Assembly (NCBI GenBank): GCA_039924845.1
Contig: JBDTAC010000085.1
Span: 1 to 37,725 of the forward strand
Reading direction: 5' to 3'
From: Bacteroidia bacterium
Lineage (GTDB): Bacteria; Bacteroidota; Bacteroidia; DATLTG01
DNA: 37,725 bases
The notes beneath the pieces were generated by a model. It searched no databases. It had not been told where the DNA came from and worked only from the letters and a program-made list of their open reading frames with translations. Shown here one piece after another: positions 1 to 37,725 of the stretch. Each line of letters opens with the position of its first letter. The first letter of the stretch is position 1. A program made the position numbers and the translations under genes.

Positions 1-906
1 GATGATTTTTTAGACAGCCGAAAAATTTTATTGTTGAACAGTGACATAAATTTCGGACTGGCTGCGCCAAAGCAGAGCATGAAAAATTATTTTTACAAAA
101 ATGCGGATGCGGACGAACTCCTTTTTATTCACAAAGGAACAGGAAAATTAAAAACTTTTCTGGGAACAATTCCTTTTGAATACGGCGATTACCTGATTAT
201 CCCGCGTGGAATGATTTATCAAATCGAATTTGACACAACGGACAATCGCTTATTATTTGTAGAAAGTTTTTCTCCGATTTATACGCCGAATCGTTACCGC
301 AATCCTTTCGGACAATTATTGGAGCATTCACCTTATTGCGAGCGTGATTTAAAGCTTCCGCAAGATTTAGAAACGCACGATGAAAAAGGTGATTTTATCA
401 TCAAAATAAAAAAAGAAGGAATGTTGCACGAAGTAGTTTATGCGACACATCCTTTTGATGTAGTGGGTTGGGACGGTTACAATTTCCCTTACGGATTTTC
501 CATTCATAATTTTGAGCCGATTACTGGACGCGTGCATCAGCCGCCACCTGTTCACCAAACATTTGAGTCCAGCCATTTTGTGGTGTGTTCATTTTGTCCG
601 CGTTTGTACGATTATCATCCGCTTTCTATTCCTGCGCCATACAATCACAGCAATATAGACAGTGACGAAGTATTGTATTATGTGGATGGAGATTTTATGA
701 GTCGCAATAATATTAAACAAGGATATATTACTTTACATCCAAAAGGTATTACGCACGGACCAGCGCCTGGAGCGATGGAGCGCAGTATAGGACATACATC
801 CACAAAAGAATTAGCTGTAATGGTAGATACTTTTCGACCATTGATGGTTACAAAGGAAGCGATGGGAATTGACGATGGAAAATATTATAAAAGTTGGGTA
901 GAATAA
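1..906 (+). CDS. hmgA: homogentisate 1,2-dioxygenase, 5' end outside window
   Basis: This enzyme opens the ring of homogentisate to maleylacetoacetate in tyrosine and phenylalanine breakdown. The reading frame is open from base 1, so 301 C-terminal codons are visible; the family is usually about 380 residues or more, so the N-terminus lies before the window. In visible numbering, His216 (in YNHSN), Glu223 or Asp222 (in DSDE) and His252 (in GITHGP) fit the iron-binding His/Glu/His set. The spacing of the two histidines (36) equals that between the human ligands His335 and His371. The signature around HPKGITHGPAPG is characteristic. The next gene on the same strand, hppD, makes its substrate. 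The TTG at base 31 is an internal leucine codon, not a start. Confidence 0.93.
   Translation, partial: DDFLDSRKILLLNSDINFGLAAPKQSMKNYFYKNADADELLFIHKGTGKLKTFLGTIPFEYGDYLIIPRGMIYQIEFDTTDNRLLFVESFSPIYTPNRYRNPFGQLLEHSPYCERDLKLPQDLETHDEKGDFIIKIKKEGMLHEVVYATHPFDVVGWDGYNFPYGFSIHNFEPITGRVHQPPPVHQTFESSHFVVCSFCPRLYDYHPLSIPAPYNHSNIDSDEVLYYVDGDFMSRNNIKQGYITLHPKGITHGPAPGAMERSIGHTSTKELAVMVDTFRPLMVTKEAMGIDDGKYYKSWVE
80..96 (-). repeat. AT palindrome, degenerate copy inside hmgA
   Basis: GAAAAATTATTTTTAC matches the core of the window-wide palindrome and is translated here as KNYFY. It may be a chance match, since AT-rich coding sequence favours such runs. Confidence 0.3.
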
Positions 907-923
907 AAATATAAAAATGAAGG

Positions 924-943
924 TTCAAAAAAATATTTTTTCG
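924..943 (+). repeat. AT palindrome copy between hmgA and hppD
   Basis: TTC, seven A, TA, six T and CG form a near-perfect inverted repeat 18 bases after the hmgA stop. A weaker relative (A7-TTA-T5 flanked by AC) lies at 1000-1017, close before the hppD start. Confidence 0.6.
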
Positions 944-1042
944 GCACAAGCTCGTGCGATGTGGTAATGACAAGGTTCCTGACTTGGTATTCTTCATCAC
1001 AAAAAAATTATTTTTACAAACATTTATTCAAAAAAAGAAATT

Positions 1043-2182
1043 ATGGAAACACAAAACAATCATACTGAAATAGAAAAGATTTACAAAACAGCTGGAGATT
1101 TTTTACCGCTTAACGGAACCGATTACATCGAGTTTTACGTGGGAAATGCGAAGCAAGCTGCGCATTATTATAAAACTGCTTTTGGCTTTCAATCACTTGC
1201 CTACAAAGGTTTAGAAACTGGTTGCAAAGAATATTCTTCGTACGTTTTAATGCAAGATAAAATACGTTTGGTGTTAACGACTCCGCTCAATTCTTCTTCG
1301 CCAATTAATCAACATTTAGCAAAACATGGCGATGGCGTAAAAGTAATTGCTTTGTGGGTGGACGATGCAGAAAAATCTTTTCACGAAACAGTGAAACGTG
1401 GCGCAAAGCCTTTCATGGAGCCAGTTACAGAAAAAGACGAACATGGAGAAGTAAAACGTTCTGGCATTTATACGTATGGCGAAACGGTTCACATTTTTGT
1501 AGAACGCAAAAATTACAAAGGATTATTTTTACCAGGTTACAAAGCTTGGAAATCAGAATACAATCCGGAAAGTGTCGGACTAAAATACATTGATCATTCC
1601 GTTGGAAATGTAGGTTGGAACGAGATGAATAAATGGGTGGAATATTATGAGAAGGTAATGGGATTTGTCAATTTACTTTCCTTTGACGACAAAACAATTT
1701 CTACGGAATATTCCGCTTTGATGAGTAAAGTTATGTCGAACGGAAACGGAAGAATTAAATTCCCGATTAACGAACCTGCTGAAGGAAAAAAGAAATCGCA
1801 AATTGAAGAATATATTAATTTTTACGAAAGCCAAGGTGTGCAACATTTGGCTTTGGCAACCGATGATATTATTGATACCGTTACAAAATTAAAATCACGA
1901 GGCGTAGAATTTTTAACCGTTCCGCCGGTATATTACGATGAAATATTAAATCGTGTCGGAAAAATTGATGAAGACATTCGCGCATTAGCGAAATTGGGAA
2001 TTTTGATTGATTGCGATGACGAAGGATATATGCTTCAAATTTTCACCAAACCAGTAGAAGATCGTCCGACTTTATTTTACGAAATTATTCAACGTAAAGG
2101 CGCAAAATCATTTGGAGCTGGAAATTTCAAAGCACTTTTTGAAGCGATAGAAAGAGAACAAGCGAAGAGAGGAACCTTGTAA
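1043..2182 (+). CDS. hppD: 4-hydroxyphenylpyruvate dioxygenase
   Basis: Converts 4-hydroxyphenylpyruvate to homogentisate, the step before HmgA. It is 379 residues, normal for the family, with two vicinal-oxygen-chelate halves (about 25-155 and 180-370). The iron ligands are visible as His185 (YIDHSVGN), His268 (GVQHLALAT) and Glu347 (LFYEIIQR), almost the same numbering as the Streptomyces avermitilis enzyme (187/270/349). The C-terminal helix GNFKALFEAIEREQ and end RGTL are typical. ATG at 1043 fits the usual N-terminus. The 136-base gap after hmgA contains palindrome copies but no convincing promoter, so co-transcription with hmgA is likely. A strong hairpin terminator follows at 2231. Confidence 0.96.
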   Translation: METQNNHTEIEKIYKTAGDFLPLNGTDYIEFYVGNAKQAAHYYKTAFGFQSLAYKGLETGCKEYSSYVLMQDKIRLVLTTPLNSSSPINQHLAKHGDGVKVIALWVDDAEKSFHETVKRGAKPFMEPVTEKDEHGEVKRSGIYTYGETVHIFVERKNYKGLFLPGYKAWKSEYNPESVGLKYIDHSVGNVGWNEMNKWVEYYEKVMGFVNLLSFDDKTISTEYSALMSKVMSNGNGRIKFPINEPAEGKKKSQIEEYINFYESQGVQHLALATDDIIDTVTKLKSRGVEFLTVPPVYYDEILNRVGKIDEDIRALAKLGILIDCDDEGYMLQIFTKPVEDRPTLFYEIIQRKGAKSFGAGNFKALFEAIEREQAKRGTL

Positions 2183-2230
2183 AAATTAGTTCTCTTTTTC
2201 TTGATAAAAAATTCAAGAAGAAAATATTTT

Positions 2231-2266
2231 AGCGCTCGAAAAATTAATTTTTCGAGCGCTCTTTTT
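2231..2266. terminator. terminator hairpin built on the AT palindrome
   Basis: Bases 2231-2260 are a perfect 30-base palindrome: AGCGCTCG arms enclose the AAAAATTAATTTTT core. CTTTTT follows on the plus strand, so it should end hppD transcription. It lies between convergent genes (hppD and the oppC-like gene) and may act in both directions. Confidence 0.8.
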
Positions 2267-2282
2267 GTGGTCGGAATTTGTC

Positions 2283-2305
2283 TTCCAAAAAATTATTTTT
2301 TTGAA
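2283..2305 (-). repeat. AT palindrome copy at the oppC 3' end
   Basis: TTCC, six A, TTA, seven T and GAA; it ends two bases before the TAG stop (2308-2310) of the minus-strand permease gene. Confidence 0.6.
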
Positions 2306-2307
2306 AA

Positions 2308-3660
2308 CTATTTTTTTTGTCTTGGATCCAAAGCGTCTGTCAAGCCTTCGCCCACGAGGTTGTAAACCGTTACCGTGATAAAAATAGCAAAACCAGGGAA
2401 AATAGCAAGCCACCAAGCTGTTGGTGATTGACGTGCTGCTGCAAGTAAAGCACCCCAAGTAAGTGTTTCGGCGGGTACTCCGATTCCGAGAAAAGAAAGA
2501 ATGGCTTCTGTTAAAATAGCGCTTGCAATACCAAATGCAATGGCAATAAGTACCGGCGAAAGTGCATTCGGAATAGCGTGTTTAAAAATAATTCTGTTTT
2601 CGGAATAACCCAATGCATGGGCGGCTTCGATGTATTCCAAACTTCTTACTTTCAATAATTCGGCGCGAATAAAACGCGCAATGCTCGTCCAAGAAGTTAA
2701 ACCGATAATCGCCATCACAATAAAGACAGAAGGTTTTGTAACCAGTGCGGATATGGCAATGATTAAAAATAAAGTGGGAATGGAAAGCATTATCTCGATG
2801 ATCCGCGATACGACAATGTCCACAGGGATATTTATTTTTTTAGCGAAATAAGGAATAAAGCCAAGCACTCCGCTTACCATGCTTCCGATAAAAATAATGA
2901 ACGCCATAATAATAAAAGAAATCAATAATTGTAGTAAAAAACTGCTGAAGGAATCAGCCAAAGCATCCCCCAAAATATAACTGCGACTACCAAACCCATA
3001 GAACAAAGCGAGTACAAGAAACAGGCAATTGAAAATTAATTTTCCGCGCGCCATTTTTAAACGTTCGTCTCCAAAATAGCCTGCAAGGGCTCCGAGCAAA
3101 ATGCCGATAAAAGATGCGATACTCATTGAAACAACACCTACCAGTAAGGCAATACGCGTGCCGTGTATCATCGCAGCTAAAATATCGTGCCCCAATTCAT
3201 CTGTACCAAGCCAATGCCGCCAGCTCCGAGATTTTACATTTTGAGTTGCAAATGGGCTGATGGAATGCACATTGTTTTCGTCAATATTTTTGGGAAGGTA
3301 AGGTACAGGGGGGAAAACGACCCAATCGTAATTTAATTTTTTCCATTCCACATTTTGAAAACAAGCAGGCCATTCGGCGATGCCTAAATCCACTGCATAG
3401 GAGCGACATACTGGAAAATAAATTTCACCTTTGTATTTCGCGGCAAGCGGTTTTTCATTCGCTAAAAAATCGGCGAACACAGCAATCACTACTAAGAAAA
3501 TAATAACACGAAGGGAATAAACCGCAATCCTATTTTTACGAAATTGTTTTTTTACGGTTGCCCAAAAACTTTGTTTAGTATTAGCGTCTACAATAGTTTG
3601 CAGCGCAACGTCAATACGTTTGTTCGGATTTATAATTGAAGATATAAAATTAAATTTCAT
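2308..3660 (-). CDS. peptide/nickel-type ABC transporter permease, OppC/DppC family
   Basis: Inner-membrane permease subunit of an oligopeptide-type importer, 450 residues against about 300 in E. coli OppC/DppC. TM1 is at about 46-66, followed by an enlarged periplasmic loop (67-145) and the family motif WLGTDELGHD (150-159). A second insertion at about 203-282 carries two extra hydrophobic stretches. The EAA loop that contacts the ATPase is at about 342-365 (EYIEAAHALGYSENRIIF), and the end LVGEGLTDALDPR is typical. It starts 3 bases after the upstream permease stops, so the two are surely co-translated. Substrate is not readable from sequence; peptides are the default. No ATPase gene lies next to it. 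Confidence 0.92.
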   Translation of the reverse strand: MKFNFISSIINPNKRIDVALQTIVDANTKQSFWATVKKQFRKNRIAVYSLRVIIFLVVIAVFADFLANEKPLAAKYKGEIYFPVCRSYAVDLGIAEWPACFQNVEWKKLNYDWVVFPPVPYLPKNIDENNVHSISPFATQNVKSRSWRHWLGTDELGHDILAAMIHGTRIALLVGVVSMSIASFIGILLGALAGYFGDERLKMARGKLIFNCLFLVLALFYGFGSRSYILGDALADSFSSFLLQLLISFIIMAFIIFIGSMVSGVLGFIPYFAKKINIPVDIVVSRIIEIMLSIPTLFLIIAISALVTKPSVFIVMAIIGLTSWTSIARFIRAELLKVRSLEYIEAAHALGYSENRIIFKHAIPNALSPVLIAIAFGIASAILTEAILSFLGIGVPAETLTWGALLAAARQSPTAWWLAIFPGFAIFITVTVYNLVGEGLTDALDPRQKK

Positions 3661-3663
3661 TTT

Positions 3664-5160
3664 TTATTTTCGTTTATTAGAGAAAGAAATTCTCGGATCC
3701 ACTACGGCGTATAAAATATCGGACAATAAAGTTCCTGCTAAAGTTAAAATAGCAGTAAACATCATGACAGTAAAAATGATTGGATAATTTCTGGCTAAAA
3801 GCGCGTCGTAACTTATTTTTCCCATTCCAGGAATAGAGAAAATGTACTCAATAACAAATGAACCAGAAATCATTGCCGGAAAAACACTGGCAAACAAAGT
3901 AATGATTGGAATCATCGAATTACGTAAGGCATGTTTTCTAATAACAACTTTTTCGCTTAATCCTTTTGCACGTGCTGTGCGGATATAATCTTGTCCGATA
4001 ACACTCAACATTCCGCCACGCATTTGGCGAGAGATGAATGCCAAAGAACCATACGTCCAACAAAATATAGGCAAAGCTAAACGGTAAGCCATTTGTGAAA
4101 ATTGATATAAAATTGGGGCATCACTCGGAATAGGAGGAGCACCGGGAGATGGGAACCACGAAAACCAGTCGCCACCGCAGAAAAATATAATGAGAATAGT
4201 TGCAATCCAAAAGGTGGGCAAGGAATATAAAATAAAGAGTCCAGTTGTAATTACTTTTTCGGAACGAGAGCCTTTGCTAACAGCCGATTTAATACCTAAA
4301 GGAATAGCAATCAAATAAGCTAAAATAATAGAAATACTACTGATTAACATTGTCCATTCCATCGCACTCCAAATAACAGAACTAACAGGACGTTTATCTT
4401 GATAGGAAATCCCGAAATCGCCTCTTACAAAACCTTTGCTGCGATAACGTATTTGAGAATCATTTACCCACGGAAGCGATGAATACCAAGGTTTATCGCC
4501 AAACATCCACAGATGATATTGGTTATTGATTCCGAAAAAATCAATTACGGGAATGTATCTTTTCCAAACGGATTTATTCAGTTGCATATCCGTTAAGGCA
4601 TTTTTTACAGCGTTGTAAGGACCAATAATATTAAGGAAAGAGGGTGTATTTGAAAAAAGGAAATCGATGTTGGAAAAAATAGTTTTCAGTTTAGCATCGT
4701 CGTAATTTTCATACAGCGAATTAATGTAATCTTTTGCTTTATTGATGGCTTCTACGTTTTCCGCTGTTTTCGGCATCGCGTAAAGCGCGTTTTCAAATTT
4801 CTGAATTTGTCCGTAGTATTTGGACACATCGCTCCAATTGCCGTACATATACGAGAGGCGATCTAAGTTTACTCTGCGGGAAGCTTTCGGAACTTTATAG
4901 AGCGTATCGGAGGCTGTGGCGTTGGTTATCGAGAAATAGAAAAGTGGTAAATCTAATCCTAATTTATGTCGTAAATCAATGTACGCTTTTTCATTAGAAA
5001 GTTTATCTGCAACTTGTCCTTCTCCTCCGCTCGAATTTTTATTCAACATGCTATCCACTGGATCTCCAGGCGCATTGATGCTGATAATAAAGGTAAGCAA
5101 AGAGATTGCTAAAATAGTCGGAATAAAAATGAGGACTCTTTTTAAAACGTATTTTAGCAT
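3664..5160 (-). CDS. peptide/nickel-type ABC transporter permease, OppB/DppB family
   Basis: Partner permease of the OppC-like protein, 498 residues compared with about 306 for E. coli OppB. The N-terminal segment MLKYVLKRVLIFIPTILAIS is the usual first TM. A roughly 190-residue insertion (about 40-230) follows in what should be the periplasmic loop, rich in Tyr, Asn and charged residues. The core returns with GDFGISY (about 245-251) and four or five TM segments. The EAA-type loop DYIRTARAKGLSEKVVIRKHALRNS is at about 390-414, and the end LSDILYAVVDPRI is diagnostic. ATG at 5160 gives the canonical N-terminus. It lies 41 bases after the binding-protein gene and 3 bases before the second permease. 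Confidence 0.93.
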   Translation of the reverse strand: MLKYVLKRVLIFIPTILAISLLTFIISINAPGDPVDSMLNKNSSGGEGQVADKLSNEKAYIDLRHKLGLDLPLFYFSITNATASDTLYKVPKASRRVNLDRLSYMYGNWSDVSKYYGQIQKFENALYAMPKTAENVEAINKAKDYINSLYENYDDAKLKTIFSNIDFLFSNTPSFLNIIGPYNAVKNALTDMQLNKSVWKRYIPVIDFFGINNQYHLWMFGDKPWYSSLPWVNDSQIRYRSKGFVRGDFGISYQDKRPVSSVIWSAMEWTMLISSISIILAYLIAIPLGIKSAVSKGSRSEKVITTGLFILYSLPTFWIATILIIFFCGGDWFSWFPSPGAPPIPSDAPILYQFSQMAYRLALPIFCWTYGSLAFISRQMRGGMLSVIGQDYIRTARAKGLSEKVVIRKHALRNSMIPIITLFASVFPAMISGSFVIEYIFSIPGMGKISYDALLARNYPIIFTVMMFTAILTLAGTLLSDILYAVVDPRISFSNKRK

Positions 5161-5201
5161 TGTCGGTAAATTTCTTTTTTTATAAAGCTAAGCGGATAAA
5201 T

Positions 5202-6959
5202 TTACTGAACATTTTTTAATTTGAAACCTGCTTCCCAAAAACCAGGGCGAAGAACAGAAGGGTTGGCGTTTGTAAATCTTTTTTGAATTGCCATACGTTC
5301 CGTTGGGGACCATAAAAATATGTACGAAACTTGATCGTGCAAAATCACTTGAAACTCTTTGTACATCACCGCACGTTTTACAGGATCCAATTCTACTCGA
5401 ATGGAATCAATCAAGGCATCAGATTTTGCATTTCCAAAATTAGTATAATTCGAACCACCATTTCGGGTAGATTCTGTGCTAAAAATTTGTTTGAAATCGT
5501 TCGGAACCGGCGAAGCAATCCATGCGCCACAAAACATATCGAAATTGTGTTTCTTGGTGTTGTCGAGGAAAACTGACCAATCTTGAGAAATCACATTTAC
5601 CTTTATTCCTACTTTTCGAGCTTCTTCTTGAAACATCAACGCCACTTGTTTCCGACTATCATTACCAGCATTCACCAAAAAATTAATTTCCAAAGGCACT
5701 TTTTCTCCATTGATTGTTTTGTCTAAGGTTCCGTCGCCATCGCTGTCTTTCCAACCTGCTTTTGATAACAATGCTTTTGCTTCCGCAATGTTATAATCGT
5801 ATGGTTGTATATCGTGATTGTAATCCAAGGAATCCGACGGATGAACTGGCCCGATAACAGGCGATGCCAATCCGTACATCACATCTTTTATCATTTTGGG
5901 AATATCGCACAAATGCGCCAAAGCCTGTCGCGTTTCCACATCTGCAAATTTCGGACGCGTTACATTTATCCCAATGTAGCTATACGCAAGCATGGTAGGC
6001 GTGTAGGTATTAAAATTATCAACAATTTTAGAAGATTGCGGAAGATCTTTAAAATCTTTTGGTTTGATGGAATACATGACATCCAAATTACCGGCTTTTA
6101 AAGCCACGATGGCACTCGTCATATCGTTAATTGTTTGATACGTAAGTTGAGATGGATAGGCTTGAAAATAGCAATTCAAATCTTTTAATTTATCGCCCCA
6201 CCAATTTTTTTTTCTTTCCAATACTACGCGTTGTCCAGTTGCCCATTGCGCTAATTTATATGCTCCGCTTCCACTGATAAAATTAGGATCGCGCATTCTT
6301 TTTTCCGAATTAAAATCCGTTGCGAAATCAACAATGTTAGGATCGTTGGAAATGCTTGCTGCATCAGAGGTCATTTGTTTTACAGTGTATTTATCCAACA
6401 ATCCTTTGGGATCATACATGTATCTTGGAAGTATTGAATAATCGCCGCTGGACGGCTCTGCCAAAATGTAAACATGATCGCACACTAAGGTAAATTTCAA
6501 AGGGTCTTCTGGATAAAATTTGAAATCGCTGATAAATTCATAATACGATTTATTAGGTTGATCACTTACTCTTGGATTTTTTATCGCTTTCAACGTAAAT
6601 TCCACATCTTTCGCAGTAATCTGCGTTCCGTTGTCCCATTTGGCTTCCGGACGAATACGATACGTAATAAGCAATTTCCCATCAGCCGTTTTTTTAAGTG
6701 TCGGGCGACTTTCCGCCAAAACAGGAACCGGTTTTAAATCTCCAAAACTTGGTGCTACCAAAGGTTGAAAAATATTATTAATAATGTATCCCGCGCCAGC
6801 ATCCGAATAGTCAATCGGATTCAACATATCTGGATCCGATAATTCATGAATAATTACTTGTGAGTTATCTTTTTTATAACCCGAACCGCACGAAGCTAAA
6901 AATGCCACAGAGGCTGAAGCTGCAACAACGAAAAATAAATTTTTATTCAAACAATTCAT
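5202..6959 (-). CDS. Opp/Dpp-type extracellular solute-binding lipoprotein (SBP_bac_5 family)
   Basis: Binding protein for the adjacent permeases, 585 residues. A lipoprotein signal with lipobox FLASC puts the acylated cysteine at 24. The body begins with SDPDMLNPIDYSDAGAGYIINNIFQPLV and contains the family region for bound peptide (YRIRPEAKWDNGTQITAKDVEFTL at about 93-116; GSGAYKLAQWATGQRVVLERKKNWW at about 230-254). A stretch SDGDGTLDK near 410-418 looks like a calcium-binding DxDxDG loop. First gene of the three-gene unit; a -7 box lies 45 bases upstream and a palindrome copy lies in the leader. Peptide specificity is inferred from family only. Confidence 0.92.
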   Translation of the reverse strand: MNCLNKNLFFVVAASASVAFLASCGSGYKKDNSQVIIHELSDPDMLNPIDYSDAGAGYIINNIFQPLVAPSFGDLKPVPVLAESRPTLKKTADGKLLITYRIRPEAKWDNGTQITAKDVEFTLKAIKNPRVSDQPNKSYYEFISDFKFYPEDPLKFTLVCDHVYILAEPSSGDYSILPRYMYDPKGLLDKYTVKQMTSDAASISNDPNIVDFATDFNSEKRMRDPNFISGSGAYKLAQWATGQRVVLERKKNWWGDKLKDLNCYFQAYPSQLTYQTINDMTSAIVALKAGNLDVMYSIKPKDFKDLPQSSKIVDNFNTYTPTMLAYSYIGINVTRPKFADVETRQALAHLCDIPKMIKDVMYGLASPVIGPVHPSDSLDYNHDIQPYDYNIAEAKALLSKAGWKDSDGDGTLDKTINGEKVPLEINFLVNAGNDSRKQVALMFQEEARKVGIKVNVISQDWSVFLDNTKKHNFDMFCGAWIASPVPNDFKQIFSTESTRNGGSNYTNFGNAKSDALIDSIRVELDPVKRAVMYKEFQVILHDQVSYIFLWSPTERMAIQKRFTNANPSVLRPGFWEAGFKLKNVQ

Positions 6960-6977
6960 AGATGATATTGTGGTTTG

Positions 6978-6995
6978 TGAAAATTATTTTTTTAA
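6978..6995 (-). repeat. AT palindrome copy in the leader of the binding-lipoprotein gene
   Basis: TGAAAATTATTTTTTTAA, slightly degenerate, 18 bases before the ATG. On the coding strand the A-run comes first, the same polarity as other start-proximal copies. Confidence 0.5.
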
Positions 6996-7004
6996 GATAG
7001 GGCG

Positions 7005-7012
7005 CAAATATA
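7005..7012 (-). promoter_or_regulatory. -7 box of the peptide-transporter operon
   Basis: On the minus strand this reads TATATTTG followed by CGCCC, matching the Bacteroidota -7 consensus TAnnTTTG. It would give a leader of roughly 40 bases. I see no clear TTTG at -33. Confidence 0.6.
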
Positions 7013-7075
7013 ACATTTCGATTTTATTTTTCCGTTTTTTATAAAACAATTCGATAAAAACAATTGTTAATTTTT

Positions 7076-7100
7076 TGGATGATATTTTTTTTTACATTTG
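7076..7100 (+). promoter_or_regulatory. promoter of tRNA-Ser
   Basis: TACATTTG at 7093-7100 matches the -7 consensus and a TTGG lies about 16 bases before it as a possible -33 element. The mature tRNA begins 20 bases downstream. Confidence 0.6.
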
Positions 7101-7120
7101 TCGCTCTTTTTCAAGAAACA

Positions 7121-7212
7121 GGAGAGATGCCTGAGAGGCCGAAAGGAACAGTTTGCTAAACTGTCGTACGGGTTATTCTGTACCGAGGGTTCGAATCCCT
7201 CTCTCTCCGCCA
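7121..7212 (+). tRNA. tRNA-Ser (anticodon GCU)
   Basis: A complete cloverleaf with a long variable arm, as expected for serine. The acceptor GGAGAGA (7121-7127) pairs with TCTCTCC (7202-7208). The anticodon stem is ACAGT/ACTGT with anticodon GCT at 7155-7157, and the T arm is GAGGG-TTCGAAT-CCCTC (7185-7201). Discriminator G and an encoded CCA close the gene. It reads AGC/AGU codons. Confidence 0.97.
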
Positions 7213-7253
7213 AAAGGGACTTATCATTTGAATTAAAATGTAAGTCCCTTTTT
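7213..7253 (+). terminator. intrinsic terminator of tRNA-Ser
   Basis: AAAAGGGACTTA (from 7213) pairs with TAAGTCCCTTTTT ending at 7253, with a 17-base loop and a terminal T-run, immediately after the CCA end. Confidence 0.85.
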
Positions 7254-7287
7254 CTATTGCCGCCCGAAACCAAAGAGACTTTATGTA

Positions 7288-7315
7288 TTTGTAACCAATA
7301 TTTAGCGTACCTTTG
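7288..7315 (+). promoter_or_regulatory. promoter of the DEAD-box helicase gene
   Basis: TTTG at 7288-7291 and TACCTTTG at 7308-7315 (spacing 16) resemble the Bacteroidota -33/-7 pair. GCGCC follows the -7 box. The ATG is 21 bases further, giving a short leader. Confidence 0.6.
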
Positions 7316-7336
7316 CGCCTCACAAACAAAAAAGAG

Positions 7337-9274
7337 ATGAACGCATTTGAGAAATTAGGAATTGATTCACAAACATTAAAAGCCGTAGCAGAACTGGGAT
7401 TCGAAACTCCCTCCGCCATACAAGAACAAGCCATCCCAGTATTGATTACAGGAACCGCCGATTTCGTCGGATTGGCTCAAACAGGCACCGGTAAAACAGC
7501 CGCTTTTGGCTTGCCAATAGTACACTTAGTCAATTTCAGTGTAAAAGATACACAAGCATTAATACTTTGCCCCACACGCGAATTGTGCCTTCAAATCACA
7601 CGCGATTTACAAAGTTTTTCGAAATACAAAAGTGGAGCCAACATCGTTGCCATTTACGGCGGCGCCAGCATCGAAACCCAAACTCGCGAAATTAATAGAG
7701 GCGCTCATATCATTGTGGCTACTCCGGGTAGAATGGTGGATATGATTAAACGCAAAAGGATTAATCTGAAAAGCATAAAAATTACTGTTTTAGATGAAGC
7801 CGATGAAATGTTAAACATGGGTTTTAAAGAAGATTTAGATTTGATTTTATCTCAAACTCCTTCCGATAAAAATACATGGCTTTTCTCTGCCACGATGCCT
7901 TCTGAGGTATCCCGAATTGCAAAAAATTACATGACTAATCCGCACGAAATTAGTGTGGGTAAAAAGAATCAAGGTGCTGATAACATTGAACATCAATATT
8001 ATGTAGTGCATGCGCGCGATAAATATTTAACCTTGAAACGTATTGCCGATTACAATCCTGAAATTTTCGCGATTGTATTTTGTCGTACTAAAATTGAAAC
8101 GCAAGAAGTGGCGGATCAATTGATAAAAGACGGTTACAATGCCGATGCTTTGCACGGAGATTTATCGCAATCGCAACGCGATCACGTAATGAAACGTTAC
8201 CGCAGTCGTTCGCTTCAAATGCTTGTTGCAACGGATGTTGCCGCACGCGGAATTGATGTGAACAATGTTACACACGTTATCAATTACAACCTTCCGGACG
8301 AAATTGAAAATTATACTCATCGTAGTGGACGTACTGCAAGAGCGGGAAAATCAGGTGTTTCCATCGTTATCATCAACATGAGAGAGATGGGAAAAATTCG
8401 CATCATCGAAAAAATAATCGGAAAACGTTTTACGCAAGCAAAAATTCCGAATGGCTTCGAAGTCTGTGAAAAACAACTGTTCCACCTTGTAAATAAAGTT
8501 CGGAACGTAGATGTAAATGAAAAAGAAATCGAAAAATATTTACCGAAAATTTATGAAGAATTAAACGACATCAGCAAAGAAGAATTAATAAAACGCTTTA
8601 TTTCAGAGGAGTTTAATCGCTTTTTGGAATATTACCGCAATGCGCCGGATTTGAATACTGACGGACAACGCGGCGGACCAGAACGTACGATTAATAAAAA
8701 CGCAAAACGTTTCTTCGTAAACATTGGTAGATTAGACGGTTTGGAGGGCGAAGACATGAAAAAATATTTTTCGGACACCGCAAATATTGAGCAAAATTTA
8801 ATTTTAAGTGCAGACGTAAAAAATAGTTTTTCGTTTATTGAAGTAGATGAAAAAGCAGCAGATACCTTGGTAGCAGCTTTCGGTAACCAAAGTTACAATG
8901 GCAGACCAGTAAAAATAGAAGTAGCAGCACGTTCCGAATGGAAAGAAAGAGCTCCGAGAGAAGGCGGCGGCGGTTATGGTGGTGGCGGAGGTCGTAGAGA
9001 GTACGGCGGTGGTGGAAGATCGTACGGTGGAAATTCAAGAGGAGGAGAAAGAAGCAGTGGTGGTGGCGGAGGTTATGCGAAAAAAAGCTACGGCAAAAGC
9101 GATTCTGGAAGCGGTGGTTATGCGAAAAAAAGCTACGGTGGCGGTGATAGAGGAGAACGTAAATATTCGGATGCACCAAAAAAAGAATATGCAGCTCCTT
9201 CTGAAAAAAGAAGTTCAGAATCATCGGATAGAAAAGATAATTTCCGCAAAAAACGTCCGAGAAAAAGTTTCTAA
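7337..9274 (+). CDS. deaD: DEAD-box ATP-dependent RNA helicase, DeaD/CsdA type
   Basis: RNA unwinding enzyme for ribosome assembly and cold adaptation, 645 residues. From the ATG at 7337: Q motif region (FETPSAIQEQAIP, 22-34), Walker A AQTGTGKT (47-54), PTREL (79-83), DEAD (153-156), SAT (184-186), ARGID (303-307) and HRSGRTARAG (328-337). A DbpA-type RNA-binding domain follows at about 470-545 (RFFVNIGRLDGLEGEDMKKYF), then a glycine/arginine/lysine-rich tail (about 550-645). TTG at 7313 is also in frame but overlaps the -7 box, so ATG is preferred. The tail contains a duplicated segment. The stop TAA lies inside a palindrome copy. Confidence 0.95.
   Translation: MNAFEKLGIDSQTLKAVAELGFETPSAIQEQAIPVLITGTADFVGLAQTGTGKTAAFGLPIVHLVNFSVKDTQALILCPTRELCLQITRDLQSFSKYKSGANIVAIYGGASIETQTREINRGAHIIVATPGRMVDMIKRKRINLKSIKITVLDEADEMLNMGFKEDLDLILSQTPSDKNTWLFSATMPSEVSRIAKNYMTNPHEISVGKKNQGADNIEHQYYVVHARDKYLTLKRIADYNPEIFAIVFCRTKIETQEVADQLIKDGYNADALHGDLSQSQRDHVMKRYRSRSLQMLVATDVAARGIDVNNVTHVINYNLPDEIENYTHRSGRTARAGKSGVSIVIINMREMGKIRIIEKIIGKRFTQAKIPNGFEVCEKQLFHLVNKVRNVDVNEKEIEKYLPKIYEELNDISKEELIKRFISEEFNRFLEYYRNAPDLNTDGQRGGPERTINKNAKRFFVNIGRLDGLEGEDMKKYFSDTANIEQNLILSADVKNSFSFIEVDEKAADTLVAAFGNQSYNGRPVKIEVAARSEWKERAPREGGGGYGGGGGRREYGGGGRSYGGNSRGGERSSGGGGGYAKKSYGKSDSGSGGYAKKSYGGGDRGERKYSDAPKKEYAAPSEKRSSESSDRKDNFRKKRPRKSF
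9071..9138 (+). repeat. direct repeat in the DeaD tail
   Basis: Two identical 23-base copies (9071-9093 and 9116-9138), both coding GYAKKSYG, separated by 22 bases. This is a local duplication in the low-complexity RNA-binding tail. Confidence 0.8.
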
Positions 9275-9291
9275 AAAATAATTTTTTCGAA
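9269..9291 (+). repeat. AT palindrome copy carrying the deaD stop codon
   Basis: TTC-TAA, then A-run/T-run and CGAA; the deaD TAA (9272-9274) is part of the left arm. It ends 31 bases before the next ATG. Confidence 0.7.
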
Positions 9292-9322
9292 CTGATTTTT
9301 AACCTAAAATCAATCTGAGAAA

Positions 9323-9775
9323 ATGAAGGATATTCACTGGAAATACAAATCGTTCGACGAATTAACGAAGTACGAATTGTATTTCCTGCTTGCTTTACGC
9401 GCCGAGATTTTTGTGGTGGAACAAGAAATTGCGTACCAAGATTTAGATCAAAAAGATTTTTCTTCCTTTCATTTATTGGGCACAAATACTGTCGGCGATT
9501 TAATCGCGTACGCGCGCATTTTGCCTGCCGGAATTTCCTATCCAGAAATCTCCATCGGCAGAGTTGTTGTTTCAAATAAATACCGTGCAAAAGGATTAGG
9601 AAGAACTTTGATGAATCAATGTTTTCAATACATTGAGCAACAATATGGAAATGTTCCTATTCGTATTTCTGCACAAGTTTACCTCGAAAAATTTTATCAA
9701 TCGTTGGGATTTAAAAACCAAAGTGATTCCTATATGGAAGATGGAATTCCGCATGTAGAAATGCTCCGCGAATAA
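9323..9775 (+). CDS. elaA: GNAT acetyltransferase, ElaA family
   Basis: A 150-residue N-acetyltransferase. The opening WKYKSFDELTKYELYFLLALRAEIFVVEQEIAYQDLDQKD is the ElaA signature. The acetyl-CoA binding loop is at about 91-98 (KYRAKGLG, matching QxxGxG/A-type motifs), preceded by beta4 GRVVVS. The C-terminal part has the usual FYQSLGFKNQSDSYMEDGIPHVEM. The physiological substrate of ElaA proteins is not established. It follows deaD by 48 bases on the same strand with no separate promoter that I can see, so it may be co-transcribed. Confidence 0.9.
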   Translation: MKDIHWKYKSFDELTKYELYFLLALRAEIFVVEQEIAYQDLDQKDFSSFHLLGTNTVGDLIAYARILPAGISYPEISIGRVVVSNKYRAKGLGRTLMNQCFQYIEQQYGNVPIRISAQVYLEKFYQSLGFKNQSDSYMEDGIPHVEMLRE

Positions 9776-9812
9776 TAAGTTTTCAAACACCTTTTTAGAA
9801 GCAGAAAAAGCA

Positions 9813-9836
9813 CTTCAAAAAAATAATTTTTCGAAG
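9813..9836 (+). repeat. AT palindrome copy between elaA and mlaE
   Basis: CTTC, seven A, TAA, five T and CGAAG: arms extended to CTTC/GAAG, one of the cleanest copies. Confidence 0.75.
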
Positions 9837-9874
9837 GCAAAATTCTTCTTTAACTATTCTTTTAAATAAATGCG

Positions 9875-9882
9875 TAATTTCG
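9875..9882 (+). promoter_or_regulatory. possible -7 box of mlaEF
   Basis: TAATTTCG followed by CGTCC, one base off the TAnnTTTG consensus, 22 bases before the mlaE ATG. There is no clear -33 element. Confidence 0.3.
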
Positions 9883-9904
9883 CGTCCTTATTTCATTCAA
9901 AAAA

Positions 9905-10645
9905 ATGCGGATTTTTTACGATTTAGGAAGATATTATATAATGATGGGCAGGGTTTTTAAAAAGCCCGAAAAATATTCTATTTACCGCAAGCAAATCCTT
10001 ATAGAAATTGACAAACTCGGCGTTGGTTCCTTGGGTATTGTTGCCATCATTTCTTTTTTTATGGGCGCGGTTATTACCATTCAAGCTGCTTTCGGATTTA
10101 CAAGTCCGTGGGTGCCCATTTACGCCATTGGTTTAACCACGCGCGATTCCATTATTCTCGAATTTTCTCCTACCATTGTCAGTTTAATTTTAGCCGGAAA
10201 AGTAGGTTCCAATATTGCGTCTGAAATTGGTACGATGAAAGTAACAGAGCAAGTAGATGCACTTGAAATAATGGGAATTAACTCTGCCGGATATTTAATT
10301 TTACCGAAAATTATCGCTACCGTTTTTATCAATCCATTTTTGATTTTAATTAGTATGGCGCTCGGTATTTTTGGCGGCTGGATTTGCGGAATTGGCACGC
10401 ACGTGGTAACTTCTTATCAATATGTGTATGGCGTTCAGTATGATTTTAATCCTTTTAACATTGTCTACGCGCTCATCAAAACAATGGTTTTTGCGTTTAT
10501 TATTACAACGGTTTCTGCGTACCACGGTTATTATACCGAAGGCGGAGCCTTGGAAGTAGGACGTTCCAGCACAAAAGCGGTAGTGTACAGCAGCATTTTA
10601 ATTTTGGTTTTCAATTTTATTTTAACCCAATTGTTGTTGGCATGA
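9905..10645 (+). CDS. mlaE: MlaE-family ABC transporter permease (phospholipid transport)
   Basis: Inner-membrane permease of an MCE-type lipid transporter that keeps the outer membrane asymmetric. It is 246 residues with about five TM segments. Family signatures are visible: IISFFMGAVITIQAA (about 44-58), LEFSPTIVSLILAGKVGSNIASEIGTMKVTEQVDALEIMGI (about 81-121) and the C-terminal GAxEVGRSSTKAVVYSS region. The stop overlaps the start of mlaF (ATGA), so the two subunits are translationally coupled. The MCE protein MlaD and other partners are not in the window. Confidence 0.93.
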   Translation: MRIFYDLGRYYIMMGRVFKKPEKYSIYRKQILIEIDKLGVGSLGIVAIISFFMGAVITIQAAFGFTSPWVPIYAIGLTTRDSIILEFSPTIVSLILAGKVGSNIASEIGTMKVTEQVDALEIMGINSAGYLILPKIIATVFINPFLILISMALGIFGGWICGIGTHVVTSYQYVYGVQYDFNPFNIVYALIKTMVFAFIITTVSAYHGYYTEGGALEVGRSSTKAVVYSSILILVFNFILTQLLLA

Positions 10646-11391
10646 TAGAAATAAAAAATATTTCCAAAGCATTTGCCGGCAGAGAAGTGTTGAAAGATAT
10701 TTCCTTCACATTTAAACAAGGAAAAACAAATTTAATTATCGGCGAAAGCGGTTCCGGAAAAACGGTGTTGATGAAATGTATGGTGGGACTTCATAAAATC
10801 GATAAAGGCGAAGTTTTGTACAACAACCGCAGTTTTTTTGAGTTGCGTTTTGATGATAAAAAATCCATCCGTAAAGAAATAGGAATGCTTTTTCAAGGTG
10901 GCGCTTTGTTTGATTCGCAAACGGTAGAAGAAAATGTGGTGTTTCCACTTTCCATGTTTACAGATATGAGCGAATCTGAAAAACGTGATCGCGCCAATTT
11001 TTGTCTTTCCCGCGTCAATCTTGTGAATGCGAACAATCGTTATCCTTCTGAAATTAGCGGAGGAATGAAAAAACGTGTTGCCATTGCGCGTGCGATTGCG
11101 ATGCAGCCAAAATATTTATTTTGCGATGAGCCCAATTCTGGCTTGGATCCGCGCACTTCCATCGTAATTGATAATTTGATAAAAGAAATTACGGAAGAAT
11201 ACAACATCACCACTATTGTGATTACGCACGACATGAATTCGGTGATGGAAATTGGCGATCACATTATGTTTATTTACCAAGGCGCCAAATGGTGGGAAGG
11301 CACCAACAAAGAAATTCTTTCGGCAACCAATCCCGAGTTGATTGATTTTGTGTACGCTTCCAAATTCATGAAAGAATTACGGAAATTATAG
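10642..11391 (+). CDS. mlaF: MlaF-family ABC transporter ATPase
   Basis: ATPase that powers the MlaE permease, 249 residues. Walker A GESGSGKT (34-41), Q-loop around FQGG (84-87), signature SGGMKKR (139-145), Walker B YLFCDEP (158-164), D-loop SGLDP (166-170) and H-loop His196 (ITHD) are all intact. The GMKKRVAIARA form of the signature is typical of the Mla/Mkl group. It overlaps mlaE by four bases. Two palindrome copies lie between its stop and the convergent ClC gene. Confidence 0.94.
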   Translation: MIEIKNISKAFAGREVLKDISFTFKQGKTNLIIGESGSGKTVLMKCMVGLHKIDKGEVLYNNRSFFELRFDDKKSIRKEIGMLFQGGALFDSQTVEENVVFPLSMFTDMSESEKRDRANFCLSRVNLVNANNRYPSEISGGMKKRVAIARAIAMQPKYLFCDEPNSGLDPRTSIVIDNLIKEITEEYNITTIVITHDMNSVMEIGDHIMFIYQGAKWWEGTNKEILSATNPELIDFVYASKFMKELRKL

Positions 11392-11412
11392 TTCAAAAAA
11401 TTATTTTTTCGG
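11392..11412. repeat. AT palindrome copy after mlaF
   Basis: TTC, six A, TTA, six T and CGG, starting on the base directly after the mlaF TAG. It may help to terminate mlaEF transcription. Confidence 0.65.
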
Positions 11413-11439
11413 ATGCCTTTTTTCAACCTATTTTTTCCA

Positions 11440-11460
11440 TTCAAAAAAATATTTTTTCAA
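11440..11460 (+). repeat. AT palindrome copy carrying the ClC stop codon
   Basis: TTC, seven A, TA, six T and CAA. The TGA stop of the minus-strand ClC gene (11457-11459) lies in its right arm. Confidence 0.7.
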
Positions 11461-13358
11461 CTCTTTATTTTCTTGCGATAGTTAAGACTTTTAGAAAGAA
11501 TTTTGAGTCCGCGATTTCTTAAATTGATAGATTGTTCGATGTCTTCCGTTTCGTTCATTTGCAAACTGTAGGCATCCACCACACTTTTGTGAGAAATAAT
11601 TCCGACCAATTTATGTCCGCTTTCGTCCGAAATTACAGGGATGATGTCGGCTTTGGATTTTGCCATCATCGAGACAGCTTCGTTCAATAAAGAATGTTCC
11701 GAAATAGTAACAAAAGCATGTTGGATTAATTCGTTGATGGTTGTTTCCGACGACAGTGCCGAGTTTTTAATATCCTGTAAAGTAACAATACCGATTGGTT
11801 TTTCGTCTTCGTCTACTACCGGAAAAGCAGATTGAGTTTCTTCTACGCGCTCCGCACGAATGATTTCGCGGACTTCAGCCAAGGTATAATTGTTAGACAA
11901 AGCAATACTATTTTGCAACATCATCTTTCCGACATTCAATCGTTCTAAAAAATTAGAAGTATAAACGGTTGGCACTTTCACGCCTCTGCGAGCAATTTTT
12001 TCGGTCATAATGGTATTTTCCATTAAAAAGAAAGAGACGAAATAAGCGGCAGTACATCCGCCAAGCAATGGCAATAAAGCATTCGGCTGCATCGTCGCTT
12101 CAAAAGCAAAAACAATAGACGTAAGTAAAGCTCTGGAAGCTCCTGAAAAAATGGCTGCCATACCTACCAGTGCTGCCATACGAACATCTAATCCTATTTG
12201 TGGAAACAACAAAAGTATACCTGCTCCCGCCAAAGCGCCAGCTCCTCCACCAATGGTGAACAAAGGCGCAAGCGTTCCGCCAGAAGTGCCGCTACCCAAA
12301 GCAATCGACCAAGAAATAAATTTGAAGACACACAAAGAAACCAACAATTGCATCGAAAAACTTCCAGCTAAAATGTTTCGAATGTTATCGTATCCGACAC
12401 CCATTGTGTGGGGATAAAAATAACCGATAAATCCAACAGCCAAACCGCCTAAAGCTGGCCACCACATCCAGTGTACTGGTATTTTTTCAAACCAATCTTC
12501 AATTAGGTAAACAATTTTTGTGGCACCTACTGAAAGAACTCCAATGATTAATCCGATAAAAACATAGCACGCAATTGCCATCGAGCTGGGTGCTGCTAAA
12601 TTCGGCATCGCGAAAACAGCTCCTGTACCCATCAATGCCATGTGCATGGCAGCTCCCATAGCACTTGCAAGCGCAACAGGAATAATGGAACGCGGAGAAA
12701 ATTCAAACAATAATAATTCGATTGCCAATAAAACGGCGGCTATCGGGCTTCCGAAAATGGCTGCCATACCAGAAGCAGCACCTGCTGTCAGTAAAATTTT
12801 ACGCTCGTCCGCTGTTGTTTTTAGTATTTGTCCGATAACGGAACCAAAAGCGCCACCTGTAGCAATGATAGGACCTTCCGCACCAAACGGACCGCCTGTT
12901 CCAATCGCGATAGCAGAAGAAATAGGTTTTAAAAAGGTAATAGCGGGCGGGATGCGACTTCCATTTTCGAGCACTTGTTCCATCGCTTCAGGAATACCAT
13001 GCCCGCGAATGGCTTTTGAACCGTAACGTGCCATAAGCCCAACAATAACGCCACCTACAGCAGGAACTAAAACAACCCACCAACCCAAATGGTTATCTGC
13101 TGGAGAAGAAAACGCGGTAGAAATTCGTCCGTAAAAAGCAATGTTCGTAATCAATCCGATGAGTCCCACCAAGCCCTCTGCCACTAAACCGGTTACCAAA
13201 CCAATTCCAATAGCCAACATACTTATATAAAACACTCTTTTATTTACAATGTTATCTTTTTTAGGATGGATTCTTTCGCCTGCAATCGTTTCTCCCATAG
13301 AAGGAGCGATAGGCAGACCTTCTGTTGTAGAAGATTCTGATACACGTCTTTTTAACAT
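11457..13358 (-). CDS. ClC-family chloride channel or Cl-/H+ antiporter with C-terminal CBS pair
   Basis: Membrane anion transporter, 633 residues from the ATG at 13358. The filter motifs are GHGIPE (119-124), GPFGAEGP (156-163, gating Glu161) and GSGTSGGTLAP (355-365). A CBS domain pair covers about 475-595 (IGIVTLQDI, KLVGIISHKSVVDAY) and may sense nucleotides. The serine of the classic GSGIP motif is histidine here, a variant I know from other ClC proteins. A TTG-initiated form 11 codons longer (13391) is open, but that TTG lies in the -7 box, so the ATG is the start. Convergent with mlaF. Channel versus antiporter cannot be decided from motifs alone. Confidence 0.92.
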   Translation of the reverse strand: MLKRRVSESSTTEGLPIAPSMGETIAGERIHPKKDNIVNKRVFYISMLAIGIGLVTGLVAEGLVGLIGLITNIAFYGRISTAFSSPADNHLGWWVVLVPAVGGVIVGLMARYGSKAIRGHGIPEAMEQVLENGSRIPPAITFLKPISSAIAIGTGGPFGAEGPIIATGGAFGSVIGQILKTTADERKILLTAGAASGMAAIFGSPIAAVLLAIELLLFEFSPRSIIPVALASAMGAAMHMALMGTGAVFAMPNLAAPSSMAIACYVFIGLIIGVLSVGATKIVYLIEDWFEKIPVHWMWWPALGGLAVGFIGYFYPHTMGVGYDNIRNILAGSFSMQLLVSLCVFKFISWSIALGSGTSGGTLAPLFTIGGGAGALAGAGILLLFPQIGLDVRMAALVGMAAIFSGASRALLTSIVFAFEATMQPNALLPLLGGCTAAYFVSFFLMENTIMTEKIARRGVKVPTVYTSNFLERLNVGKMMLQNSIALSNNYTLAEVREIIRAERVEETQSAFPVVDEDEKPIGIVTLQDIKNSALSSETTINELIQHAFVTISEHSLLNEAVSMMAKSKADIIPVISDESGHKLVGIISHKSVVDAYSLQMNETEDIEQSINLRNRGLKILSKSLNYRKKIKS

Positions 13359-13388
13359 TGAAAAAATGTTTTTTTGATTTTGAGGCGG

Positions 13389-13396
13389 CAAAGATA
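13389..13396 (-). promoter_or_regulatory. -7 box of the ClC gene
   Basis: TATCTTTG on the minus strand followed by CCGCC, 30 bases before the ATG at 13358. It excludes the TTG at 13391 as start. Confidence 0.65.
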
Positions 13397-13425
13397 CGTA
13401 TTATAAAATGTTTCCGAAAAAGTGT

Positions 13426-13446
13426 TTCAAAAAAATAATTTTTCAA
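13426..13446 (+). repeat. AT palindrome copy between the ClC gene and gcdH
   Basis: TTC, seven A, TAA, five T and CAA. It lies in a divergent promoter region, so it cannot be serving as a terminator for either flanking gene. Confidence 0.7.
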
Positions 13447-13507
13447 CTCTCCTTTTTTATCTCATGAAAATCGCTTTTCTTTTCCAAATCAATTTTGATT
13501 ATTTTGC

Positions 13508-13515
13508 TATTTTTG
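13508..13515 (+). promoter_or_regulatory. -7 box of gcdH
   Basis: TATTTTTG followed by TGGC, 25 bases before the ATG. A TTTG at 13494-13497 is too close to be a normal -33 element. Confidence 0.5.
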
Positions 13516-13518
13516 TGG

Positions 13519-13538
13519 CTCAAAAATTAATTTTTCAG
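13519..13538. repeat. AT palindrome copy just before the gcdH start
   Basis: CTC, five A, TTAA, five T and CAG, ending two bases before ATG. If the -7 box at 13508 is used, this palindrome forms almost the whole 5' leader. Confidence 0.65.
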
Positions 13539-13540
13539 AC

Positions 13541-14722
13541 ATGGCAAAAGCAGACAATTTTCAGGCTCCCGATTATTATTTGTTGGACGATTTACTCAGC
13601 GATGAGCATAAAATGGTGCGCGATGCCGCACGTGCTTGGGTAAAAAAAGAAGTTACTCCGATTGTGGAAGAAGCCTGTCAGAAAGCACAATTCCCGAAAC
13701 AATGGATAAAAGGTTTGGCAAGTATCGGCGCATTTGGTCCGTACATTCCGCAAGAATATGGCGGCGCCGGATTGGATCAAATTTCGTACGGATTAATTAT
13801 GCAAGAATTGGAGCGCGGCGATTCTGGATTACGCTCTACAGCCTCTGTACAAAGTTCGTTGGTGATGTATCCAATTTATACTTTTGGTTCCGAAGCACAA
13901 CGAAAAAAATATTTACCAAAATTGGCTTCCGGCGAAATGATGGGCTGTTTCGGGCTTACAGAGCCTGATCACGGTTCCAATCCTTCTGGAATGCTTTCTA
14001 ATTTTAAAGACAAAGGCGATCATTATTTATTGAATGGTGCCAAAATGTGGATTTCCAATGCGCCTTTCGCGGATATTGCTGTTGTTTGGGCAAAAAATGA
14101 AGAAGGAATTATTCACGGAATGATTGTAGAACGAGGAATGCCAGGATTTACAACTCCTGAAACACATGGCAAATGGTCCTTACGCGCAAGCGCTACAGGA
14201 GAATTGGTTTTCGACAATGTAAAAATTCCGAAAGAAAATTTATTGCCAAATGTAAAAGGATTGAAAGGTCCGTTGAGTTGTTTAAATTCTGCTCGTTACG
14301 GAATTGCTTGGGGCGCTATTGGCGCTGCGATGGATTGTTACGATTCGGCTTTGCAATATTCAAAACAACGCATTCAATTCGGGAAACCGATTGGAGGTTT
14401 TCAATTGACGCAAAAAAAATTAGCAGAAATGATTACCGAAATCACCAAAGCGCAATTATTGGTTTGGAGATTAGGTGTGTTGAAAAATGAAAATCGCGCT
14501 ACGCCAGCACAAATTTCGATGGCAAAAAGAAACAATGTAAACATGGCTTTACAAATTGCACGCGAAGCACGCCAAATATTCGGCGGAATGGGCATTACAG
14601 GAGAATATCCGATTATGCGCCACATGATGAATTTAGAATCTGTAATTACTTACGAAGGCACGCACGACATTCATTTGCTGATTACCGGAATGGATATTAC
14701 TGGTATAAGTGCGTTTGAATAA
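13541..14722 (+). CDS. gcdH: glutaryl-CoA dehydrogenase (acyl-CoA dehydrogenase family)
   Basis: FAD enzyme that oxidises and decarboxylates glutaryl-CoA to crotonyl-CoA in lysine/tryptophan breakdown, 393 residues. The segment DSGLRSTASVQSSLVMYPI (94-112) matches the glutaryl-CoA-binding region of human GCDH, including the arginine (Arg98 here) that holds the distal carboxylate and separates this enzyme from ordinary acyl-CoA dehydrogenases. The FAD/substrate motif GCFGLTEPDHGSNP and the catalytic base Glu372 in VITYEGTHDIHLL are present. ATG at 13541 gives the expected N-terminus. Single-gene unit; the stop lies beside three palindrome copies. Confidence 0.93.
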   Translation: MAKADNFQAPDYYLLDDLLSDEHKMVRDAARAWVKKEVTPIVEEACQKAQFPKQWIKGLASIGAFGPYIPQEYGGAGLDQISYGLIMQELERGDSGLRSTASVQSSLVMYPIYTFGSEAQRKKYLPKLASGEMMGCFGLTEPDHGSNPSGMLSNFKDKGDHYLLNGAKMWISNAPFADIAVVWAKNEEGIIHGMIVERGMPGFTTPETHGKWSLRASATGELVFDNVKIPKENLLPNVKGLKGPLSCLNSARYGIAWGAIGAAMDCYDSALQYSKQRIQFGKPIGGFQLTQKKLAEMITEITKAQLLVWRLGVLKNENRATPAQISMAKRNNVNMALQIAREARQIFGGMGITGEYPIMRHMMNLESVITYEGTHDIHLLITGMDITGISAFE

Positions 14723-14736
14723 AAAATAATTTTTCG
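14714..14736 (+). repeat. AT palindrome copy over the gcdH stop
   Basis: TTTGAA then TAAAAAATAATTTTTCG; the gcdH TAA (14720-14722) lies in the left arm. Confidence 0.55.
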
Positions 14737-14764
14737 TATTTATTTAGTGAATGAAAAAAACGAT

Positions 14765-14785
14765 TTGAAAAATTAATTTTTTGAA
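14765..14785. repeat. AT palindrome copy between convergent gcdH and lipoprotein genes
   Basis: TTG, five A, TTAA, six T and GAA, followed within three bases by the next copy. Confidence 0.7.
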
Positions 14786-14787
14786 GG

Positions 14788-14806
14788 CTCAAAAATAATT
14801 TTTCAC
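14788..14806 (+). repeat. AT palindrome copy carrying the lipoprotein stop codon
   Basis: CTC, five A, TAA, five T and CAC; the TGA of the minus-strand binding-protein gene (14803-14805) is in its right arm. Third copy within 93 bases. Confidence 0.65.
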
Positions 14807-16458
14807 TCACCTTTTTCTGTTTTTTGTACCGTTTTTAAATTTAGTAAATTCATCGGATTAGCGGTTAACCCTGAAATGTCCTTTTGTACCAAACGCACTA
14901 CTTGATCGTAATACAAAGGCACAATTGGCGCGTCATCCATTAATAATTGATCCATTTGTTGATAATCGGCATAACGCAAAGAATCGTTTTCTTCTGTTCG
15001 CGATTTTTCATACAAAACATCAAAATGCGGATTGCTGTAATGCGTATAATTAAATCCCGCTGGACTAAAATTTTGGCTGTAAAAAAGCGATAAAAAATTT
15101 TCCGCATCAGGATAATCTCCCACCCAAGATTTTCTAAAAAAATTCATTTCCGAACTGGCAATCGCTTCCGAAAGTATCGCCGCTTTTTCCACACTAATTT
15201 TTACTTTGATGCCAATGGCAGCCAATTGCGATTGAATAAAACTGCACAAATCCTGATACTGTGCCGTAGTATGCAAAGTAATTTCAGGCAAGCCTTTTCC
15301 ATTTGGATAACCAGCGAGCAAGAGCAATTGCTTGGCTTTATCAGGGTTGTAGGTATATCCTTTTACTAAATCAGAATTGAAAGATGGCAATCCGGGCGGT
15401 ACGAAACCAGCAGTAGCAGGTGTTCCTAAACCCCAGCGTAAATATTTCACCATTTTTACACGATCAAATCCGTAATTGATGGCTTGGCGAATTTCTAATT
15501 TTTGAAGTGGAGAGTTTTTCACAATGTCAAATTTCGGGTCAATTAAAATTCCGAGATAATCTGTTTTCAAAAATGGCTGACTCTGCAAATAAAATTTATT
15601 TTTGAAACTGTTTTTTAGTTTTCCAGAATGTTCAAAAACTTGCTCTTTATCAATCGCATCCGCGCCAGAGAGTAAGTCTAATTTATCTTGTAAAAATTCT
15701 AAAAAAGCAGTTTCCTTATCTCTTATAAAAGAGATGGAAACAGCATCCAAATAAGGCAAACGATGTGTTCCTTCAAACTCAAAATAATGATCGTTTTTTA
15801 CGAGAATTAATTTCGAACCTTCATCCCAAACTTTAAATTTAAACGGGCCTGTTCCTACGGGATGACTGCGAAAATCATCTCCGTAACGATCAATCGCTTC
15901 AATCGGAATAACGGAAAAATATTTCATCGTTAAAATGCTTAAAAAAGGAGCAAAGGCTTGCTTTAAATAAATGATAAAAGTAGAATCATCTGGCGCCTCG
16001 AAGCCTTTGTAATTACTCCGCTCTCCTCTATCAATATTGGAAAGCAACGTGGTAGCACTCGAAACTGAGGGATCGTACAAACGAAAAAAACTGTGTACAA
16101 AATCGGATGCAATTACTTTTCTACCTGCATTTTTTGGAAACACCGAATCATCCTGAAAATACACATCGTGGCGTAAATGAAAAATATATTGAGTGCCATT
16201 TTGCCCAATTTCCCACGACTTCGCGATGCAGGGTTTTACGTGCAAAGAATCATCCATTTGCACCAATCCATTGAACAATTGATTGTCTGCCTCAATATTC
16301 TCAAAATTTCGTGCTGCCGCGGGATCTAAAGAGGTAATTCCTGACAGCTCATTGTATCGAAAAACTGTTTTATCTGATTCTTTTTTTACCACCGGATTGG
16401 AGCAAGAATTCATCAATATCACCGTCGCGCAAGCGAGGTAAAAAATATATTTTTTCAT
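14803..16458 (-). CDS. solo Opp-type solute-binding lipoprotein (SBP_bac_5 family)
   Basis: A second oligopeptide-type binding protein, 551 residues, with no transporter genes beside it. A signal peptide ends in ILMNSC, so Cys19 is probably lipidated. The body has the family start (ELSGITSLDPAAARNFENIEADNQLFNGLV), YIFHLRHDVYFQDDSVFP (about 90-107) and FRSHPVGTGPFKFKVW (about 195-210). The last third has the hinge region AGYPNGKGLPEI. It is only distantly similar to the binding protein at 5202-6959, so it is not a recent duplicate. It may use permeases encoded elsewhere. Confidence 0.9.
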   Translation of the reverse strand: MKKYIFYLACATVILMNSCSNPVVKKESDKTVFRYNELSGITSLDPAAARNFENIEADNQLFNGLVQMDDSLHVKPCIAKSWEIGQNGTQYIFHLRHDVYFQDDSVFPKNAGRKVIASDFVHSFFRLYDPSVSSATTLLSNIDRGERSNYKGFEAPDDSTFIIYLKQAFAPFLSILTMKYFSVIPIEAIDRYGDDFRSHPVGTGPFKFKVWDEGSKLILVKNDHYFEFEGTHRLPYLDAVSISFIRDKETAFLEFLQDKLDLLSGADAIDKEQVFEHSGKLKNSFKNKFYLQSQPFLKTDYLGILIDPKFDIVKNSPLQKLEIRQAINYGFDRVKMVKYLRWGLGTPATAGFVPPGLPSFNSDLVKGYTYNPDKAKQLLLLAGYPNGKGLPEITLHTTAQYQDLCSFIQSQLAAIGIKVKISVEKAAILSEAIASSEMNFFRKSWVGDYPDAENFLSLFYSQNFSPAGFNYTHYSNPHFDVLYEKSRTEENDSLRYADYQQMDQLLMDDAPIVPLYYDQVVRLVQKDISGLTANPMNLLNLKTVQKTEKGE

Positions 16459-16601
16459 TTTTTACTTTTTGATTTTACTAAAAACAAGTTTAGAAAATAC
16501 GTGCACTCCAGAAACTTTTTTTAGTCTGAATTATAAACAGTTTTATTAACAGGATTTCTTATTCATCCCGAAAAGCTTATAAATAAAGGAAATTATTGTA
16601 A

Positions 16602-17183
16602 TTAACCGTGTATGGTTTCCTTTTTTCCGTACTTGGAAATTATTTTTTCTTCGTGTTCTAAAAATTCTTTCCAGCGTTTTTCTACGTCTTGATCTGCTGC
16701 ATATTTGCGCGCAAATTGAAGAAACAAAGTATAATGCGTAGCTTCGCTGATCATTAATTGATGATAAAATTCCGATAATTCTTTGTCTTGAATATTTTCA
16801 GATAACACTCTAAAACGCTCGCAACTTCTGGCTTCTATCAATGCCGAAAATAAAAGTCGGTCAATTAAAACAATGTGTCGCTGAAACCCTTTTCGCACAA
16901 AACTGTACAACTCGTTCACGTATTCATCACGCCGTTCGCGACCTAAAACCCAGCCGCGTTTTTTAATTTGTTCGTGCACCATTTGAAAATGTGCCAATTC
17001 TTCTCGCGCCAATTCCAACATTGCATCCACAATATCCGAATATTCTGGAAAATTGACAGTCATACTAATCGCATTAGAAGCCGCTTTCTGCTCACAAAAA
17101 GCATGATCCGTTAATATTTCTTGAATATTTGTTTCCACGATATTTACCCAACGCGGATCAGTAGGAAGTTTTAAACCAAGCAT
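16602..17183 (-). CDS. miaE: tRNA 2-methylthio-N6-isopentenyladenosine hydroxylase, MiaE family
   Basis: Ferritin-like di-iron enzyme that hydroxylates the isopentenyl group of ms2i6A at tRNA position 37. It is 193 residues, normal length. The four-helix iron site is visible: Glu31 (HAFCEQKAAS), the ELAREELAH helix (Glu62 and His65), Glu117 (ALIEARSCERF) and the ISEATHY motif (Glu147, His150). The ATG is directly next to a palindrome copy with only T/A-rich sequence before it and no Shine-Dalgarno. Same strand as glcD upstream and the binding-protein gene downstream, but spaced 140-180 bases from both, so probably its own unit. Confidence 0.92.
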   Translation of the reverse strand: MLGLKLPTDPRWVNIVETNIQEILTDHAFCEQKAASNAISMTVNFPEYSDIVDAMLELAREELAHFQMVHEQIKKRGWVLGRERRDEYVNELYSFVRKGFQRHIVLIDRLLFSALIEARSCERFRVLSENIQDKELSEFYHQLMISEATHYTLFLQFARKYAADQDVEKRWKEFLEHEEKIISKYGKKETIHG

Positions 17184-17203
17184 TTGAAAAATTATTTTTT
17201 GAA
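17184..17203 (-). repeat. AT palindrome copy abutting the miaE start codon
   Basis: On the coding strand TTC, six A, TAA, five T and CAA run straight into ATG at 17183. A clear example of the start-proximal class. Confidence 0.75.
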
Positions 17204-17218
17204 ACTCATTTTACGGCT

Positions 17219-17239
17219 TTGAAAAATTATTTTTTTGAA
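17219..17239 (-). repeat. second AT palindrome copy upstream of miaE
   Basis: TTG, five A, TTA, seven T and GAA, 15 bases upstream of the start-proximal copy and in the same polarity. Confidence 0.75.
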
Positions 17240-17291
17240 GCGATTTTTTCGTTAGTTAAAATTATTCAATTCATTTCTAAAAATAGTTCGC

Positions 17292-17354
17292 TTGTCATGC
17301 TGACGAAGGAAACATCTGAATATAATAGATTCTTCACTTCGTTCAGAATGACAA
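17292..17354. repeat. 63-bp REP-like palindromic element
   Basis: Arms TTGTCATGCTGACGAAG (17292-17308) and CTTCGTTCAGAATGACAA (17337-17354) are inverted repeats with one mismatch and one gap, around a 28-base middle. It lies five bases beyond the stop of glcD. It is unrelated to the AT palindromes. From memory, similar GTCAT..CTGA..CGAAG palindromes are dispersed in other Bacteroidota genomes; I could not search. Confidence 0.75.
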
Positions 17355-17359
17355 TTTTT

Positions 17360-18766
17360 TTAGTCTGGAAATATTTTTTCAGGATTTAATATTCCATTTG
17401 GATCAAAAATTTTTTTGATGGCTTTCTGTATCTCAATGGATTTAGGATGAAACGCAATATCCATATAATTTTTTTGCACCCAACCAATTCCATGTTCTCC
17501 CGAAAGTGTTCCGCCTAAATCAACACACAATTTAAAAATTTCACGAATTCCTTGCGGCAATTTTGTGTGCCAATCGTCATCGCTCATGTTTTCTTTAATA
17601 ATATTTACGTGCAAATTTCCGTCTCCAGCATGTCCGTAACAGACCGAACGAAAACCATATTTCACGCCAATTTCTTTCACACCTTTTAACAATTTCGGAA
17701 GTTCGGCACGCGGCACCACCGTATCTTCTTCTTTGTAAACCGAATTCGATTTAACCGCCTCCGCAACGCTTCTACGAAGTTTCCACAAATTATTTTTTTG
17801 CTCTGCACTTTCCGCCAACAAAATTTCGCCGCATTCAAATTGCATCATCACTTCGTTTATTTTTTCGGCTTCTTTATAAATTACATCCATGTCGTTTCCA
17901 TCCAATTCCACTAACAAATGCGCGTTCACCTCATCGTCTATTTTAATATTGATATTTGGATTAAATTTCAGCGTCCAATCTATGGCATCGCGTTCCATAA
18001 ATTCCATTCCGGAAGGCGTAATTCCTGCTCTGAAAACTGCCGAAACTGCTTCGCACGCTTTTTCAGCCGACTGAAAAGGAACGAGCAAAACCAATGTTTT
18101 TTCAGGATACGGAATCAATCGAAAAACAATTTTGGTAACAATTCCGAGTGTTCCTTCGCTGCCCACCATTAGTTGCGTTAAATTATATCCAGTCGAATTT
18201 TTAAGTACATTAGCTCCTGTCCAAATAATTTCGCCCGTTGGCAAAACCACTTCCAAATTCAATACATAATCTTTGGTAACTCCGTATTTTACAGCTTTTG
18301 GTCCGCCAGAAGATTCAGCAATATTTCCGCCTAAAAAACAACTTCCTTTGCTCGCAGGATCGGGCGGATAAAAAAGTTTTTTTTCGATAACTGCTTCTTG
18401 AAATACTTGATTGATAACGCCAGGTTCTACAACAGCTTGTAAATTACGTTCGTCAATTTTTAAAATTTTATTGAAACGTTCCATCGAAAGAATAACGCCA
18501 CCGCAAACTGCTAATGCGCCACCACTCAAGCCCGTTCCAGCTCCGCGCGGAGTAATCGGAATATTTTCGGCATTGCAAATTTTTAAAATTTCAGAAATTT
18601 GTTCAGGTGTATTTGGCTTTAAAACCAATTCAGGAAAGTAAGTTAAATCTTCCGTTTCATCGTGGGCGTAATCTGCTAATTTATCAGGATGTTCGATAAC
18701 GAATTCAGGCGGAATTATTTTTTTGAATTGCGCAACAATTGCCGCATTTATTTTAGCGTATTTCAT
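17360..18766 (-). CDS. glcD: FAD-linked oxidase, GlcD type (glycolate/D-lactate dehydrogenase)
   Basis: Flavoenzyme oxidising a 2-hydroxy acid, 468 residues. The FAD-binding type-4 domain covers about 40-220 with PRGAGTGLSGGALAV (74-88) and the later NLTQLMVGSEGTLGI. The C-terminal cap has CYGHAGDGNLHVNI and the ending SGEHGIGWVQKNYM...NPEKIFPD typical of GlcD. Iron-sulphur partners GlcE/GlcF are not adjacent, so this could equally be a stand-alone D-lactate or D-2-hydroxyglutarate dehydrogenase. A -7 box ends four bases before ATG, which suggests a leaderless mRNA. Three coding-sequence matches to the AT palindrome occur (near 17367, 17791 and 18713). Confidence 0.88.
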   Translation of the reverse strand: MKYAKINAAIVAQFKKIIPPEFVIEHPDKLADYAHDETEDLTYFPELVLKPNTPEQISEILKICNAENIPITPRGAGTGLSGGALAVCGGVILSMERFNKILKIDERNLQAVVEPGVINQVFQEAVIEKKLFYPPDPASKGSCFLGGNIAESSGGPKAVKYGVTKDYVLNLEVVLPTGEIIWTGANVLKNSTGYNLTQLMVGSEGTLGIVTKIVFRLIPYPEKTLVLLVPFQSAEKACEAVSAVFRAGITPSGMEFMERDAIDWTLKFNPNINIKIDDEVNAHLLVELDGNDMDVIYKEAEKINEVMMQFECGEILLAESAEQKNNLWKLRRSVAEAVKSNSVYKEEDTVVPRAELPKLLKGVKEIGVKYGFRSVCYGHAGDGNLHVNIIKENMSDDDWHTKLPQGIREIFKLCVDLGGTLSGEHGIGWVQKNYMDIAFHPKSIEIQKAIKKIFDPNGILNPEKIFPD

Positions 18767-18770
18767 CTCG

Positions 18771-18778
18771 CAAAGGTA
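18771..18778 (-). promoter_or_regulatory. -7 box of glcD
   Basis: TACCTTTG on the minus strand, then CGAG, then ATG. With the usual distance, transcription would begin at or next to the start codon. Confidence 0.55.
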
Positions 18779-18801
18779 TTAAAATGAGAATTGTTTTGGT
18801 C

Positions 18802-18870
18802 TTCAAAAAAATAATTTTTCAAACCGATTTTTGTTCTCGTTTTTGGTGCTTCGAAAAAATAATTTTTCAA
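18802..18870 (+). repeat. direct repeat unit A (two AT palindromes plus spacer)
   Basis: Palindromes at 18802-18822 and 18850-18870 with the spacer AACCGATTTTTGTTCTCGTT and following bases to GTGCTTCG. The whole unit recurs at 19331-19398 in the same orientation with about eight mismatches. The second palindrome carries the TGA stop (18867-18869) of the gene enclosed between the two units. Confidence 0.8.
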
Positions 18871-19331
18871 TTCCGAAAAAGCAAACAGCTTATTCCGCTA
18901 ATTATTACGAAAAAAAGAGTAAGTATCATTTCCTTTTTTCTATTTCTATTCTTTGTTATTTTGTGATAAACTAACATTGTTAAAGGCGCAACAATTGTCG
19001 AAAATAAAATCACTCCAATCCAACTCATATCCATTACTCTATGTCTTTCTGCTCCAACTGTTACCCAGCCTCGTGCCGAAGGCGGATAAATAAAATCCAT
19101 TATCCAATAAATAAAACCAAAATAGGTTATGAAAAGAATAAGAATTGACAACAAATAAAACAAAACAGTTGAGAGTGAATTGTTTTTGATTAGAAATGAA
19201 AGTAAGGTAATAAAACCAAAAGCAAGTAATATAATTTGAGCATTATTTTTTAATTGAGTTTGGATAAATCCAGTTATTATTGAACCTATAAAAAGAAGAA
19301 CAATGATTATATCTGAAGGTTTAATTTTCAT
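18867..19331 (-). CDS. small multi-spanning membrane protein, unknown function
   Basis: 154 residues from ATG at 19331. About four or five hydrophobic stretches: IIIVLLFIGSIITGFI (about 7-22), IILLAFGFITLLSFLI (32-47), LFYLLSILILFITYFGFIYWI (57-77), WIGVILFSTIVAPLTMLVYH (about 104-123) and LTLFFVIISGISCLLF (137-152). Between the third and fourth is a loop with PPSARGWVTVGAERHRVMDMS. I do not recognise a family. The gene sits exactly between two 68-bp direct repeats, with its start codon abutting one and its stop codon inside the other, as a mobilised cassette would. TTG at 19349 is in frame but inside the repeat. Confidence 0.6.
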   Translation of the reverse strand: MKIKPSDIIIVLLFIGSIITGFIQTQLKNNAQIILLAFGFITLLSFLIKNNSLSTVLFYLLSILILFITYFGFIYWIMDFIYPPSARGWVTVGAERHRVMDMSWIGVILFSTIVAPLTMLVYHKITKNRNRKKEMILTLFFVIISGISCLLFRN

Positions 19332-19398
19332 GAAAAAATATTTTTTCAAACCGATTTTTATTCCTGTTTTGTGTGCTTCGAAACAATAATTTTTCGAA
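19331..19398 (+). repeat. direct repeat unit B (two AT palindromes plus spacer)
   Basis: Palindromes at 19331-19349 and 19377-19398 with the same spacer start CAAACCGATTTTT and end GTGCTTCGAAA as unit A. The first palindrome abuts the membrane-protein start codon. Confidence 0.8.
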
Positions 19399-19406
19399 GC
19401 TGTTTT

Positions 19407-19487
19407 TTACAAGCGAATTCCGATGACTAAAATAGCATCCATTTGTTGGAAATCGCCTTTCCAATCTTCGGTATATTTTTTCTTGTA
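19407..19487 (-). pseudogene. possible 3' remnant of a lost gene
   Basis: A 26-codon stretch on the minus strand reads YKKKYTEDWKGDFQQMDAIL then VIGIRL and TAA. Its composition looks like a real protein end, and an AT palindrome follows the stop as it does for other genes here. The frame upstream decays into poly-Phe/Tyr and a stop, and no start is present. I read it as the leftover C-terminus of a deleted gene, but chance is possible. Confidence 0.3.
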
Positions 19488-19524
19488 AATGTAAAAAAAA
19501 TAATGAAATTTGATGCAGCTTTAA

Positions 19525-19532
19525 TACCTTCG
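19525..19532 (+). promoter_or_regulatory. possible -7 box of the M1 peptidase gene
   Basis: TACCTTCG, one base from the TAnnTTTG consensus, 40 bases before ATG. Confidence 0.3.
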
Positions 19533-19552
19533 ATTTTTTATAAATAATCACA

Positions 19553-19573
19553 TTCAAAAAAATAATTTTTCAA
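19553..19573 (+). repeat. AT palindrome copy overlapping the M1 peptidase start
   Basis: TTC, seven A, TAA, five T, C, A, then the A of the ATG. Start-proximal class with the standard polarity. Confidence 0.75.
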
Positions 19574-21570
19574 TGAACAAAAAATCTACCTTTCTTTTTT
19601 CAGCGTTTCTTTTTTTGACAATGCTTTCCGCGAATGCGCAAGACGCCAGTAAATACAACTCTTCGGATGTTTTCGATTTGTCCTTTTTAAATAACCCCGG
19701 AACCGTTTATCGTAGCGGAAGCGGAACGCCCGGACCTAATTATTGGCAAAATTGTGCGGATTATAAAATCGCGGCAACGCTTGATACCACTATTGCTTCC
19801 GTAAACGGAAAAGTAAGTATTACTTACACGAATAACAGTCCGGACGAACTTAATTTTTTGTGACTGCAATTGGATCAAAATCTTTTTAAGCAAGATTCTC
19901 GTGGCGCTCTCACAACGCCTGTTGGCGGATATCGTTTCGGAAATACTGTTTTTCAAGGAGGCGATTCTATTCAGTCGGTAAAAATTACATTGGATGGAAA
20001 AACGTACACCCCGAAATTTATTATTTCGGACACGCGCATGGAAATTTTATTGGACAAAGCGATGCGTCCGAAAGGCGATAAAGTAACGGTTGATATTGCG
20101 TACAGTTTTAAAATTCCGGAAGATGGTTCGGACCGTATGGGACGCACAACAACTAAAAATGGAACCATTTATGAAATCGCACAATGGTATCCGCGCATGG
20201 AAGTGTATGACGATGTAGAAGGCTGGAACACCTTGCCGTACTTGGGCGCCGGAGAATTTTATTTGGATTATGGAAATTATGATTTCACGATAACTGCTCC
20301 ATCCAATCAAATTGTAGTTGCTTCTGGCGAACTACAAAATTCTTCGGATGTGCTGACTCACGAAGAAATTTCGCGTTTAAATAAAGCGCGTAACAGTGAT
20401 TCTACTATTGCCATTATCGGTAAAAATGAAATTGGAAATCCTTCAACTCGTCCTACAAACAAAGGAAATTTGACATGGCATTTTAAAATGGAAAATTCCC
20501 GCGATGTAACTTGGGCATGTTCCAAAGCATTTATTTGGGATGCTGCACGCGTAAATTTACCAGACAAGAAAAAATGTTTGGCAATGTCTGTTTACCCGAT
20601 AGAAGTAGCGGGCGATTCAGCTTGGGGACGCTCCACAGAATATGTAAAAGGAACACTTGAATACAACTCGAAAGCGTATTTTGAATTTCCATACCCGGTG
20701 GCAGTAAATGTTGCTGGAAGAGTACGTGGAATGGAATATCCGGGAATTGTTTTTTGTGGATGGGAAGCTAAACGCGGCGTGCTTTGGTTTGTTACGACAC
20801 ACGAATTTGGACATACTTGGTTTCCGATGATTGTGGGTTCCAACGAACGTAAATATGCTTGGATGGACGAAGGTTTTAATACCTTCATTAATAATTTTTC
20901 TACGCGAAGTTTTCACAACGATGAATACAAAACGCAGCGCGATTCGGCTCCTTTAATTGTTAATTATATGATGAAGCCAGACGTGCAACCGATAATGACT
21001 TACGCAGATGCCGTTGTTGCCAGAGATCTTGGAAACAACGCGTATTTTAAACCAGCACTTGGCTTAAAAATGTTGCGCGAAGACATTGTTGGACCGCAAT
21101 TATTTGATGCTGCTTTCCGCACATATATTAGTCGTTGGGCGTTTAAACATCCTACGCCAAAAGATTTTTTTAATACGATGAACAACGCAACAGGCGAGGA
21201 TTTGAATTGGTTTTGGAAAGAATGGTTTTACAATACTTGGAAATTTGATGTGGCTGTAAAAGATGTAAAATATTTTGGCGATGATGCTTCGAAAGGTGTT
21301 TTGATTACGGTAGAAAATTTAGAAAAAATGGCTTTGCCAGTTACCATTCAGATAAAAGAGAAAAATGGAAAAGTGGGTATCGTAAAATTACCAGTGGAAG
21401 TTTGGCAACGTGGTGGAGTGTGGACATTTCATTACGATTCTACGGATTTAGTTGAATCCGTAATTATTGATCCTGACAGACAATTGCCAGATATTAATTT
21501 TGATAATAATGTGTGGAAATCAAGTGCAGATTTAAGTGATGATATGCCAAAACATAAAAAGAAAAAATGA
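19573..21570 (+). pseudogene. secreted M1-family zinc metallopeptidase with an in-frame TGA at codon 97
   Basis: Aminopeptidase-type M1 protein, 665 codons in one continuous frame except for TGA at 19861-19863. A Sec signal peptide ends at SANAQ (residues 1-23). The zinc site is complete: HEFGH (410-414) and Glu433, giving the exact HExxH-X18-E spacing. Downstream Trp, Asp and Glu motifs ([11 protein letters not shown]) are intact. Around the TGA the protein reads NNSPDELNFL[12 protein letters not shown]. Relatives, as I recall them, have tryptophan there (LWLQLDQN), so one TGG-to-TGA change explains it. No other damage is visible, so this is a recent nonsense mutation, a read error, or leaky read-through (context TGA-C). 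A separate start after the TGA is unlikely, because it would lack the signal peptide. Confidence 0.88.
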
Positions 21571-22172
21571 CCGAAAATTTATTTCCAAGCTTCGATAAAA
21601 TACTTCCACGTTCCGAAAAAGAAAAATTATTGAATCAGCGTGGAATGGTAATTTGGCTCACTGGACTTTCTGGCGCAGGAAAAACAACGATTGCCTTGGC
21701 GCTCGAAAAAAAATTACACGAAAAAAAAATTCTCACAGAGGTTTTAGACGGCGATAATGTGCGCACCGGAATCAATCGAAATTTAGGTTTTTCGGAAATA
21801 GATCGCATGGAAAATATTCGGAGAATTGCGGAAGTAGCGAAACTTTTTTTGGATTGCGGAATCGTTACCATTTGTGCCTTTGTAAGTCCGACTGAAACGA
21901 TGCGTCAAGAAGCGAAAAAAATCATCGGCGAAAATTATTTTTTCGAAGTGTTCGTAAATACACCTTTTGCTGTTTGCGAAAAACGTGATGTAAAAGGTTT
22001 GTATGCGAAAGTAAAAAAAGGCGAACTGAAAAATTTTACTGGAGCCGATTCTTCTTTTGAAATGCCTGTAAATGCAGACTTAATAATCCATACAGAAAAT
22101 ACAACAGTAGAAAATTGTGCAGAACAAATTTTAAAAAATATTGTTCGGAAAATTATAATTTTAAAAAAATAG
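21567..22172 (+). CDS. cysC: adenylylsulfate kinase
   Basis: Phosphorylates adenylylsulfate (APS) to PAPS, the activated sulfate donor, 201 residues. Walker A GLSGAGKT is at about 32-39. The APS-binding [26 protein letters not shown] segment (60-85), the FVSPTETMR lid with the conserved serine, and [25 protein letters not shown] (about 138-162) follow. The ATG overlaps the M1 peptidase stop (ATGA). The usual partners cysD/cysN are not adjacent; cysD is 4.4 kb further on. A palindrome-like GAAAATTATTTTTTCGAAG lies within the gene at 21929-21947. Confidence 0.95.
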
Positions 22173-22214
22173 TTCAAAATATAAATTGAAGTTTTTAACA
22201 AACAAAAATAAATC

Positions 22215-22664
22215 ATGAAAAAAATAATCGCTACAACATTTGTTTGTTTTTTACTTCTAACAAGCGCGCAAGGACAAACAATTAGCAAAAAGGACGCAAA
22301 ACAATTTTTAGAAAAAGCGTGGAGTTATTTAAAAACATCAGACTCTACTTCATTTGTTAAGTTATGGGCGCTTGATGCTTCAGCACCGAAACATAAAGGA
22401 CGAACTTTTTCAAGTCAAGATATTATTGAGAATTTTGATATGATGAAAGGATATTTAGATACAGCTTTGATAGAAAATTTAAAGATTGATTACATCGAAG
22501 TTGAGAAGGATAATTTAAAGGGTACTGATTCGGAATATTGGATAAAAGCTTGGTTTAAGTACGATGAACATGACTATAAAGGATTTGGATTTTATATCGC
22601 ATACAAAAATAGCAAATGGGTCGTTCGTGATAATCCAAGCACTTCAACAATGAAGAAAAATTAA
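22215..22664 (+). CDS. small secreted protein of unknown function
   Basis: 149 residues. A clear signal peptide (KKIIATTFVCFLLLTSAQG, cleavage near QGQ) points to periplasm or cell surface; there is no lipobox. The mature part, about 128 residues, is mixed alpha/beta with repeated Trp/Tyr. Its ending WIKAWFKYDEHDYKGFGFYIAYKNSKWVVRDNPS is reminiscent of NTF2-like/SnoaL folds, but I cannot place it in a family. It follows cysC by 42 bases on the same strand and a strong hairpin follows it. Confidence 0.7.
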   Translation: MKKIIATTFVCFLLLTSAQGQTISKKDAKQFLEKAWSYLKTSDSTSFVKLWALDASAPKHKGRTFSSQDIIENFDMMKGYLDTALIENLKIDYIEVEKDNLKGTDSEYWIKAWFKYDEHDYKGFGFYIAYKNSKWVVRDNPSTSTMKKN

Positions 22665-22679
22665 TACGAATAAAAAAGC

Positions 22680-22708
22680 AGCCTTCAAAAAATAATTTTT
22701 TGAAGGCT
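22680..22708. terminator. hairpin with AGCCTTC arms on the AT palindrome
   Basis: A 29-base perfect inverted repeat: AGCCTTC, A-run, T-run, GAAGGCT. It lies 16 bases after the secreted-protein stop. No T-run follows on the plus strand; TTTTTTA follows on the minus strand, so it may act mainly toward that side or simply be a palindrome copy with G/C arms. Confidence 0.6.
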
Positions 22709-22720
22709 AAAAAACGCTTC

Positions 22721-22760
22721 AAAATAAAAAGTCCTTCTAAGTGATTACTCAGAAGGACTT
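22721..22760 (-). terminator. intrinsic terminator of tRNA-fMet
   Basis: AAGTCCTTCT pairs with AGAAGGACTT around a 12-base loop, and on the minus strand TTTTATTTT follows. It begins 12 bases after the tRNA CCA end. Confidence 0.85.
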
Positions 22761-22771
22761 GCCTTTCGGCT

Positions 22772-22847
<76 letters not shown>

Positions 22848-22902
22848 CTATATATTTATCTAAAAATGAACGATGAATCGTGTGTATGCCTTTTTAATTG
22901 CG

Positions 22903-22932
22903 GTGCAAAGATATAATTTTGTTTCTTTGCAC
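22903..22932. promoter_or_regulatory. back-to-back divergent promoters of tRNA-fMet and era
   Basis: TATCTTTG on the minus strand (22906-22913) and TAATTTTG on the plus strand (22914-22921) touch each other. They sit within an inverted repeat GTGCAAAGA (22903-22911) / TCTTTGCAC (22924-22932). The minus box would serve the tRNA (about 50-nt leader) and the plus box era. Confidence 0.6.
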
Positions 22933-22953
22933 TGCAATAAATTATTAACAAAT

Positions 22954-23838
22954 ATGCACAGGGCAGGTTTCGTAAATATAATTGGTAGTCCAAATGCAGG
23001 AAAATCAACCTTAATGAATGTATTGGTGGGCGAAAAACTTTCCATCATTACATCCAAGGCTCAAACTACGCGTCATCGTATTTTAGGCATTGTGAACGGC
23101 GAAGATTTTCAAATTGTGTATTCCGATACGCCGGGCATTTTAGCGCCTAATTATAAATTGCAACAATCCATGATGGATCAGGTAAATACGGCTATTTCGG
23201 ATGCAGATGTTTTTTTATTAGTGGTGGATATCAAAGAAATGAGAGAAACGGAAGCCGAACTAAAAATCATCGAGAAATTAGCGCAACATAAGTCGCCAGT
23301 GTTGGTATTGCTCAATAAGATTGATTTAAGCGATCAAAAAAAATTAGAACAAAAAACAGCACTTTGGCAAGGTCGGATTCCGAAGGCGGAAATTATTCCG
23401 GTTTCGGCACTTCGTAATTTTAATGTGGATTATGTGTTGAAACGAATCCTCGCGCATTTGCCCGAGAACGAACCATTTTACGATAAAACAGCTTTGACGG
23501 ATCGTCCCGAAAAGTTTTTTGTGGCGGAAATTATTCGCGAAAAAATATTGTTGAATTATCAAAAAGAAATTCCGTATTCCGTCGAAATTATTGTGCAATC
23601 TTTTAAAGAAGAAGAAGGCATTATAAAAATGGCTGCCGAAATTTTTGTGGCGCGCGAATCGCAAAAAGGCATTTTAATTGGGCACGAAGGTTCCGCATTA
23701 AAAAAAGTAGGAACGCAAGCACGCAAAGACATTGAAATGTTTTTTGAGAAAAAAGTTTTTCTGGAACTCTTTGTAAAAGTCAATAAAGATTGGCGAGACG
23801 ACGACTCGCAATTAAAAAGATTCGGATACATCAATTGA
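22954..23838 (+). CDS. era: ribosome-assembly GTPase Era
   Basis: Binds the 3' end of 16S rRNA and gates 30S maturation, 294 residues from ATG at 22954. G1 GSPNAGKS (10-17), G2 region TTRHRILG, G3 DTPG, G4 NKID and G5 SAL are all visible. The C-terminal KH domain has VEIIVQSFKEEEGIIKMAAEIFVARESQKGILIGHEGSALKKVG. A longer frame exists back to 22873, but MHRAGFVNIIGSPNAGKS is the canonical N-terminus and the -7 box at 22914 lies inside the longer version. The TGA stop is inside a palindrome copy. Confidence 0.96.
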   Translation: MHRAGFVNIIGSPNAGKSTLMNVLVGEKLSIITSKAQTTRHRILGIVNGEDFQIVYSDTPGILAPNYKLQQSMMDQVNTAISDADVFLLVVDIKEMRETEAELKIIEKLAQHKSPVLVLLNKIDLSDQKKLEQKTALWQGRIPKAEIIPVSALRNFNVDYVLKRILAHLPENEPFYDKTALTDRPEKFFVAEIIREKILLNYQKEIPYSVEIIVQSFKEEEGIIKMAAEIFVARESQKGILIGHEGSALKKVGTQARKDIEMFFEKKVFLELFVKVNKDWRDDDSQLKRFGYIN

Positions 23839-23854
23839 AAAATTATTTTTTTAA
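23835..23854 (-). repeat. AT palindrome copy carrying the era stop codon
   Basis: TTG, five A, TTA, seven T and AA; the era TGA (23836-23838) is in its left arm. Confidence 0.65.
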
Positions 23855-23888
23855 CAGCTAAAATTTTCACCTTTTAAATTTCCTAAAA

Positions 23889-25199
23889 TTGCCAAATATA
23901 GTAGCCATTGTTGGTCGCCCAAACGTAGGTAAATCAACACTTTTTAATCGTTTAACAGAAAGTAGAAAAGCCATCGTAGACGAAATTGCGGGAGTTACGC
24001 GCGATCGCCATTACGGAAAAGTAGATTGGAACGGAGTCGTGTTTTCGCTCATTGATACCGGCGGTTACATCAAAGGTTCCGAAGATATTTTCGAAGAAGA
24101 AATTCGCAAGCAAGTGCAATTGGCAATCAGCGAAGCCAACGTTATTTTATTTGTGTTAGACGTTACAGAAGGGATTAATGATTACGACAAAGACGTAGCG
24201 AATTTATTGAGACGTTGCAAGAAAAAAGTGATTGTGGTTTCCAACAAAGTAGATAATGGGGCGCGTTTGGCGCTTTCAGCGGAATTTTACGGACTCGGAT
24301 TGGGAGAAGTATTCAGCGTTGCCGCGATTAACGGAAGTGGAACTGGCGAATTGTTAGATGAAGTTGTGAACTCTTTCGAGAATAAAAATGAGGAAGAAGA
24401 ACAATTAAATATTCCAAGATTTGCCATTGTGGGTCGTCCGAATGTGGGAAAATCGTCCATGATAAATGCCCTTTTGGGAGAAGAAAGAAATATTGTAACT
24501 CCTATTGCTGGCACTACGCGCGATTCGATTCACACACGTTATCAAGCTTTCGGACATGATTTTTTATTGATTGACACTGCCGGAATTCGTAAGAAATCAA
24601 AAGTAGAAGAAGATTTAGAATTTTATTCGGTGATGCGCTCCATAAGATCCATCGAAGATGCAGACGTTTGTTTGTTGTTGATTGATGCAACTCTCGGAAT
24701 CGAATCACAAGATTTGAATATTTTTCAGCTCATTACTAAAAACCGCAAAGGCTTGGTAGTAGTGATTAATAAATGGGATTTGCTCGAAAAAGGGAATAAC
24801 GCAACCAAAGAATACGAAGAAAAAATAAAAGAAAAAACAGCTCCTTTCCGTGATTTTCCAGTAGTTTTTACTTCCGCACTTACTAAACAACGCATTTTAA
24901 AAGCCATGGAAACGGCGGAAGAAGTGTATGCGAATAAAACGATTAAAATTCCCACTCGAAAATTATGCGATGTCATGTTGCCGCTCATCGAAAATTATCC
25001 GCCGCCTGCTACTAAAGGGAAACACGTGAAAATAAAATTTGTAACGCAGTTGCCGACGAAGAATCCGAATTTTGCTTTTTACTGTAATTTGCCACAATAT
25101 GTAACGGAGTCTTACAAGCGATTTCTTGAAAATAAATTGCGCGAAAATTTTAATTTTAATGGAGTTCCCGTTGAAATTATCCTGAAAAAGAAAGTGTAA
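23889..25199 (+). CDS. der: double-domain GTPase Der (EngA), TTG start
   Basis: Ribosome large-subunit assembly GTPase, 436 residues, normal length. Two tandem G domains: first GRPNVGKS (8-15) with DTGG and NKVD; second GRPNVGKS at about 183-190 with DTAG and NKWD. A KH-like C-terminal domain follows (about 350-436, [28 protein letters not shown]). The protein must begin at TTG 23889 ([15 protein letters not shown]), since no in-frame ATG lies upstream and the first G motif starts at residue 8. It follows era by 50 bases with a palindrome in the gap and is probably co-transcribed with it. Confidence 0.95.
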
Positions 25200-25237
25200 A
25201 AACGATTTCTTTATTGATTATCCTGCAAAAAATCACG

Positions 25238-25244
25238 TAATTTG
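25238..25244 (+). promoter_or_regulatory. possible -7 box of the desaturase gene
   Basis: TAATTTG followed by CGACC, one T shorter than the consensus, 60 bases before ATG. Confidence 0.35.
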
Positions 25245-25263
25245 CGACCTGTTTCAAAGAGCA

Positions 25264-25279
25264 CAAAAATTAATTTTTG
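25264..25279. repeat. AT palindrome copy upstream of the desaturase gene
   Basis: CAAAAATTAATTTTTG, a perfect 16-base palindrome 25 bases before ATG. Confidence 0.65.
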
Positions 25280-25304
25280 AACGAGCATAAAAAAATTTAT
25301 TGAG

Positions 25305-26309
25305 ATGACCAAACGAACCGATTTTTATTATTCAACCGAGCCTGAACCACATCGCATACGGACGAGAGTCATTATGCAAAAACATCCAGAAATCCGCAAA
25401 TTAATCGGCAAAAATCCCTATACTATTTTTGCGATAATCGGAATTGTAAGTTTCCAAATTGTCCTTTCTTGGCTGGTAGCAGCGCATTCCTGGTGGATTG
25501 TTGTTGCCGCAGCCTATTTTTTGGGTGCTTACGCGGATCATGCTTTGTTTGTGATGATTCACGAATGCGCACATTATTTATTGTTCAAAAGACGCTCGTT
25601 AAACCGTTTGGCGGGCATGTTAGCAAACCTTCCGCAAATTATGCCAAGTTCCGTTTCATTTGAACGTTATCATATTAAGCATCATTCTTTTCAAGGCATT
25701 CACGAATTAGATGCTGATTTACCAAACCAGTGGGAAGCCAAATTAGTTGGCAATTCTTTTATCGGGAAAGCTCTTTGGTTTTTATTTTATCCTATTTTTC
25801 AAGTAACACGTGTTTCCCGACTCAAAGAAATAAAGCCTTTCGATGGTTGGATTGCATTGAATTGGTTTTCTCAACTCGTTTTTGCAAGTGCTATTTTCTT
25901 CTTTTTCGGACCTAAAGCCTTGGTTTTTTTGGTGATTAGCTTTTTCTTTTCGATTGGATTGCATCCGCTTGGCGGACGCTGGATTCAGGAACATTATTTA
26001 ACAAACGGACAACAAGAAACGTACAGTTATTACGGTGTTTTAAATAAAATCGCGTTCAATGTTGGTTATCACAATGAACACCACGATTTTCCATCCATTC
26101 CTTGGAATAAATTACCGCAAATTCGTAAAACTGCCACTCAATATTATGATACTTTAGCCTACCACACTTCTTGGTCAAAATTATTTTTTCGATTTTTATT
26201 CGATAGAGAAATTTCACTTTATTCGCGCGTTGTTCGTAAAGAAAGAGGAAAAGTGGCGCTTACGGATCAATCCATTCCAGACATCGAATTGGGCACAACA
26301 GTAAAATAA
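25305..26309 (+). CDS. membrane desaturase resembling sphingolipid delta4-desaturase (DES1/DEGS)
   Basis: Integral-membrane di-iron desaturase, 334 residues. Three histidine boxes: HECAH (86-90), HIKHH (123-127) and HNEHH (256-260), with His220 and His230 as further candidates. The N-terminus (DFYYSTEPEPHRIRTRVIMQ KHPEIRKL) lines up with the N-terminal domain of eukaryotic dihydroceramide delta4-desaturases. The C-terminal half (GLHPLGGRWIQEHY, ETYSYYGVLNKIAFNVGYHN, EHHDFPSIPW) is close to the DEGS sequence as I know it. At least four TM stretches surround the boxes. The likely substrate is a sphingoid base or ceramide-like lipid, which Bacteroidota make; an ordinary fatty-acid substrate is possible. 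No sphingolipid synthesis gene is in the window. Confidence 0.85.
   Translation: MTKRTDFYYSTEPEPHRIRTRVIMQKHPEIRKLIGKNPYTIFAIIGIVSFQIVLSWLVAAHSWWIVVAAAYFLGAYADHALFVMIHECAHYLLFKRRSLNRLAGMLANLPQIMPSSVSFERYHIKHHSFQGIHELDADLPNQWEAKLVGNSFIGKALWFLFYPIFQVTRVSRLKEIKPFDGWIALNWFSQLVFASAIFFFFGPKALVFLVISFFFSIGLHPLGGRWIQEHYLTNGQQETYSYYGVLNKIAFNVGYHNEHHDFPSIPWNKLPQIRKTATQYYDTLAYHTSWSKLFFRFLFDREISLYSRVVRKERGKVALTDQSIPDIELGTTVK
26175..26192 (-). repeat. AT palindrome-like site inside the desaturase gene
   Basis: GTCAAAATTATTTTTTCG, coding SKLFF near the C-terminus. Degenerate. Confidence 0.3.
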
Positions 26310-26553
26310 ATTTTTGGAGATATAAAAACAGAGTTGAAAAATTATTTTTTTGAACCTGATTTTCTACTTTAAAATAACTCACATTTGAATAATTCAGAAT
26401 GTCTCCGTATTTATCAGCTAATGCGAAACCCTTTTAATTGAAGAAATACAAGTCCTTCTCAATTAATAATTGTTAATTCCTCATTACTGATTCTCTTCAA
26501 AAAAAGGAAAAAATAAATTGTATTTTTAGAACCGAAAAATTAAAAACAAAAAA
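26310..26553. other. 244-base gap before cysD
   Basis: It holds one clear AT palindrome (26334-26354) and a weak AT-rich inverted repeat (TTAATTGA at 26434-26441 and TCAATTAA at 26459-26466). I see no convincing -7 box, RNA gene or riboswitch. A 12-codon ATG frame at 26400 has no cysteine codons, so it is not an obvious attenuator. Confidence 0.5.
26334..26354 (-). repeat. AT palindrome copy between the desaturase gene and cysD
   Basis: TTG, five A, TTA, seven T and GAA; isolated, about 200 bases before cysD. Confidence 0.7.
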
Positions 26554-27459
26554 ATGCAATCGTATCATCTCAGTCATTTACAAGAATTAGAATCAGAAAG
26601 TATTTTTATTTTACGTGAATTAGCAGCGCAATTTGAAAAACCCGTGTTGCTTTTTTCGGGCGGAAAAGATTCGATTGTGGTGAGCCATTTAGCACGGAAA
26701 GCCTTTCATCCCGCTAAAATTCCCTTTCCATTAATGCACATTGATACAGGACATAATTTTCAGGAAACATTGGATTTTAGAGATCGATGGATGAAAAAGA
26801 TTGGCGCGAAATTAATTGTACGTTTTGTGCAAGATTCGATTGATAAAGGCAGAGCGATGGAAGAAAAAAGTTTGAATCCGAGTCGGAATGGCTTACAAAC
26901 TGTTACTTTGTTGGATGCCATTGAAGAATTCAAATTTGACGCTGCTATCGGCGGCGCCCGGCGCGACGAAGAAAAGGCGCGTGCCAAAGAACGTTTCTTT
27001 TCGCACCGCGATGAATTCGGACAGTGGGATCCGAAGAATCAACGTCCAGAATTATGGAATTTGTTCAATGGAAAAAAAAATACAGGAGAACATTTTCGTG
27101 TTTTCCCAATTAGTAATTGGACGGAAATGGACGTTTGGCAATACATTTTACATGAAAAAATAGAAATGCCCAATTTGTATTTTTCGCACAAAAGAGTATG
27201 CGTAAATCGCGATGGAATATTGCTGGCAAAATGCAATTTTATTACTTTGAAAGAAGGAGAAAAATACGAAGAATACCAAGTTCGTTTTCGTACAATTGGG
27301 GATATGAGCTGCACCGGAGCAGTAGAATCAAAAGCGGAATCTCTATCTGAAATTATTCAGGAAATAGCTTCCAGTAAAACAACAGAACGCGGCACCCGCG
27401 CAGATGACAAACGATCAGAAGCCGCCATGGAAGACCGAAAAAAAACAGGCTATTTTTAA
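26554..27459 (+). CDS. cysD: sulfate adenylyltransferase subunit 2
   Basis: Catalytic subunit of ATP sulfurylase, which makes adenylylsulfate from ATP and sulfate, 301 residues. The PP-loop SGGKDS is at 35-40, followed by HIDTGHNFQETLDFRDRW. The middle has GGARRDEEKARAKERFFS and FPISNWTEMDVWQYI. The C-terminal RGTRADDKRSEAAMEDRKK-GYF separates CysD from PAPS reductase. CysD normally works with the GTPase CysN, encoded next door in most genomes; here the following gene is a convergent glycosyltransferase, so cysN must be elsewhere. Confidence 0.95.
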   Translation: MQSYHLSHLQELESESIFILRELAAQFEKPVLLFSGGKDSIVVSHLARKAFHPAKIPFPLMHIDTGHNFQETLDFRDRWMKKIGAKLIVRFVQDSIDKGRAMEEKSLNPSRNGLQTVTLLDAIEEFKFDAAIGGARRDEEKARAKERFFSHRDEFGQWDPKNQRPELWNLFNGKKNTGEHFRVFPISNWTEMDVWQYILHEKIEMPNLYFSHKRVCVNRDGILLAKCNFITLKEGEKYEEYQVRFRTIGDMSCTGAVESKAESLSEIIQEIASSKTTERGTRADDKRSEAAMEDRKKTGYF

Positions 27460-27460
27460 C

Positions 27461-27486
27461 GCTTCAAAAAATTATTTTTTTGAAGC
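27461..27486. terminator. hairpin between convergent cysD and glycosyltransferase genes
   Basis: GCTTC and GAAGC arms around an AT palindrome core (26 bases, nearly perfect). It starts right after the cysD TAA and contains the TAA (27472-27474) of the opposing gene. Likely a shared bidirectional terminator. Confidence 0.65.
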
Positions 27487-28806
27487 AATTACTTCATCCA
27501 TTATTTCGCATAAATTTCTTGTGAGATTTTTACGCGAATATTTTTCGATGTGCGTGTTGGTAGTTTGTAAATTATTTTTTTGGTACAAATTGTAATATTC
27601 CAAAATTATTTTTTTGAGATTTACGTCATCTTCAAACTCAACTGTAATTCCCGATTGCGTTTCTGCAATAATTTCTGCCGCATCGCCATCCTTCGGTCCG
27701 ATGCACAAAATAGGGCGTTGTGCTGATAAATATTCAAACATCTTTCCGGTCAAAACGCCTTTCGCATTGTGCGTATTATTTAAAACAAGCAGTAAAATTT
27801 GTGATTGTTGTTGCACTTTTACAATTTCGGCATGCGACAAATAATCAATTTTATTCAGTTGTTTTTCGAGCTTAAAATACTCGATGTTTTTCATAATACT
27901 GATGTCTATTTTACCCGCCAATTTTATTTCTAAATCGTTTGCGAAAAAATTATTTTCCTGAACCAATTCCCCCAACACTTTCCAAAATGCTTCCGGATTG
28001 CGGCTTTTAACCATTGTTCCGATATGCGCGATGCTAAATTTTTTATCCAAAATTATTTTTTCAGACGATACATCATCGGTATCAAAACCATTTGTGATGA
28101 CGCGAAATTTATTTTTTATTTTCGATTTTATTCCTGCCTGAAAAATTATTTTTTCAAACTCTTCGCTCATTGTTTTTCCAACGCTGATAACGGAATCTGC
28201 ATTTTTTAGAACTTTCAATTCCAAGCGCTTGTGTTTTTTATCCGCAAAAGAACTCAACATTAAATCTTGGTAAAAATCAATGTTTGTCCAAGGATCACGA
28301 AAATCAGCTATCCAAGGAATGTTGAATTTTTTTTTCACTTGCATCGCGATGAGGTGCATGCTGTGTGGCGGTCCGCTAGAAATAATTAAGTCCACCGGAT
28401 TTTTTTTTAAATAATTTGTTAGATATTTTACGGAAGGTTTTACCCAAAATTTCCGTGCATCCGGAATAAAAAAATTTCCGCGCAGCCACACCGAAAATTT
28501 TTCGCTGTATTTTGATTTTTCGTTTTCGCTCAAAAAAGCGGCATTTATTTTTTGCGATTTTTTTTGTCCGATAAATAATTTATAAATGCTGTAAGGCTCC
28601 CAAATAGGCTGTTTCAGAATAAGTGTATTTTCGGGAATATCTTTTTCAAGCGACGAATCAATCACTGGTTTTTCGCCGTTGGAAGGAGTGTACACAATTG
28701 GTTCCCAACCAAATTCGCGCATGTATTTTACAAATTTAAGCCAGCGCTGCACTCCGGAGCCACCGCTGGGAGGCCAGTAATACGTGATGATTAAAGCTTT
28801 TTTCAT
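27472..28806 (-). CDS. glycosyltransferase, GT-B fold, GT4-like
   Basis: 444 residues from ATG at 28806. The N-terminal donor-independent domain starts MKKALIITYYWPPSGGSGVQ RWLKFVKYMREFGWEPIVYT, typical of GT4 enzymes of surface polysaccharides. Later parts show IISSGPPHSMHLIA, IPWIADFRDPW (about 149-159), FSIAHIGTMVKSRNP and, near the end, LSAQRPILCIGPKDGDAAEI, the donor-nucleotide region. The start overlaps the stop of the upstream YfhO gene (ATGA), so the two are coupled. The sugar is not predictable. Five palindrome-like sites lie in the gene, in frames that read KIIL, KIIF or KNN. A longer frame to 28854 overlaps the upstream gene and is rejected. Confidence 0.88.
   Translation of the reverse strand: MKKALIITYYWPPSGGSGVQRWLKFVKYMREFGWEPIVYTPSNGEKPVIDSSLEKDIPENTLILKQPIWEPYSIYKLFIGQKKSQKINAAFLSENEKSKYSEKFSVWLRGNFFIPDARKFWVKPSVKYLTNYLKKNPVDLIISSGPPHSMHLIAMQVKKKFNIPWIADFRDPWTNIDFYQDLMLSSFADKKHKRLELKVLKNADSVISVGKTMSEEFEKIIFQAGIKSKIKNKFRVITNGFDTDDVSSEKIILDKKFSIAHIGTMVKSRNPEAFWKVLGELVQENNFFANDLEIKLAGKIDISIMKNIEYFKLEKQLNKIDYLSHAEIVKVQQQSQILLLVLNNTHNAKGVLTGKMFEYLSAQRPILCIGPKDGDAAEIIAETQSGITVEFEDDVNLKKIILEYYNLYQKNNLQTTNTHIEKYSRKNLTRNLCEIMDEVIASKK
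27567..27619 (-). repeat. two AT palindrome-like sites inside the glycosyltransferase gene
   Basis: Sites at 27567-27586 and 27601-27619, both A4-TTA-T7 type, coding QKNNL and LKKII near the C-terminus. Confidence 0.4.
27941..28157 (-). repeat. three AT palindrome-like sites inside the glycosyltransferase gene
   Basis: Sites at 27941-27958, 28047-28064 and 28138-28157. The last (CTGAAAAATTATTTTTTCAA) is as good as intergenic copies and is read as EKIIFQ. Confidence 0.4.
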
Positions 28807-31301
28807 TCGGCATTCGGCTTCATTTTGAAAAGATATCCTACGTAACCCAAACATAAAAGAATAAGTAGCGCGGAACTTGCTAAGGAAATTTTTTCGCCAG
28901 CCGCAAAAATCACTGGTTCAAATTTAAACTCTACCTTGTGTGATCCTGCTGGAATACGCATCGCACGCAATACATAATTTACGCGGATATAAGGCGTCAG
29001 TTTTCCGTCGATATAAGCGTTCCAACCATCTTTATAATAGATTTCAGAAAAAACTGCGAGCGCTTCGTGTTGCGAATTGGCTTGATAAACTAAGTCGTTC
29101 GGCTCGTACGAAAGCATTTTTATTGTTGCGGAAGAATCTGCCACTGGCGTAAATCCTGAAAAATAATTTTGGAAACGTTGATCGACAATGGCTGTTTTTG
29201 CCGGATTAAAATTGCTGAGATCCATTATTTCGGAATCAGCATCCAATACTATTTTATAATTGGAAACAAACCAAGCATTTCCCAATGCGTCAGGATTCTC
29301 ACGCGCGATAGGCTGATTGTCTTTCCCGTTCATAATAAAATATTTCGCGTTGAGCATATCCAAAACAGATATATTATTTCTGTCTATTTGATACGTCATT
29401 AACTCATCGTAACGTTTCAATTTTGCGCCGTGATAACCGCCAATAGATTTATGGAAATAAGAAGTTTTTCCGTCTTGATCGGGACGAACAGTGGTATTAA
29501 AAACGCGGTAATCGAGCGATTTATCTTGCAATATTTGTAAATCTGCTGCAGATGGTTGAAACGTTTGTGATTCTTGATGAGCCGTTTCAAAACTATTGTC
29601 GTTGAGATAACGTTTGTCCACGTTCCACATATCTGCTAAAATAAAAACGATAAGTGTTCCGAACATCCATTTTTTTGTAATTTTTGATTTAAAATAAAGC
29701 CACAATAAGCCCGCAGTGAGCGCAATAAAAATAAAACTACGAATAGAATCTGATTTGAAAATTTCTTTTCGGGCAACCACTAATTGTCCAAAAATATCTG
29801 TTAAATAAGTGGTGATTTGAGTGTCGTCTACTTTCGGATTTGCTTGTTTTATTTGATTGAATGTATTTCCAAATTCATTGCTTCCTTGAAAAGTAGAAAA
29901 CGACGAAGGCATGAGGTAGCAAAGCAAAGCAACGCCTCCTGAAAAAATAAATGCGAGAAAAAAAAGTTTCTGTTTCGAAACAGGATTGCTCACAAAAGGA
30001 ACTTTCATGGTTTCGGTTAAGAAATTTTTATTTTTCACAATTTCATCTACTGCCAATACAGCAAGGAGCGGCAGCGTAAATTCAGCGAGAATTAAAATCA
30101 TGGAAACAGCTCTGAATTTATTGTAGCCTGGAAAATGGTTGAAGAAAAAATCCGTCAGCGGATGAAAATTATTTCCCCAGGAAAGCATGATGGATAAAAG
30201 GGTTGCGATGAATAAAAACCATTTGAAAGAACCTTTTATAACGAATAATCCGAGTAAGGAAAGAAAAAATACAATGGCACCTGCATATACTGGTCCTGCC
30301 GTAAATGGCTGATCACCCCAATATTGATCCATGTTTGCCACTTGTTGTTTTTGTTCCGGGCTTACGTTTTCCATCGCGCTTTTGTCGTTACCAATGGGCG
30401 CAGAAACGCCTCCTTTAAAATTCGGAATCATCAACGTCATCGTTTCGGCTTTTCCGTAACACCATTGCAATGCGTACTCTTCGCTTAATCCGCTGCTGGA
30501 AGTTTGTTTGTCGAGCGTTAATTCAGATTTTCCGCGCGTGGTATATTTTCCATAATCATAGGTTGCCCACAAATTGGTAATGTTTGTACCAACCGCTAAG
30601 AGTGCAGCAAAACCAATTACTGCACATGCTTTAAAAAAAGGTACGTAGGCTTTATTTTTAATGGCTTGATAAAATTCGATGAGCACATAAACCGCTAACA
30701 TCATCATCAAATAATAGGTTATTTGCAAGTGATTACAATACAATTCGAGCGCTAAAAACAGAGCCGTTAAAATTCCGCCTTTCAAAAAATCTTTTTTGAA
30801 AACCAAAATAAATCCCGCTAAAACAGGCGCCATATAACCAATAGCATGCGCTTGTGAATTATGCCCGACATCAATAATGATAAAAAAGAAAGAAGAAAAT
30901 GCAAATGCGATGGAGCCCGCGACTGCCAGCCAAATATCGATTTCGAGTGTTATCAATAAAATATAAAAGCCAATTAAATAAAGTAATAAAAGACTTGCCG
31001 GATAAGGAACTCCCAGGCTAAAAATACGATCCACGTACGCAACTAAATTGGCGGAATACAATACGGAAATTTGATACGCCGGCATTCCTCCGAACATCGA
31101 ATTCGTCCACAAAGGTTCTTTGTGAAATTGAGCGCGGTAATCGACAATTTCTTTTGACATCCCTTTAAAATTAACGATGTCGCTTTGTTTCATTTGCATT
31201 CCGCTCATCAGCGGAGAAAAATAAGCCATCGTAATCACAACAAAAATTGCGAGGACAGCGATGTGCGGAAGAATTTTTTTGAAATTGAATTTTTGGCTCA
31301 T
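28803..31301 (-). CDS. YfhO-family multi-spanning membrane protein
   Basis: 832 residues with about 12-13 TM segments, starting with one at about 12-30, then a periplasmic loop containing DIVNFKGMSKEIVDYRAQFHKEPLWTNSMFGGMPAY. A soluble C-terminal domain follows (about 560-790, YRVFNTTVRPDQDGKTSYFHKSIGGYHGAKLKRYDELM), then a final TM. This architecture, with the GGYHGAKL and YKDGWNAYIDGK segments, is that of YfhO proteins, which in Firmicutes are linked to glycosylation of surface polymers; related large membrane glycosyltransferases share the fold. The following coupled glycosyltransferase supports a role in polysaccharide or lipid glycosylation. It follows carB by 27 bases, nearly all of which is a palindrome copy. 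Confidence 0.88.
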   Translation of the reverse strand: MSQKFNFKKILPHIAVLAIFVVITMAYFSPLMSGMQMKQSDIVNFKGMSKEIVDYRAQFHKEPLWTNSMFGGMPAYQISVLYSANLVAYVDRIFSLGVPYPASLLLLYLIGFYILLITLEIDIWLAVAGSIAFAFSSFFFIIIDVGHNSQAHAIGYMAPVLAGFILVFKKDFLKGGILTALFLALELYCNHLQITYYLMMMLAVYVLIEFYQAIKNKAYVPFFKACAVIGFAALLAVGTNITNLWATYDYGKYTTRGKSELTLDKQTSSSGLSEEYALQWCYGKAETMTLMIPNFKGGVSAPIGNDKSAMENVSPEQKQQVANMDQYWGDQPFTAGPVYAGAIVFFLSLLGLFVIKGSFKWFLFIATLLSIMLSWGNNFHPLTDFFFNHFPGYNKFRAVSMILILAEFTLPLLAVLAVDEIVKNKNFLTETMKVPFVSNPVSKQKLFFLAFIFSGGVALLCYLMPSSFSTFQGSNEFGNTFNQIKQANPKVDDTQITTYLTDIFGQLVVARKEIFKSDSIRSFIFIALTAGLLWLYFKSKITKKWMFGTLIVFILADMWNVDKRYLNDNSFETAHQESQTFQPSAADLQILQDKSLDYRVFNTTVRPDQDGKTSYFHKSIGGYHGAKLKRYDELMTYQIDRNNISVLDMLNAKYFIMNGKDNQPIARENPDALGNAWFVSNYKIVLDADSEIMDLSNFNPAKTAIVDQRFQNYFSGFTPVADSSATIKMLSYEPNDLVYQANSQHEALAVFSEIYYKDGWNAYIDGKLTPYIRVNYVLRAMRIPAGSHKVEFKFEPVIFAAGEKISLASSALLILLCLGYVGYLFKMKPNAE

Positions 31302-31320
31302 GAAAAATTATTTTTTTGAA
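31301..31320 (-). repeat. AT palindrome copy abutting the YfhO gene start
   Basis: On the coding strand TTC, seven A, TAA, five T and C run directly into ATG. It fills most of the 27-base gap after carB. Confidence 0.75.
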
Positions 31321-31328
31321 GGACTTAT

Positions 31329-34145
31329 TTACTTACTCAAATATAAATTGCGTTCAGAATAAATGGTGTGAAAATATTCGTCTGTTAAATCATCAATAAA
31401 ATAAATAGATTCTCCAGTTGATTTCATTTCAGGACCTAATTCTTTTACTACGTCTGGAAATTTTTCATACGAAAATACGGGGATTTTAATGGCGTATCCT
31501 TTTTTGCGCGGATTAAATTTAAAATCTTTTACCTTTTTTTCGCCCAACATAACTTTAGTGGCATAATTTACATAAGGTTCATCATAAGCTTTTGCGATAA
31601 ACGGAACGGTACGCGATGCACGTGGATTAGCTTCAATAATATAGACAATTTCATTTTTAATGGCAAATTGAATATTAATTAAACCCACTGTTTTCAATGC
31701 TAAGGCAATTGTCTTGGTGTATTGATCAATTTGTTGCAACACGTTTTCACTTAAATCAAAAGGAGGTAAAACAGCGTAGGAATCGCCAGAATGAATTCCT
31801 GCAGGCTCGATGTGTTCCATAACTCCAATAATATAAACATCTTTTCCATCGCAAATAGCATCCGCTTCCGCTTCAATAGCACCTTCTAAAAAATGATCCA
31901 ATAAAACTTTATTGTTAGGAATATCTTGTAAAATTTTCACAACGTGTTGTTCTAATTCTTGTTCATTGATAACGATTTTCATGCCTTGTCCGCCCAACAC
32001 ATAAGAAGGTCGAACCAACAGCGGGAATCCTAATTGGCGCGATAATTCAACAGCTTGTTCAGCATCTTCAATCACTCCGAATTTCGGATACGGAATATTA
32101 TTTTCTTTCAATAAAGTAGAAAAACTTCCTCTGTCTTCCGCTAAATCCAAGGATTTATAATCCGTTCCGATAATTTTTATTCCGTAGCGATCCAATTTTT
32201 CAGCCAACTTTAAAGCCGTTTGTCCGCCTAACTGAACGATAACACCTACGGGCTTTTCGTGCAAAATAATGTCGTAAATATGTTCCCAAAAAACGGGCTC
32301 GAAATACAATTTATCCGCCACATTAAAATCTGTTGAAACCGTTTCCGGATTGCAATTAATCATAATGGTTTCGTAACCGCATTCTTTCGCAGCAAGCACA
32401 CCGTGAACGCAACTGTAATCAAACTCAATTCCTTGTCCGATACGATTTGGACCACTTCCCAGCACTACAATTTTCTTTTTATCGGAACGAACAGATTCGT
32501 TTTCATCTTCAAAAGTAGAATAATAATAAGGTGTTTTGGCTTCAAATTCGGCAGCGCACGTATCCACTAATTTATACACACGTTGTATGCCGAGTTCAGT
32601 CCGTTTTTTAAAAACTTCACTTTCTTTACAATCCAACAAATGTGCTATTTGTCGGTCGGCATAGCCTTTTTGTTTGGCTTCGTACAATAAATCTTTTTGA
32701 ATGGTTTTAACAGAATAATTTTCAATTTCTTTTTCAAGAATGACCATTTCTTCGATTTGATTTAAAAACCAAGGGTCTATGCGTGTTAATTTTTGAATGG
32801 TTTTTATGGAAATTCCGAGTTTAATGGCATCGTAAATATGAAATAAACGATTCCAACTCGGACGTTCTAAACTTTTCAATAACTCTTCTTGATTCGTATT
32901 TTCTCTTCCGTCTGCACCTAATCCATTTCGTTTAATCTCCAAGGATTGACAGGCTTTTTGGAGTGCTTCTTGAAAACATCTTCCAATTGCCATTACTTCG
33001 CCAACCGATTTCATTTGGAAACCCAATTCGCGATTTGCACCTTTAAATTTATCAAAATTCCAACGCGGAATTTTTACAATTACATAATCTAAGCTGGGTT
33101 CAAAAAACGCAGAAGTACTTTTGGTAATTTGATTTTCCAGTTCATCTAAATTATAGCCAATCGCTAATTTAGAAGCAATTTTTGCAATTGGATAACCGGT
33201 TGCTTTGCTTGCTAATGCAGAAGAGCGTGATACGCGTGGGTTAATTTCTATCGCAATTATATCTTCCGAATCATCTGGATTTACGGCAAATTGCACATTA
33301 CAACCGCCTGCAAAATTTCCGATGGAGCGCATCATTTTTATCGCCATCGTTCTCATTCTTTGATAAGTTGTATCTGACAAAGTCATAGCAGGAGCAACGG
33401 TTATCGAATCTCCAGTATGAACGCCCATCGGATCAAAATTTTCGATGGAACAAATAATTGTTACGTTGTCGTTGCTATCGCGCAACAATTCCAATTCAAA
33501 TTCTTTCCAACCCAACACGGCTTTGTCAATCAATACTTCGTGAATGGGCGAAGTATGCAAACCTCTGTCTAATAATTTATCGAAATCTTCTTTTTGATAA
33601 ACAACGCTTCCGCCGCTTCCGCCAAGGGTAAACGAAGGACGAATAACCAATGGAAATCCAAAATCTTGCGCAATTTCTTTTCCTTCTAAAAACGAACGGC
33701 AAATTTTGGATGGAGCCATGCCCACGCCAATTTCTTCCATGCGTTGCCTGAATTTATCGCGATCTTCCGTTACTTCAATCGCTTGTACATCCACGCCAAT
33801 CATGCGTACACCGTATTTTTTCCAAATACCCATTTCCTCACATTTCATGGCGAGGTTTAAAGCCGTTTGTCCGCCCATTGTGGGAAGTACCGCATCTATT
33901 TTATTTTCTTCTAAAATTTTTACAATAGAAGCAGCTGTTAAAGGCAGCAAATAAATATTTTCGGCAGTTACTTTATCCGTCATAATAGTTGCCGGATTGG
34001 AATTGATGAGCGTAACTTTTATATCTTCTTCTTTTAACGAACGCGCAGCTTGCGATCCAGAATAATCAAACTCGCAAGCTTGACCAATTACAATGGGTCC
34101 GCTGCCGATGATGAGAACTGATTTGATGGAATTATCTTTGGGCAT
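31329..34145 (-). CDS. carB: carbamoyl-phosphate synthase large subunit lacking the allosteric domain
   Basis: Makes carbamoyl phosphate for pyrimidines and arginine from glutamine-derived ammonia. 938 residues against 1073 in E. coli. Both ATP-grasp halves are present: the first opens with LIIGSGPIVIGQACEFDYSG (11-30), the second with VVLGSGPNRIGQGIEFDYSC (about 556-575). ATP-binding glycine loops (PSFTLGGSGGS and PSYVLGGQGMK) and metal-binding ENPRVSRSSALAS / EANPRASRTVP segments are intact. The protein ends at SERNLYLSK, exactly where the C-terminal MGS domain that binds UMP and ornithine would begin. No separate piece for it lies nearby. carA is not in the window. It may be first gene of a carB-yfhO-glycosyltransferase transcript. 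Confidence 0.95.
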   Translation of the reverse strand: MPKDNSIKSVLIIGSGPIVIGQACEFDYSGSQAARSLKEEDIKVTLINSNPATIMTDKVTAENIYLLPLTAASIVKILEENKIDAVLPTMGGQTALNLAMKCEEMGIWKKYGVRMIGVDVQAIEVTEDRDKFRQRMEEIGVGMAPSKICRSFLEGKEIAQDFGFPLVIRPSFTLGGSGGSVVYQKEDFDKLLDRGLHTSPIHEVLIDKAVLGWKEFELELLRDSNDNVTIICSIENFDPMGVHTGDSITVAPAMTLSDTTYQRMRTMAIKMMRSIGNFAGGCNVQFAVNPDDSEDIIAIEINPRVSRSSALASKATGYPIAKIASKLAIGYNLDELENQITKSTSAFFEPSLDYVIVKIPRWNFDKFKGANRELGFQMKSVGEVMAIGRCFQEALQKACQSLEIKRNGLGADGRENTNQEELLKSLERPSWNRLFHIYDAIKLGISIKTIQKLTRIDPWFLNQIEEMVILEKEIENYSVKTIQKDLLYEAKQKGYADRQIAHLLDCKESEVFKKRTELGIQRVYKLVDTCAAEFEAKTPYYYSTFEDENESVRSDKKKIVVLGSGPNRIGQGIEFDYSCVHGVLAAKECGYETIMINCNPETVSTDFNVADKLYFEPVFWEHIYDIILHEKPVGVIVQLGGQTALKLAEKLDRYGIKIIGTDYKSLDLAEDRGSFSTLLKENNIPYPKFGVIEDAEQAVELSRQLGFPLLVRPSYVLGGQGMKIVINEQELEQHVVKILQDIPNNKVLLDHFLEGAIEAEADAICDGKDVYIIGVMEHIEPAGIHSGDSYAVLPPFDLSENVLQQIDQYTKTIALALKTVGLINIQFAIKNEIVYIIEANPRASRTVPFIAKAYDEPYVNYATKVMLGEKKVKDFKFNPRKKGYAIKIPVFSYEKFPDVVKELGPEMKSTGESIYFIDDLTDEYFHTIYSERNLYLSK

Positions 34146-34162
34146 ATTGTGTATTTATAGCT

Positions 34163-34183
34163 TTGAAAAATTATTTTTTTGAG
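34163..34183 (-). repeat. AT palindrome copy upstream of carB
   Basis: On the coding strand CTC, seven A, TAA, five T and CAA, 17 bases before ATG; start-proximal class, standard polarity. Confidence 0.7.
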
Positions 34184-34199
34184 ACGTTTTTTTTCTTCA

Positions 34200-34207
34200 C
34201 GAAAGTA
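34200..34207 (-). promoter_or_regulatory. possible -7 box of carB
   Basis: TACTTTCG on the minus strand, one base off consensus, 54 bases before ATG. Confidence 0.3.
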
Positions 34208-34251
34208 AACAATAATGAGGCTTGGGCGATAATAGTTTAAAAAAAATCAAA

Positions 34252-34281
34252 AAAAAACCTTCTCTTGAGAGAAGGTTTTTT
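34252..34281 (-). terminator. intrinsic terminator of rpmH
   Basis: CCTTCTC pairs with GAGAAGG around TTGA, with A-runs and T-runs on both sides, 28 bases after the rpmH stop. Symmetric, so it could also block plus-strand transcription. Confidence 0.85.
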
Positions 34282-34309
34282 AGCAAAATAGATTTTAATA
34301 CCATTGAAA

Positions 34310-34468
34310 TTATCGTTTGTGCATTCTTTCGTCAGAAACAGTTAATGCTTTTCTGCCTTTAGCTCTTCTGGATGCCAATACTCTTCTGCCATTAGCAGTA
34401 GCCATTCTCTCTCTGAAGCCGTGTTTGTTTCTGCGCTTACGTTGTGATGGTTGAAATGTCCTTTTCAT
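34310..34468 (-). CDS. rpmH: 50S ribosomal protein L34
   Basis: 52 residues: [20 protein letters not shown], then [20 protein letters not shown] and [12 protein letters not shown]. This is the universal L34 signature, strongly basic, binding 23S rRNA near the exit tunnel. Length is normal for Bacteroidota (E. coli has 46). ATG at 34468 is the only possible start. It has its own promoter (34494-34523) and terminator (34252-34281). The neighbours rnpA, yidC and dnaA often found near rpmH are absent, as is common in this phylum. Confidence 0.98.
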
Positions 34469-34493
34469 TGTCCTAATTTTTTTAAACGGAGGG

Positions 34494-34523
34494 CAAAGAT
34501 AAGACGCTTTTTCGATTTACAAA
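34494..34523 (-). promoter_or_regulatory. promoter of rpmH
   Basis: On the minus strand TTTG (34520-34523), 18 bases, then TATCTTTG (34494-34501) followed by CCCTCCG. A near-ideal Bacteroidota promoter; the leader is about 20 bases. Confidence 0.75.
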
Positions 34524-34562
34524 ATATTTTTTTGTAAATTTTTTTTTAAAGCTGTTAGGAAT

Positions 34563-34595
34563 ACACTTTCGAAAAAATTATTTTTTCGAAAGTGT
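34563..34595. repeat. 33-base perfect palindrome in the rpmH/SprB divergent region
   Basis: ACACTTTCG and CGAAAGTGT arms around A6-TTA-T6. Both flanking genes are transcribed away from it, so it is not a terminator for either; it could be an operator or a dispersed element. Confidence 0.7.
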
Positions 34596-34613
34596 AAAAA
34601 AACGACCTAATTA

Positions 34614-34644
34614 TTTGATTTTTAAAAATATAGTTATATTTTTG
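34614..34644 (+). promoter_or_regulatory. promoter of the SprB-repeat gene
   Basis: TTTG (34614-34617), 19 bases, TATTTTTG (34637-34644): exact match to the TTTG-N19-TAnnTTTG arrangement. The ATG lies 77 bases further, so the leader is about 70 bases. Confidence 0.7.
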
Positions 34645-34721
34645 TTTAGTCCATTTTTTTAGAATCCAATATTGGAAGATTTTTTGTGAAGCAGATTATT
34701 AACACAATCAAAAAATAACCT

Positions 34722-37700
34722 ATGGAAACACTACTACTAAAAGCTCGTTTGAAAAAATATTTTTTCTGCACACTAAAAACAGGATTTATTTTTAGTGTTG
34801 CAATGTTTTTCTCTACAAATAGTTATTCTCAAAATAACGTCACAAATGGAAATAACTCTTCGGTTATTCCCAAATGGTCTTCAAATCCTTTTGAACAAAA
34901 AGTGTTTATCGAAAATAAATCACAATTTGATGGGAATGATAGTTTGCCAGACAGCCATATTTTGTTTGGTGTACGCAATGAAGGGATACAAATTTATTTT
35001 ACTCCAGAAGGTTTAACGTATCGTCGCGATGAACCAGTAAAAATGACCGAAGCCGAAAAAGAAAAATACGAAAAGGCTGGAGTAGAAGCCGAATTGATGC
35101 AAAAAACAAAAACAGATTATGTAAGCATGCACTGGCTAAATGCGAATCCGAACGTACAAATTGTAGCAGAAAACCCAGTGAACAATTATTTTACGTATGG
35201 CGATTTACGTGATAAATCTGGTAAAACAACCATTAAAGCATTCGCGTATAAAAAAATAATTTATAAAAATATTTATCCGAATATTGATGTGGAATATACC
35301 TTTCCAGAAGATAAAAAGGGAATCAAATATTCGATTATCTTACATCCAGGTGCGGATGTTTCATTAGTTCAAATGAACTATTCTGGCAATGCCACATTAT
35401 CCAAAGAGTTTGAAGGACATTTGAGCATAAAGTCTGGGTTAGGAATTATTTTTGATCATGCGCCCAATACACAATACGAGACAGGTCAGTCGATTTCTTC
35501 GTATTTCAGTCTCCATAAAAATATTGTTTCTTTTGATTTAGATACCTACGATCACACGAAAACAGTTGTGATTGATCCTTGGGTTACTACTCCTACTTAT
35601 GCTGGAGCGCAAAATGCTTACGATGTAGATTGCGATTTAGCAGGAAATGTTTATATCTATGGTGGTTCAAGCCCATTTCAAGAATCGAAATTAAACAGCG
35701 CTGGTACTATTTTATGGACCTATACCGCTACTCCACTCAGTTCCAATGGATACTACGGGGATTTCGCGGTGGATGGGCATAGTCAAAATTCCTATTTAAT
35801 AGAAGGTTTTAATCCTGGAACTGGGGCAAAAATCGCCAAAGTAAGCACTAATGGGTTACAAATTGGTCTATTTCCTGGAAATTCAAATATGGTAGAAATG
35901 TGGCGAATCGTTTATAATAATTGTACTCACACTTCTGTAATTGCAGGAGGAGGAACCTCCGTTCCGTATCAGGCTTGCGTTTTAGATTCCAATGTATCCG
36001 CAATTACCCCTGTCAACATTTTGGGTGCTTCTACTGCTTTACACGATTTTGCTTTGTTGGCTCAGGATAATAACAGCAATTGTTACATGGCTACTGCAAA
36101 ATCAGTCGTTTACCCTACCATTTTTGACAATGTGATGGTAAAGGCGCCAATTCCTGCTCTTTCTCCCACTGCTTATATGGTTTCGGATGGATATACTTTT
36201 CAAGAAGTTGGAAGTATAACTTACATTCCGAGTACTCCAAATGGCTTTAATGGCATGGCAGTTAGCCCTAATTTTCTGTATACATATGATGGGGCGGTTT
36301 TGAAGAAATGGAATTCTTCCACAGGAGCTTTATTGGCAAGTGTTACAGTTACAGGAACTTCTTTTACTTCAGGAGGATTACAAGTAGATAATTGCGATCA
36401 CATTTTTGTAGGTGCCCAAAACACAATTAAGCAATACGATGTGAATCTGAATCTCGTGGCAACGATTCCTGCGAGTAATACAGTGTATGATTTGAAATTA
36501 GGAAAAGCTGGACTTATTTATGCTTGCGGACTTGGTTTTGTACAATCCATACAATTGATTTTACCTCCTTGCGCTGCTCTTACTCTCACGATGACATCAA
36601 CAAGCGCTTGTTCTTCCAGCAATACTGCTACGGTTACAGTTTCTGGTGGAGTTGCTCCATATATTTATTCATGGAGTACACTTCCCTCTCAAACAACTGC
36701 CACTGCTACTGGGCTTAATCCCGGAAAATATTATGTTACCGTAACGGATAATTCTTGTGTCCCTCTAACTCAAAAGGATTCAGTTATCATTGTAGCAGGT
36801 AGTTCAATGGCTTTTACAACTTCTTCGACTATAAGTAATTGTAGTAATTCAAGTGGTACAGCAACCGTGAATCCAAGTGGAGGTACTCCAGCCTACACTT
36901 ACGGATGGACACCATCTGGACAAACTACGCAAACCGCCACAGGTCTCGCACCTGGCACATATACTGTTGCTGTAACCGATTCGAAAGGATGCGTTAAAGA
37001 TACGACCATTATTGTACCTGGTTCGCCAGCAGTAACAGTTACAATAAGCCCTACAAATATTTTATGTAATGGAGCAAATACAGGCATTTTAATAGCAAGT
37101 CCAGCTGGCGGGACAACACCATATACTTATTCCTGGTCACCTAGTGGTGGAACAAGCGCCACAGCCTCTAATCTTGTTGCAGGAAATTACACATTAACAG
37201 TAACCGATGCAGCAGGATGTACAGTAACAGCAATAGCAAATGTAGCTCAACCTCCTGCAATTGCTCTTACGACTTCTTCGAAAAAAGCACTGTGTGTGTC
37301 GCCTGATGGATCAGCTACAGTTGCTGCAACAGGAGGCACTGGCATTTATACCTATTACTGGACTCCAACAGGGCAAACAACTCAAACTGCTACTGGATTA
37401 GTTTCAGGCATTTACAGCATAACTGTAACAGATGCAAATCATTGTACAAAAAATACTGTTGTTTCAGTTCTTGATTCAGGAAGTGTTTCATCAACAATCA
37501 CAACAGTAACAAATGTAAGTTGCTTTGGGATGAGCAATGGTAGCATCACGGTGAATGCAGCAGGCGGAACAGGAGCCTATACCTATTTGTGGACACCAAC
37601 AGGACAAACAACAGCAACGGCTACTGGTTTAGCTCCAGGTACTTATTCGGTAACGGTAAAAGATGCGAATGGTTGTAGTATTATGGTGGATACAAGCATC

Positions 37701-37725
37701 ATCCAACCAACAGCTTTGGATACAA
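34722..37725 (+). CDS. giant secreted surface protein with SprB repeats, 3' end outside window
   Basis: 1001 codons are visible and the frame is still open at the end. An extended signal peptide has hydrophobic core TGFIFSVAMFFSTNSYSQ near residues 20-37. Residues about 60-285 form an N-terminal domain (KVFIENKSQFDG, GIQIYFTPEGLTYRRD, YKNIYPNIDVEYTF, VVIDPW) that I know from large Bacteroidota adhesins. Residues 286-615 look like a beta-propeller-type repeat region (AYDVDCDLAGNVYIYGG, LQVDNCDHIFVGAQN). From about 617 on come five SprB-type repeats of about 76 residues (GGTxxYTYxWTPxGQTTxTATGL, PGTYxVTVTDxxGC). SprB itself is the gliding adhesin of Flavobacterium. A type IX sorting domain is expected beyond the window. 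Confidence 0.9.
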   Translation, partial: METLLLKARLKKYFFCTLKTGFIFSVAMFFSTNSYSQNNVTNGNNSSVIPKWSSNPFEQKVFIENKSQFDGNDSLPDSHILFGVRNEGIQIYFTPEGLTYRRDEPVKMTEAEKEKYEKAGVEAELMQKTKTDYVSMHWLNANPNVQIVAENPVNNYFTYGDLRDKSGKTTIKAFAYKKIIYKNIYPNIDVEYTFPEDKKGIKYSIILHPGADVSLVQMNYSGNATLSKEFEGHLSIKSGLGIIFDHAPNTQYETGQSISSYFSLHKNIVSFDLDTYDHTKTVVIDPWVTTPTYAGAQNAYDVDCDLAGNVYIYGGSSPFQESKLNSAGTILWTYTATPLSSNGYYGDFAVDGHSQNSYLIEGFNPGTGAKIAKVSTNGLQIGLFPGNSNMVEMWRIVYNNCTHTSVIAGGGTSVPYQACVLDSNVSAITPVNILGASTALHDFALLAQDNNSNCYMATAKSVVYPTIFDNVMVKAPIPALSPTAYMVSDGYTFQEVGSITYIPSTPNGFNGMAVSPNFLYTYDGAVLKKWNSSTGALLASVTVTGTSFTSGGLQVDNCDHIFVGAQNTIKQYDVNLNLVATIPASNTVYDLKLGKAGLIYACGLGFVQSIQLILPPCAALTLTMTSTSACSSSNTATVTVSGGVAPYIYSWSTLPSQTTATATGLNPGKYYVTVTDNSCVPLTQKDSVIIVAGSSMAFTTSSTISNCSNSSGTATVNPSGGTPAYTYGWTPSGQTTQTATGLAPGTYTVAVTDSKGCVKDTTIIVPGSPAVTVTISPTNILCNGANTGILIASPAGGTTPYTYSWSPSGGTSATASNLVAGNYTLTVTDAAGCTVTAIANVAQPPAIALTTSSKKALCVSPDGSATVAATGGTGIYTYYWTPTGQTTQTATGLVSGIYSITVTDANHCTKNTVVSVLDSGSVSSTITTVTNVSCFGMSNGSITVNAAGGTGAYTYLWTPTGQTTATATGLAPGTYSVTVKDANGCSIMVDTSIIQPTALDT
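34749..34766. repeat. AT palindrome-like site inside the SprB gene start
   Basis: TTGAAAAAATATTTTTTC, read as LKKYFF in the signal-peptide n-region. Confidence 0.4.
36573..37725 (+). repeat. five tandem SprB-type repeats of about 228 bases
   Basis: Units begin near 36573, 36801, 37035, 37263 and 37488. Each carries GG-YTY-W, then GQTT-TATGL, then PGTY-VTVTD-GC. The WTPxGQTTxTATGL part of units 2, 4 and 5 is also close at DNA level (near 36905, 37360 and 37590), so they arose by duplication. Confidence 0.85.

Follow-up and report, generated by a model that had tools for sequence, protein, structure and literature searches.

A Bacteroidia desaturase of the sphingolipid delta4-desaturase (DES) family and its predicted long-chain-base substrates

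The desaturase gene and its surroundings

The window, i.e., the whole 37,725-nt stretch of DNA that was analysed, comes from a Bacteroidia genome of 2.66 Mb (99.1% complete, 0.09% contamination) and carries a gene for a membrane desaturase of 334 amino acids. The ORF has an ATG start codon and no internal stop codons, and is therefore intact; its G+C content is 38.2%, versus 37.4% for the window. The features of the gene and its neighbours are collected in Table 1.

Table 1. Coordinates of the desaturase, its domains and histidine boxes, and nearby genes in the window
Feature	Position	Strand	Basis or remark
Lipid_DES-family membrane diiron desaturase	25305..26309	+	ORF, PF08557, PF00487, AlphaFold2 model
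Lipid_DES N-terminal domain PF08557	25311..25421	+	All 37 profile positions covered
His79 and first histidine box, H86-E-C-A-H90	25539..25574	+	Invariant in 54/54 homologues
Second histidine box, H123-I-K-H126-H127	25671..25685	+	Histidines invariant in 54/54 homologues
Third histidine box, H256-N-E-H259-H260	26070..26084	+	Invariant in 54/54 homologues
cysC	21567..22172		
cysD	26554..27459		
Glycosyltransferase ORF	27472..28854	-	
YfhO-like ORF, 832 aa	28803..31301	-	Overlaps the glycosyltransferase ORF by 52 bases
Carbamoyl-phosphate synthase large subunit, 938 aa	31329..34145	-	Model positions 1-925 of 1058; C-terminal part missing

The genes era and der lie with the desaturase gene in an interval flanked by cysC and cysD; cysN was not identified among the window ORFs checked. 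The original prediction had placed both cys genes correctly, and had taken them as a possible hint of sulfur-containing lipids. That hint did not hold up: of 119 loci with homologues of the desaturase (80 close and 39 dispersed, some of which end at contig ends), none has either gene nearby, so the site between der and cysD is apparently an accident of location, and a sulfonolipid cluster including cysC and cysD was rejected. The 80 closest loci have no neighbour in common in more than 18 cases, leaving aside reading-frame shadows of the desaturase itself, and the commonest neighbour lacks a Pfam match. Scans of the desaturase flanks for promoters and terminators returned no more than expected by chance. 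Further along the window, the ORF next to the truncated carbamoyl-phosphate synthase ORF is unrelated to it.

The same 334-residue protein matches two Pfam profiles. The Lipid_DES profile PF08557, for which the curated cut-off is 23 bits, matches residues 3–39 with 55–58.7 bits (E 5e-15 to 1.4e-15), and this is the single PF08557 match in the source genome. The broader FA_desaturase profile, PF00487, matches residues 63–287 with 97 bits. PF08557 was found in none of 14 control genomes despite the presence of PF00487 desaturases in five of them, meaning that the profile picks out this particular branch of the desaturases. No NCBIfam equivalog model had its cut-off reached. Judged from its domains, the protein belongs securely to the family. 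The expectation that the likeness to DES1 would extend over the whole protein and include Lipid_DES was borne out, since the profile is matched above its cut-off and every DES1-like motif was located (DFYYSTEPEPHRIR, ANLPQIMPSSVSFERYHIKHH, GLHPLGG, ETYSYYG, FNVGYHNEHHDFP and ISLYSR).

An AlphaFold2 model based on 54 homologues has a mean pLDDT of 89.7. The closest solved folds are a subunit of a plastid motor complex (8xks_K) and AlkB (8sbb), with stearoyl-CoA desaturase (4zyo) as a weak match; a sequence search returned no similar solved structures. As modelled, with high confidence, the protein has the fold of integral diiron enzymes.

Relationship to eukaryotic enzymes and distribution

A published survey describes the delta4-sphingolipid desaturases as a small and specialised family in which the only known substrates are sphingolipids (PMC5037126). 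The window protein shares with DES1/DEGS1 the PF08557 N-terminal domain, the three histidine boxes, and motifs that are colinear over the full length. It differs in having HPLGGRWIQEHY where DEGS1 has HPISGHFIAEHY, and in its setting: the host is a bacterium without an ER, and the available substrates include capnine-type sulfonolipids. For comparison at the residue level, we used a provisional human DEGS1 sequence; it and the window protein are 39.6% identical across 318 aligned positions. The provisional sequence agrees with eight of eight residues published in PMC10940770. Twelve histidines of the bacterial protein are invariant across 54 homologues, among them H127, which aligns with DEGS1 H132; the H132R substitution abolishes DEGS1 activity (PMC10940770). 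Six DEGS1 missense variants with impaired activity have been described, at N113, H132, L175, N189, N255 and A280 (PMC10940770), and five of these six sites are identical in the window protein (N108, H127, N186, N252 and A277). At the sixth, L175, the window protein has S171, and this site varies between the bacterial proteins.

In a 54-sequence tree, the Bacteroidia proteins form one clade (support 97/90), with the window protein placed among Chitinophagaceae sequences. In a separate tree, the window clade and the provisional DEGS1, the only eukaryotic sequence included, group together against two ordinary desaturases from the source genome, which sit on extremely long outgroup branches. The prediction that the protein would fall outside the ordinary desaturases agrees with this placement. 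Front-end, methyl-end and first acyl-lipid or acyl-CoA desaturases (PF00487) have the superfamily and general fold in common with the window protein; the genome's own two other PF00487 proteins have no PF08557 match and lie far outside the DES tree.

Within the tree with the ordinary desaturases as outgroup, the provisional DEGS1 is sister not to the window clade but to a second bacterial clade (L131–L133, 100/99). The second clade as a whole (L131–L134) belongs to one bacterial family, f25, probably Balneolaceae; it consists of proteins of the same DES family with 39–41% identity to the window protein, and carries a eukaryote-like HPLSGHFISEHY motif, whereas the window protein is in the separate Bacteroidia clade. 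The four loci come from genomes G191, G089, G263 and G187, and have the motif HPL(S/A)GHFISEHY; other f25 genomes carry different DES proteins (L156, L157, L166 and L167). The sisterhood of the provisional DEGS1 and the f25 proteins suggests that a gene of this family has at some point passed between bacteria and eukaryotes, in one direction or the other.

The heading of the original prediction had implied a rarity. On the contrary, many Chitinophagales and Sphingobacteriales carry the gene. A scan of GTDB genomes returned at least 571 related stretches, the best 80 of which are 67–78% identical to the window protein and are mostly labelled Chitinophagaceae or Sphingobacteriaceae (Chitinophaga, Puia, Ferruginibacter, Sediminibacterium and Mucilaginibacter). 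In an even sample of the phylum, PF08557 occurs in 40 of 396 genomes and in 26 of 172 genera. Among 40 relatives of the source organism, nearly all from different families, the desaturase is present only in the source genome and in one other (G413), so its distribution is patchy; G413 also encodes a cysteate fatty acyltransferase (CFAT; 683 bits) and a gene resembling serine palmitoyltransferase (SPT; 505 bits). Mobile and viral collections gave little: a scan of viral contigs returned 36 pattern matches and no relatives of the desaturase, BFVD held generic desaturases only, and a plasmid collection had nothing closer than a distant cyanobacterial desaturase with 27.5% identity.

Long-chain-base synthases and their co-occurrence with the desaturase

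Four members of the alpha-oxoamine synthase family are encoded in the source genome, and both SPT and CFAT are among them, giving the host synthases for two kinds of long-chain base. SPT scores 679 bits with NF047600 (cut-off 640), and its best solved relatives are the SPTs 8guh and 3a2b. CFAT, the entry to capnine sulfonolipids (PMC11211663, PMC10191378), has as its second-best solved relative 28eh, “Cysteate-C-fatty acyltransferase”, with 578 bits. The third gene is a glycine C-acetyltransferase, and the fourth was judged to be BioF from its neighbours.

Directly after SPT lies a gene for a 374-amino-acid acyltransferase candidate (L085:2582-3706, on contig C18 of the source genome) that has no Pfam or NCBIfam matches. 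Across classes outside Bacteroidia, this acyltransferase adjoins the SPT-like gene in 14 of 15 SPT loci, one of which is from a genome that lacks DES; the exception is one of two SPT-like genes in G070. The genomes in which its closer relatives occur tend to be those with SPT, and a protein search also found the acyltransferase in two genomes of family f19. We suggest that it is a candidate bacterial ceramide synthase. A search of the genome for spt and ceramide synthase genes, as proposed originally, thus recovered an SPT above its cut-off and a candidate for the ceramide synthase adjoining it.

All 40 desaturase-carrying genomes in the phylum sample have SPT or an SPT-like gene, CFAT, or both. 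Within Bacteroidia, SPT is present in nine of 15 carriers versus nine of 84 non-carriers (Fisher 8e-5; p 0.035 when counted by genus), although both p values treat genomes or genera as independent when the sampled genomes share ancestry. CFAT is nearly universal in the class (92 of 99 genomes), so its presence in 15/15 carriers, versus 77/84 non-carriers, is no enrichment (p 0.59). Given that base rate, co-occurrence with CFAT was rejected as proof of a sulfonolipid substrate. In 39 desaturase loci from across the phylum, SPT, CFAT and the acyltransferase are never adjacent to the desaturase; an operon with SPT, CFAT or a ceramide synthase was therefore rejected, and the link to either pathway is one of co-occurrence only.

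Carriers with a single route exist in both directions. Six of the 15 Bacteroidia carriers have CFAT without SPT (G146, G150, G250, G372, G388 and G392), while 17 carriers outside Bacteroidia, from families f18, f36 and f44, have an SPT-like gene without CFAT; the acyltransferase adjoins the SPT-like gene in all 12 of these 17 for which the SPT neighbourhood was fetched. In family f25, carriers combine CFAT with an SPT-like gene. One genus, g29, includes a genome with DES and CFAT but no SPT (G150) and another with SPT and CFAT but no DES (G384). Among the 18 Bacteroidia with SPT, the desaturase is found in nine of 11 with CFAT and in none of seven without it (p 0.002); the seven may be anaerobes, which makes this difference weak evidence for a sulfonolipid preference. 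Across genomes, the desaturase strictly follows neither the sphingolipid nor the sulfonolipid pathway. The claim that it leads to ceramides or capnine-type lipids is weakly favoured by the presence of both synthases in the source genome and of one-route carriers in each direction.

Proposed function and its significance

The desaturase is a bacterial representative of an established family and is common within its clade; most likely it carries out delta4-type desaturation of N-acyl long-chain bases. Specifically, we propose, with a probability of about 0.68, that it acts on N-acylated 3-hydroxy long-chain bases, introducing a 4,5-double bond and tolerating different head groups at C1. The protein is an O2-dependent, integral-membrane diiron enzyme of the DES (Lipid_DES) family, and most likely takes two hydrogens from beside the 3-hydroxyl group once the base has been N-acylated. 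In this host, the substrate would be dihydroceramide, supplied by SPT and the adjacent acyltransferase, N-acyl-capnine, supplied by way of CFAT, or both; the enzyme would recognise the 2-amido-3-hydroxy chain that these lipids share, irrespective of what is attached at C1. A head-group-tolerant enzyme is the simplest reading because one-route carriers exist in both directions. Its substrate, product, double-bond position and geometry, electron donor and physiological role are what we infer for it.

Two alternatives are narrower versions of this proposal, so the likelihoods of the three overlap. (Dihydro)ceramides may be the sole substrates, as for the eukaryotic enzymes, with CFAT-only carriers getting ceramides from another source or having an unrecognised SPT. 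The enrichment of SPT among Bacteroidia carriers fits this, as does the pairing of SPT-like genes with a lack of CFAT in f18, f36 and f44, and sphingolipids are the substrates of known DES enzymes (PMC5037126). However, in the six CFAT-only carriers, whose genomes are 99–100% complete, no alpha-oxoamine synthase scores more than 360 bits with the SPT model and the SPT-linked acyltransferase has no close orthologue, and restriction to ceramides seems to us somewhat unlikely. Less likely still is that, in Bacteroidia, DES is restricted to sulfonolipids (N-acyl-capnine), with relatives in other classes acting on ceramides. The Bacteroidia proteins are a single clade, every one of their 15 carriers has CFAT (six of them without SPT), and the 9/11 versus 0/7 split among SPT-containing genomes (p 0.002) points the same way. 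Against this, 93% of the Bacteroidia in the sample have CFAT, such that co-occurrence is expected; the desaturase is enriched with SPT and not with CFAT; and an O2-dependent enzyme would be useless to the seven SPT-only genomes if they are anaerobes.

The remaining alternatives concern the type of enzyme rather than its substrate. One eukaryotic family, that of DEGS2, has both desaturase and hydroxylase activities, which counts in favour of an enzyme that hydroxylates the long-chain base at C4 or nearby, like the bifunctional DES2 branch, with no desaturation. The Bacteroidota sulfonolipid RIF-1, with a 5-hydroxyl on its base (PMC3463246), is also consistent with such an activity. None of the sequence features examined separates hydroxylases from desaturases, and we consider hydroxylation alone improbable. 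The chance is slimmer again that this is an ordinary fatty acid desaturase resembling DES by shared ancestry: the PF00487 match and the lack of an NCBIfam equivalog would allow it, but PF08557 is above its cut-off here and missing from 14/14 control genomes, the source genome's own pair of ordinary desaturases are far outside the DES tree, and five of six DEGS1 loss-of-function sites are conserved.

Returning to the proposed head-group-tolerant desaturase, we tentatively suggest, at somewhat worse than even odds, that in Bacteroidota without SPT a DES-family enzyme desaturates N-acyl-capnine, and would thus be a delta4-desaturase of sulfonolipids, a counterpart of the animal enzyme that tolerates other head groups, and a source of unsaturated capnoids. 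The long-chain bases of bacterial sphingolipids and sulfonolipids are, as generally described, saturated. The literature we searched, largely outside the subscription journals, included no characterised bacterial DES member or product, no delta4-unsaturated bases in carrier genera, and no desaturase for bacterial sphingolipids or sulfonolipids. Flavocristamide A and halocapnine are both named there, in passages that do not give the position of the double bond. Halocapnine, and possibly flavocristamide A, has a double bond beside the hydroxylated carbon, as would be expected of a product of such an enzyme.

In animals and plants, DES-family enzymes introduce the double bond that is typical of sphingolipids. 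Given how widespread the family is among free-living Bacteroidota, sphingosine-like lipids or unsaturated capnoids are predicted in these bacteria, such as relatives of Chitinophaga and Mucilaginibacter. Environmental lipidomic studies that take delta4-sphingosine as a sign of eukaryotes could be misled by such lipids, which would also bear on the question of which bacterial lipids resemble host ceramides.
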